Of a stretch of DNA of 64,000 nucleotides, positions 1-64,000 are shown one piece after another. Within the stretch, counting starts at the first letter, position 1. Each line of letters starts with the position of its first letter. The stretch comes from Chloroflexota bacterium (GTDB lineage: Bacteria > Chloroflexota > Dehalococcoidia > Bin125), in NCBI GenBank assembly GCA_028875225.1, contig JAPPFB010000020.1, positions 186,001 through 250,000 on the forward strand, written 5' to 3'. A model generated the notes under the pieces. It did no database searches. It was not told where the DNA came from and was given only the letters and a program-made list of their open reading frames with translations. Made by a program: the position numbers and the translations under genes.

Positions 1-403
1 AACCGAGCGCGCTGGCCTCGATTCGGTACACGCCGGCAGCGAGTTCGCGCTCGATTCGAGCGTCGTTGCCGCTGCCGGTGTCGTCATCGGCTTCAATCAA
101 TCTGCCTGCTTCGTCGAGCAGATAGAGCAGGGTGTCTCTCTCCGGTGAGCTCAGATCAATTCGCACTTCTTGAGCCTCGGCCAGGGAAAACTCGAACATC
201 ACGCCCGAGCGCCGGGACAGGAACTGCGAGGAGCCGCACTCGTCGGTCGACCAGGTTCCGCTGGTGCTCAGGACTTCAACGAGTTCACCGAGCTGTGTCG
301 GTGGAGGACAGGCTGCAGAGTCGTCCTGCGCTCCAGTTGACTGCCAGGCCGCCAGCACCGCGATCAGAGCGAGTGTCGCCGCCAGTGCGATCGATCTTCT
401 CAT
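1..403 (-). CDS. Secreted protein with PPC-like domain, N-terminal part only
   Basis: The gene is read leftwards from an ATG at 403 and stays open to the window edge, so only the first 134 residues are visible. Residues 1-25 look like a signal peptide: two arginines, a hydrophobic run (ALAATLALIAVLAAW) and a cut site near AQDDS. The exported part has early cysteines (AACPP, DECGSS). Towards the edge it shows LYLLDEAGRLI, an acidic glycine-rich turn (DDDTGSGND) and then ERELAAGVYRIEA, a pattern typical of pre-peptidase C-terminal (PPC) beta-sandwich domains. Such domains usually sit on secreted enzymes or adhesins. The catalytic part, if any, lies outside the window. The family call is inferred from pattern only. 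Confidence 0.7.
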   Translation of the reverse strand, partial: MRRSIALAATLALIAVLAAWQSTGAQDDSAACPPPTQLGELVEVLSTSGTWSTDECGSSQFLSRRSGVMFEFSLAEAQEVRIDLSSPERDTLLYLLDEAGRLIEADDDTGSGNDARIERELAAGVYRIEASALG

Positions 404-595
404 TCGAGCAATCCAATCAAAATGGCATTATGTCCAACAGATAGCCTAGCCGCGATTCGCGGTTGCAACCGTTGTTGATCTCGGGCAGCGACGTTCGACC
501 AATGTGAAAACGCAAGTCGCACCAGGGAGTGCCGGCCACTCGCCGACGCCCAAGCAGTCACGCCTGAAACAGCGCGAAGTGAAGGGGACGATCGG

Positions 596-1732
596 TTACG
601 GCTCCGGCTCGTCCTCTTCCGCCTCTGGCTCAGGCTCTTCCGGCATCAGCTGCGGGCGGAATCTTTCAGGCACGTCGAGGCGGGGATCACCCTGGCGGAA
701 ATCGCTCCAACAGTCGATCTGCCCGTCGGTTGTGATTGCGCAGGCGGCCTGGTCCCCAAAGAGTTGGGTGTAGGTGCGGGCTGTCGTCGCTTCCCGATCA
801 GGACCGCCTTCGAACAGAATGGTGAACGGAATGGCCCAGTACTGGAAGCGGATGAGATCGGGCGGGCAATGGTCGATGTCGGCGGGAATCAGCTCGTGGC
901 ACCAGTGGTGGGTCTGTCGGCACTGGAGCGTACCGTCATCGAGGATGGCGCATCCCTGGGAGCCGAGCAGATGAACGTTGCGAAACAGCTGAATGTATGG
1001 CTGCGGCGGACCAGGCGCGGTGCGGGAACGAGCAGTCAGACAGCGAATGTCGCCTTCGGCGGTGAAGCCGCACAGTCCGTTGCCGCTCGCTGCAATGCGG
1101 ACGAATGGGCCGGCATCGGAAACGAACTGCTCGATGTTGAGGTGTCCCCAGCAAGTCGTCTGACCCTCAGAATCGAGTGCGCAGAACTCCCGGCCGGTGC
1201 TGATCAGCTGAATGAAGTTGTTTGCTGAAGGGGCAGACTGGCTTGCCACTGGTCGCCCCCAGCAAACGATCTCGCCCCCGGAAGTGCGGGCGCAGGCATA
1301 GTGTCTCCACGGGTGGACAACCACTTCGACCAGGTCAGTTCGGGAGGGCGGCAAGAGCTGCGAGAGGTCGATGCTGTCGGGATCGGTCCCCGGGTTGCGC
1401 TCCAGGATGCCGTCGATCAACTCGCGGACGTAGCCATAGCCGGTTCCCCAGCAGACGGCGGCTCCGTCCGCGCCAATCGCGCAGGCGTCGCCAGGACCGA
1501 GACTGAGGCTGGTGAAGACGCCCTCGGGAACATCGTGGATGAGCGGAGTGTCAAAACCCCAGCAGTCGATCTCACCGGATTCAGTCAGAGCACAAACGGT
1601 CGTGGGACTGATGACGATCTGGACGGGCGCCTCGGCGCGAGTCTCGACCGGTCCGAGCAAGGCAACAACCACAACGAGCAGCAGGGCGGCGAGCGGGGCC
1701 AGGAAGCGGCTGGCGGTGAGAACGGTCATCAT
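596..1732 (-). CDS. Secreted RCC1-repeat-like beta-propeller protein
   Basis: 378 residues. Residues 1-34 are a signal peptide (FLAPLAALLLVVVVALLG, then ETRAEA). The rest is built from about seven repeats of the form C-A/G-x5-G-x-I-x-C-W-G, for example VCALTESGEIDCWG, ACAIGADGAAVCWG, ACARTSGGEIVCWG, FCALDSEGQTTCWG and ACAITTDGQIDCW. This is the cysteine-rich bacterial variant of the RCC1 propeller repeat, and the paired cysteines suggest disulfides outside the cytoplasm. The tail (residues 362-378) is an acidic Glu/Pro stretch. No catalytic residues are visible, so a binding or surface role is inferred. It follows the partial secreted protein on the same strand after a 192-bp gap. No clear Shine-Dalgarno precedes either of the two adjacent ATG codons. 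Confidence 0.75.
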   Translation of the reverse strand: MMTVLTASRFLAPLAALLLVVVVALLGPVETRAEAPVQIVISPTTVCALTESGEIDCWGFDTPLIHDVPEGVFTSLSLGPGDACAIGADGAAVCWGTGYGYVRELIDGILERNPGTDPDSIDLSQLLPPSRTDLVEVVVHPWRHYACARTSGGEIVCWGRPVASQSAPSANNFIQLISTGREFCALDSEGQTTCWGHLNIEQFVSDAGPFVRIAASGNGLCGFTAEGDIRCLTARSRTAPGPPQPYIQLFRNVHLLGSQGCAILDDGTLQCRQTHHWCHELIPADIDHCPPDLIRFQYWAIPFTILFEGGPDREATTARTYTQLFGDQAACAITTDGQIDCWSDFRQGDPRLDVPERFRPQLMPEEPEPEAEEDEPEP

Positions 1733-1856
1733 TGAGCGCGCCTTCGCGTTCGTTTCACGGGCATGCTAGAAGAATGGACAAGGGCAATGGCCGCTGAGCG
1801 CAACGTCGAGCGTGGTCTAGGATCGCAGGGACTGCGAACCTCGATTGGAGCCTGCC

Positions 1857-3296
1857 GTGGCCCTGCGAACTGCTGCCGAATACGTCGAATCACTGCGCGA
1901 CGGCCGAGAGATCTGGTACCGAGGCGAACGCGTTGATGACGTGACTACCCACCCGACGATCAGCAAGGCGGTCAAGCACGCCTGCATCGACTACGAGATG
2001 GCGGAGTCGGACGAATACCGAGACCTCGCGACATATGAGGAAGACGGCGAGCGTTACTCGGCCTACTACCGGATCCCGCGCACGGCGGAAGATTTGCTCA
2101 ACCGCTCGAGGTTGATCGAGGCGGCGACGGCGGAAGGCGACACGCTGGTCGTGCTGATCAAGGAGATTGGCACCGACGCGCTGTTCGCGTTGCTCGCCGT
2201 GACCGCTGAGTTTGAGGACCAGACATACTTCGAGCGAGCCCGGGCCTACTACGAATACTGCCGCTCCAACGATCTGTCACTGGCCGTCGCCCAGACTGAC
2301 GTCAAAGGCGACCGGATCAAGCGGCCGGCGCAACAGGACGATCCCGACATGTACTTGCATGTCGTTGAGCGCCGTCCCGACGGCGTTGTCGTCCGCGGCG
2401 CCAAAGCGCATACGTCGGTAGTCACCAACACGAACGAGGTGATCGTCCTGCCGACGCGCGCCATGGGACCGGATGAGCAGGACTGGTCGATCGCGTTTGC
2501 GCTGCCGGTCGACACGCCCAATCTGCGATTCATCGCATCACCGTTTGGCGACAACGCCACGCATGAGGGCGAGCGGCCGATCTCGGCGGTCCGAAAAATG
2601 ATGGAGACGATTACGATTTTCGACGATGTGTTCGTCCCGAACGACCGGATCTTCATTGACGGCGACACCGAGGCGGCCGGAACGCTGGCCCTGACCTTCG
2701 TCGAGTACCACCGCTTCACGGCGGTGTCCTACAAGTTGCCCCTCGTTGACGCGCTCGGCGGGTGCGCTGCGCTGGCAGCCGACTACAACGGGATCCTTGG
2801 GGTGACGCACGTACGCGAGAAGTTCATCGACCTGATCGACTACGCCGAAACGACCCGCGCGTTGCTGGAGAAATCGGCCGAACGCTGCATCGCCAAGCCG
2901 AACGGACAGGTGGCGCCCGATCCGATGACCGTCAATCTGGCCAAATCGCACTTCGCCCATGGCTACCACGAGGCCGTTCAGCATGTGCAGGAGATTGCCG
3001 GCGGGATCCTGGTGACGGGTCCTGGGGATGAGGATTGGGAGTCGGAGGAGCTTCGTCCATTCCTGCAGAAGTACCTGGCCGGTCGCGAAGGCGTCGGCGG
3101 CGAGCAACGGATGAAGCTGCTCAACTTCGTCCGCGATTTGACCTCATCAGACTACGGGGCATACCAGGAAGTGCTGGCGATTCATGCGGAGGGTTCGCTG
3201 CAGGCAGAGCGACTGCAAGTCTTCCGCGCCTTCAACGAGAACGGCGGCGCGCGTCGGGTGATGAGGCTCGCCGGTAGAATGGCTGGCGTCAGGTAG
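1857..3296 (+). CDS. 4-hydroxyphenylacetate 3-hydroxylase (HpaB)-family flavin monooxygenase
   Basis: About 479 residues, the usual length for the HpaB / 4-hydroxybutyryl-CoA dehydratase-like family, whose members use FADH2 or FAD on phenolic or CoA substrates. The N-terminus (ALRTAAEYVESLRDGREIWY) and the central block KAHTSVVTNTNEVIVLPTRAM followed by a region ending in FDDVFVPNDRIF are family hallmarks. The tail has GEQRMKLLNFVRDLTSSDYG. I place the start at GTG 1857 because GGAG lies 6 bp upstream at 1847-1850; an in-frame TTG at 1845 would overlap that ribosome site. No flavin reductase partner lies nearby. The substrate cannot be told from sequence: an aromatic monooxygenase acting with a remote reductase is the default reading. 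Confidence 0.85.
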   Translation: MALRTAAEYVESLRDGREIWYRGERVDDVTTHPTISKAVKHACIDYEMAESDEYRDLATYEEDGERYSAYYRIPRTAEDLLNRSRLIEAATAEGDTLVVLIKEIGTDALFALLAVTAEFEDQTYFERARAYYEYCRSNDLSLAVAQTDVKGDRIKRPAQQDDPDMYLHVVERRPDGVVVRGAKAHTSVVTNTNEVIVLPTRAMGPDEQDWSIAFALPVDTPNLRFIASPFGDNATHEGERPISAVRKMMETITIFDDVFVPNDRIFIDGDTEAAGTLALTFVEYHRFTAVSYKLPLVDALGGCAALAADYNGILGVTHVREKFIDLIDYAETTRALLEKSAERCIAKPNGQVAPDPMTVNLAKSHFAHGYHEAVQHVQEIAGGILVTGPGDEDWESEELRPFLQKYLAGREGVGGEQRMKLLNFVRDLTSSDYGAYQEVLAIHAEGSLQAERLQVFRAFNENGGARRVMRLAGRMAGVR

Positions 3297-3327
3297 CGAC
3301 CGCCCGACTGGTACGGAAGCCGAGGAC

Positions 3328-3993
3328 ATGCCGGAGTTGCCGCTGTTTCCGCTCCAGATCGTCGTGTTTCCCGGCGAGTCGGTCCCGCTGCACATCTTTG
3401 AGCCGCGCTATCGCCAACTGGTCAAGGACACGCTGCAGACCGGCGACCCGTTCGGGATTGTGCTGACCCGCCGCAGCCGCCAACAACCGACATCAGAGGA
3501 TCGGGAACCAACTCACGAGGTCGGTTGCACGGTGCGGATGGAGTCGAATGAAGCGTTTCCGGACGGCCGCTTCAACATCGGCTGCATCGGCGAACGCCGC
3601 TTCCGGATCATCGAGAAACTGGGCGAACGCCCCTATTGGGTCGCCGACGTCGAGTACCTCGACGATCCCAACGACTCCGAGTCAGCCGAGGCGTACGGCG
3701 CGCACGACGCGACATCGGCGCTCTATCGCGAGCACCTGGGATTGGCCCTGGCGCTCCAGAACTCGTGGCAGCGATCGTATCGGCTGCCGGGCCGTCCCAA
3801 TCCGTTAGTCAATCATGTGGCGTCGAGCATCGAGGCGCCCGCCTCGGTCAAGCAGGAAGTGCTCAAGTCGGAGTCGACCGTTGAGCAGCTCAATCTGCTC
3901 AGCCGAATTCTCAGAGCATCGAACCGCCAACTCACCGACCGCGTTCACCTGCATCACAAGCAGCGCTACGAAGGCCTCGGCGTCGGCAACTGA
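3328..3993 (+). CDS. LON substrate-binding (N-terminal) domain protein
   Basis: 221 residues consisting of the Lon protease N-terminal (PUA-like) domain without ATPase or peptidase. The opening block MPELPLFPLQIVVFPGE followed by LHIFEPRYRQLV is the signature of this domain. Later come EVGCTVRM, GRFNIGCIGERRFRI and a helical C-terminal half with KQEVLKSESTVEQLNLLSRIL, matching the stand-alone Lon-N proteins found in many bacteria. In Lon the domain recognises unfolded substrates; the stand-alone form has no settled function. It starts 31 bp after the HpaB-like gene on the same strand, so co-transcription is possible. Confidence 0.85.
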   Translation: MPELPLFPLQIVVFPGESVPLHIFEPRYRQLVKDTLQTGDPFGIVLTRRSRQQPTSEDREPTHEVGCTVRMESNEAFPDGRFNIGCIGERRFRIIEKLGERPYWVADVEYLDDPNDSESAEAYGAHDATSALYREHLGLALALQNSWQRSYRLPGRPNPLVNHVASSIEAPASVKQEVLKSESTVEQLNLLSRILRASNRQLTDRVHLHHKQRYEGLGVGN

Positions 3994-4002
3994 ACTGCGG
4001 CC

Positions 4003-4380
4003 CTACTCCGTCAAGGGCGCCAGCAGCTCGACCAGTTCCGCAACGCTCTCGATGTCAGCAGCAATTGCGTCGGCATTGAGGAATCGCGCTCGCCGATAGT
4101 AGTTGCCGTGAAGGTCGTTGGCGATCGCTCGCAACGAACGGATTTCGTCGTTGCCCGTCACTTGCCAAGCATTATTCAAGATGTGACTGAAATCGCGGTG
4201 CTTGTCGTACTCCCAACCCTGTGCTGCGGCCACCGCCTTGGCCATGTGAGCGGCGGCTCCCCAGGCCTTTTCCGAGGCCTGGTGCAAATCACCCGCATTC
4301 ACGTACTCCCGAGCACGTTCCAGGAACTGCTGAGATTGCCGGGCGAAGTCATCCACTTCGGCGCGATCAGCTGTCGTCAA
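4003..4380 (-). CDS. PaREP1/HEPN-like small helical protein
   Basis: 125 residues, all-helical by sequence. FLERAREYVNAGDLHQASEKAWGAAAHMAKAVA resembles the PaREP1/HEPN-superfamily core, in which a repeated helix pair packs around A-x-x-K-x-W-G-A. A second helix block contains RSLRAIANDLHGNYYRRAR. HEPN proteins are often RNases or partners of nucleotidyltransferases, but the RX4-6H RNase motif is not clear here and no nucleotidyltransferase is adjacent. The start is a TTG at 4380 with GGAG 6 bp upstream. A TATTAT hexamer lies in the 34-bp gap above it, so the gene may have its own promoter. Function unknown. Confidence 0.65.
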   Translation of the reverse strand: MTTADRAEVDDFARQSQQFLERAREYVNAGDLHQASEKAWGAAAHMAKAVAAAQGWEYDKHRDFSHILNNAWQVTGNDEIRSLRAIANDLHGNYYRRARFLNADAIAADIESVAELVELLAPLTE

Positions 4381-4414
4381 GGTCGACTCCGATTGTATGC
4401 AGGGATAATACTAC

Positions 4415-5575
4415 CTAAAGCGATTCTACCCCGTTTTGGCGGACGTGTCGGGTGACCGTCAGCCGCAGCAGCTCGGTAGGGCCCTCGGCGATCCTCAGCG
4501 AGCGGCTGGTGCGATAGAGGCGTTCCAGCGGGTGACCCCGAAGCAGCGCCTGCGCTCCATGCAGTTGGATGGCGCGGTCCACGGTGCGATGCAGGCATTC
4601 GGAGGCGAGCCACTTGGTCGTCGCCACCTGAGTGCCGGCGGTGGACTCATCGGCTTCCCGCGCCTCGGCAGCCTGATACAGCGATGTTCTCGCCGCGAAT
4701 GTGTCGGCCACCATGTCGGCGAAGATCGCCTGAGCTTGTTGCTGCTCGGCGAGCGGCTGGCCGCTGCGGTGCGGTCCCTCAATGCGCTCCAGGGTCAGGC
4801 GCGTCACCCAGCGGGCCCAACCGACACAGTCGGCAGCAACTCCCAGACGCATTCGGTCGATGTTTTGCATCGCCCGCGGCAAGCCGTCGCCCACGTGTCC
4901 CAACAGACGGGAGGACGGGACTTCGACGCGGTCGAAGAAGAACGGCGAGTGGGTGCTGCCGTCCATCGAAGCGCCAAGGTCGCCCTCGCTGACGCCCTCG
5001 GCGTCGCGGTCGATCACCAGCAATGCGGTTCCTTCGTCTGGCACATTGGCGACGACGACCAGCCAGTCGGAAGACGCGCCGCCGGTGACGAACCCTTTCG
5101 CGCCACTGACGATGAATCCGTCCGTCCCATCGTTGAGAGTCGTTCGCACCGCCTGTGTCGGTTCCCGGAGTCCGTCCGGCCGCAGCGCCTCGGTGAATGC
5201 GAATGCCGCCGACTTTTCGCCTTCCAGGACTGGCAGGTAAAGCGCATCACGCTGTTGGTCGTTGTCGGCCAGCCTCATGATGCCAGGGCCGGACCCAAGC
5301 ACGTGCGACGCCAACGGATTGCCGCTCAGCGCCAGCGCTTCCCGTGCGGCAGTGATGACGCGAGGACCGCCGCCCAGTCCGCCGTCGTGTTCGGGAACGA
5401 CAAGCTGGTAGAAGCCGGCGTTGTGAGACCTTCGGGCGATCTCCCGGCGCAACTCCGCCGCAGGCGATTCAGGGTCAACGCCGTCCGTGATCGGATTGAT
5501 CTCACGGGCGACAAAGTCCAATAGTCGGGACTGCAAATCGGCCAGGTCGGACTCGAGTTCGAAGTGCATCGTCAC
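4415..5575 (-). CDS. Acyl-CoA dehydrogenase family protein
   Basis: 386 residues, standard length for an FAD-dependent acyl-CoA dehydrogenase. The middle domain has the flavin-binding run AFAFTEALRPDG and later GFIVSGAKGFVTGG (usual form G-x-K-x-[FY]-I-[TS]-N/G-G). The C-terminal domain has RTVDRAIQLHGAQALLRGHPLERLYR and ends with RIAEGPTELLRLTVTRHV, where the glutamate of AEGPTE sits where the catalytic base region of many family members (YEGTSEI) lies. It oxidises an acyl-CoA to the enoyl-CoA, passing electrons to ETF. No beta-oxidation partner is adjacent, so the chain specificity is unknown. GTG 5575 is used; ATG 5569 is an alternative. Confidence 0.88.
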   Translation of the reverse strand: MTMHFELESDLADLQSRLLDFVAREINPITDGVDPESPAAELRREIARRSHNAGFYQLVVPEHDGGLGGGPRVITAAREALALSGNPLASHVLGSGPGIMRLADNDQQRDALYLPVLEGEKSAAFAFTEALRPDGLREPTQAVRTTLNDGTDGFIVSGAKGFVTGGASSDWLVVVANVPDEGTALLVIDRDAEGVSEGDLGASMDGSTHSPFFFDRVEVPSSRLLGHVGDGLPRAMQNIDRMRLGVAADCVGWARWVTRLTLERIEGPHRSGQPLAEQQQAQAIFADMVADTFAARTSLYQAAEAREADESTAGTQVATTKWLASECLHRTVDRAIQLHGAQALLRGHPLERLYRTSRSLRIAEGPTELLRLTVTRHVRQNGVESL

Positions 5576-5620
5576 TGCTCCCTGGACTGGTGCGCAGACA
5601 TGGACTCATCGTGGACAGCG

Positions 5621-6856
5621 CTAGTCCATCGTCTGCGCCAGTTCGAATTCCCGGAGGTCGAGTTCCTGCGCCTGCGTTAGCGCCACGCCGATCAGCCGCG
5701 TGTGCGAGAGCAGCAGTTGGGCGTCGACCAGATGTTGGTCTGACGCGTCGGCGCGCGCCAGAAGAATGACGGCCGACGAGGAACGGGCCACGATCGTGGC
5801 GGACGGATCCGTGATCGGATCGGTCAGCAACAGTACATAGGCATTGGGTCGAACGGCGGCGGCCGCGCGACGGAGAATCAGCTCCCAGCGTTCGACCGGC
5901 GCCCAGGGAACTCCCGTCAACCAGGGAGGCGGCGCGCCGTACGAGAGCTCGAACGCGGGCCGACGAGCGTCGAGCCAGATCACCGATCTGCCCCGAGCGG
6001 CCAGTGTGCGGGCCGTCTGAATCAAGGTCGCCGTCACGCCCGATTCCTCGTCCAGCGGGACGAGCGCGACGATTCCAGAAAGTGGATTGATCGCATTGGC
6101 GAGCATGACGGCGTCGTCGTCGGCCGCTCCACGATCCTGCGTGGCGGCAATCGTAGACCCCGAAGGTTGTCCCACACCCTGGCCCGCAGCATGTTCCGCG
6201 TCAGGCGAGATCACAGCGATCGGCCGAAGTCCGATCCGACCAATCCGACCCAGAGTCGAGCCGGGACTCCTGGCGCGAGTCGCGACTAGCCAGGCCAGAC
6301 CGATGCCGCCGAACAGTCCCAGGGCCGAGGCCCATGCTGCAGTCCACTCGGTAGCCGGCGAGACCTTGCGCGCGCCCGGCCTGACCAATCCCAGCATCTC
6401 CAGTCCGGCGTCAGCTCCGTAGCGGTGGACTGCTTCGCTCACTGCTGCATGGGCCAGCGAGACAGCCAGCGCCTCAGCGTCGAATTGCCCGGAGGAACGA
6501 ACCGTCACCCGGATCAACGTGTCGGTCAGGTCGACGGAGACGCTGTCGATCAGCGCCGGACCATCTTCGGTGGCCATCATCCCGGATGTGGCCGCCTCTT
6601 GAACGTCGGCGTCCAGCAGCAACTGTGCGTACTCCGACGCAGGAGGACCCCCCCTGGCCCAGAGATGCACATCCGCGTCCCAGGCGGCGACCGAAGCCTG
6701 CGAGACGATGACGCCAATCAACGCCGCCATCAATGCCGTGATGATCGGCAGCCACCAGGGGAATCCATCTTTGAGGGCAAAGAAGCCGGTCACAGCATCG
6801 AGTCTATCTGCCGTCTTGCGGGCGAAGAATCGAGTCACGCACCTCCGAGGTCGCAA
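5621..6856 (-). CDS. Wzz/capsular-polysaccharide-type membrane protein with degenerate P-loop domain
   Basis: 411 residues. A first membrane helix (about residues 35-55, WWLPIITALMAALIGVIVSQ) is followed by an exported segment and a second helix near residue 175-195 (WASALGLFGGIGLAWLVATRA), the layout of chain-length regulators (Wzz) fused to a cytoplasmic kinase-like domain. The C-terminal part has the order of a MinD/CpsD fold (GIVALVPLDEESGVTATLIQ, VIWLDARRPAFELS, YVLLLTDPITDPSATIVAR), but the Walker A lysine of a working ATPase is missing (ESGVTAT in place of GxGKT). It may regulate polysaccharide export without kinase activity. The start is TTG 6856 with GAGGTGA just upstream. No glycosyltransferases lie next to it. 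Confidence 0.6.
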   Translation of the reverse strand: MRPRRCVTRFFARKTADRLDAVTGFFALKDGFPWWLPIITALMAALIGVIVSQASVAAWDADVHLWARGGPPASEYAQLLLDADVQEAATSGMMATEDGPALIDSVSVDLTDTLIRVTVRSSGQFDAEALAVSLAHAAVSEAVHRYGADAGLEMLGLVRPGARKVSPATEWTAAWASALGLFGGIGLAWLVATRARSPGSTLGRIGRIGLRPIAVISPDAEHAAGQGVGQPSGSTIAATQDRGAADDDAVMLANAINPLSGIVALVPLDEESGVTATLIQTARTLAARGRSVIWLDARRPAFELSYGAPPPWLTGVPWAPVERWELILRRAAAAVRPNAYVLLLTDPITDPSATIVARSSSAVILLARADASDQHLVDAQLLLSHTRLIGVALTQAQELDLREFELAQTMD

Positions 6857-6960
6857 CAGTCACCTCGAATCTGAGCGGCGACTGTTCAATCTCCCGACCA
6901 GCGACGCCCGACAACCGCATCGATCTCAGCCTCCGTGTCGTTCTCATCTAATCTCGTGCA

Positions 6961-9900
6961 ATGCGCCGGACACTGCAGCTGCTACTCCTGGCAATCGCTG
7001 TCGCTGCGATCGTGGCAGTGACCAGTCAGGCTGCCGAGGCGGCGGAGGAGCGATTACACCTTGATGTGCGGTTCGATCGAGTGGATGCGGGGATCGAGGA
7101 GCGGCTAATCGAGGCAGGATTTGAGATATCGAACGCGGTTCCAGAAGTCGGGCGCTGGCAAGGTTGGCTGCCGCCCAACCGATTGGATGAGCTACACGCT
7201 GTTGTAGGAGTGGTGTCGGTCAGCACGCCGCTCTACGCGGCATTTTCCGCGGGCGACACACTGACCGAGGGCGACGAACTACTCAATGCAGCCTTGGCGC
7301 GAGCTCGCTTCAATGTGGACGGCAGTGGTGTCCGGGTAGCGGTCATCTCGGACGGCATCGTCGGTCTAGACGAAGCCATCCAGGCGCAGGAAGCGCCTCG
7401 GCTACGCGAAGCGAAGCCGTTCGGTGACGGCAGGATTGATCGCGGCGAGGAAGGGACCGCGATGATCGAGATTGTGCATGATCTCGCACCGGGCGCGGAG
7501 ATTTCGTTCGGCGCGATCTACACAGACCTCGATCACATCGCGGCAGTTAACTACTTCGCCCAGAGGGTTGACATCATCGTGGACGACGTATCGTTCGCGT
7601 TTCCCGCCGATCAGCGCAGCGACGTGTCGCGAAACACGACGAGTGCACTGCGCCATCCCGAATGGCCGCTCAGGCTGTATGTCACGGCGGCCGGGAACTG
7701 GGCCGAGTCGCACTGGTCGGGAGCCTGGCAGGCAGGCCCGGACGGACTAGAGCTCGGTCTGCCCTCGCGCGGCGAGACGCATCGATTCGGCCAGTCCACT
7801 GACGTCGGCTCGCTGTTCGGCGCTGGCAACGCCTTCAGCGTGGAACCGGGCGATGAAATCCGGCTGGCGCTGTTCTGGGACGACCCCTGGGGGCGTTCGA
7901 CAAACGACTACAACCTCTACCTCATGTCGGGCCTCGACGAGGTCCTCTCGTCCAGCGAAACTCCGCAGGGCATTGGCGTCGCCAACCACAATCCCCGAGA
8001 ACATCTCACGTACACGCACGATGGCGAAGCGATGGTGCTGTTCGCCGTCATCCAGAACCACAACGACGACGCAGCGCCGGTCAAATTCGACCTCTTCGCG
8101 TTCCAGGCGGGCCGACGGCAGCTTCAGCTCAGCCACCGAACCTCCGAGGGCAGCCTCCTGGCCCAGTCCGATGCTGCGGACGCGCTGACAGTGGGAGCCG
8201 TCAATGCCGGGCGACAAACCGTCGCCGCATACTCGAGCCAGGGACCGACACTCAACGGCGTCTTGAAGCCTGAGATCAGTGCCGTCGACCGAGTGTCGGT
8301 GTCCGGATCAACCGTGTTCGGTCCTCACTTCTCCGGATCATCGGCGGCCGCCCCGCACGTGGCCGGCGTCGCCGCCCTGCTGCTCGAGGCTCAGAAGGCG
8401 CTGCTAGCGGCCGATGGTGGCGACCCGCTCCTGGAACGTCAACTGGTCAGGGACATTCTGATCGACACGGCTCTCGACATTCCGCCAAGCGGCCGCGATC
8501 ATTCGTCCGGGGCCGGCCTGGTCGACGCGGATGAGGCTCTGGAGTACGCACGAACTCAAATCGCGGTCATTGAGTCGGGCGCAATTCGCGGTCCCGGGAC
8601 ACTCGGCGCGGCTCTTGAGAGCGGAGCTTCAATCCTGCTCTTTCCGAGTCAGGCAGAGAACCGCACCATCTTGCTCGGTGCCGAGCTACCGCGCTTGCCA
8701 GACAGTCTGATCATGGACGGGTCCGGCTGGACGCTTGACGCGTCGAACGTCGACATCGGCCTGCGCGTTGGCGACAACACGGAGTTGTGGGGCCTGGCGG
8801 TGGTCGGCGCCGCGGACGTGGGCATCGTGCTGGCCGGCAATGGAAGCCGGCTGGTGAACGTGACGGTCGACGGCAATGAGCTTGGCATCAGGATCGACGG
8901 AGTCGGCAACAGAATCCATGGAGCGACGGCGACCCGAGGAACATCGGCCGGAATCGAGATCTCCCGGAATGCATCCGTGTCGATTTCGGGCAGCACGATC
9001 GAATCGAATCGAGGCCCCGGAGTGAGAATCCAGGCCGGGGCTGGAGATGTGTCGATCGGTCCTGACATGGAGTTGCCGATCCTGTCGTACGTGAGCGAGC
9101 AACATCCGCCGATCGGCGCGCTCGATTCAGTCGCGCCGCAGCCTCGCTCCGGCTTGAGCCACACGATTGCCGGCTCGGTGAGCATCGACGGCTTGCCGGC
9201 GCAGCAGGGAACTCAGGTCGATGTCTATCTGGACAGACGGTTGGCTGCATCGGTCCGCGTCGATTCGCAGGTAATTTTCGGCGCAACGGTCACCGGCCCC
9301 GGTCGTGAACTGCGCTTCACAGTCGACGGCGCGCCGCTGGGCCAACGGGTGAGGTTCGAAGCCGGGACAACCACGGACATCACATTGCGAGCGCCGAGTC
9401 GGCACAAGCTGGCGGCGGCAGGCCCAGCCGAAGCACACGTATCGGGCGCCAACACGATTCGCAACAACCTCACCGGGATGGAGATCGCGACCGGCCAGGG
9501 CGAGGATGGGGGTCATCGGCTGGTCTGGGGCAACGTGATGCATCACAACCGGGTCAATCTGGAGTCGCCCCTCGCCGCGCCGACGATTGACAACGTGAGC
9601 TGGAGGGCATCGGGTCTGGACCTGAGCGGTCGCGCTGACGGCGCAGCCACCGCGCACCTGTATGCGGGAACGGAGGGAAGGCGACGGTTCGCGGCTTCCA
9701 CCCCGGTCGTGGAAGGACGATTCGATTTCGCGCACCTTGACGTCGACCCGACAGCGACCGAGTTCTCAGTGATCGCTCACTCAGCCGGAGGTCTCGCAAG
9801 TGCGGAGAGCACCGTACATCGCGAGCCTGAACCCGGTTCGATCGTCAGCATCACACCCAATGCCGGCTATATCGATGGCGGTGAGACCGTGCAAATCTGC

Positions 9901-10353
9901 GGTCACGGCATCGCCACCGACACGGAGGCGCCGCGGGTCTGGTTCGGCAACTCGCCGGCCCGCGTCATCTTCTGGTCGGGCGAATGCGTGTCAATCCTGA
10001 CTCCGCGCTCCCGTAGCGGTCCTGCCGACGTGGCGTTGTTGCTGGGCGGGTCACGTCCAGTCCTCGTTCTTGATGGGTTTGAGTATCGAACGATCCGCTC
10101 AGTGCGGTTGACTCCGGGCCGCAACTTTGTGACCTGGACCGGCTCGGATACCCGAGTCACGACGGCATTCGCGTCGCTGGCCGGCGCGACATTCCGCGCC
10201 TACGCCTGGGATTCGGATACCCAACAATGGCAGATTTTCTCGACCGATCTACCGCCCAGGCTCAACTCCCTACGCGCACTAAAGCATGACCAGCCGCTCT
10301 GGATCATGCTTGACAGCGACCCAATCGACTGGCTGCAGCCGGCGCCCGACTGA
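6961..10353 (+). CDS. Secreted S8-like serine peptidase with beta-helix and IPT/TIG domains
   Basis: 1130 residues. Residues 1-28 are a signal peptide. Residues 120-530 form a subtilase-type domain: Asp131 in VAVISDGIVG, oxyanion asparagine in TAAGNWA, and Ser461 in SGSSAAAPHVAG. The block normally reading HGTHVAG reads EEGTAMIEIVHDLAPGA, so the catalytic His position holds Glu164; a Ser-Glu-Asp set would resemble sedolisins. Residues 545-735 and about 830-860 show parallel beta-helix repeats (NRIHGATATRGTSAGIEI, NTIRNNLTGMEIATG). Residues 957-1040 form an IPT/TIG domain (SITPNAGYIDGGETVQICG). The last 75 residues form a module with WTG and W-D...W motifs shared with the nuclease at 12150. 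A TCTAAT hexamer lies shortly before the ATG and no ribosome site is visible, so the transcript may be leaderless. Confidence 0.85.
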   Translation: MRRTLQLLLLAIAVAAIVAVTSQAAEAAEERLHLDVRFDRVDAGIEERLIEAGFEISNAVPEVGRWQGWLPPNRLDELHAVVGVVSVSTPLYAAFSAGDTLTEGDELLNAALARARFNVDGSGVRVAVISDGIVGLDEAIQAQEAPRLREAKPFGDGRIDRGEEGTAMIEIVHDLAPGAEISFGAIYTDLDHIAAVNYFAQRVDIIVDDVSFAFPADQRSDVSRNTTSALRHPEWPLRLYVTAAGNWAESHWSGAWQAGPDGLELGLPSRGETHRFGQSTDVGSLFGAGNAFSVEPGDEIRLALFWDDPWGRSTNDYNLYLMSGLDEVLSSSETPQGIGVANHNPREHLTYTHDGEAMVLFAVIQNHNDDAAPVKFDLFAFQAGRRQLQLSHRTSEGSLLAQSDAADALTVGAVNAGRQTVAAYSSQGPTLNGVLKPEISAVDRVSVSGSTVFGPHFSGSSAAAPHVAGVAALLLEAQKALLAADGGDPLLERQLVRDILIDTALDIPPSGRDHSSGAGLVDADEALEYARTQIAVIESGAIRGPGTLGAALESGASILLFPSQAENRTILLGAELPRLPDSLIMDGSGWTLDASNVDIGLRVGDNTELWGLAVVGAADVGIVLAGNGSRLVNVTVDGNELGIRIDGVGNRIHGATATRGTSAGIEISRNASVSISGSTIESNRGPGVRIQAGAGDVSIGPDMELPILSYVSEQHPPIGALDSVAPQPRSGLSHTIAGSVSIDGLPAQQGTQVDVYLDRRLAASVRVDSQVIFGATVTGPGRELRFTVDGAPLGQRVRFEAGTTTDITLRAPSRHKLAAAGPAEAHVSGANTIRNNLTGMEIATGQGEDGGHRLVWGNVMHHNRVNLESPLAAPTIDNVSWRASGLDLSGRADGAATAHLYAGTEGRRRFAASTPVVEGRFDFAHLDVDPTATEFSVIAHSAGGLASAESTVHREPEPGSIVSITPNAGYIDGGETVQICGHGIATDTEAPRVWFGNSPARVIFWSGECVSILTPRSRSGPADVALLLGGSRPVLVLDGFEYRTIRSVRLTPGRNFVTWTGSDTRVTTAFASLAGATFRAYAWDSDTQQWQIFSTDLPPRLNSLRALKHDQPLWIMLDSDPIDWLQPAPD

Positions 10354-10444
10354 ACATTGAGCCGAACCCCTCCGGCTACTCGCTATGATCGATTTGGCCC
10401 GGAACGGGCCGCCCAGGGAAACCAAGCGGATGTGAGGACTGCCG

Positions 10445-11281
10445 ATGGCAATCACGAAGTACGAGGAACCACAGGCCGGCGTCGACCTCGGCAGCTCGAC
10501 CGTTGTGATCGATGAGACGGCGTTGAGCGACTACTTCGAGGGGCTGGAACTGGATCGGCCGAGCGACCTGGAGTCGGCACCGTCGATGGTGGCCGCCAAC
10601 GCCGATCTCTCGACTCGAATGCACTACGCCAACGATTTCGGCAACCTCTGGCTGCGTCAGGAATGGGACTTCCACAAGCCGCTCAGGCCGGGCGGGCGCT
10701 ACGAGGCCTCGGCGAAGTCGATCGACATCTACGAGCGCCGGGACCGCAGTGTGATCCTGACTGAGACCGTCGTCAAAGACGACAGCGGGGACGTCGCCGT
10801 CGCGATGCGCCATCATCAGTCGTTCGTGCTCTACCAGAGCGAAGGCCACGTCACACTGCGCGATCCCTCAAAGAAGGAGGGCGCCCGGAGTTACGCATTG
10901 CCCGAAGGCGACCCGTTCGGACCGCTGGTTCGCACGATTTCCCTGGAAATGTGCGGCTCATTCTTCCACGGCGACCGCAACTATCACACCGACAAGCAAG
11001 CCTCAGAGGAACTCGGCTTTACCGATGTGGTGGTCGGCGGCAAGATGACGATGTCGCTGATCGGCGAGCTGCTGGACCAACGCTTCGGCGAGGCCTGGAA
11101 ATCGTCTGGCAAGCTGCTGGTCAAGTTCGCCAACATCGTCTGGCCAAACGAGACGGTCGCGGTCAAGGGCGTCTTGCAGGGCGCAAGTGCAGACGACCCC
11201 GAGCGACGAAACGTCGCCTGCTGGGTCGAAAAGGACAACGGTGTGATCGCTGTGGTCGCCGAAGGCAGTGTGAAGCTGTAG
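10445..11281 (+). CDS. MaoC-like double hot-dog dehydratase
   Basis: 278 residues. It has the size and layout of a two-module MaoC/FAS1-type dehydratase. The N-terminal half has MHYANDFGNLWLRQEWDFHKPLRPG, typical of the non-catalytic hot-dog. The C-terminal half contains YHTDKQASEELGFTDVVVGGKMTMSLIGELL, the hydratase 2 pattern D-x(4)-A-x(3)-G-F-x(4)-V-x-G. These enzymes hydrate or dehydrate acyl-CoA or acyl-ACP intermediates. GAGGA just before ATG 10445 supports the start. A GGCCCG-GAA-CGGGCC hairpin lies in the leader at 10396-10410. The MoaD/ThiS-like gene follows after 23 bp and may be co-transcribed. Confidence 0.82.
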   Translation: MAITKYEEPQAGVDLGSSTVVIDETALSDYFEGLELDRPSDLESAPSMVAANADLSTRMHYANDFGNLWLRQEWDFHKPLRPGGRYEASAKSIDIYERRDRSVILTETVVKDDSGDVAVAMRHHQSFVLYQSEGHVTLRDPSKKEGARSYALPEGDPFGPLVRTISLEMCGSFFHGDRNYHTDKQASEELGFTDVVVGGKMTMSLIGELLDQRFGEAWKSSGKLLVKFANIVWPNETVAVKGVLQGASADDPERRNVACWVEKDNGVIAVVAEGSVKL

Positions 11282-11304
11282 CGAGTCGCGGCGAGGATGC
11301 GGCG

Positions 11305-11583
11305 ATGCCCGCCGACGTCACTGTCTTCGTGCCGATCGGCATGCGTCCACTCACCGGGGGGCTGCGTGTGGTGTCGGCCAGCGGCCGAACGGTCGCGGAG
11401 GTCGTAGCTGACCTCGAGGCGAGCTTTCCGGGCTTCCATGATTCGCTGGTCGAAGAGGGCCGCCTCAGGGCTGGCTTGACGATCGCGGTCAACAGCGTCG
11501 AACAGCCGCTCGGTCTGCTGGCCAGAGTGCCTGAACGGGCTGAAGTGCATATCCTGCCGGCCATGGCAGGCGGGGCTGGCTAG
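11305..11583 (+). CDS. MoaD/ThiS-family ubiquitin-like protein
   Basis: 92 residues. TVFVPIGMRPLTGGLRVVSASGRTVAEVVADLEASFPGFHD matches the first half of MoaD/ThiS beta-grasp proteins. The family ending is also present: AVNSVEQPLGLLARVPERAEVHILPAMAGGAG, with the final Gly-Gly followed by two more residues. In MoaD/ThiS a terminal Gly-Gly is thiocarboxylated to donate sulfur; here the motif ends GGAG, so it may need trimming or serve another sulfur-carrier role. The ATG at 11305 follows a GAGGA-like site. Its stop overlaps the convergent coiled-coil gene by 4 bp. No MoaE or ThiG is adjacent. Confidence 0.75.
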   Translation: MPADVTVFVPIGMRPLTGGLRVVSASGRTVAEVVADLEASFPGFHDSLVEEGRLRAGLTIAVNSVEQPLGLLARVPERAEVHILPAMAGGAG

Positions 11584-11954
11584 AGGAATGCGTAGAGCAG
11601 GCCCAACACGCTGACGGCGACGGCGAGTGCCGTGAGGAAGATCGCTGTGTGACGATTGGCCCGTCGCTCGGCGTCGGCCTCGGCCTGAGCGAATCGCGCA
11701 TCGAACCGCGCCTCCATATTTTCGAATCTGGCGTCAATTCTCTCGAATCTAGCGTCAACCCTGTCGAACCTGGCATCGACTCGGTCGAACCTGGCATCCA
11801 CTCGCTGCTCCATTGTCTCAAGATGTTCCTGTGACACGACATTCTCGCTCAACTCTTCGTCCAATGATGTCGCCAGCTCCAGGCCCTTCGATTCGTCGGT
11901 GACCTCAGCCCGAACGAAGGCGTCTCTGACCCGACGGACGTTGAAGATCGCCAC
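11580..11954 (-). CDS. Small coiled-coil protein with C-terminal membrane anchor
   Basis: 124 residues. A head of about 45 residues is followed by a heptad coiled coil with a repeated ARF-x-R-[VI]-D unit (RVDARFDRVDARFDRVDARF, then ERIDARFENMEARFDARF). One C-terminal membrane helix ends the chain (TAIFLTALAVAVSVLGLLYAFL). This layout resembles the DUF1640/CCDC90 group. It is one of five proteins in this window with the same head, coil and tail-anchor plan (see 17448, 30759, 48782, 49142). The start is GTG at 11954 behind a strong GGGGGAGG. Function unknown; a self-associating membrane protein is inferred. Confidence 0.75.
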   Translation of the reverse strand: MAIFNVRRVRDAFVRAEVTDESKGLELATSLDEELSENVVSQEHLETMEQRVDARFDRVDARFDRVDARFERIDARFENMEARFDARFAQAEADAERRANRHTAIFLTALAVAVSVLGLLYAFL

Positions 11955-12149
11955 TGCGCCTCCCCCTCGTTCGCACCAATATTAGCTGTTCCTGTCTACC
12001 GGTACCAGATAGTCGGTACCGATTGGAGATTGCTGCACCATTTGCTTTAGAGAACCCTACCTGTACTTGATCTCAACCGGCGGTCTCCCGAAGATGCACT
12101 GGTCTGCATTTGCTATCGCAAACCAATTGTGTATTGAAGGAAGAACGCT

Positions 12150-13073
12150 TTGCAGCATGTCCTTGTCGGAGATACCCGCCACAACCGACTCTTCGGCCTG
12201 GCACTGGCCCTCATAGTCACCGGTCTGGGATTCTGGTTCACCGTTGACCAGGCGTCCGGGCACGGCACCTGCAGCACGCATCACCAATACCGGGTCTATG
12301 ACGGGACCCACGATCGGGATGGCGACGGCGTCGGTTGCGAGACGCTGCCGGAACCGCCCGGCGGACCGCCAGGGAGTGCAGGAACCAGTACCACCACCAC
12401 AACGTCGGGCTACGACCGAGACAACTGGAGCTTCAACTCAAGCTCTGCGAGAACGGAGCTGGCCTGCGACTCCAGTGAACACGTCGACCACATCGTCGCG
12501 CTCAAGGAGGCCTATGACTCAGGTGCGTCGCAGTGGACCAACGCGCGCAAGAGGCAGTTCGCCAACGACCGCGACAATCTCTGGTGTCTCGAGGCCAGCA
12601 CCAATCTCAGCAAATCGGACCATGATCTCGCCGAATGGAGTGGGGGAACCTGCGAGCAACGCCGGCACATCGCGAACGTCACCGTCGCTGTCAAGCGAAC
12701 ATACGGACTGGCCATTGACCCCGCTGAACAGACGGCGATTGACCTGGCCCTGACGACGCAGTGTTCGACTCAATCGACAGCCAACGAATCGGAGCCGGCT
12801 CACATCGAGACGAGCGGGGACTTCGCCGGGACTGAAGCGGTGGCCGCCGAGACCGCGCGCTTAAGCGGCAAGATTGGATTCGCCACGTGGTTCTCCGAAC
12901 ACTCGACCACTGCCAGCGCGCTCTTCGCCGCGCTCAGGCAGAACGGCGCCATCGCCATCTTCGTCTGGGATGGCTCCATCTGGTCCAGATACTCGCTCGT
13001 GGGTGGCCGCCAGGTGCCCGGTTCGCTCGACGTCGAAGTCACGCACGGTGACATCCTCTACATCACGAGTTAG
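12150..13073 (+). CDS. Secreted HNH (DUF1524-type) nuclease with Excalibur-like motif
   Basis: 307 residues. A signal or anchor helix lies at residues 14-33 (LFGLALALIVTGLGFWFTV). Around residue 50 is the calcium-binding Excalibur-like motif DRDGDGVGCE, then a Thr/Gly-rich linker. Residues 105-165 carry the DUF1524 HNH core: EHVDHIVALKEAYDSGASQW and RDNLWCLEASTNLSKSDHD, where the His-Asp, Asn and His would bind metal and cut DNA. Residues 235-307 form a module with WDGSIWSRYS, shared with the S8-like peptidase at 6961. A secreted DNase for nutrient use or competition is inferred. The start is TTG 12150 with GGAAG 7 bp upstream; no better codon is available. Confidence 0.82.
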   Translation: MQHVLVGDTRHNRLFGLALALIVTGLGFWFTVDQASGHGTCSTHHQYRVYDGTHDRDGDGVGCETLPEPPGGPPGSAGTSTTTTTSGYDRDNWSFNSSSARTELACDSSEHVDHIVALKEAYDSGASQWTNARKRQFANDRDNLWCLEASTNLSKSDHDLAEWSGGTCEQRRHIANVTVAVKRTYGLAIDPAEQTAIDLALTTQCSTQSTANESEPAHIETSGDFAGTEAVAAETARLSGKIGFATWFSEHSTTASALFAALRQNGAIAIFVWDGSIWSRYSLVGGRQVPGSLDVEVTHGDILYITS

Positions 13074-13576
13074 AGCCTCTTCCCAAAGGCACGAGTCAAG
13101 TCGCCTCCCGTGAGTCGTGCTTTGCAAGCCAGATATCGACGATCACTGCCCTTCCCTCTGCAAGACAGCCAGATCGGGCACGATTAGAACGGATGGACCC
13201 AAGGCGCCGGAAGACGACCGCTGTGCAGCTTCGACAACTCGCTCAGGACCAGGAACGGCCTGCACTGACCAGGATTCCGCTGCATAGCATCCACTCGGAT
13301 CGAACCCGACCTGGACGAATCTGGACAGATCTGGACAAATCTGAACACCTGAACCCACAATCCTCAGTCCACGACGGCAAAACGGGCCAACCCACCCGAA
13401 TTTCAATCCCAACACCGCGCGATCTATTGGTCGCAGGTGTCCTGGCCCGCCTTCTCAACGTTGACGATTCCGATAGCCGACCGGTCAGGCGGAATGAAAT
13501 CATGACAGGCAAGCAGAGGGAATATCCTGTAGTCCAAGACCATTGATGGCCCGACCAAGTGATGGAGGAGCGGACG
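13074..13576. other. Intergenic region with a 10-bp-phased repeat array
   Basis: I see no convincing gene in this 503-bp stretch. Reading frames on both strands lack a ribosome site and recognisable domains. It holds a four-unit decamer array at 13311-13350 (listed separately). Just after the nuclease stop, GCACGA and TCGTGC could pair around a long loop, a weak terminator candidate. The 3' end carries the ribosome site of the next gene (GGAGGAG at 13564-13570). Confidence 0.6.
13311..13350. repeat. Tandem decamer array, four units of CTGRACRNNT
   Basis: Four 10-bp units in perfect register: CTGGACGAAT, CTGGACAGAT, CTGGACAAAT and CTGAACACCT, flanked on both sides by GAACCC. Read on the opposite strand the units end in CAG and run into GGTCGGGTTCG. 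This recalls the 10-bp-phased arrays at 54291 and 54491, where CAGG units precede GTTCGG units. The 10-bp phase places every unit on the same helix face. Confidence 0.6.
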
Positions 13577-15865
13577 ATGACTACCGAAACCAGACCGGCC
13601 TACAACGTGGTCGGCACCCGACCGATCCGGCCCGACGGCGCCGACAAAGTCACGGGGCGCGCCAACTATGGCGCCGACATCGCGCTGCCAGGCATGCTCT
13701 ACGGACGCATCCTGCGCTCGCCGCACGCTCACGCCCGCATCCTGAGCATCGACACCTCCAAAGCCGAAGCGCTCGACGGCGTCCGCTGCGTGATCACGCA
13801 CGAGGATCTGCCCGGCGCATCCGACACGATCCTCGACTTCGGTGAGAGCGTCTCGCCCTACAAGTGGGTACTGGAGCAGACGTTCGCCTCGGAAAAGGTC
13901 CTGTTCCAGGGACACCCCGTGGCCGGCCTCTGTGCGACCGATCCGCACATCGCTGAAGACGCCCTGGCGTTGATCGAGGTGGAGTACGAAGTGTTGCCGC
14001 CGGTGCTGACAGTGCACGACGCGATGGCGGACGGCGCGCCGATCCTGCACGAGGGCATGAAGACGGTCGAGATGGTCGCACGGTTTGTCCCCGGAGACGG
14101 ACGCGGCGAGAGCGACTCGAACATCGCTTCGCAGCTTGAGCTCGAACATGGCGATCCGGCCGCGGGCTTCGAAGAAGCGGACATCATCCTTGAGGGGGAG
14201 TTTGAGACGGCGGCGGCGCATCAGGGCTACATCGAGCCGCAGACTGGCACTGCCTACTGGAATCCCGATGGCACACTGACGATCTGGACCTCCTCGCAGG
14301 GCCCGTTCGCGATCCGCGACACGGTCGCGCACATGCTCGGCATTCCCATGGCCAGCGTCAAAGTGGTGCCAATGGAGATCGGCGGCGGCTTTGGCGGCAA
14401 GACGAAGCCCTACATGGAACCGGCAGCGGCGATCATGTCGAGGAAGACGGGCCGCCCGGTGAAGATGTACATGAACCGCGAAGAGGTGCTAGTCGGGACC
14501 GGCCCGACCTCGGCCACCTACGTGCGCTGCAAGATTGGGGCCAAGAACGACGGCACCCTGGTCGCAGGCGAAGCCACGCTGGCGTACGAGGCCGGCGCGT
14601 TCCCCGGCTCCCCAGTCGGTGCCGGCGCGTCCTGCATGTTCTCCTCCTACGACCTCCCCAATCTCTACGTCAACGCGCTCGACGTGGTTACCAACAAGCC
14701 GAAAGCGCACGCCTACCGCGCGCCGGGATCGCCTCAGGCGACCTATGCGGTGGAGTCGCTCCTGGACCAGCTCGCCGAGCGGCTGGAGCGCGATCCGATG
14801 GAGCTGCGCGCGCAGAACGCCGCCACGGAAGGCACGCGACGGGCCGACGGGACGCGCATGCCGCCAATCGGGGCTGAAGAGACGATGCAGGCGGCCATGG
14901 ACTCGCCGCACTATCGCTCGGAGATCGGCGTCGATGAAGACGGTCGGCTGGTCGGTCGCGGCGTCGCGATGGGGTTCTGGCACAACGCCGGCGGAGAGTC
15001 TTCGGCGTACGCCATGACCAACGCCGACGGGACCGTCAACCTGTCGCTCGGCTCGGTCGACATTGGCGGGCAGCGGGCCGGTCTGGCGATGCAGTTTGCC
15101 GAGACGATGGGGATTAGCTACGAGGAGGTACGGCCGCAGGTCGTCGACACCGATCAGATCGGCTTCACCAACGTCACCGGCGGCTCGCGCGTTTCCTATG
15201 CCAGCGGACTCGCGGTCCATGAAGCGGCGCTCGACATGCAGCAGCAACTGTCGGCACGTGCGGCGCGAATCTGGGACTGCGACAAACAGGCAGTGTCCTA
15301 TGCCGACGGCGCCGTGCACGGCCCGGACGGTCAATCGATGCCGTTTGCAGAACTCTGTGGACACCTGCAAGGGACGGGCGGTCAGATTCAGGGCGCGGCC
15401 GACGTGTCGCCAAATCGCCCGGGTCCGGCGTTTGGCTGTCACATCGTCGACGTGGCGGTCGATCAGGACACAGGCAAGGTGGACGTCCTGCGCTACTCAG
15501 CAGTGCAGGACGTGGGCACGGCTGTCCACCCGGACTACGTAGAAGGACAGGTACAGGGCGGAGCAGCGCAGGGAATCGGCATGGCGCTGACCGAAGAGTA
15601 CGTCTACTCCGACGACGGCCGGATGACGAACGCCAGCCTGCTCGACTACCGCATGCCGACCTCGCTCGACCTGCCGGAGATCGAGACCATCCTGGTCGAG
15701 GTGCCAAACCCGAGCCACCCCTATGGAGTTCGTGGCGTCGGCGAGGTACCGATCGTGCCGCCATTGGCTGCGATCGCCAACGCGATCTACGACGCCACCG
15801 GGATTCGAGTGAACTCCCTCCCCGCCAGCCCGACCAAGCTGTTGGACCAGCTGATGGACGAGTAA
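13577..15865 (+). CDS. Molybdenum hydroxylase large subunit (xanthine dehydrogenase/CO dehydrogenase family)
   Basis: 762 residues from ATG 13577, chosen because GGAGGAG sits 6 bp upstream; an earlier ATG at 13559 would place this ribosome site inside the gene. Family blocks run in order: GRANYGADIALPGMLYGRIL near the N-terminus, EIGGGFGGKTKPYMEP (molybdopterin binding), the AYRAPGSPQATYAVESLLDQ block, and GVRGVGEVPIVPPLAAIANA near the C-terminus, whose Glu is the usual catalytic base. Such enzymes oxidise aldehydes, N-heterocycles or CO using Mo-cofactor. The FAD (medium) and 2Fe-2S (small) subunits that normally accompany it are absent on both sides, so electrons must go to a remote or different partner. 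Confidence 0.88.
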   Translation: MTTETRPAYNVVGTRPIRPDGADKVTGRANYGADIALPGMLYGRILRSPHAHARILSIDTSKAEALDGVRCVITHEDLPGASDTILDFGESVSPYKWVLEQTFASEKVLFQGHPVAGLCATDPHIAEDALALIEVEYEVLPPVLTVHDAMADGAPILHEGMKTVEMVARFVPGDGRGESDSNIASQLELEHGDPAAGFEEADIILEGEFETAAAHQGYIEPQTGTAYWNPDGTLTIWTSSQGPFAIRDTVAHMLGIPMASVKVVPMEIGGGFGGKTKPYMEPAAAIMSRKTGRPVKMYMNREEVLVGTGPTSATYVRCKIGAKNDGTLVAGEATLAYEAGAFPGSPVGAGASCMFSSYDLPNLYVNALDVVTNKPKAHAYRAPGSPQATYAVESLLDQLAERLERDPMELRAQNAATEGTRRADGTRMPPIGAEETMQAAMDSPHYRSEIGVDEDGRLVGRGVAMGFWHNAGGESSAYAMTNADGTVNLSLGSVDIGGQRAGLAMQFAETMGISYEEVRPQVVDTDQIGFTNVTGGSRVSYASGLAVHEAALDMQQQLSARAARIWDCDKQAVSYADGAVHGPDGQSMPFAELCGHLQGTGGQIQGAADVSPNRPGPAFGCHIVDVAVDQDTGKVDVLRYSAVQDVGTAVHPDYVEGQVQGGAAQGIGMALTEEYVYSDDGRMTNASLLDYRMPTSLDLPEIETILVEVPNPSHPYGVRGVGEVPIVPPLAAIANAIYDATGIRVNSLPASPTKLLDQLMDE

Positions 15866-15887
15866 GGGCAACGACGTTCGTGTGTCA

Positions 15888-15913
15888 CAGGGGCGACCTC
15901 CCGGTCGCCCCTG
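15888..15913. terminator. Hairpin between convergent genes, likely bidirectional terminator
   Basis: A 10-bp perfect stem (CAGGGGCGAC pairing with GTCGCCCCTG) closes a 6-base loop, 23 bp after the stop of the molybdenum hydroxylase and 11 bp before the stop of the convergent hydrolase. The position and strong stem suit a two-way terminator, although no T-run follows. Confidence 0.65.
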
Positions 15914-15924
15914 CTGTTCATCGG

Positions 15925-16653
15925 TTACGCCGCGTACTCGCGGGCCAGGCTGTCCAGCAGGTCGACCAGCAGGTGCGGAGCCGAGAAAAACGGTGAGTGG
16001 TCAGTGGCCCACTCGACGACTCTGTCGGCTCGGCGGGCCAGGGTTCGTTGGCCTTCCGCAAGGAGCGCCTGGTCCTCCGTGCAGACGACATACGTTGTCG
16101 TGATCTTGCTCCAGGCGGTGTCGCGCGCGGCATCGAACGGGACGGCGCCCTCATCGCGAACCAGCAGGCCAAGGGCTCGCTCGTAGTCCTCGTCCGAGCA
16201 CTGGTGGTAGAAGGCGTAGCGAATCTTGTCCTCCTGAACGGTCGTTGACCCGTCCTCGCCGGGAACCACGGCCGTGATCAACTCGGGATTGACGAAGTTG
16301 TCGGGGATCGTGCCTTCGGTATCGGGCATGATCGCCGTGAGATAGACAAGGTGTTTCACGCTGTCGTTTCCCAGAGGGGCCGTCGTCAGCGAAACGCCGC
16401 CGAAGGAGTGGCCGAGCGCCACGATCGGTCCCTCGACTTGTTCGAACGCTGCGCGCACGATTGCTTCGTTTTCGTCGGAGTCGGTCACGCCTCTCAGTTC
16501 GCCGCTCGCATCGTGCATTCGACGGCGGTCGACCGTGACGACCGGGACGCCTCGGGCCTCAAGACCTGCGACTACCTTGTCGAAGCACCAGGGGCCGTGC
16601 CAGGCGCCGTGGATCAGTACGACGGTTGCCGGGGTTGTCGAGGAAGTGGTCAT
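15925..16653 (-). CDS. Alpha/beta-fold hydrolase
   Basis: 242 residues. TVVLIHGAWHGPWCFDKVV holds the oxyanion strand-loop, and ALGHSFGGVSLT is the nucleophile elbow with its serine. The acid and histidine are probably in CTEDQAL and the ATDHSPFFSAPHLLVDLL tail, typical of the EstA/salicylate-esterase-like group with the ending HSPFxSxP. It likely cleaves small esters or lactones. I use ATG 16653, with TGGAG upstream; the frame is open further up (to 16707) but that stretch is not conserved-looking. It shares strand and close spacing (19 bp) with the upstream CMD-family gene, so the two are probably co-transcribed. Confidence 0.82.
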   Translation of the reverse strand: MTTSSTTPATVVLIHGAWHGPWCFDKVVAGLEARGVPVVTVDRRRMHDASGELRGVTDSDENEAIVRAAFEQVEGPIVALGHSFGGVSLTTAPLGNDSVKHLVYLTAIMPDTEGTIPDNFVNPELITAVVPGEDGSTTVQEDKIRYAFYHQCSDEDYERALGLLVRDEGAVPFDAARDTAWSKITTTYVVCTEDQALLAEGQRTLARRADRVVEWATDHSPFFSAPHLLVDLLDSLAREYAA

Positions 16654-16672
16654 GGTTGTGCTCCAGCGTCTG

Positions 16673-17224
16673 TCAGGACGGGAATCGATCCGTCGTGGTG
16701 GGTTCAAACTGCACGCCGAACGAGTTCAGCGCCATGGAAACGATGTGGTACTGACCGACGGCGAAGACGGCATCCATCAGTTGCCTGGTTGAGTACCGCT
16801 CGGCGAGTCTGCTCCAGGTGAGGTCGGAGATGAATGCATCATGGTGCAGTTCATCAGCCGCTCGAATCAACGTCGCGTCGAACTCGTCCCAACCATCGGC
16901 ATCGGGACCAAGGGTGATGCGGTGAATCTCATCATCCGTGAGGCCGACCGAGCGGCCGAATCGCGAATGCTGGGCGAACTCGTACTCCGACTGGCAGTTC
17001 CAGCCGGTGCGGAGGATCAGGATCTCGCGCTCACGGGCAGGCAACGAGGTCTCGCGCATGACATGGTTGGTGAAGGCCTGGCGTGACCGGGCGAGCTCGG
17101 GATACTGCGCAATCGTCCGCTGCACGTTGAGCGGCGACCTCCCGGACGCCGCGAGGATTTCCCGCTGCTCTTCGGTCGCGTCTTCGTCGGAGACGGGTTC
17201 AATTCGGGGGCGCGAGAGTCGCAT
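16673..17224 (-). CDS. Carboxymuconolactone decarboxylase/AhpD-fold protein
   Basis: 183 residues. SLPAREREILILRTGWNCQSEYEFAQH is the CMD-family core, with the invariant Glu, one Cys and the His. The second cysteine of the AhpD redox pair (CxxC) is a glutamate here, as in many family members with NCxxEYEWxQH. It is therefore unlikely to be a peroxidase partner and may be a decarboxylase-like or gamma-lactone enzyme. It precedes the alpha/beta hydrolase by 19 bp on the same strand, suggesting a joint role in breaking down a ring or lactone compound. Substrate unknown. Confidence 0.8.
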   Translation of the reverse strand: MRLSRPRIEPVSDEDATEEQREILAASGRSPLNVQRTIAQYPELARSRQAFTNHVMRETSLPAREREILILRTGWNCQSEYEFAQHSRFGRSVGLTDDEIHRITLGPDADGWDEFDATLIRAADELHHDAFISDLTWSRLAERYSTRQLMDAVFAVGQYHIVSMALNSFGVQFEPTTTDRFPS

Positions 17225-17253
17225 CGATCACCTGCCGCGGGCAGGGTAGTGCA

Positions 17254-17330
17254 TGGTCGGAGCGGCCGGATTTGAACCGGCGACCTCTTGACCCCCAGTC
17301 AAGTGCGCTACCAGACTGCGCCACGCTCCG
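17254..17330 (-). tRNA. trnP: tRNA-Pro (anticodon GGG)
   Basis: Read leftwards from 17330. The acceptor stem CGGAGCG pairs with CGCTCCG, the D-arm is GCGCAGTCTGGTAGCGC, the anticodon arm is CTTGA-CTGGGGG-TCAAG with GGG at the anticodon, and the T-arm is GCCGG-TTCAAAT-CCGGC. The discriminator base is A at 17257 and CCA is encoded at 17254-17256. All stems pair perfectly. It reads CCC and CCU proline codons. Confidence 0.95.
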
Positions 17331-17403
17331 ACGCGGCTCAGCGTATCACCCGCCAGGGTCGATGCGCCGTTGCGGGGGTGCTCGACCGCCAACAACCAGA
17401 GTT

Positions 17404-17412
17404 TGGTATAGT
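17404..17412 (+). promoter_or_regulatory. Extended -10 promoter element before the 17448 gene
   Basis: TGGTATAGT fits the extended -10 form TG-N-TATAAT with one mismatch in the hexamer. The expected start would be near 17419, giving a leader of about 29 bases. The same TG-N-TA pattern precedes the genes at 48782, 49142 and 56513. Confidence 0.55.
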
Positions 17413-17419
17413 GAACAAG

Positions 17420-17432
17420 TGTACGATGTACA
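17420..17432. promoter_or_regulatory. Operator-like palindrome TGTAC-GAT-GTACA
   Basis: A perfect inverted repeat with 5-bp arms and a 3-bp centre, placed 7 bp after the extended -10 and therefore over the likely transcription start. A site here would block initiation, the usual place for a repressor. A related TGTAC-TG-GTACA palindrome overlaps the -10 of the paralogous gene at 49142. Confidence 0.45.
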
Positions 17433-17447
17433 TGCTATCGTAAGACT

Positions 17448-17711
17448 ATGGCGCTGCGAAAAATGGAACTCCACAACATCCTGGTCTCTCGATTACGGGC
17501 GCAATCCGACGCGTCCGAAGAGATTTGCAATCTGATCGGCGAGCAAACAGACGGACTCGTCACTGAGCGCACATTTCGCGAAGAGATGGCACGATTTCGC
17601 GCTGAGTACCTGGGGGAGATGAACCGCCACCTCAGGTGGCTCCTGACTGCTGGAATCGCATTGGGCGGAGCCATGATTGCATTGCTGACTTTAATCGTGA
17701 CTCGCCTCTGA
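17448..17711 (+). CDS. Small tail-anchored helical protein of the dispersed coiled-coil family
   Basis: 87 residues. A short helical head (MALRKMELHNILVSRLRAQS) is followed by an acidic helix, the segment GLVTERTFREEMARFRAEYL and a C-terminal membrane helix (WLLTAGIALGGAMIALLTLIVT). It matches the head-coil-anchor plan of the other four small proteins, but with a much shorter coil. There is no clear ribosome site before ATG 17448. An extended -10 and a palindrome lie in the 117-bp gap after the tRNA. Function unknown. Confidence 0.65.
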   Translation: MALRKMELHNILVSRLRAQSDASEEICNLIGEQTDGLVTERTFREEMARFRAEYLGEMNRHLRWLLTAGIALGGAMIALLTLIVTRL

Positions 17712-17725
17712 AGCAGCTGCGGGAG

Positions 17726-18184
17726 TCACTTCCTGGTGGGCTGCTTGAGCATCATTCCCGTGCGGCGACACGTGACGACCAGCTCACCGCGCTGGTTGGT
17801 TCCCCTGTGCTCGAAGATGACGATTCCCCGATCGGGGCGGCTTCTCGACTCCCGCCGCTCGATCACTTCGGTCTCGCAGGTGATCGTGTCGCCGATGAAG
17901 ACCGGATTGGGAAAGGTCGTCTCGTCAAAACCGAGATTGCCCAGGGTGGTGCCGAGCGTCGTGTCGGCGACGCTCAGGCCGACAGCGAGACCGAGCGTGA
18001 AGATGCTGTTCACGATCCGCTGGCCGAACTGCGTCCCGGCCGAGAACTCGGCGTCAAGGTGCAGCGGCTGAGCATTGTGGGTCAGTGCGGTGAACAGCAG
18101 GTTGTCGGCCTCGGTCACGGTGCGGGACGGCTCGTGCTTGATCACGAGACCCGGTTCCAACTCCTCGAACCACTTACCGGGCAT
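17726..18184 (-). CDS. MaoC-family (R)-specific enoyl-CoA hydratase-like protein
   Basis: 152 residues, one hot-dog domain. Family marks include [14 protein letters not shown] at the N-terminus, the active block [17 protein letters not shown] (usually D-x-N-P-x-H, here HNAQPLH) and [21 protein letters not shown]. It hydrates 2-enoyl-CoA, or acts like mesaconyl-CoA hydratase. I use ATG 18184 because GGAGGGG lies 5-6 bp upstream; a GTG at 18202 would start inside a hairpin repeat. It ends 14 bp from the convergent small protein gene. Confidence 0.82.
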
Positions 18185-18190
18185 CGGAGC

Positions 18191-18231
18191 CCCCTCCGTC
18201 ACGTTGTGACACCTCCCCCAGAGGGGGAGGA
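18191..18231. repeat. Dispersed hairpin repeat, GTCAC/GTGAC + CTCCCCC type
   Basis: It contains GTCACGTTGTGAC (18199-18211) followed directly by CCTCCCCCAGAGGGGGAGG, two nested palindromes. The same order recurs at 29555-29600 and 58451-58492, so this is a mobile or spreading intergenic repeat class. Its end overlaps the ribosome site region of the MaoC gene. Confidence 0.6.
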
Positions 18232-18241
18232 CTAAGTTGGT

Positions 18242-18952
18242 TCAGGCGAAGCGGGCCATGTCGTCGGCGGCGTACTGAGCCACGGCATGGTCGGCCGCAG
18301 CGGTTGTCTCCAGGCGCTCCAGCAGATCGGAGAGCTGGCCGGCCGGGATGGCGCAGGTCACTTCAGCGTTGGGCATCTGCGTGCGCACGCGCGAGAGTTG
18401 GCAGCCGACCGAGGCCGCCATTTCGCCCGCTTTGGCGATGGCGATGATGTGACACTGCGGCTTGCCCTCGATCCGCAGATCGGGGAATGCGTCGTGCAGG
18501 ACCATGAGCTGGCGGCCGGTGATTCGCAAGAAGACGACATCCGGGTCCGTCGGTGACTCGCCGAGCGGGCCGTAGACGACCTCTTCGGGCTGCTCCTCGA
18601 CGACCGGCAGCGCCATCGCCGCCTCGGGCGTGACCCAGCCCGACTCGAGCAGCGCGCCGACATCTCCGTTCTCCATCACGTCCATCAGTCCGAGGAATCC
18701 ATGCGTGACAGAGCCGACCGAGCAGTTGGCGTGGTCCTGGGCAACTGTCGAGAACGTCTGGTCGGCCGCGTGCATCCAGAACACGCAGCCGGCGGGCACG
18801 GCGCCCGTGCGGCCGTCGTCGGCCGGCGATGGCATGCTCGACTGGAAGCGGTCGACGCCGCTGGCCGCGTCGTGGAACGTGATCGCGAGCGGCTTGTTCG
18901 CCAGCCCCAGCGCGCCTTCGAGCTGATCGGAGAGTTCGGCCCAATTGGTCAT
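18242..18952 (-). CDS. DUF169-family protein
   Basis: 236 residues. The order LGLANKPLAITFHD, AGCVFWMHAADQTFSTVAQDHANCSVGS, FLGLMDV, a central EEVVYGPLGESPTDPDVV and the closing cysteine-containing VGCQLSRVRTQMPNAEVTCAIP is that of DUF169 proteins. These have conserved Cys residues (here in the GC, NC, GC and TC positions) and have been suggested to bind a metal or cofactor. ATG 18952 shares an ATGA overlap with the stop of the upstream exchanger gene, so the two are translationally coupled. A link to ion handling or redox is inferred only from this coupling. Confidence 0.8.
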   Translation of the reverse strand: MTNWAELSDQLEGALGLANKPLAITFHDAASGVDRFQSSMPSPADDGRTGAVPAGCVFWMHAADQTFSTVAQDHANCSVGSVTHGFLGLMDVMENGDVGALLESGWVTPEAAMALPVVEEQPEEVVYGPLGESPTDPDVVFLRITGRQLMVLHDAFPDLRIEGKPQCHIIAIAKAGEMAASVGCQLSRVRTQMPNAEVTCAIPAGQLSDLLERLETTAAADHAVAQYAADDMARFA

Positions 18953-20325
18953 GCGTGAGATCCTTCCTCGGGAGTAGCGCCGGGCCGTTGAAAGGCCTCG
19001 CGCAGTGTGGGCGGGAACAGCCGCCAGTGGCTCGGCAGCATCGCCGCCGCGCAGCCAAGATAGATGACGCCGAAGATCCAGCGAATCAAGTTGTTCTCCT
19101 GGAAGAAGAACTGGGTAATCAACTGCGCCAGAAACACGCTGAGCAGCGCGAAGCCGGCGCGAGCGGTGAGCTGGCGATCGATGATTAGCATCACGCCGAA
19201 TACCGATTGGGCGGCGGTGATGAAGACCTCCGCCACCTGTGTGTCGCTCGACGTGATCCCCGACAGCGCGCCGCCACCGGCGATGTAGGCAATCGGCACT
19301 GATGCGATCAGCAGCGTCCACTGGTTGACCTTGCTGGAGATGAGCATATTGACGCCCATCCCTGCCGAACCTCGCCAGACCAGGTAGAGCGCCGCCAGGA
19401 ACTCGGGAGATTCCGAGGCCAGCGGCGCGATCCACTGGATCACGAAGAACTCGCCGATGCCAACGTCGCGGCCGACGTACTCGAGTCCGTGCACGAACGG
19501 CTCGGCAGCGAGCCCGATCACGATCGCCGAGTAGACGATGAAGAACAGCACGGCCGCGCGGCGCGGCCAGACCGGCAGGCGTCCGATTGCTTCGGCGGGG
19601 CCTTCCAGGTCAGGCTCGTGGACCGGCGCGCGGGCGAGGCGGATTACATACCAAAGGAACAGCACGCCGAGCAGGATCGTGTCCTCAAGCGCGATGCGTC
19701 CCTTGGCGACGATGATGAACGAGTACAGCGTGGCAACGATCAGGATGCCGACGTCGAGCGTGATCCCGCGCGGCAGCGTGAGCTCGGGCTCGGTCCCGTC
19801 ATTGGGGCGTCCGCGCAGGTCTCGCCAGGCGTGACGCGCCGTGGTTGTGATCAGCTCGCGCGGACCCGCCGCCTTCCAGGCGAAGAGGAAGATCACGGTC
19901 GCCCAACCCACGCCGAGCAGTAGCCGGTTGGCGCCGGTCATGTTGGCCAGCGCGAGGTTGGCCTTTTCCGAGAACCCCGCGAACGCCACCGGGTCCGACG
20001 CGTACTGCCCCGCTTCGTAGGCCAACAGCAGGTCGACGGCGTATTCGGGCAGCACGGCGATGAACGCCACCAGCGCCACCGACAGCGCCGCCGGAATGTC
20101 GTACTGAGACGCCTCCGCGCCTGAAGAGATCAGGAACGCCGCCGATAGAATCGCCAGCCCGGAGATCACCACTTCCGGGTACGTATCCAGCTCGATCCCG
20201 CCGAGTCGGAAGACCAACGACGGAATCCCCGCCAGCACAGCCAGAACGAGCAAAGTCCACGGAGATCGAAGATTCACTCGAATAGCGTAATCAGCGATCC
20301 GCTGAGTTCCAGTGGGAATCGACAA
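18949..20325 (-). CDS. Sodium/calcium exchanger (CaCA superfamily) membrane protein
   Basis: 458 residues with about 11 hydrophobic segments. The two alpha-repeats are recognisable: FIAVLPEYAVDLLLA with the partner NMTGANRLLLGVGW in the first half, and APLASESPEFLAALYLVWRG with LISSKVNQWTLLIASVP in the second. The acidic residues in LPEYAVD and ASESPE are the expected cation ligands. It probably extrudes Ca2+ or another divalent ion against Na+ or H+ at the cytoplasmic membrane. It lies 13 bp downstream of mfd and is coupled to the DUF169 gene. Confidence 0.88.
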   Translation of the reverse strand: MSIPTGTQRIADYAIRVNLRSPWTLLVLAVLAGIPSLVFRLGGIELDTYPEVVISGLAILSAAFLISSGAEASQYDIPAALSVALVAFIAVLPEYAVDLLLAYEAGQYASDPVAFAGFSEKANLALANMTGANRLLLGVGWATVIFLFAWKAAGPRELITTTARHAWRDLRGRPNDGTEPELTLPRGITLDVGILIVATLYSFIIVAKGRIALEDTILLGVLFLWYVIRLARAPVHEPDLEGPAEAIGRLPVWPRRAAVLFFIVYSAIVIGLAAEPFVHGLEYVGRDVGIGEFFVIQWIAPLASESPEFLAALYLVWRGSAGMGVNMLISSKVNQWTLLIASVPIAYIAGGGALSGITSSDTQVAEVFITAAQSVFGVMLIIDRQLTARAGFALLSVFLAQLITQFFFQENNLIRWIFGVIYLGCAAAMLPSHWRLFPPTLREAFQRPGATPEEGSHA

Positions 20326-20337
20326 GAGCGTTGAGGC

Positions 20338-23300
20338 TCAGTCGCGGCCCAGCCGAACGAGCGCGTCCGACAGCACCGACTCCCATTCCGACTCGGCCAG
20401 GCGGCGGGACGGGGTGTAGCGGAGTTGCGTCGATCCGACCTTCACTTGCCTGGGGACGTTCAACCGTCGCTGAGCGGAACTGAAACTGAGGCCGGGCGCG
20501 AGGCGGACTACTACGTCCTCGCCCTCGGACTGGATCGATTCGGCGCCGAGTCTTGAGGCGAGCACCTTGAGCTTCACGGCGCCGAGCAGGTTCTCGGCTG
20601 GTTTTGGCAACGGTCCGAATCGATCTTCCAGTTCCAGGCGGAAGTCTCCAACCTCAGCCGGCGATTCAATCGATGCCAATCGCTGGTACAGCGTCATCCT
20701 CAGTCCGACGTCATCGACGTACGAATCGGGCAGATAGCGAGGGATTGCCAGGTCGAGGTTGACCCTCGTCCCCTGACGGCGGCTGACCGGTCGCTGTCCT
20801 GAGCGTTTGGCCTTCGCTCGCTCGACCGCCTCGCCGAGCAACTGGGTGAACAACGTGAAGCCAACCGCGCCGATGTGCCCGGACTGCTGCGCGCCAAGCA
20901 GATTGCCGGCGCCGCGGATTTCCAGGTCCTTGAGCGCGATCTGGAATCCGGCGCCGAGGTCGTCGGCCTCCATGATCGTGGCCAGGCGACGCTGCGCCAC
21001 CTCCGAGAGCGAGCGGTATGGCTCGGTCATCAAGTAGGCGTACGCGCGCACGCTGGCGCGTCCCACGCGGCCGCGCAACTGATACATCTGCGCCAACCCG
21101 AGGCGTTCAGCGCGGTCGATGATGATCGTGTTGACGCGCGGGATGTCGACGCCCGACTCGATGATCGTCGAGCAGACCAGCACGTCCGCCTCGCCCTGGG
21201 TGAAGCGCTCCATGTGCTCGCGCAAGACGTTGGCCGGCATCTGCCCGTGAGCGACCAGGAAGCTCGCTTCCGGCACCAGGCGGCTCAGCCCGTTGGCTTC
21301 CCGGTCGATCGTTCTGACCTCGTTGTGCAGGAAGTAGACCTGCCCGCCACGATCCAGTTCGCGCAGGATCGCTTCGCGAATCACGCTGGCGTCCCGTTCC
21401 ATGACGTAGGTGCTGATCGGCAGGCGCTCCTCGGGCGGGGTCGCGATCGTCGACATGTCACGGATTCCGGTCACCGCCTGGTGCAGAGATCGGGGAATCG
21501 GCGTCGCCGAAAGCGTGAGCACGTCGACCTCGCGTCTCAACTTCTTCAAGCGCTCCTTGTGCTCGACCCCGAAGCGTTGTTCCTCGTCGATCACCAGCAG
21601 GCCGAGACTCTTGAATCCGATGTCCTGTTGCAACAAGCGGTGAGTGCCGATCGCGATATCGACTCCGCCTGCCTTAAGTGCGTCCACGGTTTGTTGCTGT
21701 TCGGCAGGCGTGCGCAGCCGAGACAGCAAGCCAATTTCGACCTGCATCGCGGCCAGCCGCTGGCGGAAGGTTTCATAGTGCTGCTGCGCCAGCACCGTGG
21801 TGGGCACCAACACGGCGACCTGGTGACCCGACATGACCGCCTTGAATGCGGCGCGGATGGCGACCTCGGTCTTGCCGTAACCGACGTCGCCAACGATCAA
21901 CCGGTCCATCGGTTTGGACGCTTCCTGGTCGCGGCGGACCTCTTCGATGGCGCGGTGCTGGTCGCTGGTCTCGACGTAGGGGAACGAGGCTTCCAGCTCG
22001 ATCTGCCAGGGGGTGTCCGGTTCGATCGGGATGCCCGGTTCGGTCTCTCGAGCGGCGTGGACTTCAAGCAGGTCGTCGGCAATCTCGGCGACGGCTCCGC
22101 GCACTCGGGCCTTGGCCCGTTGCCACTGGCCGCCTCCGAGCCGGGTCAGCGTCGGCGGCGCGTCGGAGGGACCGACGTACGGCTGCACCCGATCGAGCTT
22201 GTCGGTCGGGACCAGCAGGCGGTCGCCCTTGGCAAAGCGAAGATCCAGATATTCGCCCTCGCGACCACCAATCCGCTCACGCACCACGCCCTGAAAGCGT
22301 CCGATGCCGCTGTCGACGTGGACTACGTAGTCGCCTTCCTTGAGGCGTTCCAGCAAGTGAGGATCCGAGGCGGGTACGGCGCGGGTTTTGAGCGGCCGGC
22401 GTTGTCGTTGACGCTCGAACCCGAAGATTTCCGTGTCGCTGATCAGCGTGATCAGTCGCTCGCTGGTCTGCGGGTCGTCAAGCCGCCAACCTTCGGCGAT
22501 TGCGGCTCGGCCGATAGAGATCGCCGTGGCATCAGGGCTGCTGCCTGGTTCCAGTCTCGAAAGCGGCAGGCCCAGATCTGTCATCAGCTCGGCCAATCGC
22601 GCTTCCTGCAGCGAGACCAGGACATGGGCGCCGCGACCGCTGGATTCTCGCAGTGTCTCGAACAGTTGCGAGAGCTTGCCCGCGAGCCTGGGAGTCGGAC
22701 GGAAGGGCAGTCGCTGATCGCCGCTGGCGAGACGGGAGAGCGAGCGAACCCGACGCGCCGGCCGGTGAATCTCGGCTTCCAGTTCGTTGCAACTGAGCCA
22801 CGGATGAGGGAGTCCGCGAGGGATGCGGCCATCCCACTCCAGCTCGCCGCGCGCGTCGTCGGCCCGCCGATCGCGTTCTTCGGCTCGATCGGACACGTCG
22901 TGCGGCTCATCGAGAATGATCAGCGCGTCCTCGTTCAGGTGGGCGAAGATCGTGCCGGGCGCCAGGAACTGCGTCCAGAAGTCCGGTCTGGCCGTCGGAC
23001 CGCCGTTGCGCAGGTGCTCCAGATCCAGCGCCAACAACGCGGCGTCTGCAGTGGGCTCGGCGGCGTCGTTCCCTTCGCTGTGGTCACGATCCACGGCACT
23101 CAACAGCGCTTCGATTCGCGGTTCGGCAGCCGGCCCGGGACTCCATTCGCGAGCCGGCCGAAGCGCAACCCGTTCGACCGTCTGAGTTGAGCGCTGCGTG
23201 AGCGGATCGAATCGCCGGATCGAGTCAATGTCGTCGCCGAACAGCTCGACCCTGACCGGCTCGTCTTCGGCCGGCGGCCAGAAATCGATGATTCCTCCTC

Positions 23301-23847
23301 GCACGGCAAACGATGACGGTTCGACCACCAGCCGGCGTCGCTCATAGCCGTTGGCGTCGAGCGAGCGGACCAGGTCGGTCATTCGGATTGACGAGCCCTG
23401 ACAGAGTTCGAGCGGAGCCGAGATCGCGGCAACTGTGCGCTGGGCGGCGGCGTCGACATCGGCGACGACGATCGGCGAGTCGCGGCGCAGCGATTCGATC
23501 GCCGAGAGCCTTGATTCAACGATGTCCGGCGCCGGGCGCTGGCGCTCATATGGCGCAGTCTCCCGGGCCGGGAACTGCATGAGGCGCGCACGATCCTGCT
23601 CACCCAGCCAGAGCGGGAGGGCGTCAACCAGGTCGGCGGCATTGGTCGGGGTCGGCGTCAGGACGAGCACCGGTCCGGCGTGCCGGGCCGCCAGCGCGGC
23701 GATCACGGCCGGCTTGGCGGCGTCGGGCAGGCCCAGCATCGGCTGGGTGTCGAACGGTTCGATTGCGCGGAGCAGCGTCGGCCCCAGCCCGTCGAGCAGT
23801 CCCGGCGGGGTGTCATGGGGGATGTCGTGCGGGTCAGTGGCGCTCAC
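20338..23847 (-). CDS. mfd: Transcription-repair coupling factor Mfd
   Basis: 1169 residues, the usual Mfd length. The N-terminal UvrB-like domains begin with ALAARHAGPVLVLTPTPTNA and AQFPARETAPYE-type blocks. The RNA-polymerase-interacting CarD-like domain starts at LKEGDYVVHVDSGIGRFQGV (about residue 505). The translocase has Walker A in VGDVGYGKTEVAIRA (near residue 655) and the DEEQ box in VIDEEQRFGV (near residue 755), then TIIESGVDIPRVNTIII and QLRGRVGRA. The TRCF C-terminal domain follows. Mfd removes RNA polymerase stalled at DNA lesions and recruits UvrA. It heads a tightly spaced run with the exchanger and DUF169 genes. Confidence 0.97.
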   Translation of the reverse strand: MSATDPHDIPHDTPPGLLDGLGPTLLRAIEPFDTQPMLGLPDAAKPAVIAALAARHAGPVLVLTPTPTNAADLVDALPLWLGEQDRARLMQFPARETAPYERQRPAPDIVESRLSAIESLRRDSPIVVADVDAAAQRTVAAISAPLELCQGSSIRMTDLVRSLDANGYERRRLVVEPSSFAVRGGIIDFWPPAEDEPVRVELFGDDIDSIRRFDPLTQRSTQTVERVALRPAREWSPGPAAEPRIEALLSAVDRDHSEGNDAAEPTADAALLALDLEHLRNGGPTARPDFWTQFLAPGTIFAHLNEDALIILDEPHDVSDRAEERDRRADDARGELEWDGRIPRGLPHPWLSCNELEAEIHRPARRVRSLSRLASGDQRLPFRPTPRLAGKLSQLFETLRESSGRGAHVLVSLQEARLAELMTDLGLPLSRLEPGSSPDATAISIGRAAIAEGWRLDDPQTSERLITLISDTEIFGFERQRQRRPLKTRAVPASDPHLLERLKEGDYVVHVDSGIGRFQGVVRERIGGREGEYLDLRFAKGDRLLVPTDKLDRVQPYVGPSDAPPTLTRLGGGQWQRAKARVRGAVAEIADDLLEVHAARETEPGIPIEPDTPWQIELEASFPYVETSDQHRAIEEVRRDQEASKPMDRLIVGDVGYGKTEVAIRAAFKAVMSGHQVAVLVPTTVLAQQHYETFRQRLAAMQVEIGLLSRLRTPAEQQQTVDALKAGGVDIAIGTHRLLQQDIGFKSLGLLVIDEEQRFGVEHKERLKKLRREVDVLTLSATPIPRSLHQAVTGIRDMSTIATPPEERLPISTYVMERDASVIREAILRELDRGGQVYFLHNEVRTIDREANGLSRLVPEASFLVAHGQMPANVLREHMERFTQGEADVLVCSTIIESGVDIPRVNTIIIDRAERLGLAQMYQLRGRVGRASVRAYAYLMTEPYRSLSEVAQRRLATIMEADDLGAGFQIALKDLEIRGAGNLLGAQQSGHIGAVGFTLFTQLLGEAVERAKAKRSGQRPVSRRQGTRVNLDLAIPRYLPDSYVDDVGLRMTLYQRLASIESPAEVGDFRLELEDRFGPLPKPAENLLGAVKLKVLASRLGAESIQSEGEDVVVRLAPGLSFSSAQRRLNVPRQVKVGSTQLRYTPSRRLAESEWESVLSDALVRLGRD

Positions 23848-23919
23848 GCGCGCTGGCTCCGTCCGCTGACGTCTGAACTCAGCCTACGCGAGGGCGGTGC
23901 CGCGAACGTTATGCCAGCT

Positions 23920-24573
23920 TCAACTCTGGCCGTCCGACGCCTGCCGGTTGTACCGGTTCATCGCCGACTCGACGCCGTGCTGCAACAGATGCACGACCGC
24001 CTCGGCGGCGCGTACCTCGGCATCGTGCATCAGTTGCCGCTCGGTCGGAGAGGGATCACTGAGCAGCCAGTCGGCCACGTCGTCGGGATGATGAGACGGC
24101 TTGCCGTCGACGACCGGCCGCCCGACGCCAATCCGAACCCGAGGAAAGTCAAGCTCGCCAATCGTGGCGCGAATCGAACGCATGCCGCGTTGACCCGCGT
24201 CGGAGCCGGACGGCCGAATGCGGATCCGTCCGGGTTCCAGATCAAGTTCGTCCACGAGCAGGATCAGATCCGATGGGTCGGCTCGGTACTTCTCCAACAG
24301 CGACTGCACGGCCTGGCCCGATTCGTTCATGAACGTCCGTGGGATGACGACAGCGACCGGTCCGTGCGGCGTATCGCCCTGTGAAACGCGAAAACGAGGC
24401 TCACGCTGCGGCTGAGGCAAGCCAAGCGAACGCCGGATGTGCTCGACTGAGCGAGCGCCGGCGTTATGTCGATTCTGCGAGTAGTCGGGTCCCGGATTGC
24501 CGAGTCCAACGATCAGGCGAGCGCCCTGGAGCGGCTTGAGCCCTCGGCGCCGGAGTTTGGTCAGTCGGACCAT
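23920..24573 (-). CDS. pth: Peptidyl-tRNA hydrolase
   Basis: 217 residues. RLIVGLGNPGPDYSQNRHNAG carries the conserved Asn and the catalytic His (His20 in E. coli numbering), IPRTFMNESGQAV the substrate-binding Asn, and VDELDLEPGRIRIR the Asp partner. The block that reads GHNG in most enzymes is AGQRGMRSI here, so the His113/Asn114 pair that contacts the peptidyl-tRNA is replaced by Gln-Arg. The catalytic set itself looks intact. It recycles tRNA from stalled peptidyl-tRNA in the cytoplasm. The N-terminal 17 residues are an extra basic stretch. It sits 72 bp upstream of mfd in transcription order. Confidence 0.93.
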   Translation of the reverse strand: MVRLTKLRRRGLKPLQGARLIVGLGNPGPDYSQNRHNAGARSVEHIRRSLGLPQPQREPRFRVSQGDTPHGPVAVVIPRTFMNESGQAVQSLLEKYRADPSDLILLVDELDLEPGRIRIRPSGSDAGQRGMRSIRATIGELDFPRVRIGVGRPVVDGKPSHHPDDVADWLLSDPSPTERQLMHDAEVRAAEAVVHLLQHGVESAMNRYNRQASDGQS

Positions 24574-24605
24574 GGGTCAATTGTTGCATGGTGCAGTGGC
24601 GAGGG

Positions 24606-26195
24606 CTACGGCGACTGACCAACGTACTTCTCGCCCAGCGCGGTCTCCCAGCGGAGGTAGTGCTGCATGTCGGCGTAGCCGCGTTGCGGGCCGAACGTGA
24701 GAATGTCGGTCGGCGGCGACATGACCCCGGTTAGTCCGACCTCGAGCGGCAACCCGTCGCGCCGATAGGCGGACATGCCGCCAGCGACCGCCACGACCGA
24801 CGTGCGCCCGAGCTGGGTCAACGTGTGCGCGGCCAGCAGCGATTGCGTTCCGTCCTCGCAGACAGTGATGATCGGCGTCGACACTTCCGGCGACAGTTGC
24901 TCGATGTCGCGCTCAAGCGTGGCCCGGGGCGCCCAGCGCGCGCCGGGCGGGTGGCCCTCGGCGAACTCCTGGCTGGTGCCGACGTGCAACACCACGGCGT
25001 CAGGCTGTTCGAATAGGTCGGTGGGGTCGATCGCCTGCACGGCCTCGCGAGCTTCGGACAGCAACCTCGGCTCGGCCCGCCTGACGCCAGGCTCGAGCGG
25101 TCGTCCGGCGTCGGTCCAGGTCCCGGTCCCACCGTCGAGCGCGTAGATGTGGCGATGACCCATTTGCCGATACCAGGAAGCGGTCAGCGCGGCGCGGGCG
25201 ACGCCGCCGCAAGCGAAGACGATCGGCGCATGGTGGACGACGGCGACGTCGTCGCTGCGCTGCACGGCCTGTCCGCCGGGGAACCAGCGGAAGCCGGGGA
25301 TGTGGCCAGCCTCGTGCTCGGTGTCGGTGCGGACGTCGATGAAGTAGACGCTCTCCGACTGGCTGCGCGCTCGTAGTTCGTCCAGTTGCTCGACGCCAAT
25401 GAGCTGCACGCCGTCCTCTTCCGCGCATCGACGCGCGTACTGTTCTGCGGCTTCCCGGCCCTCCGAGGTGACGGCGGGCAGGGCGTCGCGGTCGGCGCCG
25501 AACTCAAGCTCGTGACCGGCCAGCATCCAGCCCGCGGTGCCGTTCTTGAGTCCGACGACCTCGCGTCCGAGCGCCATTCGCTGCAACACGCGGGTGCCGA
25601 TGATGCTGCGGGTCCGCCCGGCGCAGTTGACCACGACCGTGGCGTCGTCGGGCGCATCGTCCAGCACGTCGGTGATTCGGAACGCCAGCTCGCCGCCGGG
25701 CATGCTGCGCCCGCCCGGGATGCAGGATCGCCGGTACTCCTCAGGCGTACGGGTGTCGAGGATGACCAGATTGTCGCCGCGCTCAATCCGCGCCTGCAGG
25801 TCGTCGGCGTCGATCTCGGGCACGTGGTGGACCACTTCGACCCGCTCGCCGAAGTCCTTGCTCGGCACGTTCACGCCCCACTCGGTCGGCAGGTCGAGAA
25901 ATGCCCAGCGGTTAGTCCCGCCGGAAAGCGTCGAGACATTCGTGTACCCCATCCGCTCGGCCGTTTCTGCGGCGTAGTGGACGCGCCGCTCGTCCTCGTC
26001 GCAGAGCACGATCGGCGTGTCGTGATGCGGCACCGCCTCCCCAAGCTCAAACTCCAACATCCGCCGAGGAATCAGGCTGGCCCCAACAATGTGCGAGGCG
26101 TTGTACTCGGGAGGGTCGCGGACATCGATCAGGGCGACGGGGGCGTCGTCGGAGAGTCGGTGGTGGAGGTCATGGGGTGTGATCGGCGTTGGCAT
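24606..26195 (-). CDS. Protein with four tandem rhodanese domains
   Basis: 529 residues made of four rhodanese-homology domains at about 1-105, 125-235, 255-365 and 380-485, each with the form A-L/V-I-D-V/T-R-x-x-x-E-Y/F. Candidate catalytic cysteines are VLCDEDERR (domain 1), VVNCAGRTRS (2), FACGGVAR (3) and TVCEDGTQS (4), so all four keep the loop cysteine. The C-terminal 45 residues end in MQHYLRWETALGEKYVGQ. It may shuttle sulfane sulfur or act as a multi-site thiosulfate/persulfide transferase. No sulfur oxidation genes are adjacent; a single-domain rhodanese lies at 34252. Confidence 0.88.
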   Translation of the reverse strand: MPTPITPHDLHHRLSDDAPVALIDVRDPPEYNASHIVGASLIPRRMLEFELGEAVPHHDTPIVLCDEDERRVHYAAETAERMGYTNVSTLSGGTNRWAFLDLPTEWGVNVPSKDFGERVEVVHHVPEIDADDLQARIERGDNLVILDTRTPEEYRRSCIPGGRSMPGGELAFRITDVLDDAPDDATVVVNCAGRTRSIIGTRVLQRMALGREVVGLKNGTAGWMLAGHELEFGADRDALPAVTSEGREAAEQYARRCAEEDGVQLIGVEQLDELRARSQSESVYFIDVRTDTEHEAGHIPGFRWFPGGQAVQRSDDVAVVHHAPIVFACGGVARAALTASWYRQMGHRHIYALDGGTGTWTDAGRPLEPGVRRAEPRLLSEAREAVQAIDPTDLFEQPDAVVLHVGTSQEFAEGHPPGARWAPRATLERDIEQLSPEVSTPIITVCEDGTQSLLAAHTLTQLGRTSVVAVAGGMSAYRRDGLPLEVGLTGVMSPPTDILTFGPQRGYADMQHYLRWETALGEKYVGQSP

Positions 26196-26204
26196 GCATT
26201 GAGC

Positions 26205-28025
26205 CTAGAACTTGTCGGGACCTGGCCAAATCTCAAGGGCAAGTTTAGCGAGACGCTCAGACCGCTCCTCAATGTCGTCCACCGACCAAGAGTCCTTTCC
26301 TTGGTCTAGCACGTCCTTATTGAGAAACAGAACACTGTGTCGATCCAAGGCCTTCCGCTTCCGTTTCCACGGCCCATTTGAGACAGAGCTGTTGAGCTTA
26401 CCTGTGATAAGCGTCAAGTTGCCCAAACAGTTGAGCACGTAGTCCCGGTACTCTTCCTCGCTCGTGAAGCCCTCTCCCATTTGGCCCGTCAACGGCCAGT
26501 GCTTCTGCCACTTTCGAGGCATCACGTGTTCGATCTGGATGTTGTTGAGCCAAGCCACATCCTCCGCCTGACTGGTTCGAAGGTGCGACTCTATCCTGGA
26601 TAAGAGATAAAGCACGCGAGCTCTGCTGAGCCGACCATACGACTTCACGCCGGCCAAGGTCCTAAAGAACTCGTCGTCGTCGGTCCAGCTCATTCGATCA
26701 GCTTCTTGGTTCTTGAAGAAGTCCACGACGGTGTCCGCAGTGGCCTCTCCGTCTTCAGAACGAACCAACCGTGCGAGGAGGGCCATAAGGACCCGGTTGT
26801 CGCTTGTCAGTAGGCGACCCCACAAGATCCGCCTTACATACCAGCTCTCGAATGCAGCCATGACTAGCTCAAGCGTTGCCTGAGGCAGATTCTGCTTGAA
26901 CAACCACAGCATCACTGGAGTGTCGACACTGATGTCCAGTTGCTGCCGGGTGCTCAAGTATGGGTACCACCTGGTGGACACTTTTGTGGAGTCGCCGCCT
27001 TCAAGCCACTCGAACACCTCTGCGGACTGCTTGATCTCTGCAGCCACACTTTCAATCGAGGCGACCTCGTCATCGACGTATCGCTGAAAACCACGAAACA
27101 CATCGTCAACCCTGATGTCCCTGGCGGTCCGCATCATGATCCAGTAGTAGAGAAACTGTTCAAACCGTGCGCGAACGTATCGTCCAAACCGGACTTGCTC
27201 TTGCCACCATTGCGTGTTGAACGGGAGCAACCACTCTCGATTGAAGGCATCCTCGTCTAATCCCTCAGCCTTCGCCTTGAGAATCATGTAGTTCCGAACC
27301 AGGTCGGCCTGCAGCAGCGGCGTTCCACGAGCGTTGAGTGTCTCGAAGATGACCTGTGGTTCCGCATCGGCATCGAGGTCAATCACGACGAGTTGAAGCA
27401 TCCGAGCCAGCACGACGCTTAGTCCGGCGACAGCGGTCTCTAGATCCGTCTGCTCTGTCAGCCACCGTGTGACCTGTTCCTTGAAGTAGTCGTGCGCGTC
27501 GACGATGAGCGAGTCCTCGGGCCTCGGGCCTGTCGCGTCGTTCCGCATCGCGAAGCGAAATTCCTGCTGATCATTTTCCGACGGCCAGACCTTGTACCCG
27601 GCAACTTCGTCGCCACCAGTGTCGAGTTCGTCGTTCAAGACTAGCCGCTGCAATCGGCGAGCTTCGAGTTCGTGCGCCTGCTGCTCATAAACCTCTTGAA
27701 CCGCATCTAGGAGTATCTGCAACGTTGTCAGGCGCTGTTGACCATCGATGACCCGGCGAATCTCGATACTGCCGGCAGGAGTTACTTCCTGTTGAAACAC
27801 AACGGCACCAAGGAAGTGTTTCGGCGCATCGTCCTCACTAACCTGAGTGTCGCCGTTCCCGATCAGATCGAGGTACGCGTCCGCAAGCCGCTCAACGTCC
27901 TCCCAGAGCGGCTCCCATTGGTCTTGCTCGTTCCAAACGTATCGTCGCTGGTACGCGGGCACGACATAGCGGACAGACCGGCCGAAGAGCTGCTCCGGAG
28001 TGCGAACGTTGGCGCTGATGGTCAT
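26205..28025 (-). CDS. DUF262/DUF1524 protein, GmrSD-like restriction-type nuclease
   Basis: 606 residues. The N-terminal DUF262 domain (about 1-230) shows VPAYQRRYVWNEQDQWEPLW, HFLGAVVFQQ and RRVIDGQQRLTTLQIL, the DGQQR NTP-hydrolysis motif of ParB-like GmrS. The C-terminal DUF1524 domain has IEHVMPRKWQKHWPLTG (near 497) and LGNLTLITGKLNSSVSNGPW (near 538), the His-Asn-His nuclease core. Such fusions act as type IV restriction systems against modified phage DNA. Base composition is visibly lower in GC than the neighbours and codon use is looser, which suggests transfer. The flanking rhodanese and synthetase genes are housekeeping-like, so it is a lone cargo gene, not part of a large defence island. 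Confidence 0.88.
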   Translation of the reverse strand: MTISANVRTPEQLFGRSVRYVVPAYQRRYVWNEQDQWEPLWEDVERLADAYLDLIGNGDTQVSEDDAPKHFLGAVVFQQEVTPAGSIEIRRVIDGQQRLTTLQILLDAVQEVYEQQAHELEARRLQRLVLNDELDTGGDEVAGYKVWPSENDQQEFRFAMRNDATGPRPEDSLIVDAHDYFKEQVTRWLTEQTDLETAVAGLSVVLARMLQLVVIDLDADAEPQVIFETLNARGTPLLQADLVRNYMILKAKAEGLDEDAFNREWLLPFNTQWWQEQVRFGRYVRARFEQFLYYWIMMRTARDIRVDDVFRGFQRYVDDEVASIESVAAEIKQSAEVFEWLEGGDSTKVSTRWYPYLSTRQQLDISVDTPVMLWLFKQNLPQATLELVMAAFESWYVRRILWGRLLTSDNRVLMALLARLVRSEDGEATADTVVDFFKNQEADRMSWTDDDEFFRTLAGVKSYGRLSRARVLYLLSRIESHLRTSQAEDVAWLNNIQIEHVMPRKWQKHWPLTGQMGEGFTSEEEYRDYVLNCLGNLTLITGKLNSSVSNGPWKRKRKALDRHSVLFLNKDVLDQGKDSWSVDDIEERSERLAKLALEIWPGPDKF

Positions 28026-28035
28026 CGCTAACTCA

Positions 28036-29448
28036 CTACACCGCCGCCAATGCTGACGCTTTCCGCAGCGCGTTCGCCGCTCGCTCGAAGCTGGGGAAGG
28101 TGGCGATGCCTTCTTCCTGGAGGCGCTTTCGGGCGGTGAGGGCGGCTTCCTCGACGTGGCTGGGGTGCAATGCGGCGAGGAATGGCTTGTCCGACTCGGA
28201 CATGAAGCGCTTGAGCGAGCCGATCAGGCGGTCGAACTCTTCCGGTTTGTCCTGCCAGCGGCGGGCCATGAAGGTGGCGGAGAGCTCCATCCCGACCGCG
28301 TCGATGTTCTCGTCGGCATTGAGGATGTCGAAGATCGTGTCGAGATGCTTGGGGTCCTGGCCAATCGTGCCGGCGGCGTCGAGCGGATTGCGGTAGCTGC
28401 CGCCGATGATGTTGAAGAACTCGGAGAGCTGGGCGTAGCTCTCGTCCGAGAGCGTCGGCACCTTCCAGCCGGCCTTCTCGAAGGCGTCGGTGAGCACGAC
28501 CGACTGTCCGCCGGTCATCGCGATTAACCCGAGCCGGTTGCCCTGGGTGCGCTTGGTCAGCAGCGTGGCCTTGACCACGTCGATCATCTCGTCGAGGTTA
28601 TGTACCGCGACCGCGCCGACCTGCTTGATCATCGCCTCCCAGATTGCCTGGTCGCTGGCCAGCGAGGCCGTGTGCGAGCGGATCGCGCGGCCGCCGCCTT
28701 CGGTCTGGCCGCCCTTCCAGATGATCACCGGCTTCTTCGCTGCGACCTCACGCAGTGTGCGGAACAGACGCTGGCCGTCGCGCGCGCCTTCGATGTACAT
28801 GCCAATCACTTCGGTCTGCGGGTCGTCGGCGAGATACTCGAGATAGTCGGCAGCCTCAAGGATGATCCCGTTGCCGAAGCTGACCAGGGTCGAGCAGTAC
28901 AGCCCGTGCGCGGCGCCGGTTAGAGAGAAGTTCATCCCGTGCGTGCCCGATTGCGAGACGAAGCCGATGTTGCCCTGCACTCCGGCCGGTTGGTCGCGGT
29001 TGAACCTGACGCCGAGTCCGGGCACGTGCAGACCCATGCAGTTGGGACCGATCAGCGCCAACCCAGCCGGATCGGCAATCTCGAAGATTTTGTTCTGCAG
29101 TTCGACGCCGATCTCTTCGCCGGTCTCGGCGAAGCCGGAGGTGAACAGCGTGACGCCGCCGACATTGGCCTCGACGCAGCCCTGGACAATGAACGGCGCG
29201 ACCTGCCGCGGCACGGCGCAGACGGCGAAATCGACCTGGTCGGGGATGTCGGTCAGCGACTTGTAGTTGGGAATGCCCAGCTCTTCGATCCCGGGAATCT
29301 CGTTCTCATCGACCTGCACGCTGTAGACGGGGCCGTCGAACTCCTTCATCGAGCGCAGCCAGTTGTAGCCGCTGGCCTGCTTGTCGCCGATCACGGCGAC
29401 CACCTTGGGCGCCAGCGCACGAGTCAGGCGTTCACGTGTCACGGCCAT
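28036..29448 (-). CDS. ADP-forming acyl-CoA synthetase, alpha (CoA-binding) subunit
   Basis: 470 residues. The CoA-binding Rossmann domain is at the N-terminus (LAPKVVAVIGDKQASGYNWL, PIDQ-type loop VDFAVCAVPRQVAPF). The succinyl-CoA-ligase-like domains follow with IGPNCMGLHVP, NIGFVSQSGTHGMNF and GGRAIRSHTASLASDQAIWE, whose His is the usual phosphorylated residue. The enzyme makes ATP from ADP and acetyl- or acyl-CoA, or the reverse. The separate ATP-grasp subunit lies 158 bp upstream on the same strand, so together they form a heteromeric enzyme. The gap between them is filled by hairpin repeats. Confidence 0.9.
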   Translation of the reverse strand: MAVTRERLTRALAPKVVAVIGDKQASGYNWLRSMKEFDGPVYSVQVDENEIPGIEELGIPNYKSLTDIPDQVDFAVCAVPRQVAPFIVQGCVEANVGGVTLFTSGFAETGEEIGVELQNKIFEIADPAGLALIGPNCMGLHVPGLGVRFNRDQPAGVQGNIGFVSQSGTHGMNFSLTGAAHGLYCSTLVSFGNGIILEAADYLEYLADDPQTEVIGMYIEGARDGQRLFRTLREVAAKKPVIIWKGGQTEGGGRAIRSHTASLASDQAIWEAMIKQVGAVAVHNLDEMIDVVKATLLTKRTQGNRLGLIAMTGGQSVVLTDAFEKAGWKVPTLSDESYAQLSEFFNIIGGSYRNPLDAAGTIGQDPKHLDTIFDILNADENIDAVGMELSATFMARRWQDKPEEFDRLIGSLKRFMSESDKPFLAALHPSHVEEAALTARKRLQEEGIATFPSFERAANALRKASALAAV

Positions 29449-29469
29449 TGGAGTTCTCCTTCTTTTCTT

Positions 29470-29515
29470 TCTCCCCCGCTGAGCGGGGGGAGATGCCGCA
29501 GGCAGAGGGGGGCTC
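29470..29515. repeat. Dispersed hairpin repeat, GGGGGGAGATGCCG...GGCAGAGG type
   Basis: CTCCCCCGCTGAGCGGGGGGAG forms a hairpin, then GATGCCGCAGGCAGAGGGGGGC follows. Close copies lie at 30390-30445 (same orientation) and 34141-34190 (inverted), all intergenic. Confidence 0.65.
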
Positions 29516-29554
29516 CGCCGGCTTCCTCATTTCCACTGGTGACCCCACGCGGGA

Positions 29555-29600
29555 CCCCCTCAGTCACTACGTGACAGCTCCCCCTGCGAGGGGGAGCGGG
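29555..29600. repeat. Dispersed hairpin repeat, GTCAC/GTGAC + CTCCCCC type
   Basis: CCCTCAGTCACTACGTGACAG is followed by CTCCCCCTGCGAGGGGGAG. It has the same two-palindrome order as 18191-18231 and 58451-58492. It lies between the two subunit genes of the ADP-forming synthetase and could act as an attenuator or mRNA-stabilising hairpin. Confidence 0.65.
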
Positions 29601-29606
29601 AAACCT

Positions 29607-30302
29607 CTACGAATTTGAAGTCAGTAGGATGCGGGCGTCGACGGCGATGGCGCCGTCGGGTCGGGCAAAGACGGGATTGAGGTCAAGCTCGGCAATCTCA
29701 GGGTTTGCCTCGGCAAACTCCGAGAGTTGCAGCAGCATCGACTCGATCGCCTCGAGATTGGCCGCCGGCTGACCGCGGAACCCTTCCAGCAACGGGAATC
29801 CCTGGATCTCGCGGATCATCTCCGAGGCGTCGCGCGGCTGCAGCGGCACGATGCGGAAGGCGACGTCCTTGAGCACCTCGACGAACACGCCGCCGAGTCC
29901 GAACATCAGCACCGGACCGAACTGCTGATCCTGCGTGATGCCGAGGATCACTTCCGCGCCCGGTTCGGCCATCGGCTGCACAGAGACGCCCTGCGCCTCC
30001 GCGTCGGGCACGGCGTCGATGACGCGCTCATGAATCCGTTCGCAGGCGGCGCGCAACTCGTCTTCGTTGGCGACGCCCAGCTCGACCCCGCCGACATCGG
30101 TCTTGTGCGTGATCTTGTCGGAGACGACCTTCAGCGCAACTGGATAGCCAAGCTCGGCGGCGTGCGCGGCGGCCTCGTCGATGGAGGTAGCGAGGCGCGT
30201 CTCGGTCACGTTAATCCCGGCGTCGGCAAGCAACTGCTTGGCCTCAACCTCGGACAGGATGGTGCGATTCGCGGCGCGCGCGGCGGCAATGACATCGGTC
30301 AT
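29607..30302 (-). CDS. ADP-forming acyl-CoA synthetase, beta (ATP-grasp) subunit
   Basis: 231 residues, an ATP-grasp_5 domain. LSEVEAKQLLADAGINVTETR opens it, LGYPVALKVVSDKITHKTDVGGVELG binds nucleotide, and the end has PLLEGFRGQPAANLEAIESML and AELDLNPVFARPDGAIAVDARI, the metal/nucleotide block of the family. I use ATG 30302 with GGAG upstream rather than the open frame to 30332. With the alpha subunit downstream it would make acetyl-CoA (or another acyl-CoA) with ADP formation. A separate AMP-forming enzyme is encoded at 31403, so two acetate-activating routes lie within 4 kb. Confidence 0.88.
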   Translation of the reverse strand: MTDVIAAARAANRTILSEVEAKQLLADAGINVTETRLATSIDEAAAHAAELGYPVALKVVSDKITHKTDVGGVELGVANEDELRAACERIHERVIDAVPDAEAQGVSVQPMAEPGAEVILGITQDQQFGPVLMFGLGGVFVEVLKDVAFRIVPLQPRDASEMIREIQGFPLLEGFRGQPAANLEAIESMLLQLSEFAEANPEIAELDLNPVFARPDGAIAVDARILLTSNS

Positions 30303-30389
30303 GGGCGTCTCCGGCAGGAATGGGCGGTTCAACTGCGCGCAGAATACACGCCGCTCCCTGCTTCCCTGCTCAGCGTTTGGAGATGTCTC

Positions 30390-30445
30390 ACCCTCTCCGT
30401 TCTCCCTCCGCTCCGCGGGGGGAGATGCCGAAGGCAGAGGTGGGG
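30390..30445. repeat. Dispersed hairpin repeat, GGGGGGAGATGCCG...GGCAGAGG type
   Basis: CCCTCCGCTCCGCGGGGGGAG then ATGCCGAAGGCAGAGGTGGGG: a near copy of 29470-29515. It lies in the divergent gap between the ATP-grasp gene and the HTH gene. Confidence 0.65.
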
Positions 30446-30526
30446 TACCACCCGATATTCCGAGCTGCTATTCTGTATACTCAGTTTCGCAGTTCAAATC
30501 GCTGCGGAACGGTGGAGGAGCAGGCC

Positions 30527-30745
30527 ATGGCCGAGGGTGACCCGTTCGAGGACTGGCTGGACATCGTCGAGGCGGCGAGAGAGCTCAACATCCACCCGCA
30601 GTCCATGCGACGCCTGATCAAGCAGGGACGAATCCCCGCACGCCAATACGGCGGCAAATACCTGATCGAGCGCGACCAGCTCTTGATGTTCAAGGCCAAC
30701 TACGACCCAAGGCCGGGTCGGAAGCGGTCGCCGCGACTTCTTTAG
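30527..30745 (+). CDS. Excisionase/MerR-type helix-turn-helix protein
   Basis: 72 residues. DWLDIVEAARELNIHPQSMRRLIKQGRIPARQYGGKYLIERDQL is the HTH_17 excisionase-like fold: helix, turn and recognition helix (HPQSMRRLIKQG), then the wing (IPARQYGGKYLI). Such proteins bind DNA as small regulators or excisionases. No integrase lies nearby, so a regulatory role is more likely. ATG 30527 has GGAGGAG 6 bp upstream. A TATACT hexamer at about 30476 could be its -10. Confidence 0.82.
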   Translation: MAEGDPFEDWLDIVEAARELNIHPQSMRRLIKQGRIPARQYGGKYLIERDQLLMFKANYDPRPGRKRSPRLL

Positions 30746-30758
30746 CGGTTACCCACGG

Positions 30759-31229
30759 CTAGCCAAAGGCGACAAGAAGTCCCACCACGAGCGTTGTGGC
30801 AGCGAATCCGAGGCCGACCACACCCATCACCCAGTTGCGCATCCTGGCGTCCCGCGCGTCCCGATTGCGCTCTCGCTCTTCCCATTTGGCATCTCGTTGC
30901 CGTTCTCGCTCATCCCGTTGGCGTTCTCGTTCGTCACGCTCACGTTCTCGTTCGTCGCGCTCGCGTTCTCTAGCATCGGCTGCTTGCCGGAACTCGTTAA
31001 TTTCAAGGCGGATGTCGGCCAGGAACTGCGCCTGTTGCGCCGCGATCTCTGCCCGCTCTGCGCGCCACTGATCGACGAGGCCGTCCAGCGTCGTCTGATG
31101 GACGTAGCCGGTCAGCGCCTGATCGAACAGGTCGTCAAGTAGCAGCGCAGTCGGTTCGGCTGATTGATCCCCGCAAAGGCCGACATCGACGAGGCGCCTA
31201 CGGGCGTCGAGCACGTCGATCGATGACAT
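30759..31229 (-). CDS. Charged coiled-coil protein with C-terminal membrane anchor
   Basis: 156 residues. A head of about 45 residues is followed by TLDGLVDQWRAERAEIAAQQ, then a long highly charged coil made of R-E-R-x-R-D-E units (RERERDERERERDERERQRD continuing to about residue 130) and a C-terminal membrane helix (NWVMGVVGLGFAATTLVVGLL). It shares the plan of the proteins at 11580, 17448, 48782 and 49142. ATG 31229 has GGAGG upstream. Its start lies inside the preceding 60-residue gene, so translation is coupled. Function unknown. Confidence 0.72.
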   Translation of the reverse strand: MSSIDVLDARRRLVDVGLCGDQSAEPTALLLDDLFDQALTGYVHQTTLDGLVDQWRAERAEIAAQQAQFLADIRLEINEFRQAADARERERDERERERDERERQRDERERQRDAKWEERERNRDARDARMRNWVMGVVGLGFAATTLVVGLLVAFG

Positions 31230-31380
31230 ACCTTGCCTCCAGCTGCGGCCGAGCTACCTCTTCGACGATTCGTCGAGCCTGCTCCTCGGTGTAATCCATC
31301 TGCTTCACAAGCTCACGCTGCGCTTCAAGCAGCACTTCCTCAAGCTTCCACAGAGGTAGCGGGCCCTTCGATTCGTCCAC
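31198..31380 (-). CDS. Small helical protein coupled to the coiled-coil gene
   Basis: 60 residues (starting GTG 31380, product VDESKGPLPLWKLEEVLLEA...). AAGGAG 6 bp upstream is a strong ribosome site. The chain is one long amphipathic helix region (QRELVKQMDYTEEQARRIVE) with a basic tail. Its last 32 bases overlap the start of the coiled-coil membrane gene, suggesting the pair is made together and perhaps interacts. No family recognised. Confidence 0.55.
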   Translation of the reverse strand: MDESKGPLPLWKLEEVLLEAQRELVKQMDYTEEQARRIVEEVARPQLEARYVIDRRARRP

Positions 31381-31402
31381 GACGGACTCCTTGGATTCCA
31401 GT

Positions 31403-33385
31403 TTAGTGCGCCGACGACGCGCCCTCGATGATCTCCTCGACCACGTGCGGCTCTGCCAACGTCGTCACATCGCCGACGTTTTCGGGCTCGCCTTCGGCCA
31501 CCTTGCGCAGAATGCGACGCATGATCTTGCCCGACCGCGTCTTCGGTAGGCCTCCGACGAACTGGATCTTGTCGGGCGTCGCGATGGGACTGATCTCGGC
31601 TCGCACCTGGCGCTTGAGTTCAACCGCGAGATCGGGCCCCGGATCAAACCCGTCCTTGAGCAGGACGTAGGCGTAGATGCCCTCGCCCTTGATCTCGTGT
31701 GGATAGCCCACGACGGCCGCCTCGGCGCAGCCGGCGTGTCCGACCAGCGCGCCCTCGATCTCGGCGGTGCCCAATCGGTGGCCCGACACGTTGAGCACGT
31801 CGTCGACCCGACCGGTCAGCCAGTAGTAGCCGTCGTGGTCGCGGAACGAGCCATCGCCGGTGAAGTACTTGCCCGGATACTGAATGAAGTAGGTGTTGAT
31901 GAAGCGCTCGTGGTCGCCGTAGACGGTGCGCATCATCCCCGGCCAGCTGCGGGCCAGGCAGAGCAGACCGCTCTGCGGGTTGCCCTCGAGCTCGTTGCCG
32001 TCCGGATCGACCAGCACCGGCTCGATCCCGAAAAAGGGCAGCGAGGCCGAGCCGGGCTTCATGTCGTTGGCGCCGGCCAAGCCGGTCAGGACGTGCCCGC
32101 CGGTCTCGGTCTGCCAGTAGGTGTCGACGATCGAGCAGCGGCCTTCGCCCACGACGTCGAAGTACCAGCGCCAGGCTTCGGGATTGATCGGCTCGCCGAC
32201 TGTGCCCAGCACGCGCAGACTCGTCCGCTGGTGGACCTTGACCCACTCGTCGCCCTCGCGCATCAGCGCCCGGATCGCAGTCGGCGCGGTGTAGAGGATG
32301 TTGATCCCCAGCCGGTCGATCATGTCCCAATAGCGCCCGGCGTCGGGATACGTTGGGATCGACTCGAACATGACCGACGTCGCGCCGTTGCCCAGCGGGC
32401 CGTAGACGATATAGCTGTGTCCGGTGATCCAGCCCACGTCCGCCGCGCAGCAATAGATGTCGCCCTCGCGGTAGTCGAAGGTGTAGCGATGACTCAACAT
32501 CGTGAACAGCAGATACCCGGCCTGGGTGTGCAGCACACCCTTGGGCTTGCCGGTCGAGCCTGAGGTGTAGAGGATGAACAGCGGATCCTCGGCGTCCATC
32601 ACCTCGGGCTCGCACTCGTCCGACTGACGGGCCACGGTCTCATGCCACCAGACGTCGCGGCCGTCCTGCATCGTCACGTCGCCGCCGGTGTGCTGGTGGA
32701 CGAGCACGAACTCAACGCAGTCGACGCTGTTCGCGTCGAGCTGATCCATCGCCGCATCCACGTTGGCCTTGAGCGGCACGGTACGTCCGCCGCGCTTGCC
32801 CTCGTCCTGCGTGATCACCGCCTTGCAGAGCGAATCTTCTACGCGATCCGCGATCGCCGAGGCCGAGAAGCCGCCGAAGATCACCGAATGAATCGCGCCG
32901 ATCCGCGCGCAGGCCAGCATCGCCGCCACGACCTCGGGCGTCATGCCCATGTAGATCGCCACGCGGTCGCCCTTGCCCACGCCGCGGCTGCGCAGCTCAT
33001 TCGCCAGCCGGCAGACTTCGGCGTGCAGTTCGCGGTACGAGATCGATTCGTTGTCGCCAGGCTCGTCGCCCTCCCAGAGGATCGCCGTCTGGTCGCCGCG
33101 CTCGGCCAGGTGCCGGTCGAGACAGTTGACCGACACATTCAGCTTCGCCCCCAGGAACCAGGCGATCTCACCCGCCGCCAGGTTCTCCTCGCGCAGCGTG
33201 TGCCACGGCTCAATCAGATCGAGATGCGCATTCGCCATCTCCGTCCAGAAGGCGTCCGGCTCGTCCAGCGAGCGCCGCCAGAGCGCCTCATAGCCCTCGC
33301 GGGACGTGACCAATGCGCCCTCGCGGACGTTGTCAGGTGGCGAATACGTCTCGTTGACCGGCATCGCGGCGTCGGCGGTTGTCAT
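31403..33385 (-). CDS. acs: Acetyl-CoA synthetase, AMP-forming
   Basis: 660 residues, standard Acs length. The adenylation loop [15 protein letters not shown], the [11 protein letters not shown] motif, [21 protein letters not shown] and the C-terminal [15 protein letters not shown] (with the lysine that adenylates acetate and is controlled by acetylation) are all present. It activates acetate to acetyl-CoA through acetyl-AMP. It is preceded on the complementary strand only by a REP-type repeat, so it probably has its own promoter. With the ADP-forming enzyme next door the cell can activate acetate at both high and low energy cost. Confidence 0.95.
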
Positions 33386-33480
33386 GTCGGCATCCTCATC
33401 TGCTTCGGCGAATGGCTCATACCGCAGATGCTATCGCGCTGCCCAACACGGCTTCCGTCGCGCGCTGCGCCCGGTCTGTG

Positions 33481-33551
33481 ATTCCCGCGCGCCCTGTTCA
33501 TCATTCCCGCCGCCCACTTCCGTCATTCCCGCGCTTGACGCGGGAATCTCG
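33481..33551. repeat. REP-like palindrome ATTCCCGCG-CTTGA-CGCGGGAAT
   Basis: A perfect 9-bp stem (33525-33533 with 33539-33547), preceded by two half-copies of ATTCCCGC at 33481 and 33502. This is the common ATTCCCGC-type REP element of many bacteria. It lies in the divergent gap upstream of acs and the SnoaL-like gene. Confidence 0.7.
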
Positions 33552-33599
33552 CCCGGCCCTGCCACGCAATACGCTGCAACCGGAGCGGAGGGAGGCAGC

Positions 33600-34028
33600 G
33601 TGTTCGAAGAGGTCTCGACTTTGATCTGTCGATTTCAACGAGCTTTCGATCAGCAAGACTGGGCGGCGTTGCGAGATTGCCTGGATGACGAAATCTACGT
33701 CGACTACTCCTCATTTCGTGGTACCGAGCCGACTCATGTCTCCGCCGAAGAGTACGTCACGCTGCGACAGGAAGCGCTTAGCGATCTCGTCATGCAGCAC
33801 AATCACAGCAACCTGACGCTCTCTCTAGAGTCCGATGGTCGCGCGTCGGCAAGCTGCAACTACCAGATCTATCGATTCGAAGCCGATGGCGACCGCCACT
33901 TTCACTCTTGGGGAACCTACGACTTCGGGCTGGCGCGGCGTAGCGGTGGGTGGAAGCTCTACTCGGTTACCCAACGCCTTCTCAAGAGCGAGGGCGAGCC
34001 ATCGATACACGGGGCCCTGAGAGGCTGA
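33600..34028 (+). CDS. SnoaL/NTF2-like protein
   Basis: 142 residues from GTG 33600 with GGAGG just upstream. FEEVSTLICRFQRAFDQQDWAALRDCLDDEIYVDYSSF is the opening of SnoaL_4-type NTF2-fold proteins, and the chain goes on to HNHSNLTLSLESDGRASASC, HFHSWGTYDFGLARRSGGWKLYSVTQ. These fold into a cone with a ligand pocket and serve as cyclases, dehydratases or binding proteins, often for polyketide or steroid compounds. No partner gene points to the substrate. An upstream open frame from 33306 overlaps the acs gene and is not used. Confidence 0.78.
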   Translation: MFEEVSTLICRFQRAFDQQDWAALRDCLDDEIYVDYSSFRGTEPTHVSAEEYVTLRQEALSDLVMQHNHSNLTLSLESDGRASASCNYQIYRFEADGDRHFHSWGTYDFGLARRSGGWKLYSVTQRLLKSEGEPSIHGALRG

Positions 34029-34140
34029 CCGCGGCGCTCACAGTTCCCAGAATGACACTCGATGTAACGCTGCCCTGTAGCAGGAATCTCACTATTGGCG
34101 GGCGAAGGGCAATGTACTCGGACAATGCCATCTGGCCAGA

Positions 34141-34190
34141 GCCCCCCTCTGCCTTCGGCATCTCCCCCCGCTCCGCAGGGGGAGAGCGGG
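34141..34190. repeat. Dispersed hairpin repeat, inverted copy of the AGATGCCG type
   Basis: Reads CCCCCCTCTGCCTTCGGCAT then CTCCCCCCGCTCCGCAGGGGGAG. On the other strand it matches 29470-29515 and 30390-30445. Confidence 0.65.
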
Positions 34191-34251
34191 ATCTCGCGGC
34201 GGTGATACGATGCAGATCAGGCCGTACGCAGCCGATCCGAAAGGTCCCACG

Positions 34252-34596
34252 ATGGCGCAGCAGGAACCGTTTCAGCGAATCTCGGTGGAGGAAGCGGAGG
34301 AGAAGCGACAGGCCGGCATCACCCTGATCGACACCCGCGAACTGGACGAGTACCAGGACGGCCACGCCTCCGGTGCCCCGCTGATGCCGCACATGTCCGT
34401 CATGACTCGCGCCGACGAGCTGGAGCAGATTGCCGGCGGCAAGGACCAGCCGGTGATGTTCATCTGCGCCAAGGGCCAGCGCTCGGCCGTCGCCTGCGAA
34501 TTCGCCGCCGCGCTCGGCTTCACCGACCTTTACAACGTCGAGGGCGGCACCGACGCCTGGATCGCCGCCGGTTTGCCCATCGAGCATCCCGCCTAG
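34252..34596 (+). CDS. Single-domain rhodanese sulfurtransferase
   Basis: 114 residues from ATG 34252 (an in-frame ATG at 34210 is possible). FQRISVEEAEEKRQAGITLID leads into TRELDEYQDGHASGAP, with the active loop FICAKGQRSAVACEFAAAL, where the first Cys takes up sulfane sulfur. The end NVEGGTDAWIAAGLPIE is family-standard. A small cytoplasmic sulfurtransferase. It starts the rightward run of small genes that continues to 38696. Confidence 0.88.
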   Translation: MAQQEPFQRISVEEAEEKRQAGITLIDTRELDEYQDGHASGAPLMPHMSVMTRADELEQIAGGKDQPVMFICAKGQRSAVACEFAAALGFTDLYNVEGGTDAWIAAGLPIEHPA

Positions 34597-34635
34597 CGTG
34601 CGCGCAGCGATCAGCGCCGCGAGCGGTCGCCACCG

Positions 34636-35211
34636 ATGCTGAGCGGACTGAGCGGCACCCAGCGCTACGCGCTGTTCGTCCTCCTGGTTGTCGTGGTCGT
34701 CGTCATCTACCTGTTCGTCTCCGGTGGACTCGACGATCTGACCGGTGGCGGGGACGAGGAAGAACAGGCAATCGAGGCGCCGACCAGCGCCCCCGAGGCG
34801 CTGCGAACCGTCGCCGTCGAGTTCGGCGAGGCTCAGCAGGTCGGCCCGGTTGAGGTCTCCATCATCGCGATCAGCTTCCCCGACCAGATCCGCGCCGAGG
34901 GACTCTGGCGCACGCCGGCCCAGCGCTTTGCCGCCGTCCAGCTGACCATGACCAACCGCTCCAAGCAGGCCGTCGAACTGCCCCTCGACGGGCTCCAGTT
35001 GGTCACCGTTGACGGACGCGCCTACCTCGCCGACGCCGCCCTCTCCCTGGGTCAGGCCAGGGCCGCCGAAGGCGTCACCTACGCCCCGCCGTTGATCCTC
35101 CAGCCCCAGCTTACGATCACCGTCGTCGCCGTCTACGACATCCCACTCGACGCCTCCGGCCTCCAGCTCCGCGTCCGCGGCGGCTGGACCGACTTCGAAC
35201 TGTTCGAGTAG
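34636..35211 (+). CDS. Membrane-anchored protein with DUF4352-like domain
   Basis: 191 residues. A single N-terminal membrane helix (YALFVLLVVVVVVIYLFV, about 12-30) is followed by an acidic linker and a beta-sandwich-like part: VGPVEVSIIAISFPDQI, FAAVQLTMTNRSKQAVELPLDGLQLVTVDGRAY and LTITVVAVYDIPLDASGL. This is the order of the DUF4352/TRF2-like domain of exported bacterial proteins. Its role is unknown; a binding or sensing function outside the membrane is inferred. It starts 40 bp after the rhodanese gene and ends 8 bp before the HAD gene. Confidence 0.65.
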   Translation: MLSGLSGTQRYALFVLLVVVVVVIYLFVSGGLDDLTGGGDEEEQAIEAPTSAPEALRTVAVEFGEAQQVGPVEVSIIAISFPDQIRAEGLWRTPAQRFAAVQLTMTNRSKQAVELPLDGLQLVTVDGRAYLADAALSLGQARAAEGVTYAPPLILQPQLTITVVAVYDIPLDASGLQLRVRGGWTDFELFE

Positions 35212-35218
35212 CGCCGCC

Positions 35219-35884
35219 GTGACCATCCTCATGTTCGACATCGACGGCACCCTCGCTCGCTCCCAGGGCGCCGGCACCCTCGCGATGACGCGGACCTTCA
35301 AGGAACTCTGGGGCATCAAGGACGCCCTGGAAGGGATGAACTTCGCCGGCCGCTCGGACAGCTGGATCGTCCCCACCGCCCTGGCCAACCAGGGCCGCGA
35401 CTGCTCCCCCGAGGATCTCGCCCGCTTCATCGATCATTACGTGCCGCAACTCGACAGGGCGCTGCCGCAGCGCAGGTCGCGGCTCTGCCCCGGCGTGTTG
35501 GAGCTGTTGGACGTCCTCAGCCGCACGACCGCCACGCTCGGCCTCGGCACCGGCAACTTCCGCCGCGCCGCTGAGGCCAAGCTCGCGCCCCTGGGTGTCT
35601 GGGACCACTTCGTCGACGGTGGATTCGGCGACGACCATCCCGACCGAACGGAACTGCTCGCCGCCGGCCTCGAACGGCTCAGGCAACACGCCGACGACTC
35701 CACCGACGTCGTCGTGATCGGAGACACCAGCCACGACATCGAGGCGGGACACGCCATCGGCGCCCGGGTCGTCGCGGTCAGAACCGGCTACTCGGAACCG
35801 GGCGACCTCGATGAGGCCGACGTCACACTCGACGACCTCTCGGACCTGCAACAGTCCCTGTCCGCGTTGCTGGGAGTAATCTGA
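35219..35884 (+). CDS. HAD-family phosphatase (phosphoglycolate phosphatase-like)
   Basis: 221 residues. LMFDIDGTLARSQGAG is HAD motif I (DxDGT, nucleophile Asp); LGLGTGNFRRAAEAKLAPLG carries motif II (TGN) and III (K); VVVIGDTSHDIEAGHAIGARVV is motif IV (GDTSHD). A helical cap lies between. It removes phosphate from a small sugar phosphate or glycolate. The GTG start at 35219 is 8 bp after the preceding stop, and only 4 bp separate its stop from the next gene, so it belongs to an operon. Confidence 0.88.
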   Translation: MTILMFDIDGTLARSQGAGTLAMTRTFKELWGIKDALEGMNFAGRSDSWIVPTALANQGRDCSPEDLARFIDHYVPQLDRALPQRRSRLCPGVLELLDVLSRTTATLGLGTGNFRRAAEAKLAPLGVWDHFVDGGFGDDHPDRTELLAAGLERLRQHADDSTDVVVIGDTSHDIEAGHAIGARVVAVRTGYSEPGDLDEADVTLDDLSDLQQSLSALLGVI

Positions 35885-35888
35885 CCGC

Positions 35889-36557
35889 ATGTCAACCGGG
35901 CTGATCGTCGGCATCATCATCATCCTGCTCGTGGTCGGCGTGCCGATCCTGCAGGCGCTTATTCGTGGCGCCCAGCGCCGCCGATCGCTGGCAGCCGAAG
36001 GCGTCCCGGCGCTGCGCGACGCCGGGCTGCGACCCGACGAGTTGCCGTCCGGCCTCTCCCGTCAGACGGCCGAGGCCATTACCTCGGAAGACATCGCGCT
36101 GGCCGACGAGAACCCGGAAGCGACCATCACCCAGCTCGACGATTCAGGCCGGGTAATCGGCTATCGCGAGAGCTTCCGTGATCCGCGCTCCTGGGGTGAA
36201 TTCATCGACTGGGCCCTGGCCCAGTCGATCTTCCGCAACCGCCAGCATCGCCGGGTCGAAGTGGAACTCACCAGGTATGAGTCGTCCGAGCACGCCGCCG
36301 AGGCCCTGCAGGCCGATCCACCCACGGACCTCGGTGATGCCGGCGTCAGCGTCAATGACGCGGGCGAGCGCGGCGGTGTGTTGGCTCGCGAGTGGACGCG
36401 GACCGAGAACGGCGACACGGTGCAACGCATGCTCGAGCTGCGCTGGGCGTCGGGCGATGTGCTCGGCGTGGTCCGGGGCGACTCGGAGCCCTCTGGAGCG
36501 CTCGACGACGACGAAGTCCATCGGCTGGCGACGCTCGTCAGGGACCGATTGCCATGA
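35889..36557 (+). CDS. Membrane-anchored protein of unknown function
   Basis: 222 residues. A single N-terminal membrane helix (GLIVGIIIILLVVGVPILQAL) is followed by a soluble part of about 195 residues with an Arg/Glu-rich middle (EFIDWALAQSIFRNRQHRRVEVELTRY) and a C-terminal half ending LRWASGDVLGVVRGDS and VHRLATLVRDRLP. No domain recognised. It overlaps the next small gene by 4 bp (ATGA) and follows the HAD gene by 4 bp. Confidence 0.7.
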   Translation: MSTGLIVGIIIILLVVGVPILQALIRGAQRRRSLAAEGVPALRDAGLRPDELPSGLSRQTAEAITSEDIALADENPEATITQLDDSGRVIGYRESFRDPRSWGEFIDWALAQSIFRNRQHRRVEVELTRYESSEHAAEALQADPPTDLGDAGVSVNDAGERGGVLAREWTRTENGDTVQRMLELRWASGDVLGVVRGDSEPSGALDDDEVHRLATLVRDRLP

Positions 36558-36697
36558 TCCCGGCGCTCTGGCGGTTGCTCTGGCGCGGGACCGGACTGCG
36601 CTACGTCTGGAAGTTCCTCTTCGGTTCCTGGCTGGTCAAACGCATCTGGGGCGACGAGCGCGCTTCCCGGGACGACGAACAGACCAATGAACGCTGA
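36554..36697 (+). CDS. Very small basic protein, overlapped at both ends
   Basis: 47 residues: MIPALWRLLWRGTGLRYVWK, then FLFGSWLVKRIWGDERASRD and a polar tail. It starts in an ATGA overlap with the preceding stop and ends 11 bp inside the next gene. A tryptophan/arginine-rich amphipathic N-terminal half suggests membrane contact. The tight overlaps on both sides are the main evidence that it is translated. Confidence 0.5.
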   Translation: MIPALWRLLWRGTGLRYVWKFLFGSWLVKRIWGDERASRDDEQTNER

Positions 36698-37160
36698 ATC
36701 TCGCGCCGATCTGCTCGCGCGCTTCGAAGCGGCGCCGAAACTGCTGGCCGACTCCGTCGCCGGTTCATCAATCGCCCAACTCGACGGCGCGCCTCCCGAG
36801 CCCGGTTGGACCGCGCGCGAGAACGTGCATCACGTCTCGGACGTCGCCATCATGGCCGGATTGCGTCTCCGCCTGATGCTGCTCGACATCGAGGTCGAAA
36901 TGTGGCCGATCGACGGCGACGCCATGCAGAAGCGGCTGCGCAACGACCGACGCCCGATCGGTCCGGCGCTGAGGACGGTTGACGGACTCGTCGAGTCGGC
37001 CTGCTCAATCCTCGGCTCGTTGCGTGAAGACGAGTGGACCCAGCCGCGCCCCGTGCCCGTTGCCAGGTCGCGCAGCGTCGAGGAATGGCTCGAAGCGAGC
37101 GTCGGGCACATCGAACAACACGTCGATCAGATCCGCTACGCCCTGACCGGCACCTGCTAG
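36687..37160 (+). CDS. DinB-family (DinB_2) protein
   Basis: 157 residues in a four-helix bundle pattern. TARENVHHVSDVAIMAGLRLR carries the first histidine pair, and VEEWLEASVGHIEQHVDQIRYAL the second His set, which together bind a metal in DinB/YfiT-like proteins. Known relatives act as thiol-dependent transferases (for example mycothiol, bacillithiol or maleylpyruvate isomerase), so a thiol-linked detoxification role is inferred. It is the first of three successive DinB proteins. Confidence 0.82.
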   Translation: MNAESRADLLARFEAAPKLLADSVAGSSIAQLDGAPPEPGWTARENVHHVSDVAIMAGLRLRLMLLDIEVEMWPIDGDAMQKRLRNDRRPIGPALRTVDGLVESACSILGSLREDEWTQPRPVPVARSRSVEEWLEASVGHIEQHVDQIRYALTGTC

Positions 37161-37170
37161 GACGTGCCAG

Positions 37171-37647
37171 ATGAGCCAACACCCGTCCCAACGTCCAGAA
37201 CTGCTGGTGGCGTACCTCGAGTCAACCTCCGACATCGAACTCGTACTCGGGGAACTGTCCGAGGATCAGTTGGAATCGCGCGAGCGCCCCGGTGAGTGGT
37301 CGGTCCGTCAGATCGTGCATCACCTCGCCGACAACGAAGTCGCCGACGCCATGCGCCTGCGACAGATGCTCGCCCATGACTCGCCCCTGATCGTCCCCTT
37401 CGACGAACTGCTGTTCACCGAGCGCCTGCACTACGACCGAGAGATCGAGTCCTCGGTCGCGACCTTCTTCGCGCTCCGCGCATCCAGCGGCGCCATCCTC
37501 GAACAGATCTCCGATGCCGACTGGTCACGATCAGGCCGCCACGAGGAGCACGATCAGTACACAGTCGAGATCCTGGTCCAGAAGAACATAGAGCACGACC
37601 ATGCCCACCTGGGCCAGATCCGGCGGGCGCTGGCGTCAGTGGATTGA
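37171..37647 (+). CDS. DinB-family protein (second of three)
   Basis: 158 residues. ERPGEWSVRQIVHHLADNEVADAMRLRQML is the classic DinB_2 opening (GEWSxRQIxHHLxD), and VEILVQKNIEHDHAHLGQIRRAL holds the second metal-binding histidines (EHDHAHLGQ). It starts 10 bp after the first DinB gene and its stop overlaps the upstream frame of the third. Likely a metal-dependent thiol transferase or a stress protein. Confidence 0.88.
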   Translation: MSQHPSQRPELLVAYLESTSDIELVLGELSEDQLESRERPGEWSVRQIVHHLADNEVADAMRLRQMLAHDSPLIVPFDELLFTERLHYDREIESSVATFFALRASSGAILEQISDADWSRSGRHEEHDQYTVEILVQKNIEHDHAHLGQIRRALASVD

Positions 37648-37673
37648 CAACGACGGAGAATCGGAGACCGATC

Positions 37674-38261
37674 ATGGCCACGCCGCCGACTTACACCCAG
37701 AACGATGTCGAGGCGCTGCTCTCGAAGATGGCGCTGGAGCGAAGCAAGTTGATCGCGGCGGCGGAGGGGCTGCGCGGCGCCGACGCCGATCGCGTGCCGG
37801 TCGACGCCGTCGGCGAAGAGCAGTGGACGGCCAAAGAGCAACTCGCCCATCTGATGGAGATGGAGCGCGGCTACATCTCCTGGTGCCGCGCCGCGCTGGT
37901 CGAAAGCGGCGTCGACGTGAGCGGCGTCCGCGGCATTCCCGTCGATATCCCGATCGAAGACGCGCCCCAACACTCTGTCCGCGAATTGCTGGACACGCTG
38001 ATCGAGGAGCGCGAGCGGACCAATCACTTCATTCGATCCCTCGTGTTGCCACAGTTCTCAAACACCGCTATCACTCCGGGCTTCGGCGAGCTGACCGTCA
38101 TGCAATATCTGCGCTCCTTCTATCGGCACGACCGTCAGCACACGGCCCAGATCGAAGGGCGTCAGTCGGACTATCAGCCCAATTTCGCCTCCGGCGTCGA
38201 ACCGAATCAGCGCCAGATGCGGATCGACCTCTTGGCTCAGCGGCAAGACCGATCCGGTTAG
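37674..38261 (+). CDS. DinB-family protein (third of three)
   Basis: 195 residues from ATG 37674 with GGAGA 7 bp upstream. EEQWTAKEQLAHLMEMERGYI is the first helix with its histidine and MQYLRSFYRHDRQHTAQIEG the last with HDRQH. A 50-residue insert between helices (EDAPQHSVRELLDTLIEERE) makes it longer than the other two. Three such genes in a row suggest divergent copies for different substrates. Confidence 0.86.
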   Translation: MATPPTYTQNDVEALLSKMALERSKLIAAAEGLRGADADRVPVDAVGEEQWTAKEQLAHLMEMERGYISWCRAALVESGVDVSGVRGIPVDIPIEDAPQHSVRELLDTLIEERERTNHFIRSLVLPQFSNTAITPGFGELTVMQYLRSFYRHDRQHTAQIEGRQSDYQPNFASGVEPNQRQMRIDLLAQRQDRSG

Positions 38262-38270
38262 CAGCGACAG

Positions 38271-38696
38271 ATGACAGAGCCGACTGACGACGTGGTGGAG
38301 CCGGACTCGGTCACCGACTGGGCCGACTGGGGCCGCCGTCAGGGCGGTCGCTGGGGCAAGGAATTCAGCGGCAGAGCCCAGACCTGGCGCAGCGAGGCCT
38401 GGTCCTGGAGCCATCCCCGTCAGCGTCCCGACACGCCGTTGTGGAGCCGGTTCCTCTGGGGCGTCATCGGACTGCCGGTCTACCTGCTCGGCAGCGTCCT
38501 GTTCCTCGCCCTGGTCGTCGTCGGCGCGGCGGCGGCGCTCGCCGGTGGCACACTGTTGGTCTGGTTCGCCTGTGGCCTGGGCAGCGCGGCCTTCGCGGCG
38601 CGGCGAGGCTGGCCCGGACAACTCGGCGGACTGCTTGGATTTGCGCTCGGACCGATCGGATTGCTCATCGTCCGCCGACTGCCTGAACGAATGTGA
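38271..38696 (+). CDS. Small membrane protein of unknown function
   Basis: 141 residues. A charged, Trp-rich N-terminal part (DWADWGRRQGGRWGKEFSGR) is followed by a hydrophobic core of about three membrane segments (GVIGLPVYLLGSVLFLALVV, AAAALAGGTLLVWFACGLG, GLLGFALGPIGLLIVRRL). No domain recognised. It closes the rightward operon that begins with the rhodanese gene and is convergent with the lipoprotein gene. Confidence 0.68.
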   Translation: MTEPTDDVVEPDSVTDWADWGRRQGGRWGKEFSGRAQTWRSEAWSWSHPRQRPDTPLWSRFLWGVIGLPVYLLGSVLFLALVVVGAAAALAGGTLLVWFACGLGSAAFAARRGWPGQLGGLLGFALGPIGLLIVRRLPERM

Positions 38697-38712
38697 CCAG
38701 CTGTGACCAGCG

Positions 38713-39135
38713 CTAGAGGCAGCCGGCTCGCCGAAGCGTCGCCCGCGTCGTCGGCTCCAGCCCGTCAATCGCCCGAGACAGCTGGGTCGCAATCCGAACC
38801 GCGCTGAGGCCGAAGGCAAGCGGATTGGCTGTCTCCTCTGCCGGCTGCTCCTCGGCCACGCCGATGACGAAGTCCAGCGTCCGGATCGACGCGCTGTGAA
38901 ACTCCGCCAACGCCTCCGGTGGCTCCACCGAACGCAGCCGTTCCAGCGAGGGCTCGCCCAACCGGATCAGGTCGCCCCAGGTCACGGACTCCGGCTCGAT
39001 CAAGTTCCGCGCGCTGGCGATGCCGTCGGCGCAGAGATCGGCATACTCTGCAACCGTGAGCCGATCCGCGGATGCGCAGGCCGGTCCCAGCAACGCGATG
39101 CCGAGTAGGGAGCAGACAACCAGAACACGGTGCAT
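38713..39135 (-). CDS. Putative lipoprotein
   Basis: 140 residues from ATG 39135, in frame with an earlier GTG at 39174. MHRVLVVCSLLGIALLGPAC is a lipoprotein signal with a lipobox LLGPAC. The mature part is helical (AEYADLCADGIASARNLIEP ... LERLRSVEPPEALAEFHSAS), like the small exported helical proteins common in this kind of genome. The later start puts the basic residues directly before the hydrophobic run, so I prefer it. Function unknown. Confidence 0.65.
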   Translation of the reverse strand: MHRVLVVCSLLGIALLGPACASADRLTVAEYADLCADGIASARNLIEPESVTWGDLIRLGEPSLERLRSVEPPEALAEFHSASIRTLDFVIGVAEEQPAEETANPLAFGLSAVRIATQLSRAIDGLEPTTRATLRRAGCL

Positions 39136-39219
39136 CGCTCGACCTGCCGGGGCTGAACGCATAGTGATCGTCACACTGCGCCGCTCCCATTATCTTGACC
39201 GTGAAACGGGAGGCTGTGC

Positions 39220-40197
39220 ATGGCGGCGCCGTATCGGGTGTTCGTGACTCGTGAGCTTCCCGGCCGCGGCTTTGCGGATTTGCGTGACGATCCGGCGTTC
39301 AATCTTGATGTGTGGCCGGGAGACTTCCCGCCGTCCAGAGCCGACTTGCTCAGGCACGTGGTCGGCGTTGACGGGTTGGTCTGCCTGATCACGGACAGTA
39401 TCGACGCGGAGGTCTTGGATGCGGCTGGTGCGCAACTCAGGGTCGTGTCGCAGATGGCGGTCGGCGTCGACAACGTCGACGTTGCCGCCTGCTCCGCGCG
39501 CGGGATCCCGGTGGGCAACACGCCGGGAGTCTTGACCGATACCACCGCCGACATGGCCTGGGCATTGATCCTCGCCTCCGCTCGACGAGTGGTTGAAGCC
39601 GCGGAATACGTCAAGGACGGTCAATGGAAGACCTGGACCCCGACGCAGATGGCCGGCGTCGACGTCTATGGCTCGACCCTGGGAATCATCGGCTTCGGCG
39701 CGATCGGCCAGGCGATCGCGCGTCGAGCGCAGGGATTCGGCATGCGGGTCTTGTGCTGGAACCGATCCCCCCGACCCGCCGAGGCGGCGGCAGTAGGCGC
39801 CCAACAGTGCCAGTTCGACCAGGTGCTGTCGGAAGCCGACTTCGTCTGCGTCAGCATCGCGCTGACAGACGACACCCGAGACCTGATCGACGCGAACGCG
39901 TTCGGACTGATGAAACCGGGAGCCATTCTGGTCAACACCGCTCGCGGTCCGATCGTCGACGAGGAGGCGCTGGTCGAGGCGCTGCGCGGCGGTCAGATTG
40001 GCGGCGCCGGGCTTGACGTGACGGCCGTGGAACCACTCTCGCTGGATTCGCCGCTCCTGACGATGGACAACGTGGTCGTGTTGCCGCACATCGGCTCGGC
40101 CTCGATGGCCACCCGCGGCAAGATGGCCGATATGGCGGTCGCCAATCTGCGCGCCGGACTGGCCGGCGAGCCCTTGCCCAACTCGGTGGGCGGCTGA
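39220..40197 (+). CDS. D-isomer-specific 2-hydroxyacid dehydrogenase (glyoxylate/hydroxypyruvate reductase-like)
   Basis: 325 residues. LGIIGFGAIGQAIARRAQGFGM is the NAD(P) Rossmann motif, TARGPIVDEEALVEALRGGQI holds the conserved Arg block and VTAVEPLSLDS the Glu, and VVVLPHIGSASMATRGKMA the catalytic His. The N-terminal half has VDNVDVAACSARGIPVGNTPG. It reduces a 2-keto acid such as glyoxylate or hydroxypyruvate to the D-hydroxyacid. Its stop overlaps the start of the PRTase gene by one base, so they are co-translated. Confidence 0.93.
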   Translation: MAAPYRVFVTRELPGRGFADLRDDPAFNLDVWPGDFPPSRADLLRHVVGVDGLVCLITDSIDAEVLDAAGAQLRVVSQMAVGVDNVDVAACSARGIPVGNTPGVLTDTTADMAWALILASARRVVEAAEYVKDGQWKTWTPTQMAGVDVYGSTLGIIGFGAIGQAIARRAQGFGMRVLCWNRSPRPAEAAAVGAQQCQFDQVLSEADFVCVSIALTDDTRDLIDANAFGLMKPGAILVNTARGPIVDEEALVEALRGGQIGGAGLDVTAVEPLSLDSPLLTMDNVVVLPHIGSASMATRGKMADMAVANLRAGLAGEPLPNSVGG

Positions 40198-40877
40198 TGT
40201 CGGCATCCGGACGCGCCGCCTGGACGCCGCAAGGCGATGAACCTGGCAACCTCTGGTTGGCCCGAGCGTTGTGGGACTCGGGCGGGATCATGTTCGGCGA
40301 CTTCGACCTCGGCGCGACCCTCGGTTCGCCGGTCTACCTCAACGTCCGCCGGCTGATCGCCCATCCCTGGGCGCTGCGCCGGATCGGTGAGCTGCTCAAC
40401 GACGAAACCCGCATGCTGGGCGGCATGCTGCGACCGACGATCGCGCCGTTCGAGCTGATCGCCGGCGTGCCGATGGGCGGTCTGCACGCGGCCACCGCAT
40501 TCTCGCTGTCCAGCAACGTGCCGATGATCTACGTCCACCCATCAAGCCAGATCAGGCATGTCGCCGAGGAGATCGAGGGCGCCTATTACCCCGGTCAGAC
40601 CGTGATCCTGGTCGACGACCTGATGACTCGCGGTGGTTCGCTCTCGGAAACCGCCGACCTGTTGCGCTCGGCCGGCCTGATGGTCCACGACGCCTTCGTC
40701 CTCATCGATCGCGGAGCCGGCGGAGTCGAGCGTCTGCGCCGTGAAGGCATCAACGTCCACTCGCTGCTCACGCTGGAGGGGCTACTCAACTTCCTGCTCA
40801 CGAGAGAGCTGATCACCGAGGCGATCTACGCCAAATGCCTCACCTGGCTCGAAGGCGTCCGGGAGAGCGATCGGTGA
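40197..40877 (+). CDS. Orotate phosphoribosyltransferase-like PRTase
   Basis: 226 residues. The PRPP loop VILVDDLMTRGGSLSETADLL has the D-D-x-x-T-x-G-x-S form of type I PRTases, and APFELIAGVPMGGLHAATAF is the earlier flexible block. Length and layout match pyrE-like proteins, but the usual orotate-contact sequence is not clear. It may act on another base. It follows the hydroxyacid dehydrogenase in a one-base overlap. Confidence 0.82.
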   Translation: MSASGRAAWTPQGDEPGNLWLARALWDSGGIMFGDFDLGATLGSPVYLNVRRLIAHPWALRRIGELLNDETRMLGGMLRPTIAPFELIAGVPMGGLHAATAFSLSSNVPMIYVHPSSQIRHVAEEIEGAYYPGQTVILVDDLMTRGGSLSETADLLRSAGLMVHDAFVLIDRGAGGVERLRREGINVHSLLTLEGLLNFLLTRELITEAIYAKCLTWLEGVRESDR

Positions 40878-40884
40878 CACTGCC

Positions 40885-41634
40885 GTGAGGTTGCTACAAA
40901 CGCTCCTGGCGTTCGTCACCGGCGCGATCGCTGCGGTCATGTGGCTGGAGCGTCAGACGGCGAGCGATCGGTCGCGGCCTGCTCCGCCGGCGGATCCCGA
41001 ACCCGCTTCCCCTCCATCCGCTCCGGAACCAGTGGTCGAGCAGGTCGAGGTCCCCGACCCGGAACAGGAAGCGAGGATCGCCGAGCTCGAGGCCGAGCTG
41101 GCCGCGCAACGCTCGCTGCGCACGCCCGAACCCGGTGAAGTCCACCCGGGCGTCGACGCGATCCGCGCCGCCAGGTCGCGGGCGCTTGAGCTGGAACGGC
41201 AGCTCTCACGGCAATCGAATGACGATTCACCCCGATGGTTCGACGTTTCGCCGTCCAGTGACGAGCTGATCGAGGCGGCAATCGAGCATTTGCCGCGTGT
41301 CGCCCTCAGGGTTCAGCCGGACTCGATCGATCCGGGCGGGTTGTGGGCAGTGCTTGGTGCGATGCAAGAGTTCGCCGAGGCCTCCGGCGGGGCCTGGTTC
41401 GAATTCGATGGCGACTTCGCGCGTTGGTGCGCAGAGAGCGGTCATCCCCACGCCCTCGACCCGGATGCGCCAGGCAGCGACGAGGCTCGGCCCGCATTCG
41501 CGGTCGAGATCAAAGTGAATCGCTCCGGCGAGATGATCGTGCCGACCTTCGTGCAGATCGGCGAGCGCCGTTGCTACTACATCGACGATGTCGCCGGAGA
41601 GACGGGCCGAATGCACATCGTCGGAATCGGCTAA
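40885..41634 (+). CDS. Membrane-anchored coiled-coil protein of unknown function
   Basis: 249 residues from GTG 40885. An N-terminal membrane helix (LLQTLLAFVTGAIAAVMWLE) is followed by a Pro/Ala-rich linker, a Glu-rich coil (EQEARIAELEAELAAQRSLR) and a globular C-terminal half with GAWFEFDGDFARWCAESGHP and PAFAVEIKVNRSGEMIVP. No domain recognised. It sits 7 bp after the PRTase gene and overlaps the convergent zinc-ribbon gene by 4 bp. Confidence 0.65.
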   Translation: MRLLQTLLAFVTGAIAAVMWLERQTASDRSRPAPPADPEPASPPSAPEPVVEQVEVPDPEQEARIAELEAELAAQRSLRTPEPGEVHPGVDAIRAARSRALELERQLSRQSNDDSPRWFDVSPSSDELIEAAIEHLPRVALRVQPDSIDPGGLWAVLGAMQEFAEASGGAWFEFDGDFARWCAESGHPHALDPDAPGSDEARPAFAVEIKVNRSGEMIVPTFVQIGERRCYYIDDVAGETGRMHIVGIG

Positions 41635-41915
41635 CGGCGGCCGTTGAAGAAGTTGCAGCCGGGCGTGTCCGATTCGGGGTTGAGGATGCCGCTGGCGGGA
41701 TGACTGCAGGTGCCCTTGCCGCCCATCGCGTCGGCGCGCGGCGGCAGCCATTCCAGACAGTTGCCACACAGTTTGGGCAGCGACGGGGCTGCCTGATCGT
41801 CAAGGACCATCAGTTCGCGGCGCTCCCGGCGAGCCTCGCGGGAGCTGTGATAGCGCGCGGCCTGCTTCCTGGGGCGCTGACCGGGACGGCGCCCCTTGCG
41901 GTTCCGGCGCGGCAC
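41631..41915 (-). CDS. Small basic protein with a C-terminal cysteine cluster
   Basis: 94 residues from GTG 41915. A very basic N-terminal part (PRRNRKGRRPGQRPRKQAAR) precedes KLCGNCLEWLPPR, GTCSHPASGI and DTPGCNFFNG, four cysteines spaced as in a zinc ribbon or Fe-S fold. Its GTG starts one base after the stop of the preceding zinc-ribbon gene, and its stop overlaps the convergent gene. The context (a second zinc-ribbon protein immediately upstream) supports a paired role, but no function is known. Confidence 0.62.
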   Translation of the reverse strand: MPRRNRKGRRPGQRPRKQAARYHSSREARRERRELMVLDDQAAPSLPKLCGNCLEWLPPRADAMGGKGTCSHPASGILNPESDTPGCNFFNGRR

Positions 41916-41916
41916 G

Positions 41917-42444
41917 TCAGCGTCGCTCCAGCGCGTATCGGTCAGCCGTGAGCAGCATCGACAGCGCGGAGAGCCAGCGATCGCGGACCACCGTGTAATC
42001 GCGCCCGGTCCGCCGATTCGGATGGCGCGGGACGCGGTGTCCATAGGGTCGGCGCAGCGCATAGTGCGAGCCGACCCACTCGGTCCGCAAGGTGCGATCG
42101 GCCTGGGGCGCCCAGCGGACTCGCAAGCGGGTGCGGCGGGTGCGTTTGCGATTCGGCGGGCGCCACTTGATGACCAGGTCGCGCCCGCGCGAGGCCCTGA
42201 CGTTCTGGACCGACGAGGCTGGGATATGCAGCAGGGGCCGGCCATCCTCGCGCAGGAAGGTCGCGCCGTCGACGTCGAGGATCAAGTCACCCTGATGATC
42301 GGTGAACGGGATCGGACCAACCAGCGTCGCGGCGTCGCGGCTGGGCAAGGCGATGGGCCGTTGCAACGCCACATCTGCGCCACAGCGGTGGCAGGCAGTA
42401 CGACCGTCAAAGGTCTCTCGGTGGCAAGCGGGACAGATCTTCAT
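41917..42444 (-). CDS. Zinc-ribbon plus PH-like-domain protein
   Basis: 175 residues from ATG 42444. It begins MKICPACHRETFDGRTACHRCG, a double C-x2-C zinc ribbon, then has a part resembling bacterial PH-like domains (VGPIPFTDHQGDLILDVDGA, RASRGRDLVIKWRPPNRKR) and a basic tail. An open frame continues further upstream but lacks a ribosome site. Likely a soluble nucleic-acid- or protein-binding factor; no enzyme motif is visible. Confidence 0.68.
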   Translation of the reverse strand: MKICPACHRETFDGRTACHRCGADVALQRPIALPSRDAATLVGPIPFTDHQGDLILDVDGATFLREDGRPLLHIPASSVQNVRASRGRDLVIKWRPPNRKRTRRTRLRVRWAPQADRTLRTEWVGSHYALRRPYGHRVPRHPNRRTGRDYTVVRDRWLSALSMLLTADRYALERR

Positions 42445-42536
42445 TGCGGTTCCGGCCGCGAGTGTTTGCCGTGCCGCAGCCCCACTCCAAGCAAGGGTCC
42501 AAGGGGAGGATCGGCCGTTATGCGTGCGCTCTGTGG

Positions 42537-42574
42537 CCCTCACCCTAGCCCTCTCCCAAAGGGAGAGGGGACGG
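42537..42574. repeat. Dispersed CCCTCACCCTAGCCCTCTCCC hairpin repeat
   Basis: CCCTCTCCC-AAA-GGGAGAGGG forms a perfect 9-bp hairpin (42549-42557 with 42561-42569), preceded by CCCTCACCCTAG. A shorter relative lies at 51441-51473. This repeat class is very widespread in bacterial genomes. Confidence 0.7.
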
Positions 42575-42597
42575 GACCGCGGCCGCGCTCGGGGGAG

Positions 42598-43734
42598 TTA
42601 GACGCCCACCGGGGAGCCGAATCGCTCGATCAGTGCTTCGGCCTGTCTGACCATCGTCTCGACGACTTCGGTCGCAGGGCGAATGGCCTTGATCAGGCCG
42701 GCGCCGTTGCCGGCGGGGCCGCCAACCAGTTCCTCGATGTGCGCTTCGCGCGCGCCTCGAAGCGCCTCACCGACGAGCAGACCCTGGAGCGGCATGGGCA
42801 GTGTGGGCGGCGCCTCGGGACGCTCCCACGCCTCGGTCCAGGCGTTGTACATGTGGCGCATGGTCTTGCCCGAGTACATTCGGCCGATGCGGGTGTCTTC
42901 GTCGACGGCGGCGACCAGCTTGTCCCACTGGACCTTGCGGGTCCATTCGTCGGTCTCGCCGCGCTCCTCGGAGTCCTGGTACGCCTCCCAGGTGCCGAGG
43001 AAGGCGGTGCCGCACCAGATCGCCTCTGCGCCCAGCGAGAGCGCCGCGAGCAGTCCGCGGCCGTCCATGATTCCGCCGGCGGCGATGGTCTTGGTCGGGG
43101 CGATCGCGTCAGCCACCTGAGGCACGAGCGCCAGCGTGCCGATTCGCCCGGTGTGTCCGCCGGCCTCGGTGCCCTGGGCGACGACAGCGTCGACCTTGGC
43201 GGCGGCGACTCGGCGCGCATTGCGGGTGTTGCCAACGAGCCCGATGACCTTCATGCCCTGCGCGTGGGCGTCGTCGACCATCCAGCCCGGGTTGCCGAGG
43301 CCGGAGGCGAAGACGGGAACGTTCTCGTCGAGGATGACCTCGACCTGCTGGCGGAAGTACTCCTGCGTCAGCGGCGGCCGGTCGAGCTGTTGGGACGGCT
43401 CGGGGATCTCAAACTCCTGCTTGAGTTGGTCGACGAAGTGGTGGTGTTCGGCCGAGATTTCGAGTTCCAGGTCTTCGCGGTTGCCAGAGTCGGCGATCGA
43501 GGACGGCAGCAGCAGGTCGACGCCAAACGGTTTGTCGGTCAGCGATCGAACCTTGGCGATCATCCCGTGCAGTTCGTCCGGCGTGTAGCCGGTCGCGCCG
43601 ACCACACCGAGCCCGCCGGCCTCGGAGACAGCGGCGGCCAGGGTCGGTCCGGCGGCGCCGCCCATTCCGGCGAGCATCACCGGATACTCGATGCCGAGCA
43701 TGTCGCACAGTTCGGTCTTGAGTGGGGAAGCCAT
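42598..43734 (-). CDS. Nitronate monooxygenase / enoyl-ACP reductase II-like FMN enzyme
   Basis: 378 residues from ATG 43734. YPVMLAGMGGAAGPTLAAAVSEAGGLGVVGATG is the N-terminal flavin-binding part, VDAVVAQGTEAGGHTGRIGTLALVPQV the central FMN/nitronate motif with its histidine, and PTKTIAAGGIMDGRGLLAALSLGAEAIWCGTAF the C-terminal beta-alpha part of the TIM barrel. Such enzymes oxidise nitroalkanes or act in enoyl reduction (FabK). The His of the AGGHTG block is present, as in nitronate monooxygenases. An upstream open frame to 44058 is not used. Confidence 0.86.
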   Translation of the reverse strand: MASPLKTELCDMLGIEYPVMLAGMGGAAGPTLAAAVSEAGGLGVVGATGYTPDELHGMIAKVRSLTDKPFGVDLLLPSSIADSGNREDLELEISAEHHHFVDQLKQEFEIPEPSQQLDRPPLTQEYFRQQVEVILDENVPVFASGLGNPGWMVDDAHAQGMKVIGLVGNTRNARRVAAAKVDAVVAQGTEAGGHTGRIGTLALVPQVADAIAPTKTIAAGGIMDGRGLLAALSLGAEAIWCGTAFLGTWEAYQDSEERGETDEWTRKVQWDKLVAAVDEDTRIGRMYSGKTMRHMYNAWTEAWERPEAPPTLPMPLQGLLVGEALRGAREAHIEELVGGPAGNGAGLIKAIRPATEVVETMVRQAEALIERFGSPVGV

Positions 43735-44005
43735 ACGTGGCCTTTCAGTGAGTCTCAGATGTGTTCGAGGGTTCGGGGGTATGGTATCAGCGCCTCCGCG
43801 CGCGCCGGTCGGGGTCGCTGGAGCGACGCCAACGGGGTCTCCGCAGTAGCCGAGGCCTGGTTCAGGATGGCGAGCGACACCGCGGGTGCGCTCGCTGCAA
43901 ACGACGTGGGCCTGCTTGGCGTGGCGCAAACGACAGCCTGTGCGACCACTCAGTCGCTGGGGTAGCGAGGGAATGTAACAGCGATACTTGAAGAAACAAG
44001 GAGAT

Positions 44006-44353
44006 ATGACTAGTCTGATGACTAGTTGGATGAGTTTGCAGTGGTCTGTGAGGTGCATCCTGGCAAACAGCTACGAGGGCCGTGAGCAAGAACCTACGGG
44101 CACCTGGAAGGTCCAGGAGGCGAAGGCCCGGTTTAGTGAGTTGCTGGATACCAGCCTGCGGGACGGTCCGCAGGTGGTGACCCGGCGTGGTGTCGAGACT
44201 GCAGTGATCGTTCCATACGCCGAATGGCTGCGGATCAAGAAACCCAGATACCGCGATGTCAAGGAGTGGCTGCTGGCGCCTGAGGCCCGCACCGAGGAAC
44301 TCGTTCCCGAGCGGCTCGACTGGGAACTGCGCTCGCCTCCGAGCTTCGACTAA
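44006..44353 (+). CDS. Phd/YefM-type antitoxin
   Basis: About 115 residues if started at ATG 44006, but the true start is uncertain. The family core is GTWKVQEAKARFSELLDTSLRDGPQVVTRRGVETAVIVPYAEW, the Phd/YefM dimerisation and DNA-binding part, and the C-terminal tail (about 45 residues) would bind the toxin. The leader has a repeated ATGACTAGT (44006 and 44018), which contains the palindrome ACTAGT and may be an operator instead of coding sequence; a later start is then likely. It is 6 bp upstream of the PIN toxin gene. Confidence 0.75.
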   Translation: MTSLMTSWMSLQWSVRCILANSYEGREQEPTGTWKVQEAKARFSELLDTSLRDGPQVVTRRGVETAVIVPYAEWLRIKKPRYRDVKEWLLAPEARTEELVPERLDWELRSPPSFD

Positions 44354-44359
44354 CGCCTC

Positions 44360-44773
44360 GTGTATCTGCTCGACACCAACGTCATTTCCGAGCTTCGGCG
44401 GCCACGACCCAATCGGGCGGTGCTCGCCTGGTTTGAGGGCGTCCACTCGGAGGATGTGCACTTCAGCGCGATGACGATTGCAGAGATTCAACGCGGCATC
44501 GAGAAATGCCGATCCGAGGATTCGGACAAGGCACAGGAGTTGAGTGAGTGGTTGGAGGGCCGACTGCTCTCGGGTTTCGACGTTCTGCCGTTCGACGCTC
44601 GCGCAGCCCGGGAGTGGGGACGCATGATGCACAACCAGTCGGCCAAGTTGGCGCAAGACGCGGTCATTGCAGCCACAGCGAGTGTTCACTCCCTGACCGT
44701 GGTCACGCGCAACGCCAAAGACTTCAGGCGCTTGGGCGTCGCCTATCTCAACCCGTTTGAGTTCGGCCGCTGA
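44360..44773 (+). CDS. VapC/FitB-like PIN-domain toxin
   Basis: 137 residues from GTG 44360. MYLLDTNVISELRRPRPN has the first acidic residue (D of LDTN), MTIAEIQRGIEKC the second (E), and SAKLAQDAVIAATASVHSLTVVTRNAKDF the third (D of LAQDA) and the N-D-F region; these coordinate Mg2+ in PIN ribonucleases. It would cut RNA unless bound by the antitoxin encoded just upstream. The pair is a complete type II toxin-antitoxin module. Confidence 0.9.
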   Translation: MYLLDTNVISELRRPRPNRAVLAWFEGVHSEDVHFSAMTIAEIQRGIEKCRSEDSDKAQELSEWLEGRLLSGFDVLPFDARAAREWGRMMHNQSAKLAQDAVIAATASVHSLTVVTRNAKDFRRLGVAYLNPFEFGR

Positions 44774-44786
44774 GCGCGCGGTTCGA

Positions 44787-46010
44787 TCACGTCCCCGCCG
44801 GGCCAACGATCGTGATCTCCTCGCCCAGCGCCGCCAGACCGAGCGAGTGCTGCAGTTCGTCGGTCTTCCAGGCCATGACGATACCTCCGGTGAGATCGCG
44901 GTAGAGGCGTTCAAGCGGCTGGCCTTTGACGTAGGCGTGGGCGCCGGTGGTCTTGATGCTGATCTGGGCGACCTCTTCGGCCATCCGGCGCAGGTGATGC
45001 GTGGTGCGGACCTGCATGCGAATGAATGACTGCCGATCGTCGTAGGTGCGGTCGACTTCGCTGACGGCGTGATAGAGCATGGTTCGCCCCGAGGCGAGCC
45101 AGCTGTCCATCTCTCCGAGCGCCATCTGAGCCCATGCTTGTTGTGAGCGCAGTTCGTTGGAGCCACCCAAGGGGCTGTTGGCTGAGGCGAGATAGCCCCG
45201 TCGTTGCTGGAGGTACTCGACCGTCTCGTCGAACATGGCCTGCGCGTTGCCCAGCCAGAGCGCGCAGATGCCCAGACCAGGCAGCGCCCGGCGTTGCCAC
45301 TGGAGCTGCGGAATCATCTGCTCGCCCATCCGCAGCAGAGAAAGCGGTACAACAAAGCACTCTGCTCGCGGAAGTTTGAGATTCTCGATCACCACATCAT
45401 GCGAGGCGGTCGAGCGCAGACCCATGCCGTCCCAGTTGCCGCGATTGGTGATTGCTTCGTCCGTGAAGTCAGGCAGGGCGATGACCAGGTCCGGTTCCGT
45501 CGGCCTGTCGATCAACGCGCCGACCATGGCGAACCGGGCTGCGTCGGCTCCTGAAGCGAAGCCGGCTCGCCCGCTGATAACCAGATCCGACCCGTCCTCG
45601 GTTGCGGAGAATCCGGTCGAGGTGTTGTCGAGCTCACGTGATGGAATACTGCCGGGAGCGCAACACCAGGCGCCTTCGGCGCAGGCCTTGAGCACATGGT
45701 CGCGGTGCGGATAGGGAGGCAGCGCGCTCGCGATGGCGGTGACCAGGATGTGCATGTTCAACGCCACCGCAGTAGACGCGTCCCCGTAGGCAATCTCCTC
45801 AACCAGGCGGATGTAGGTCTCGCCGTCGGCCTCCAGGCCGCCAAGCGCTTTGGAGATCAGCAGTCCGGAGACTCCCAGTTCCGCCAGTTCATTGAAGTTG
45901 TCAATTGGCAGTTCAGTGTCGCGGTCGGCGGCGGCGGCGCGCTCGCGAAACGGTCCGCGGGCGAGGTCGCGCACCTGCTCGAGCAACTGGCGTGAGGCGT
46001 CGGCGTCCAT
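44787..46010 (-). CDS. Acyl-CoA dehydrogenase family protein (second copy)
   Basis: 407 residues from ATG 46010 with GGGAG 6 bp upstream. FNELAELGVSGLLISKALGGLEADGETYIRLVEEIAYGDAS is the N-terminal helix domain; DLVISGRAGFASGADAARF and the block with AITNRGNWDGMGLRSTASHDV correspond to the middle and C-terminal parts. The C-terminus has TTGAHAYVKGQPLERLYRDL but lacks a clear EGT block, so the catalytic base is not assigned. The family also includes flavin-dependent monooxygenases with this ending. No partner in the pathway is adjacent; the next gene on the other strand encodes a phosphotriesterase-like enzyme. Confidence 0.85.
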   Translation of the reverse strand: MDADASRQLLEQVRDLARGPFRERAAAADRDTELPIDNFNELAELGVSGLLISKALGGLEADGETYIRLVEEIAYGDASTAVALNMHILVTAIASALPPYPHRDHVLKACAEGAWCCAPGSIPSRELDNTSTGFSATEDGSDLVISGRAGFASGADAARFAMVGALIDRPTEPDLVIALPDFTDEAITNRGNWDGMGLRSTASHDVVIENLKLPRAECFVVPLSLLRMGEQMIPQLQWQRRALPGLGICALWLGNAQAMFDETVEYLQQRRGYLASANSPLGGSNELRSQQAWAQMALGEMDSWLASGRTMLYHAVSEVDRTYDDRQSFIRMQVRTTHHLRRMAEEVAQISIKTTGAHAYVKGQPLERLYRDLTGGIVMAWKTDELQHSLGLAALGEEITIVGPAGT

Positions 46011-46119
46011 GAGCACTCCCATTGTCGATTCGAATGAGCACGAGGCAAGCGTATCGGCCCGCCCGCTCCGAGCGTTAGCATTTCGGCAGGACTGGAAGCC
46101 TCTGGGAAGGACGCCGCCG

Positions 46120-47073
46120 ATGCCGTCGATTAACACGCTGCATGGAGAAGTAGACACGTCTGAGCTGGGACGGACGCTGATTCACGAACACATCGGGATC
46201 CGCTCTCCCGGGATCTCGGAGAACTGGCCAGAGCTGTGGGACGAAGCGGGCTGCGTGGCCTCGGCGGACGAGAAACTGAATGCGCTCCAGCAGCGCGGCG
46301 TGAGCACGGTGGTCGACCTTTCGACTGCCGATCTCGGCCGCGACATGGGGTTTCTGCAGAAGGTGTCGGAGGTGACGTCGATCAACGTCGTGCTCTGCAC
46401 TGGGATCTACTGGTTGCGCTCGATGTACTGGCGCGGTCGACCAGCGGAGCTGATGACCGAAGTGTTTGTCAGGGACATCACCGAGGGCATCGCCGGCACG
46501 GGGGTCAAGGCAAACATCATCAAGCTGGCTTCGGACGAGCAGGGCGGCGGGGTCGACAGCTACAACGAGAAGTGCCTGCGCGCCGGAGCGCGTGCGCATC
46601 GCGCGACCGGCGTCCCGATTGCGACACACAACGGTCCACCGGAACTGGGCGCGAAACAGCAGGACGTCTTCGAGGATGAGGGCTGCGATCTCTCGCGGAT
46701 CGTGATTGGCCACGTCGGCGATACGGCCGACACCGACTATCTCAAATCATTGATGGACCGCGGCTCGTACGTCGGGCTCGATCGGTTCGGACTGGACCAG
46801 ATCCTGCCGTTTGACGACCGCGTGAACACGGTCGTCAAGCTCGCGTCCGACGGTTACAGCGAGCGCATGCTGCTGGCCCACGACGCGTCCTGCTGTCTCG
46901 ACTGGATCCCCGACATTGATGCGATGCGGCAGGCTCAGCCGAACTGGCACTTCAACCACATCTCCGACGACGTCGTTCCGGCGCTGCTGGAACGCGGGGT
47001 GACGCAGGCGCAGGTTGATCAGATGCTGATCGGCAATCCGCGAGACCTGTTCGAGAAGCAGGGCGCGTACTAG
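46120..47073 (+). CDS. Phosphotriesterase-like lactonase/hydrolase
   Basis: 317 residues from ATG 46120 with GGAAGG upstream. The metal ligands are visible: His22 and His24 (LIHEHIG), the likely carboxylated lysine in KANIIKLAS, a His in IATHNGPPELG, a His in IVIGHVGDTADTDYL and an Asp in LLAHDASCCLD. This is the amidohydrolase barrel of the PTE/PLL family, so lactone hydrolysis (for example acyl-homoserine lactones) is likelier than phosphotriesters. It is followed without any gap by the cyclase-fold gene. Confidence 0.9.
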   Translation: MPSINTLHGEVDTSELGRTLIHEHIGIRSPGISENWPELWDEAGCVASADEKLNALQQRGVSTVVDLSTADLGRDMGFLQKVSEVTSINVVLCTGIYWLRSMYWRGRPAELMTEVFVRDITEGIAGTGVKANIIKLASDEQGGGVDSYNEKCLRAGARAHRATGVPIATHNGPPELGAKQQDVFEDEGCDLSRIVIGHVGDTADTDYLKSLMDRGSYVGLDRFGLDQILPFDDRVNTVVKLASDGYSERMLLAHDASCCLDWIPDIDAMRQAQPNWHFNHISDDVVPALLERGVTQAQVDQMLIGNPRDLFEKQGAY

Positions 47074-48717
47074 GTGGGCGGGACGGCGCTGGAACCTGGT
47101 GATGTCCTGTCGGCGGCGCGCGCCGGGTTTGCTGGGGCGCCGCTTCAGGACTCGCCGGGTGACGTGGCCGCGCGCGCCAGACTGTGGCGCGACGGTCTCG
47201 TCATCGCCCAAGCCGACGCATTGGCGGCCGACGGGCTATCGGCGGCTCAGGCAGCCGGGGCGGCGCTACAGGCCGCCCTGGGCGATGACAGCGATCAGCC
47301 TGGCGATGCGCTGGGCATCGAAGTGGAAGCCGAACGCGAGTCGCGAACCCCTGAGGGTCTGATCGGCCTAATCCAGACACCGCTACCGGGTCGGCACGGG
47401 CTCATTCTTCGCGATGGAAAACGGATCGCGCGCGGATGGCCATTCGACGCTTTGCGGACGGACGGCCGCACTGCGGCGTGGGTCAAGCAATTGAACAGAG
47501 AGGTCCGGCGTCCCGGCGCTCGGCTGGCGCCCAGCACTTCGGTTGAGGTGTTCACCACGGTCGAGGCGCTCGGCCCGGTCGCGCCAACGGACGGCGAGCG
47601 AATTCCCGCTCGATCCGGCGGCTTTCGGCTGGTCCAAATGGAGGAAGTGCTGCCGGACCGATTGTCGGGTTCGGCGCTGCAGGCCGCGGCCTGGCTGCTG
47701 CGGCATCAACGGCCCGACGGCTCGTTCTCGTATGAGTTCGCACCGCCGGGCGCTGGCAACGAGGGCGGCTGGACGCCGTACGACCAGCTCGTGCGACAGT
47801 GCGGTTGCGCCTGGGCCATTGCGATGGTGGCGCGACTGTCGCGGGATCGAACGATCGGCGAGGCGGCCGCGGCGGCGATCAGCGGCATCCTCGAGCGTCA
47901 CCTGCGGCGCGACGGACCGGGCAGGCTGTTCTACTTGCGAGACATGTACGGCGAGGCCAAGCTGGGCGCTCCGCCGCTGCTGTTGCTCGCGATTACGGAG
48001 TTGGGTCCGTCGTTGCGCATTCCTCGAGAGACCGTGGACCAGCTCACGGCTTCGCTGTTGGCGGTGCAGGCGGCAGACGGTCACTTCGGCACGAGGGCCC
48101 GCGGCATGGAGCTCGAGGGCTCAGAGACCTACTACGCCGGCCAGATCGTGTTGGCGCTGGCCAGGTTGTTCGGCGTCCGCAAGCGACCCCGACTCCGCTC
48201 AGCGGTGCAACGGGCCTTGAAGCACTACCAGGAGCGCTGGCAGGACGAAGACGAGCGCGACCTCTCCTTCACGACCTGGATGATCCAGGCGTGCGATCAA
48301 TGGCACGCGCTGGAGGGCGATGAACTGGCTCAGGACTACGCCTACGAGATGGCGGACTGGGCGCTTGAGGAACAGCACGGCGAGGACTTTGAGAACCCGC
48401 TCTGGGTCGGCGCGTTCCAGAACACGCCGGGGATTGGGACGGCGGCCTACAGCGAGGGGATTGCGAGCGCGCTGTCGATTGCGCAGCGGTCGGGCGATGA
48501 AGATCGGACGAATCGGTATCGGTCGGCGCTGTTACTGAGCATGCGATTCCTGTTGTCACTCTCGCTGGACGGACCCGAGCACACGTTGGTCGGCGGGACT
48601 GAACATGTCGGCGCCGTTCGGTCGGCGCTGCATCGCTCGGGGCTGCGCTGCGACAACGCGCAGCACTACCTGATGTCGATGCTGCGCGCCCGCGCCTTGT
48701 GCTGGGATAGTGAATAG
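47074..48717 (+). CDS. Protein with a C-terminal terpenoid-cyclase-like alpha/alpha barrel
   Basis: 547 residues. The GTG start directly follows the stop of the lactonase. Residues about 190-545 show repeated LLRHQRPDGSFSYEF, LLAVQAADGHFGTRA and related Q-x-x-D-G-x-x-F/W units, the mark of squalene/prenyl cyclase-like alpha/alpha toroids. Cyclase catalytic motif DxDD is not visible, so it may bind substrate without cyclising it. The N-terminal 180 residues (LSAARAGFAGAPLQDSPGDV and RTDGRTAAWVKQLNREVR) are not assignable. The unspaced junction with the lactonase suggests a linked function. Confidence 0.7.
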   Translation: MGGTALEPGDVLSAARAGFAGAPLQDSPGDVAARARLWRDGLVIAQADALAADGLSAAQAAGAALQAALGDDSDQPGDALGIEVEAERESRTPEGLIGLIQTPLPGRHGLILRDGKRIARGWPFDALRTDGRTAAWVKQLNREVRRPGARLAPSTSVEVFTTVEALGPVAPTDGERIPARSGGFRLVQMEEVLPDRLSGSALQAAAWLLRHQRPDGSFSYEFAPPGAGNEGGWTPYDQLVRQCGCAWAIAMVARLSRDRTIGEAAAAAISGILERHLRRDGPGRLFYLRDMYGEAKLGAPPLLLLAITELGPSLRIPRETVDQLTASLLAVQAADGHFGTRARGMELEGSETYYAGQIVLALARLFGVRKRPRLRSAVQRALKHYQERWQDEDERDLSFTTWMIQACDQWHALEGDELAQDYAYEMADWALEEQHGEDFENPLWVGAFQNTPGIGTAAYSEGIASALSIAQRSGDEDRTNRYRSALLLSMRFLLSLSLDGPEHTLVGGTEHVGAVRSALHRSGLRCDNAQHYLMSMLRARALCWDSE

Positions 48718-48722
48718 TCGCA

Positions 48723-48738
48723 GTTCTCTATTGAGAAC
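48723..48738. promoter_or_regulatory. Operator-like palindrome GTTCTC-TATT-GAGAAC
   Basis: A perfect 6+6-bp inverted repeat with a 4-bp centre, exactly 8 bp before the extended -10 of the 48782 gene. The same palindrome with a different centre (CAAA) lies at the same distance before the 49142 gene, so it is probably a regulator-binding site or part of the promoter. Confidence 0.6.
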
Positions 48739-48746
48739 CCCCGTGC

Positions 48747-48755
48747 TGATATCAT
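48747..48755 (+). promoter_or_regulatory. Extended -10 promoter TGATATCAT before the 48782 gene
   Basis: TG-A-TATCAT, one mismatch from the TATAAT hexamer, 8 bp after the GTTCTC palindrome and about 26 bp before the start codon. Confidence 0.55.
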
Positions 48756-48781
48756 TGAGGGGAGCATCCGGAGGCATCCGA

Positions 48782-49075
48782 GTGGCAGTTCGCATTGACA
48801 GGCCAAGGTTCAGGGCACTCTTCGGCCGATTGGCTCTGCCCAACGAACGCGCCGAAGAGATTGTTGATGCAATTGAAGACACCTTCGACGAGAGCCTCAA
48901 CGATGTGGCCACAAACACGTATGTCGACCTCAAGGTGTCGGGGGCAGTGGCGGACTTGAAGGCATATCTCGCTGATCGCGAAGCTCGGATGACCCTGAAT
49001 CTGCTGATCTGGCTGGGTATCGTCCTCTCCGCAATCGGGGTCGCTACCGCGGTGCTGATTGCCGTGCTGGGATAG
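48782..49075 (+). CDS. Small tail-anchored protein (paralogue of the next gene)
   Basis: 97 residues from GTG 48782 (VAVRIDRPRFRALFGRLALP). Helical head (ERAEEIVDAIEDTFDESLND), a short coil (VADLKAYLADREARM) and a C-terminal membrane helix (LIWLGIVLSAIGVATAVLIA). The head aligns with that of 49142 (IRIDRP, VDA-x-EDT, LAT/VAT). GGAG lies upstream. It has its own promoter with a palindrome. Function unknown; one of five such proteins in this window. Confidence 0.7.
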   Translation: MAVRIDRPRFRALFGRLALPNERAEEIVDAIEDTFDESLNDVATNTYVDLKVSGAVADLKAYLADREARMTLNLLIWLGIVLSAIGVATAVLIAVLG

Positions 49076-49087
49076 CGAAAAGCCGGG

Positions 49088-49103
49088 GTTCTCCAAAGAG
49101 AAC
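49088..49103. promoter_or_regulatory. Operator-like palindrome GTTCTC-CAAA-GAGAAC
   Basis: A perfect 6+6-bp palindrome, exactly 8 bp before the extended -10 of the 49142 gene, the same geometry as at 48723. The flanks (GGGG before, AG after) also make it an approximate inverted copy of the first site. Confidence 0.6.
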
Positions 49104-49106
49104 AGC

Positions 49107-49120
49107 TGTACTGGTACAAT
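49107..49120 (+). promoter_or_regulatory. Extended -10 TGGTACAAT overlapped by palindrome TGTAC-TG-GTACA
   Basis: TGTAC-TG-GTACA (49107-49118) is a perfect 5+5 inverted repeat overlapping the extended -10 TG-G-TACAAT (49112-49120). A related TGTAC...GTACA palindrome lies at 17420 before another member of the same protein family. Confidence 0.5.
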
Positions 49121-49141
49121 ACGTGTGCAGGTAGGGCGTCT

Positions 49142-49435
49142 GTGTTGGCGATTCGCATCGACCGTCCGCTATTTCGGGACATCTTCGCCCGGATGGAGAT
49201 TCCGCAGGCTCCGGCGGATGATTTCGTCGACGCGGTTGAGGACACGGTCAATGAGGGGCGTGACGAACTCGCAACGAAGGACGATCTGCTTGCAATGGAA
49301 GTCAGACTCAGAGCAGATGCCGCAGAACGCGAGGCACGGATTCTGCAGAATCAGCTGGGCATGGTTGGCGTGATGTTGGGGGCCCTGGCGATTGCGACGG
49401 GCATCATCATCGCGGTCGTCACACTCTCGGCCTAA
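49142..49435 (+). CDS. Small tail-anchored protein (paralogue of 48782)
   Basis: 97 residues from GTG 49142. Head VLAIRIDRPLFRDIFARMEI then PADDFVDAVEDTVNEGRDEL matches the preceding gene; the coil DDLLAMEVRLRADAAEREAR and C-terminal membrane helix (LGMVGVMLGALAIATGIIIA) follow. The stop overlaps the convergent LLM oxidoreductase gene by 4 bp. It is a tandem duplicate of 48782 that has kept its own matching promoter. Function unknown. Confidence 0.7.
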   Translation: MLAIRIDRPLFRDIFARMEIPQAPADDFVDAVEDTVNEGRDELATKDDLLAMEVRLRADAAEREARILQNQLGMVGVMLGALAIATGIIIAVVTLSA

Positions 49436-50334
49436 CTCCCCTTGACCTCCGGCCAGACTTCGCGCCAGGCGGTTTCGATGGTCTGCAGGTACTGGTCAAC
49501 GGGGATGGACAACTCCCGGTCGTAGTTGGGCATTCCGACTCCGAGTCGAGAGATGCCCATGTCGCGGGCGGCGCTCAGCATCCTCAACGTGTTGGACATG
49601 TCGCCGTCGAGGGGCGGCAGCCACTGGATGGGGAAGTCGTCCGGGTCGCGGTCGTTGGCCTCGAGTTGCGCACGCAGGCGTCCAATCAGTTCGGCCAGCT
49701 GATCCACGCTGGACTGGACGGGCGCGATCCAGCCGTCGCCGAGGCGGGCTGTGCGTTCAATCGCGGCTTGAGCAAAGCCGCCGAAGAGGATTGGCGGTCC
49801 ACCGGGCGTGACCGGCTTGGGCATCACCGACATCTGGTCGATGTTGACGTAGCGGCCGTTAAACGTGATGGGTTCCTCGGTCCAACAGGCGCGGAGGACT
49901 CGGATGTACTCATCCATCCGGCTCGGGCGCTGGCGGAAGTTGGCGGTCAGGGCGTCGAACTCCTGCCATTGCCAGCCGATGCCGATGCCGAGGCGCATCC
50001 GTCCGCCGGAGAGAATGTCGATTTCGGCGGCCTGCTTGGCCACGAGTACGGGTTCGCGTTGGGGCAGTACGAGGACGTTCGTCTGCAGCGCCACTCGATT
50101 GGTGATGCCGGCCAGCCAGGCGAGCGTCGTCATTACCTCGTGCTGGTGAACGTCATCGGTGTAAGGTCCGGTCTGCGGGCGGTCATCGCGGGCGTAGGCG
50201 TAGATGATGTGGTCGGCCATGGAGATGAAGTCACAGCCGATTGCCTCGACACCCTGGGCCCAGTCACGCAGTTCGGAGACGTCCCAGTGCCAGTGCCAGG
50301 CGGGAATCTGGCAGCCAAACTCGAATTGCGCCAT
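49432..50334 (-). CDS. LLM-class (F420- or FMN-dependent) oxidoreductase
   Basis: 300 residues from ATG 50334 with GAGGAG upstream. DWAQGVEAIGCDFISMADHI, TLAWLAGITNRVALQTNVLVLPQREPVLVAKQAAEIDILSGGRMRLGIGIGW and PILFGGFAQAAIERTARLGDGWIAP are the core luciferase-like blocks, in the form used by F420-dependent dehydrogenases and FMN monooxygenases. The second block (S/LGGRMRLGIGIGW) is the strongest family mark. Cofactor and substrate cannot be settled from sequence. Such enzymes are greatly expanded in SAR202-type Chloroflexota and in actinobacteria. Confidence 0.9.
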   Translation of the reverse strand: MAQFEFGCQIPAWHWHWDVSELRDWAQGVEAIGCDFISMADHIIYAYARDDRPQTGPYTDDVHQHEVMTTLAWLAGITNRVALQTNVLVLPQREPVLVAKQAAEIDILSGGRMRLGIGIGWQWQEFDALTANFRQRPSRMDEYIRVLRACWTEEPITFNGRYVNIDQMSVMPKPVTPGGPPILFGGFAQAAIERTARLGDGWIAPVQSSVDQLAELIGRLRAQLEANDRDPDDFPIQWLPPLDGDMSNTLRMLSAARDMGISRLGVGMPNYDRELSIPVDQYLQTIETAWREVWPEVKGS

Positions 50335-50424
50335 CTGGGTACTCCTCGTGAATGGTGAGAATCGGTCGCGGTCGGTCAGGTGTATCCTAGGCGCATCCCG
50401 ACGGCTGCTGGAGGCTGGTGAGGT

Positions 50425-50664
50425 ATGGCGTTGGATGAACGGCATGCTGGCGAAGAGGGTGTCCTCCGAAGCGACATCGCCGATGTGATCGACCGCGCCG
50501 CAGCGATGGCGGTGTACGCGTTCGCCTCGGTTAATCAGGCCGGTGCGACCGAGGGCCTGCGCCTGCCCGCGCAACTCGCCGAACACCTGGCTGAAGCGAC
50601 GTACGTCGACGTGCTGCGTTACTCATTGGAAGAGTGCACTTGCCCCTGCCATCAGGAGCACTAG
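50425..50664 (+). CDS. Small protein of unknown function ending in a Cys/His cluster
   Basis: 79 residues. MALDERHAGEEGVLRSDIAD is followed by a helical middle and the ending LEECTCPCHQEH, with three cysteines and two histidines that could bind a metal. GAGGT lies close upstream. It is divergent from the LLM gene with an 90-bp gap. No domain recognised; the reading is plausible but short. Confidence 0.5.
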   Translation: MALDERHAGEEGVLRSDIADVIDRAAAMAVYAFASVNQAGATEGLRLPAQLAEHLAEATYVDVLRYSLEECTCPCHQEH

Positions 50665-50779
50665 GCAAGAGCACCGGGCAAAAGCAACAGGCGACGCGAC
50701 TCCGGGAGCGCAGCTACACTGCCACAGACAGCAATCACGCAGATTGACACTCACGCGAGAACATGAAGGAGCATGCGCG

Positions 50780-51415
50780 ATGACGACCGCGACCAAGGAC
50801 TCCGTGGTAACCCCGGAACGTTTCAAGTCGGGGATGACCTGGAACCAGTACCTGGCATTCATCAATTCGGAGGAGAACTTCCAGCGACCGACACCGGGCG
50901 GAGACCCCCGCGGTGACGCCAACGTGGAGCGGTTTGTTCGCAACATGGGCGCCTGGCAGATTTCCGAGGAGGGGCGCGAGGCGCTGCAGTCGCTGCCCCG
51001 TCTGAAGATGCTGGTCCTGGGCGAGGACTGGTGTCCAGACGTCTATCGCGGACTGCCGGTGCTGGCCGAGATCGCCGCGACCGCCGGCTGGGAGATTCGC
51101 ATCTTCGCTCGGGACGAGAACAACGACATCATGTCGGAGTTCCTCAAGGACGGCCTGCACGAGTCGATCCCGACCGCGGTGATGTACACGCTCGACCATG
51201 AGTACGTGGGTCACTGGATTGAGCGGCCTGCGGTGGCGAACGAGCACATGGCCAACATGCAGAAGCTGTTCAGCCGCAAAGAGGGCGAGTCGGAAGACGA
51301 GATGCGCGCGCGAATCCGCCAGGGTTACCGCGACCTGCAGTCGTCGGATGAGTGGGCCTCGTGGCGCGACGAGACGGTCAACGAGATCGTTGAGTTGGTG
51401 CGCTCAAACACGTAG
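50780..51415 (+). CDS. Thioredoxin-like family protein
   Basis: 211 residues from ATG 50780 with GAAGGAG 7-13 bp upstream. LKMLVLGEDWCPDVYRGLPVLAEIAATAG holds a WCPDV active site with a single cysteine instead of CxxC, as in the thioredoxin_9/monothiol-like group. A long N-terminal helical part (MTWNQYLAFINSEENFQRPT) and a C-terminal one (EMRARIRQGYRDLQ) flank it. It could reduce disulfides or mixed thiols in the cytoplasm, or act as a binding protein. No membrane segment. Confidence 0.78.
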   Translation: MTTATKDSVVTPERFKSGMTWNQYLAFINSEENFQRPTPGGDPRGDANVERFVRNMGAWQISEEGREALQSLPRLKMLVLGEDWCPDVYRGLPVLAEIAATAGWEIRIFARDENNDIMSEFLKDGLHESIPTAVMYTLDHEYVGHWIERPAVANEHMANMQKLFSRKEGESEDEMRARIRQGYRDLQSSDEWASWRDETVNEIVELVRSNT

Positions 51416-51440
51416 CGCTTGCCTGGTGGGAGTGACAGGG

Positions 51441-51473
51441 CCCTCACCCTGGCTCTCCCGCAAGGAGCGGGCT
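51441..51473. repeat. Dispersed CCCTCACCCTGGCTCTCCC repeat
   Basis: CCCTCACCCTGGCTCTCCCGCAAGGAGCGGG: a variant of the 42537 element with a weaker hairpin, between two genes that converge. Confidence 0.55.
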
Positions 51474-51486
51474 GGATCGTGGTTCG

Positions 51487-52152
51487 TTAGTCGCCAACTG
51501 TTCCGCCGAACGGGCTGTCGGGCGGCTGTGGCGGCTCGTCTTCCTCTGCTGTCATCGGCGCGCCCTGCTCAATCGCACGCATCGCTCGCCAGGTGATGAA
51601 CCAGCGCTGCAACGCGGTCAGATTGGTGAGCACGGCGAGCAGCCAGAGCATCGGCACGATCTGCGACGAGAGCAGACCGATCGCCATGATCAGAACGCGC
51701 TCGAGCCGGGTTCCGAGGCCGGTGCGGATGCTGACTCCGAACTCGCCCGCCTTCGAGCGGGTGTAGCTGACCATCATGCTGCCGAACAGTGAAACGGCGA
51801 TCAGCACGATGGCGGTGCGGTCGAAGCGCTCAGCGGCGCTCATCCAGATCAGGAGTCCGAAGAGCAGCGCGAAGTCGGCGAGCCGATCCGAGACGGCGTC
51901 GAAGACCGCTCCCCAGTCCGAAGCTCGGTCGGTCGCCCGGGCGACGGCGCCATCGAGCAGATCGAAGAGGGCGGCGGCCAACATGACCACTCCGGCCTGC
52001 CAAAACATGCCGTGCGCGGCCAGCGCTGCCGCTCCGCCCATCCCAAGGAGACCGATCAGCGTCAGTGAGTTGGGCGTCAACCCGGTGCGAGCGACCGCCC
52101 GACCGAGCCGCTCGGAAATGTCGCTTGAGACCGAGTGGGGGAGGAGAGACAC
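51487..52152 (-). CDS. CDP-alcohol phosphatidyltransferase (PI-phosphate synthase-like)
   Basis: 221 residues. The family signature is exact: DLLDGAVARATDRASDWG followed by AVFDAVSD, that is D-x2-D-G-x2-A-R-x8-G-x3-D-x3-D. About five further hydrophobic segments make a membrane enzyme. It moves a phosphatidyl group from CDP-diacylglycerol to an alcohol. Beside an inositol-3-phosphate synthase, a PimA-like mannosyltransferase and PatA-like acyltransferases, inositol 1-phosphate is the likely acceptor, as in the mycobacterial enzyme; glycerol 3-phosphate is the alternative. It is last in the leftward group starting at 54150. Confidence 0.88.
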   Translation of the reverse strand: MSLLPHSVSSDISERLGRAVARTGLTPNSLTLIGLLGMGGAAALAAHGMFWQAGVVMLAAALFDLLDGAVARATDRASDWGAVFDAVSDRLADFALLFGLLIWMSAAERFDRTAIVLIAVSLFGSMMVSYTRSKAGEFGVSIRTGLGTRLERVLIMAIGLLSSQIVPMLWLLAVLTNLTALQRWFITWRAMRAIEQGAPMTAEEDEPPQPPDSPFGGTVGD

Positions 52153-52218
52153 GCAGTTCCCCGAGTGAACTCGCCCGCAGTGAACTCACTCTACACAGGG
52201 AGTCGGGGCAGAACAGCG

Positions 52219-53118
52219 TCAGTCGTAAAACAACCGTTTCCCGATAAAGAAGAGGAAGATGACGCCCGGGATGGTCACCGCGATGATCAGGACCTGATTG
52301 ATGTTGAGGTTCTCATAGAAGGGCGGATTCTGGGATTCGATGTAGGGCCAGTTGAGCAGGAGGGCGCGCTCGGCATTCTCGGTGAACTCTGCGATCAGTT
52401 TTTCTTCGGGTATCCCGTAGACCTGCTCGATTGCGTCGTAGAAGGGGACACCGGACGCCACCGTCTGGAACAGTTCAGCGAGAGCGTCGGGTCCCCAGTC
52501 CTGAATGAACCAGGCGAGCATACCGCCGGCCTGGCCGAAATACTTGGCCTGGAATTGCCAGGTTGTGGGGACGACCTCGAGCTGTTCGACGCTGTAGTAC
52601 TCCTCGTGGTCGAAGATGGTGACCGAGCCAGCACGGCGCAGGAAGAAGCCGGGCATGGGGCCGGCCGACCAGAGCCCCATCGCCGAGCGCATCCAGATCG
52701 GAACCTCAGCGGCATACTGACCGGTCGCCGCATCGATGAGCGCGTTGGTGACCGCGTTGCGTACGTCGCCGGAGGAGTTGCGTAAGACATGCCGGATATC
52801 AGCGTGTTCGCCGATACCGGGCGGCAGGGCAGCAGGATCGGGTGGGTCCGCACCCGGAGGCCAGACGACGACCGCCAGTGGTCGATCGACGTCAACGTCG
52901 ATCAGATCGCTCACGAGGTCGTAGGCGCCCTGAGCGTGGTCCGCGAGGTCGTCAGCGCGCAACTGTCCCTGAGAATGCCAGAGGGAGAGCTCCTCTCGCT
53001 CGGCGAGCGCCCACTCGAGTTGCTGAGCCTGCGTGCGAGCAGAGTCGACCGTGAGCAACAGCGCGAGCGCAAACAGAGCCGTCAAGGCGAGGATCGAAGC
53101 CAGGCGGATACGCTTCAC
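52219..53118 (-). CDS. Exported peptidase-MA-like protein lacking the zinc motif
   Basis: 299 residues with an N-terminal membrane segment (RLASILALTALFALALLLTV) and a C-terminal one (LIIAVTIPGVIFLFFIGKRL). The middle follows peptidase MA-like proteins, including DHAQGAYDLVSDLIDVDVDR and the closing segment MLAWFIQDWGPDALAELFQT, then VASGVPFYDAIEQVYGIPEE. The HExxH zinc site of gluzincin peptidases is absent throughout, so it is probably not an active peptidase. It lies between the CDP-alcohol transferase and the glycosyltransferase on the same strand; a helper or cell-envelope role is inferred. Confidence 0.7.
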   Translation of the reverse strand: MKRIRLASILALTALFALALLLTVDSARTQAQQLEWALAEREELSLWHSQGQLRADDLADHAQGAYDLVSDLIDVDVDRPLAVVVWPPGADPPDPAALPPGIGEHADIRHVLRNSSGDVRNAVTNALIDAATGQYAAEVPIWMRSAMGLWSAGPMPGFFLRRAGSVTIFDHEEYYSVEQLEVVPTTWQFQAKYFGQAGGMLAWFIQDWGPDALAELFQTVASGVPFYDAIEQVYGIPEEKLIAEFTENAERALLLNWPYIESQNPPFYENLNINQVLIIAVTIPGVIFLFFIGKRLFYD

Positions 53119-53136
53119 CGGCTCAGCGTACGCGCA

Positions 53137-54150
53137 CTATAGGGAGCGATACAGGGCCAGGTGTTGTTCAGCGATCAACCTGGCGTCGAACCGCTCGGCA
53201 GCAGCGCGGCCTGCGTCGGACAGCCTTGAACGCAGGTGGTGGTCGCCCAGCAATCGTGCGAGGTTCTCAGCAAACGCCAACGCATCGCCGGGCCGGGACA
53301 GCAGGGCGGCTCGACCGCCGTCGGCAGCGATGCGGTAGCCGTCGATATCGCTGGCGGCGACGGGCACGCCGGCGGCCATGGCCTCTACCAGTACGAGGCC
53401 CAGCGCTTCACCGCCGATCGCCGGAAACGCGGCGCAGGCGGCCGTGGACAAGAGGTCGGGCACCTGTTCGTGCGGTACCGGTCCGAGGAGAGTGGTCCGC
53501 GACCCGGCGGCGCGGCGCGTTTCGTCCGAGACGGGACCGGCCACAATCAGCCGGGCGCTCGGTAACAGCTCGATTGCCTCGAGCAGCACGGCCAGCCCTT
53601 TGCGCGGTTCGTCTCTACCGACAAACAGGATGGCTTCCGGCTCCGGATCGCGCCGAACGGCGCGGAACGAGTCCAGTTCCAGGCAGGGATAGATCACCTG
53701 AGCGGCATCGCCAATGGCCGGCGCTGCGATCTGTTTTGCGACATCGCTGGCGCAGATCCAGGCGTCGGCTCGACTGAGGAGCCAGCGAGGGAGCGGGTCG
53801 AGCCAGCGATAGCACCTGTTCGCCACCGTCTCGGCCGAATGAAGCGTGACGACGGTCGACGCTGGGCCAGGATGCAAGAGCGACAACGGACCGAGCAAGG
53901 GCAGCATGGGTTCCTGAATGTGCAGCACGTCGTGGGGATTTCGAAGCGCCTTGCGAAGCTCAAGCAGGTCGAGCGGGTGAAGCGCGATGTCGGCGCGTGT
54001 GCCGCCCATAGCCACTCTGAAGGGTCGGGAAGGGGCGAAGATCCGCGATTCGTGTCCTAACTCGTTGAGGGCCCGGGACAGGGCCAGGGTGTGCGTCTGC
54101 ACTCCGCCGGGTTGGCGCAAGTCGTAGGGCAGAACGTGGAGGATTCGCAT
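53137..54150 (-). CDS. PimA-like GT4 glycosyltransferase
   Basis: 337 residues. HVLPYDLRQPGGVQTHTLAL is the N-terminal block that in mycobacterial PimA reads PYSxxxPGGVQ and binds the phosphatidylinositol head group. EAILFVGRDEPRKGLAVLLEA and GGEALGLVLVEAMAAGVPVA form the GDP-sugar half with the E-x7-E motif of GT-B enzymes. It likely adds mannose to phosphatidylinositol, but other GT4 acceptors cannot be excluded. It lies 18 bp upstream of the MA-like gene. A 588-bp gap with repeats precedes it. Confidence 0.85.
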   Translation of the reverse strand: MRILHVLPYDLRQPGGVQTHTLALSRALNELGHESRIFAPSRPFRVAMGGTRADIALHPLDLLELRKALRNPHDVLHIQEPMLPLLGPLSLLHPGPASTVVTLHSAETVANRCYRWLDPLPRWLLSRADAWICASDVAKQIAAPAIGDAAQVIYPCLELDSFRAVRRDPEPEAILFVGRDEPRKGLAVLLEAIELLPSARLIVAGPVSDETRRAAGSRTTLLGPVPHEQVPDLLSTAACAAFPAIGGEALGLVLVEAMAAGVPVAASDIDGYRIAADGGRAALLSRPGDALAFAENLARLLGDHHLRSRLSDAGRAAAERFDARLIAEQHLALYRSL

Positions 54151-54231
54151 GCCGCTCAGGGTCCGATCATGGCGTTCGGCGCCGTTGATCGAGCCACTGA
54201 GAATATCGGCGTTTCAGGTCTTCAGAGGACA

Positions 54232-54367
54232 ATTTTTTCGGCGGCCTTCAGGAGCTGATCACCAGTGTTTTGCCGGAGATCGTGATTCGGTTCTTTCAGG
54301 TTTTTTCAGGTTTCTTCAGGTCGTTCTGTTCGGATCTGTTCGGTAGTGTTCGGTACCGGATGACGCC
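54232..54367. repeat. Copy 1 of a 136-bp element with decamer-phased arrays
   Basis: Starts with a T-run, shares CCAGTGTTTTG with copy 2, then carries three 10-bp units ending CAGG (54291-54320: TTCTTTCAGG, TTTTTTCAGG, TTTCTTCAGG), TCG, and three 10-bp units ending GTTCGG (54324-54353: TTCTGTTCGG, ATCTGTTCGG, TAGTGTTCGG), then TACCGGATGACGCC. Aligns with copy 2 with no gaps at a 200-bp offset. Confidence 0.75.
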
Positions 54368-54431
54368 TGTCGAGGTTGGAGCGGAGGCGCAGCGCCGGCG
54401 AGGGTAGCGGCATGTTCGGTGTCCCTGAAGC

Positions 54432-54567
54432 ATTTTTCTTGCGTTACTCCGGGACTAATCCCCAGTGTTTTGTTGGACATTGCGGTTCAACTCTTTCCGG
54501 CGCTTTCAGGACCTTTCAGGTCGTTCTGTTCGGCTCTGTTCGGTTGTGTTCGGCACCGGATGACGCC
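54432..54567. repeat. Copy 2 of the 136-bp element
   Basis: Same layout as copy 1: CTCTTTCCGG, CGCTTTCAGG, ACCTTTCAGG (54491-54520), TCG, TTCTGTTCGG, CTCTGTTCGG, TTGTGTTCGG (54524-54553), CACCGGATGACGCC. The decamer block and the tail are the best-kept part; the first 50 bp differ more. Confidence 0.75.
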
Positions 54568-54738
54568 GTTCAGTGAGTGAGCGAACGTTGGGCGACGCGC
54601 AACGCTGCGCCTGGGCTCGTCTGCGGCGCCCTTTGTACGGCTTGTTGTCATTCACATACGCGGTGCACATACGTTCTGATCATACGCCACTCAGTGGAAG
54701 TCGGCCGACGAAGTCGTGTGAAACGTCCCGCAGAGCGC

Positions 54739-55494
54739 TCAGCTCCTGAGGCGTCGCAGCATTGCCTTCGGCGTGGCGCTGATGCCTCGCCACTGTTGGC
54801 GGAGCAGTCGGCCCGCTCCAATGCTGCGCAAGCGTGGGTAGTCACCGAGTTCGCCCACCGTTGTTCCTGCGTCCAACGCGGAACGCAAGGCATCCTGACC
54901 GCTTCCAGTGAACACGGTCACCGAGGATCCGACCTGCTCATGGAAGTGCGCGTCCGAGCCGCCGGTGGTCACCAGGCCCCATCTCCGATTGGCTTCGATG
55001 ACTCGATCTCGCCGCCACCTGGCTGAGGGAATCGGGTTCGCGGTCTCGATGCCGAGGATTGGCGGTTGGTCGCCGCTGCGTTCCGGAACGAGGTCGCGGA
55101 CGAGCCGATCGATGTCGCCGATGTTGAGCGCGATCGGCATGACGGCACACGGGTGGGCAATGATCGCCACGCCGCCCTGGTTCCAGATTGCCTCGACCGT
55201 TGCGGCGGCGCTGCGAAAGAACGGGACAGGATCCTCGATCCAGAGCGCGAGGATGTGTCCTTGCCTGCTGGTGACCTCGCTGCCGATGATCACCTCGACC
55301 GGATGATTGGCTCGAGCCGCCGTCTCGCGCGCGATGTGCGCTCCTCGTGTCTGGTCGTGGTCGGTGACGGCGATGATGTCGACGCCGCGCCGGTGCGCCG
55401 CGTCGAGGATTGTCAGCGCGTCGTCCATGCCGTCCGATTCCTCGGTATGAATCTGCAGGTCGGCGCGACCGACGGTCTGATTTGAATTGGTCAT
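54739..55494 (-). CDS. PHP-domain phosphoesterase
   Basis: 251 residues from ATG 55494, in an ATGA overlap with the upstream acyltransferase. ADLQIHTEESDGM is the first PHP motif (one His of the usual HxH is Gln, as often in this subgroup), IIAVTDHDQTRGAH the second, VIIGSEVTSR the third, IIAHP the fourth and TTGGSDAHF the last. The metal site looks nearly complete. It could dephosphorylate a small phosphate. In this cluster a phosphatidylinositol phosphate or inositol phosphate substrate is an attractive guess only. Confidence 0.82.
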   Translation of the reverse strand: MTNSNQTVGRADLQIHTEESDGMDDALTILDAAHRRGVDIIAVTDHDQTRGAHIARETAARANHPVEVIIGSEVTSRQGHILALWIEDPVPFFRSAAATVEAIWNQGGVAIIAHPCAVMPIALNIGDIDRLVRDLVPERSGDQPPILGIETANPIPSARWRRDRVIEANRRWGLVTTGGSDAHFHEQVGSSVTVFTGSGQDALRSALDAGTTVGELGDYPRLRSIGAGRLLRQQWRGISATPKAMLRRLRS

Positions 55495-56423
55495 GTCCGG
55501 ACCTCGGCAGGCTGATCGCGGGGATGGAGATCGTCCCATGGCGTGTCGCGGCAGGGCGCCCAGGGCGACTCGTCGACGCGCCAGAGATGGGCGTGCTCCT
55601 CGATGATCGGTTCAAAGAGCCGGGCCAGATTGGCCGTGTTGGTGCGAGTGTCAAGGGCTCGGTTGCCCTTGAGCAGCAGGTCCAGTGGCGGCAGAAATGT
55701 GACATCGAACTGCAGGCGGTCGTGGCCCGGTCGGCGGACAGCGTAGAGAGGCAATACGTCGGCCTCTGCGCGAATCGCCAGATCAATGGCGCCAACCGGA
55801 AATCTCGCCTGGCGTCCGAAGAAGGGCACGCAAGCACCGCCGCCCTGTCGGTCGCGGTCCCAGAGGATGCAGGCCACGCCGCCCGTTCGCAGCGTCCGCA
55901 AGGCCGAGGCGATTCCCGTTTGCGTCGCGGTGAGGAAGTCAATGCCGATCGCCGCACGGGTCGCGTTGACGGCCTTGAGATGACCTGGGTCCTCCAGACG
56001 CTCGACCAGCGCCACGGCCGGGATATCGAGCGCGGCCAGGGCCTTGACCGCAACCTCGGGATTGGAGACGTGGGCCGTCGTCAACACGACGCCTCTGCCG
56101 GATCGATGTGCGTCGAGCAGGTGGTCGAGTCCGGTGACGTGCAGGTGGTTGTCGAGGACCTTCTGAGGTGAGATGGAAGGCAGGAGGGCGAGGTCGACGT
56201 AGTAGCGGGCGGTCTCGGCGATGACCTCAGCGGTGTCGCGGTTGAGCTGGGCCGGAGTGTGCTCCGGGTGAATGCGCTGCATGTTGTTGCGGATGCGAAT
56301 GCGTCGGCGTTCGAGGAGGGGCAGGGCGAGGACCGCCGCGGTCTCGGCGATGGCGTAGAGCCACCCCCGCGGCAGGAATCGGGCGAGCCAGGACAGGAGG
56401 GTCAGGGCATATGCGGTGGGCAT
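55491..56423 (-). CDS. LpxL/PatA-like lysophospholipid acyltransferase
   Basis: 310 residues from ATG 56423. The family H-x4-D/E motif is present as TTAHVSNPEVA (H-x4-E), with a second block CILWDRDRQGGGACVPFFGR and a third AIDLAIRAEADVLPLYAVRR. An N-terminal membrane-contact helix leads in. Such enzymes add a fatty acyl chain to lipid A or, in mycobacteria (PatA), to the mannose of PIM. Next to a PimA-like enzyme the second is the better reading. Its stop is coupled to the PHP gene. Confidence 0.85.
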   Translation of the reverse strand: MPTAYALTLLSWLARFLPRGWLYAIAETAAVLALPLLERRRIRIRNNMQRIHPEHTPAQLNRDTAEVIAETARYYVDLALLPSISPQKVLDNHLHVTGLDHLLDAHRSGRGVVLTTAHVSNPEVAVKALAALDIPAVALVERLEDPGHLKAVNATRAAIGIDFLTATQTGIASALRTLRTGGVACILWDRDRQGGGACVPFFGRQARFPVGAIDLAIRAEADVLPLYAVRRPGHDRLQFDVTFLPPLDLLLKGNRALDTRTNTANLARLFEPIIEEHAHLWRVDESPWAPCRDTPWDDLHPRDQPAEVRT

Positions 56424-56483
56424 GCCTCTATGTTCGCATGGAGACAGGGATTCCTCTTCATTGAGGGCACATGTGTTCGTATC

Positions 56484-56492
56484 TGGTAGCAT
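56484..56492 (+). promoter_or_regulatory. Extended -10 TGGTAGCAT before the 56513 gene
   Basis: TG-G-TAGCAT, 20 bp before the GTG start and preceded by the palindrome CACATGTG (56468-56475). The same TG-N-TA form occurs before three other accessory genes of this window. Confidence 0.4.
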
Positions 56493-56512
56493 CCTCACAA
56501 GGGAGAATCAAC

Positions 56513-57115
56513 GTGTCGACCACCGAGCAACTGACAGCAATCGTCGAAAGAGTACGGGAGGCGACGAAGTCGCTGAGCGGTGACGAGTTCCGATTGCGTG
56601 AGATTGCATTCGAGAAGTTGCTCGAGCACGAACTGTCCAACGGAGGTCCTTCGAATGGTGCAGCGACCTTGGCGCCATTGGAAACGCCAGCGGACACTGA
56701 TTCCCTTGATACCAGCTATTCGACTCCGGAGATGCGGGCCGAAGCGGTCGCACGATATTTCGGCATCAGCCAAGAAGACGCCTTCGATTTGTTTGACCTG
56801 AGCAGCGATGAGCCGGTCCTTCAGATCCAATCCAGCAAGCTGGATACCTCAGTGGCCGGAGCAGTTCGGGAGATCGCCCTTTTGGTCTGTGGAGCACGTA
56901 CGGCCCTGGGCATTGAGACTGGCTCGAAGGACATCCGGGAACCGGCAGATCAATACAAGAGATTTGACAGCAACTTCAACAAGCATTTGACCGACTTCGA
57001 TCTCATCGCTGTACGAGGTAAGTCACGATCACCTAATCGTCTCGTGCGAATGCGCGTGATTGGCGCGGAAGCGGCCCGGGCGCTGGCACAGCGGCTGGTT
57101 TCGAATGGCGGCTGA
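56513..57115 (+). CDS. Partner protein of a TIGR02391 HEPN gene, function unknown
   Basis: 200 residues from GTG 56513 with GGGAGA upstream. The N-terminal part is helical (EQLTAIVERVREATKSLSGD, LREIAFEKLLEHELSNGG); residues 65-105 contain MRAEAVARYFGISQEDAFDL, which may be a helix-turn-helix. The rest has VAGAVREIALLVCGARTALG and a basic end. It overlaps the HEPN gene by 11 bp. Lower GC than the flanking lipid genes suggests transfer. Likely an antitoxin, sensor or DNA-binding partner; no family recognised. Confidence 0.6.
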   Translation: MSTTEQLTAIVERVREATKSLSGDEFRLREIAFEKLLEHELSNGGPSNGAATLAPLETPADTDSLDTSYSTPEMRAEAVARYFGISQEDAFDLFDLSSDEPVLQIQSSKLDTSVAGAVREIALLVCGARTALGIETGSKDIREPADQYKRFDSNFNKHLTDFDLIAVRGKSRSPNRLVRMRVIGAEAARALAQRLVSNGG

Positions 57116-57578
57116 CCTAACCGAGTCGGCACAGATCACAAGGTTCGAAGGGTTCCACCCTGAAGTGGCGATCGCACGCGAGTTATTTGCCGGCGGCCAC
57201 CTGCAGGAAGCAGTTCGGAAGGCAGCAGAGCGATTCATCAATCGAGTCGCGCAAGAGGCTGAACGTGAGGACCTGCACGGCGCGAGCCTCATGAATCACG
57301 CGTTTTCTGCTGAACAGCCGGTACTTGTGTTTAGCGAGAGTCGACTCACCCCGACTGAACAGAGCTTTCACAACGGCTTTCGTTTCCTCGCCGTCGGTCT
57401 GACCGAGGCGATACGAAACGTCTACACCCACGAAGACAAGGTTGACGTCGATGAGATCGAGGCTCTGGAATGGATCGGGTTCATCAGCGCGATGCATAGG
57501 CGGCTCGACCGCGCTGAGCAGGTGGCTGACTCGTTGGAGTCGGTAACGCACAGCGAAGGAGACCGCGAGACTGATTGA
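57105..57578 (+). CDS. TIGR02391-family HEPN-domain protein
   Basis: 157 residues from ATG 57105. FHPEVAIARELFAGGHLQEAVRKA, SLMNHAFSAEQPVLVFSES and FRFLAVGLTEAIRNVYTHE are the family core. The closing R-N-V-Y-T-H fits the RX4-6H motif of HEPN ribonucleases. Families like this act as abortive-infection effectors or toxins beside a partner gene. It lies between two acyltransferase genes of the lipid cluster but on the opposite strand and of lower GC, so it looks like an insert. Confidence 0.85.
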   Translation: MAADLTESAQITRFEGFHPEVAIARELFAGGHLQEAVRKAAERFINRVAQEAEREDLHGASLMNHAFSAEQPVLVFSESRLTPTEQSFHNGFRFLAVGLTEAIRNVYTHEDKVDVDEIEALEWIGFISAMHRRLDRAEQVADSLESVTHSEGDRETD

Positions 57579-57582
57579 GGGG

Positions 57583-58428
57583 TCATTGCATCAACCTCCG
57601 GAACTGGTACCACTGATCAGGTGCTGAGTTGAGCGGGGACTCGAAGGCGGAGAGCAACGGGCCGGCTGGGTTGTGGTCCAGGTCGATGTGGGGCGTGAAG
57701 CGAAGGTCGTGGCCCTGGCGGGTTGCGGCGAGGGGGATGAGTTTGGCGCCGGTCAGCTCGGCGATCCTGTGGATTTCGTTGGGGAGGGCGATTTCCTGGC
57801 CGAAGAGGGTCTCGGTGGTGGTCTGCTCGTTGGGCCTGGGCGGGCGGTCGAAGAGGATGGCGGCGGTTCCGTTGTCATTGAGGTGGTCGATGATCTGGCG
57901 CAAGCCGCGACGGCCACTGGCGGGGGTCATGCCGAGACGCGCTCGTTGATCCTGGATGGCGCGGTTGAGCGCCGGGTGGCCGAGGTCGTCGACGAGGACC
58001 ATCGACGGTCCGATTCGGTCGGTGAACGCGCCACCGAGGATGTCCCAGTTGCCGAAGTGAATGACGGCGAAGAGGACTGGCCGGCGTTGGTACCACTCCT
58101 CGAGCTGCATCCAGTGTTCGGCCCAGACCGGGTCGTGGCCGCCGACGGCCTCGAAGCACTTTGCTGGAGTCAACTCGTCGAGTCGGATCGCGTCGACCAG
58201 GTACTCGCCGTATCGCTGGAATTGGGCTCGGGCGAGGGACGGGGCGTCTCCAGACCAGTTGACGAACGGCAAGAGGAGTTCGGCATTGCGCCGCGCGGCG
58301 TTGCGGCCTCGGGGCCAGCCGAGATAGACGGCGTCCATGAGGCGCCGGGCGGCGGCGTAGGCGGCGGGACGCGGGAGGACTCGGGCGGCCCGTCCGAGGG
58401 TCTGGTAGCCGAGGGCGAGGGGGTGCAT
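57583..58428 (-). CDS. Second LpxL/PatA-like acyltransferase
   Basis: 281 residues. AVIHFGNWDILGG carries the H-x4-D motif, AAILFDRPPRPNEQTTTETLFGQEIALP the second block and IAELTGAKLIPLAATRQGHDL the third. It differs clearly from the first copy (H-x4-D versus H-x4-E, and no close match), so it is an old duplicate or a separate family member with another acceptor. It follows ino1 in transcription order after a 76-bp gap that contains a hairpin repeat. Confidence 0.85.
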   Translation of the reverse strand: MHPLALGYQTLGRAARVLPRPAAYAAARRLMDAVYLGWPRGRNAARRNAELLLPFVNWSGDAPSLARAQFQRYGEYLVDAIRLDELTPAKCFEAVGGHDPVWAEHWMQLEEWYQRRPVLFAVIHFGNWDILGGAFTDRIGPSMVLVDDLGHPALNRAIQDQRARLGMTPASGRRGLRQIIDHLNDNGTAAILFDRPPRPNEQTTTETLFGQEIALPNEIHRIAELTGAKLIPLAATRQGHDLRFTPHIDLDHNPAGPLLSAFESPLNSAPDQWYQFRRLMQ

Positions 58429-58450
58429 GCTGTGCCCAGTTGTGGCGCGG

Positions 58451-58492
58451 GCCCTCTCAGTCGCTTCGCGACAGCTCCTCCAGAGGGGGAGC
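58451..58492. repeat. Dispersed GTCGC/GCGAC + CTCC hairpin repeat
   Basis: CCCTCTCAGTCGCTTCGCGACAG then CTCCTCCAGAGGGGGAGC. Same two-palindrome order as at 18191 and 29555, with GTCGC/GCGAC in place of GTCAC/GTGAC. It sits between ino1 and the acyltransferase gene. Confidence 0.6.
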
Positions 58493-58504
58493 GCCTGGGC
58501 AGAT

Positions 58505-59608
58505 CTACTCGCCTTGGGCGAAGGCCTCGACGGAGTCTCGGGCGACGTCGTCGGTCCATTGCTCGGGCGGGGACTTCATGAAGTAGGCGGAGGGTGCGAG
58601 CAGGGGGCCGGCCAGGCCGCGGTCGAGTCCGAGCTTGGCGCAACGGACGGCGTCGATGACGACGCCGGCCGAGTTGGGCGAGTCCCAGACTTCGAGCTTG
58701 AGCTCGAGATTGAGCGGCACGTCGCCGAAGGTCGTGCCTTCGATCCTGATGTGGCACCACTTGCGATCCTCGAGCCAGGGCACGTGATCGGACGGGCCGA
58801 CGTGCACGTCGCCCGAGGGCATCTCGTACTCGATCTGGGAGGTGACGGCGTTGGTCTTGCTGATCTTCTTCGATTCGAGGCGCTCGCGCTCGAGCATGTT
58901 GTAGAAGTCGGTGTTGCCGCCGAAGTTGAGCTGGTAGGTGCGATCGATCTGCACGCCGCGATCTCGGAAGAGGCGGGAGAGCACGCGGTGGACGATCGTC
59001 GCGCCGACCTGGGACTTGATGTCGTCGCCGATGATCGGCGCCCCGGCGCGACGGAACCGGTTGGCCCAGTACTCTTCGCGGGCGATGAATACCGGGATGC
59101 AGTTGACGAAGCCACAGCCGGCCTCGAGCACCTGCTCGACGTACCACTTGGTCGCCTCCTCAGAGCCGACCGGCAGATAGTTGATGACGACGTCGACATC
59201 GCGATCCTTGAGGATCTGGGCCACGTCGACGGTCGAGCCGGGAGCCTTTTCGATGACTTCGGAGAGGTACTTGCCCAGTCCGTCGTGGGTCATGCCGCGT
59301 TCTACGGGCACGCCCAGATTGGGAACGTCGGTGAATTTCACGGTGTTGTTGGGCTCGGCGAAGATCGCCTCGGACAGATCAAGGCCGACCTTGCGTGAGT
59401 CGATGTCAAAGGCGGCAACGAAGTTGAGGTCGGAGATTGAATAGCCGCCCATGACGGCGTGCATGATTCCCGGGATCTCGTCGCCGTCCTGGGCGTTCTG
59501 GTAATGGGTGACTCCCTGCACGAGGGAAGAGGCGCAGTTGCCCACACCGATGATTGCTACGTTGATTTTTCCCGACGGGGCATTGGTGGGATTCGCATCG
59601 TCAGACAT
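58505..59608 (-). CDS. ino1: Inositol-3-phosphate synthase, actinobacterial type
   Basis: 367 residues, the length of the short Mycobacterium-type Ino1. [19 protein letters not shown] is the NAD-binding loop, [20 protein letters not shown] and [13 protein letters not shown] the central part, [20 protein letters not shown] holds the catalytic lysine region, and [14 protein letters not shown] and [14 protein letters not shown] follow. It converts glucose 6-phosphate to inositol 3-phosphate, the entry step for inositol lipids. It is the most upstream gene of the lipid group read leftwards, with a 230-bp gap above it where a promoter could lie. Confidence 0.95.
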
Positions 59609-59838
59609 GAAGAGTTCCTTCCGCGGATGGTGCGGTCAATGAGGATTGCCGAGCAGTTTCGGAATCTCGCCGTGAGACGACCGCCCCGGATCACTCAGAT
59701 GTCACCTGCGAGTACTTCAATCTATCAGCCGCTGTCTCGTACCGCAGCCATCGGCGACATATCCCGAAACGGCTGCGCTGGCAGTCGGGGGCGCCAGGTC
59801 CGAGATTGGTCGAGGCGGTCAGGCGGTAGGCTGAGGCC

Positions 59839-60663
59839 ATGCCGGACCCTCGCGAGCTGATGGCGGAGATGTATCTGCAGTTTGCGGAGCAGTTGGCGGA
59901 CGCGTCAGGCGAAGCGATCCGGCCCTGGTTCCGCAGTGAGTTGCAGGTTGACCGCAAGGGTGACGGCTCACCGGTCACACAGGCCGACCGGGCGGCCGAG
60001 ACGGCGATCCGCGAACGGATTGCCGATCAGTTTCCGTCGCATGGTGTGATTGGCGAGGAGTACGGCAGCGAACGGTCAGATTCCGAGTGGGTCTGGGTGA
60101 TCGATCCGATTGATGGAACCGGTGCATTTGTTTCGGGGTTGCCAACGTTCGGGACGCTGATCGCGTTGATTCATGATGGGAAACCTCTGCTGGGCGTACT
60201 TGACCAACCGATATTGAACGAGCGTTGGTCGGGGGTGAGCTACCCCGGTGTCACACGTCGAACTACACACAATTCACACGTTGTCCACACGTCCTCCACG
60301 ACTGATCTGGAATCTTCGATCGGCTTCGCCACGACCCCGGAGATGTTTCGCGACGCCGCTCAGCGGGCGTGGGTCGCGTTGTCATCTTCGTTTGAGCGAG
60401 TTCGCTATGGAGCCGACTGCTATGCATACGGTCTGCTGGCCTCCGGGCTTGTGGACATTGTGTGCGAGGCGTCGCTGAAGTCCTGGGACTACCTCGCCCT
60501 GGCGCCGATCGTCGAGGGTGCGGGCGGTCGGATGACCGATTGGGACGGGGAGCAACTGACCATCGACTCTCAGGATCGAGTGTTGGCTACGGCGACTCGA
60601 CGCCTCCATGAGTCGGCATTGGAGCGCCTGATGTGTGTGAATGGTCAGGCCGACGGTGGATGA
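59839..60663 (+). CDS. Inositol monophosphatase-family phosphatase
   Basis: 274 residues. GEEYGSE is the first metal motif, WVWVIDPIDGTGAFVSGLPTFG the second (D-P-I-D-G-T) and KSWDYLALAPIVEGAGG the third (W-D). All Mg2+ ligands of the IMPase superfamily are present. Substrates in the family include inositol phosphate and histidinol phosphate. Divergent from ino1 with 230 bp between, so inositol phosphate is the better guess. It would release free inositol or act with the phosphatidylinositol steps. Confidence 0.9.
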   Translation: MPDPRELMAEMYLQFAEQLADASGEAIRPWFRSELQVDRKGDGSPVTQADRAAETAIRERIADQFPSHGVIGEEYGSERSDSEWVWVIDPIDGTGAFVSGLPTFGTLIALIHDGKPLLGVLDQPILNERWSGVSYPGVTRRTTHNSHVVHTSSTTDLESSIGFATTPEMFRDAAQRAWVALSSSFERVRYGADCYAYGLLASGLVDIVCEASLKSWDYLALAPIVEGAGGRMTDWDGEQLTIDSQDRVLATATRRLHESALERLMCVNGQADGG

Positions 60664-60753
60664 ATCGTGGAAATCAAGCGGAAATGTGGACAAGCGGACA
60701 GGGAATCTCGTGCCAATCGAGAAGAGTTATCAACCAACAGGCGGACGAACCGA

Positions 60754-60975
60754 TCAGCCAGCCGCGTCAGCGTGGGCCTTGACCTTGCGCAGGACGGGCA
60801 ATCCGGTGCGCGGATTTTCAACGATCTCATAGCCGTCGGGGACGGCGTCGATCGCTCCCGGCTTCTCCGACTTGGCGAAGAAGTAGATTCGCTGCGAGTG
60901 ATGGTTTCTCAGCTCGATGTCTCGCGCGTGGAGAAAGTAGGTCTCGTGGCGGCGGTTCGTGGTGGAATAGGCCAT
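60754..60975 (-). CDS. Small conserved protein of unknown function
   Basis: 73 residues. MAYSTTNRRHETYFLHARDI, IYFFAKSEKPGAIDAVPDGY and IVENPRTGLPVLRKVKAHAD are a pattern I associate with short conserved hypothetical proteins of soil and marine bacteria. No enzyme motif. Its start shares the CCATGG palindrome with an unused rightward ATG of the next gene. The role is unknown. Confidence 0.65.
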   Translation of the reverse strand: MAYSTTNRRHETYFLHARDIELRNHHSQRIYFFAKSEKPGAIDAVPDGYEIVENPRTGLPVLRKVKAHADAAG

Positions 60976-61048
60976 GGCTGCCAGCCTCCGTCTAAATGAT
61001 CAGGCGCCTATGCGGTTGCATCATATATTCAAGCGACTTTCGCGCCAG

Positions 61049-62077
61049 ATGTCAAACCGGCGGCGTTTACTCGTTACGTCGAGTACTTACAATTCACCGA
61101 GTGTTCGGCTGTGGCTGATCTGGATTACGACGGGCTCGCTCCTCCTGGCTGGTTCGGCCTGCGGAGACACGCGGCAGCCAGCTCCACCGCCGACAGGGCA
61201 ACAGGCGGACGACTGGACGGTCGTTGAGCGCGATCCGGACGCGCAATGGCTGCCGATCCTGGCGACCCAGGATCTGGCCGTGGGAGTGAAGCGGGTCGCA
61301 TTCAGCCTGGACGGACTCGGGCCGAGCGAGGAACCGCCCACGGTCCGAGTGTCGTTGTTCGAACTGGACGTCGAGCGGAGTGTGCCGCGTTCCGTGCAGT
61401 TTGCCAGGTTTATCGCCTATGACCCGAGCGTCGGCGTCGCGGCTCATGGTCACGCCAATGCCAGCGTCTCGGATCGTTCGCGGCCCATCGGCCGAGGCGT
61501 GTTTGTTGTCCCGGTCAACTTCAGCTCGGCCGGACTCTGGGGTCTGTTGCTGGAGATGGCGTCGGACGACGCGCGCGAAACGGTCAGGCTGCGATTCTCG
61601 GTTCGAGCGCGACAGGCAGCGCCTCGAGTCGGTGAGCCGGCTCCCGCGGTGGAATCGCGAACTCGCGCAGACGTGTCGACGCTCTCGGAGCTCACGTCTG
61701 ATCCCGATCCGGAACCTGGGTTGTATGCGATCTCAATCGCTGAGGCGCTCAACCGCGGGCGGCCCTCGATCGTTGCTTTTGCGACGCCGGCCTTCTGTCA
61801 CTCACGCACGTGCGCTCCGGTACTCGACGCCGTCAAGGCAGTGTGGCGGGAGTTCTCGTCCGACGTGTCCGGCGTCCACGTTGAGGTGTTTGAGAATCCC
61901 AGCGAGCCCGCGCGCCTGGTCGAGGCGGAGGCGTTCACGGCCTGGCGGCTGCCGTCGGAGCCGTGGGTCTTCGTGATCGACGCGGGCGGGGTGATCCGGT
62001 ACGCGTTCGAGGGAGCGATGACCGAGGAGGAGTTGCGTTCAGCGGTCGAGTGGGTGGTGCAGGACGGATGGGACTGA
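61049..62077 (+). CDS. Lipoprotein with a thioredoxin-like redox domain
   Basis: 342 residues if started at ATG 61049; earlier in-frame ATGs exist at 60974 and 61010. SVRLWLIWITTGSLLLAGSACG is a signal with lipobox, giving a lipid-anchored Cys. The C-terminal 120 residues have IVAFATPAFCHSRTCAPVLDAV, a C-x4-C redox site, and WRLPSEPWVFVIDAGGVIRYAFEG, the thioredoxin-fold cis-Pro and strand. The first half (about 60-200) is beta-rich and unassigned. A periplasmic-side reductase or metal-chaperone-like role (as in Sco-type proteins) is inferred. Confidence 0.75.
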   Translation: MSNRRRLLVTSSTYNSPSVRLWLIWITTGSLLLAGSACGDTRQPAPPPTGQQADDWTVVERDPDAQWLPILATQDLAVGVKRVAFSLDGLGPSEEPPTVRVSLFELDVERSVPRSVQFARFIAYDPSVGVAAHGHANASVSDRSRPIGRGVFVVPVNFSSAGLWGLLLEMASDDARETVRLRFSVRARQAAPRVGEPAPAVESRTRADVSTLSELTSDPDPEPGLYAISIAEALNRGRPSIVAFATPAFCHSRTCAPVLDAVKAVWREFSSDVSGVHVEVFENPSEPARLVEAEAFTAWRLPSEPWVFVIDAGGVIRYAFEGAMTEEELRSAVEWVVQDGWD

Positions 62078-62114
62078 ACGCTAGGCTGGTCTGCAGGGGA
62101 GAGCGAGGATTGGC

Positions 62115-62981
62115 ATGGCGCTGGCGAGTTCGGAGCGGGCTCAGATTCGGCAGCAGTTCGCCGCGATTGAGGGTCCGCTGAAACTGGAGTACTACCACCA
62201 GAGCCCTCGCCGGGTGATGGTTCCCGGCCGGCCGGACAAGCCGAGTTGCGTGCTGGCCAAGGAGTTGTACGAAGAAATCGCCGAGCTCTCAGACCAGATC
62301 TCGCTGACGATCTTTGAACGCGAGGAATCTGAGGCACAGGTCAAACGACGCGACATCGTCGATGTGCCGTGCGTTTTGATCCGGGGAGAGCTGAACCGCC
62401 CTCTACGCTTCTATGGCGCGCCGAACGGGCACCTGCTGGTCGCGATGATTCGCGCGATGGTACTGGCCGCCACCCGGCAATCGAAGCCATCGGTCAAGAT
62501 GAAGCGGATCCTGGGCAAGCTGCGGCGTACGACGAGACTGCGGTTGCTTGGTTCAGCGGAGGATCAGATCGCCGGTCAGGCGGCCTTGGCCGCCTGCGCT
62601 GCCACCTTGCTGTCGCCAAAGTTGCAGACCGATGTGTTTGCGATTGAGGAGTTCGCGGAGATTGGCGCGCGATCCGGTGTGTCGGCTTTGCCGGCGTTGT
62701 TCATCGACGATCGTCTGTTCGCGGAGGGCCTGGTGGAGCCGTTCGAGCTGGTCGAGTTCATCGGATTGTGGCAGTCGAATCCGGAGAAGGCGCAGCTCAA
62801 TCCTCCGCCTACGCAACCCGGCTCAGCGACTCCCTGGCGGCCGCCACAGCCTCCGTCGCCGCGTCGCGAGCCAAGCGCGGTCGATCCGATTGCAGCAGCA
62901 GCCGGCCGAGCACGAGAGGCTGCGGCCACGCCCGAGGGCATGCGACGCACCTCGGGCGGCCTGATCGTGCCGAATCGGTAG
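62115..62981 (+). CDS. Protein with two thioredoxin-fold domains, PDO-like
   Basis: 288 residues. The first fold (about 20-115) has KPSCVLAKELYEEIAELSDQISLTIFE and DIVDVPCVLIRGEL, and the second (about 135-230) has AGQAALAACAATLLSPKLQ and GVSALPALFIDDRLFAEGL, with cis-Pro positions VPCV and LPAL. This is the two-domain order of protein disulfide oxidoreductases, but neither CxxC is kept: one Cys remains in each first helix. The last 55 residues are Pro-rich. It starts 37 bp after the lipoprotein gene, so they may work together in redox or metal handling. Confidence 0.7.
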   Translation: MALASSERAQIRQQFAAIEGPLKLEYYHQSPRRVMVPGRPDKPSCVLAKELYEEIAELSDQISLTIFEREESEAQVKRRDIVDVPCVLIRGELNRPLRFYGAPNGHLLVAMIRAMVLAATRQSKPSVKMKRILGKLRRTTRLRLLGSAEDQIAGQAALAACAATLLSPKLQTDVFAIEEFAEIGARSGVSALPALFIDDRLFAEGLVEPFELVEFIGLWQSNPEKAQLNPPPTQPGSATPWRPPQPPSPRREPSAVDPIAAAAGRAREAAATPEGMRRTSGGLIVPNR

Positions 62982-63073
62982 TACGCTGAGCGCATCCGAG
63001 GCGTCGGCGCCGCGAGCGGCGGCTGTTCGGCGTTTCATGCGGGTGCGACGACGGTTTGCTACGGAGATGCGTT

Positions 63074-64000
63074 GTGGCTGAAGTTGATGAACTGCGCGAC
63101 ATGCTGGAAGCGCTGTCGGACCAGTTGAGCGACGTCCTGGAGCGTCTTTGACCTGCCCGCGATCGAGGCTGAAGCGGCCCGCCTGGAGTCGGATTCGACG
63201 GCGCCGAGTTTCTGGGACGACTCTGAGCGAGCACGCTCGGTGATGAAGCGGCTGGCTACGCGTCAGCGCACGATCGAGGTCTGGCGGGGACTGGAAGCGC
63301 GGGTCAACGACGCTGTCGAGCTGCTCGAACTGGCCGACGATGCAGAACTGGCCAACGATCTCGCCTCGGAGGCTTCCGCGATCGGGGTGGAGATCGAGCG
63401 GCGGTCGTTCGAGTTGGCGTTTTCCGGTCCCTACGACGATCGTTCCGCCGTGATTTCGATTTATGCGGGCTCGGGCGGGATCGATTCGCAGGACTGGACG
63501 GAGATGCTGTTGCGCATGTACCAGCGATGGGCGGAGCGGGCCGGCTTCGATGTTGATCTCGTCGACCTTGTCGAGGGTGAAGAGGCCGGCCTGAAGTCGG
63601 CGATGCTTGAGGTTCGAGGCGAATCGGATGGCGGCGGCGCCTATGGCTGGCTGCGCGCCGAGCACGGCGTGCACCGGCTGGTGCGGATCTCGCCGTTCGA
63701 CCAGAATCACGCTCGCCATACCTCGTTCGCGCGAGTTGAGATCATGCCGGAAACCGAAGGCGCAGCCGAGGTCGCGATCGATGACGACGACATCAAGATC
63801 GACGTGTACCGCGCCTCGGGCAACGGCGGCCAGAACGTGCAGAAGAATTCGACGGCGGTCCGCATTACGCACTTGCCCACCGGTTTCGTGGTCAGCTGCC
63901 AGAACGAGCGGTCGCTGCGGCGCAACCGAGAGTCGGCCATGCGCGTGCTGGAGGCTCGATTGCTGATGCTGGAGGAGCAGAAGCGCGAGGAGGAACGCCT
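63074..64000 (+). CDS. prfB: Peptide chain release factor 2, with programmed +1 frameshift, 3' part outside window
   Basis: GTG 63074 opens 25 codons that end at a UGA at 63149-63151. The site is CTT-TGA-C (63146-63152), preceded by a ribosome-like GGAG (63139-63142) three bases before it, exactly the layout of the autoregulatory RF2 frameshift. Translation continues in the +1 frame from GAC 63150: the SPF region ([12 protein letters not shown]) and the catalytic GGQ motif ([19 protein letters not shown], near 63825) follow. RF2 ends translation at UGA and UAA; low RF2 lets ribosomes pause and shift. The last part runs off the window, still open at 64000. Confidence 0.95.

Follow-up and report, generated by a model that had tools for sequence, protein, structure and literature searches.

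The window (the whole 64-kb stretch of DNA analysed) contains a gene for a 547-residue protein, followed on the same strand by two small genes for tail-anchored proteins, each of which is preceded by a perfect palindrome and an extended -10 element. The open reading frame listed for copy 1 begins too early, at 48710; the start homologous to that of copy 2 lies at 48782. The features of this region are as follows.

47074-48717, + strand: upstream gene, encoding 547 aa, a toroid with weak resemblance to prenyltransferases
48723-48738, + strand: palindrome 1, GTTCTCTATTGAGAAC, with its left arm GTTC at 48723-48726
48735-48746, + strand: LexA-box-like dyad 1, GAAC-CCCC-GTGC, sharing its GAAC with palindrome 1
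48747-48755, + strand: extended -10 element TGATATCAT (TGnTAnnAT), 8 bp past palindrome 1
48782-49075, + strand: first tail-anchored protein gene (copy 1), 97 aa, GTG start
49088-49103, + strand: palindrome 2, GTTCTCCAAAGAGAAC, with its left arm GTTC at 49088-49091
49100-49111, + strand: LexA-box-like dyad 2, GAAC-AGCT-GTAC, sharing its GAAC with palindrome 2
49112-49120, + strand: extended -10 element TGGTACAAT (TGnTAnnAT), 8 bp past palindrome 2
49145-49435, + strand: second tail-anchored protein gene (copy 2), 96 aa, starting with TTG or possibly with the GTG at 49142

The palindrome, the eight intervening bases and the TGnTAnnAT element are placed and spaced at both sites exactly as a first-pass annotation of this DNA had described them, and its description of the downstream genes as duplicated and tail-anchored was borne out as well; the two proteins are 43% identical (approximately 60% for the coding DNA), and each consists of a helical body with a single C-terminal hydrophobic helix. 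Both extended -10 elements are located about 25-35 bp 5' of the start codons, a distance plausible for a sigma-70 promoter, and the -35 region is poor in both cases. Each palindrome is preceded, at an equal distance, by TGCTGGGATAGYGAA, the sequence with which the upstream gene ends; judged from this arrangement, the tandem duplication is real and took with it the promoter and the final bases of that gene, so that the two promoters would be homologous by descent.

In a pattern search of the whole 3.22-Mb genome, the exact palindrome GTTCTC-N4-GAGAAC was found only twice, both times in the window, and the idea that it marks a genome-wide regulon was rejected on this ground. Bare copies of the palindrome elsewhere in the genus (eight loci were read) are situated within long open frames and have no -10 element, which told against such a regulon as well.

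The tail-anchored protein family

Homologues of the two proteins were gathered from 61 related genomes and from genome contigs; the named close relatives of the genome are the Chloroflexota MAGs SB0664_bin_20 and RHO3_bin_68. Five members of the family are encoded in the window. An AlphaFold model (pLDDT 84.5) places helices at residues 7-16, 21-40 and 45-95. Sequence and fold searches of Pfam, PHROGs and the PDB returned nothing firm as a known family, the fold search against the PDB giving no match. The proteins resemble CCDC90-like/DUF1640 coiled-coil proteins in having a helical N-terminal part and a long helix that ends in a membrane anchor; the CCDC90-like profile (PF07798) matched 1 of 18 family members, at E=0.0063, short of the cut-off. 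Identity with a phage holin (phrog_689) was considered and rejected, the best E-value being 0.022, in two family members, and a tblastn search with copy 2 against 50,697 phage records gave no match, on which ground a phage origin was set aside.

Nine promoters of the family were aligned: those of the two window copies, three orthologues (L020, L021 and L022), a pair of paralogues on contig C5 of the same genome and another pair (L036 and L044) from genome G010. The alignment runs without gaps as far as the -10 element, and the orthologous promoters in it are not independent. Common to all is a layout of GTTY-N8-GAAC-N4-GTNC followed after 3-4 bp by TAnnAT; GAAC is kept in 9/9 and GTTY in 8/9, the latter across four promoter lineages, and a GT lies eight bases from the start of GAAC in 9/9, with C as the fourth base of this second half in 7/9 (one paralogue, L006/L036, has GTTG). 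The three orthologues keep GAAC-N4-GT(A/G)C directly 5' of the -10 element. Among the nine, the arms of the palindrome differ in their two inner bases.

When the 15 genomes of the genus were searched with GTTCN8GAACN4GTN5-6TANNNT, there were five matches, every one of them 5' of a family gene, and none for the reversed control. The looser pattern GTTCN8GAACN10-13TANNNT matched four times in the genome itself, three times 5' of family genes; the fourth match (C26:62793) precedes a hydrolase-like open reading frame, has no GTNC and was taken as chance. Because the layout also precedes distant paralogues from a second contig, and is restricted to the family in the 15 genomes, these comparisons support its being a real conserved promoter element, more than what a tandem duplication left behind. 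The palindrome as such is not the conserved unit; only the window copies and orthologue L021 have arms that match over all six bases. The refuting condition named in the first-pass annotation, that other genes lack the motif, gave a mixed result: unrelated genes do not have the full layout, but unlinked family members do.

LexA-type boxes in the genus and at the family promoters

The LexA motif of Gram-positive bacteria is GAAC-N4-GTTC (PMC3323433), and ChIP-seq of LexA in Streptomyces venezuelae gave the consensus tCGAAC-N4-GNNCGa, in which one half is strict and GNNC is accepted as the second (PMC9380542). Searches of non-subscription literature turned up no LexA motif described for Chloroflexota. 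The genome carries one intact lexA gene, encoding a LexA DNA-binding domain and an S24 peptidase domain, and the genus has conserved a GAAC-N4-GTTC site close to lexA: most lexA promoters have GAAC-N4-GTTC, and those of G003, G004 and G011 have GTAC-N4-GTTC. The recA promoters of 15/15 genus genomes have GCAC-N4-GTTCG at the -10 position. GNAC-N4-GTTC, conserved in both promoters, would accordingly appear to be the LexA motif of the genus. As GTAC and GTGC both occur in the lexA and recA boxes, the second halves of copy 2 (GTAC) and copy 1 (GTGC) would be natural variants of the box. The plain GAAC-N4-GTTC occurs at 40 places in the genome, mostly inside genes, versus 24 for the reversed pattern.

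Upstream of recA there is a further element, TAGAAC-RTNYGC, directly before the -35 hexamer TTGACA and with an invariant GAAC in 15/15 cases (L066 plus 14 genomes of the genus). LexA may bind there too, more weakly, or the element may belong to another regulator.

The dyad overlapping each palindrome had been spotted in the sequence before any matrix scoring, and the matrix was trained only on lexA and recA boxes of the genus, with the family genes excluded. With the joint 16-bp matrix, copy 2 ranked 2 and copy 1 ranked 4 among 63,981 window positions; with the 12-bp core alone, copy 2 ranked 3 and copy 1 about 16 (tail 2.5e-4). Across four training sets, among them lexA-only, recA-only and other-family lexA matrices, copy 2 took ranks 1-5 and copy 1 ranks 5-119, copy 1 being the weakest site and falling to 55-119 with the lexA-only matrices. 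When the matrix was slid over the nine promoters, one register alone was positive (mean +11.1, minimum +7.9); the next best of 60 offsets, at -8, was below zero (-5.0). The window contains 641 GAAC words, and GT.C follows at box distance in only 8, both sites included. Copy 2 clearly, and copy 1 moderately, thus scores like the lexA/recA motif.

A third site, which was not known when the LexA idea was formed, came to light when the window was scanned for the layout.

17401-17424, + strand: third site, GTTTGGTATAGTGAACAAGTGTAC, a GTTY-N8-GAAC-N4-GTNC match
17404-17412, + strand: its extended -10 element, TGGTATAGT, with the box adjoining directly 3'
17413-17424, + strand: LexA-box-like GAAC-AAGT-GTAC, directly past TGGTATAGT
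17448-17711, + strand: family gene, 87 aa, with a C-terminal membrane helix (family-profile hmmsearch E=3.9e-8)

It brings the matches to GTTY-N8-GAAC-N4-GTNC in the 64 kb to three, all before family members, whereas the frequencies of the separate parts would lead one to expect about 0.08. As here, the box directly follows the -10 element in certain lexA promoters from other families.

Among 34 upstream regions of family genes, 13 had a site scoring at least 7.8, versus 3.4% of random segments, and about 60% of the members are without a LexA-like box; in the genome itself the box is present in five of the eight members scored and absent from three. These proportions suggest that SOS control would be common in the family but not universal. 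Two window members with starts near 11954 and 31142 (minus strand) have no LexA-like box, the former being among the eight scored.

Several other LexA-like sites were observed. Within the window, GCAC-ATGT-GTTC at 56467-56478 is followed by an extended -10 element, TGGTAGCAT, and by a gene for a 200-aa protein (56513-57115, + strand). The top matrix match of the window is GCAC-ATAC-GTTC, at 54665-54676; it is intergenic, and the surrounding stretch (TTCTGTTCGGCTCTGTTCGG...) apparently accompanies further boxes of this type in the genome (L050, L062) and is possibly an interspersed repeat. Elsewhere in the genome, GTTTTCTATAGTGAACGCACGTTCG (L086; G000:C27:171056, minus strand) comprises a -10 element and then a LexA-like box, approximately 70 bp before an rplI-like (ribosomal protein L9) gene. 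GAAC-N4-GTTC precedes genes that read like phage small-terminase proteins at L059 (G000:C12:35944) and L084 (G000:C27:50592), from which prophages may also be under LexA. At L090 (G000:C28:82589, minus strand), GAACACACGTTC-ATG-TACCAT has a box-to-(-10) spacing equal to that of the family promoters and lies 187 bp before a gene for a coiled-coil protein with a C-terminal membrane helix, which does not clearly belong to the tail-anchored family.

Proposed regulation and competing readings

We consider it probable, from the layout and the box scores, that both palindrome sites are SOS-type promoters, in which an extended -10 element is repressed by LexA and released upon DNA damage. Each small gene would be driven by a sigma-70-type extended -10 element (TGnTAnnAT) with a poor -35, a combination that would let RNA polymerase initiate unaided by an activator, with transcripts predicted to begin near 48762 and 49127. 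Bound to GAAC-N4-GTNC, 3 bp 5' of the -10 hexamer, a LexA dimer would occupy about -27 to -16 and block RNA polymerase; following DNA damage, RecA would trigger the self-cleavage of LexA, the promoter would be freed and the tail-anchored proteins made. The visible palindrome would then be composed of the LexA half-site GAAC and a mirrored GTTY twelve bases upstream. This left arm does not fit LexA spacing with GAAC, and LexA binding alone would not explain its conservation; it may allow a second LexA dimer to bind more weakly, as the good half of a weak second box (the register at offset -8 being second best, though below zero), or it may be contacted by some other factor. We infer LexA binding, repression and damage induction, as well as a role for the left arm, from these features.

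The conserved left arm also suits a different reading, in which the 16-bp GTTY-N8-GAAC is the operator of some other activator or repressor dedicated to the family and the LexA match is secondary or coincidental. GTTY is retained in all but one of the aligned promoters, and the full layout occurs only before the tail-anchored family and is absent from the lexA and recA promoters. Against this, GAAC alone is invariant and is the part held in common with the LexA dyad; a LexA matrix trained elsewhere still picks the palindrome sites; member L041 has a LexA-like box but no left arm; and the left GTTT of the 17401 site shares bases with the extended -10 element (TTGGTATAGT), so that it may have another cause there. 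We regard a dedicated operator of this kind as unlikely. The first-pass annotation had favoured an activator or a divergent sigma factor bound to the palindrome at the -35 position, and the palindrome does lie over the -35 region, with constant spacing to a good extended -10 element, the true -35 being poor. An extended -10 element needs no -35, however, no regulon of such sites was seen outside the tail-anchored family, and the right half of the palindrome is accounted for by the LexA match. Such a factor is not needed, as GAAC and GTNC match the lexA/recA box of the genus and so predict repression, and we hold it to be very unlikely.

Two further readings were considered. That the identical arms are a functionless remnant of the tandem duplication is in keeping with a duplicated block that takes in the 3' tail of the upstream gene, but the arms and the -10 element were kept while coding and protein identity fell to the levels given above, and the layout also precedes the contig C5 paralogues, where the upstream flank is unrelated; this we judge extremely improbable. 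It is scarcely credible that the palindrome is an RNA hairpin that terminates or attenuates transcription where the upstream genes end: stop codons do lie just before it, and folding of the 16-mers gives -5 to -6.5 kcal/mol, but no U-run follows, and L006 and L022 have lost the stem, which is weak in L008, with the DNA motif kept.

As LexA-repressed promoters, the sites would compare closely with the GAAC-N4-GTTC operators of Bacillus, Mycobacterium and Streptomyces, sharing the half-site, the spacing and a location within the core promoter; that GAAC is strict and the other half looser likewise recalls the Streptomyces consensus (PMC9380542). They differ from those operators in that the second half is GTAC or GTGC instead of GTTC, in that binding here is predicted, and in the extra mirrored GTTY twelve bases upstream, which makes three half-sites, GTTY-N8-GAAC-N4-GTNC, instead of the usual two.

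YneA, SosA and SidA are SOS-induced small single-pass membrane proteins that inhibit division. The proteins described here are similarly small, with one membrane helix and a LexA-type box, but their helix is C-terminal, after a helical stalk, there are many copies per genome, and the majority lack the box; no relationship to YneA, SosA or SidA was found in profile libraries. By analogy, the tail-anchored proteins might be damage-induced membrane effectors, for example in a division checkpoint, which is a guess. It is a tentative and somewhat doubtful proposal that this lineage-specific, repeatedly duplicated family serves uncultured Chloroflexota as the membrane branch of their response to DNA damage, under a LexA operator with three alternating half-sites.

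The type of regulation is already known; the third half-site and the protein family are possibly new. The GNAC-N4-GTTC motif could be used to map the SOS response in a group known to date through its assembled genomes, and the placing of an expanding family of small membrane proteins of uncultured Chloroflexota under the DNA-damage repressor would be a testable claim.
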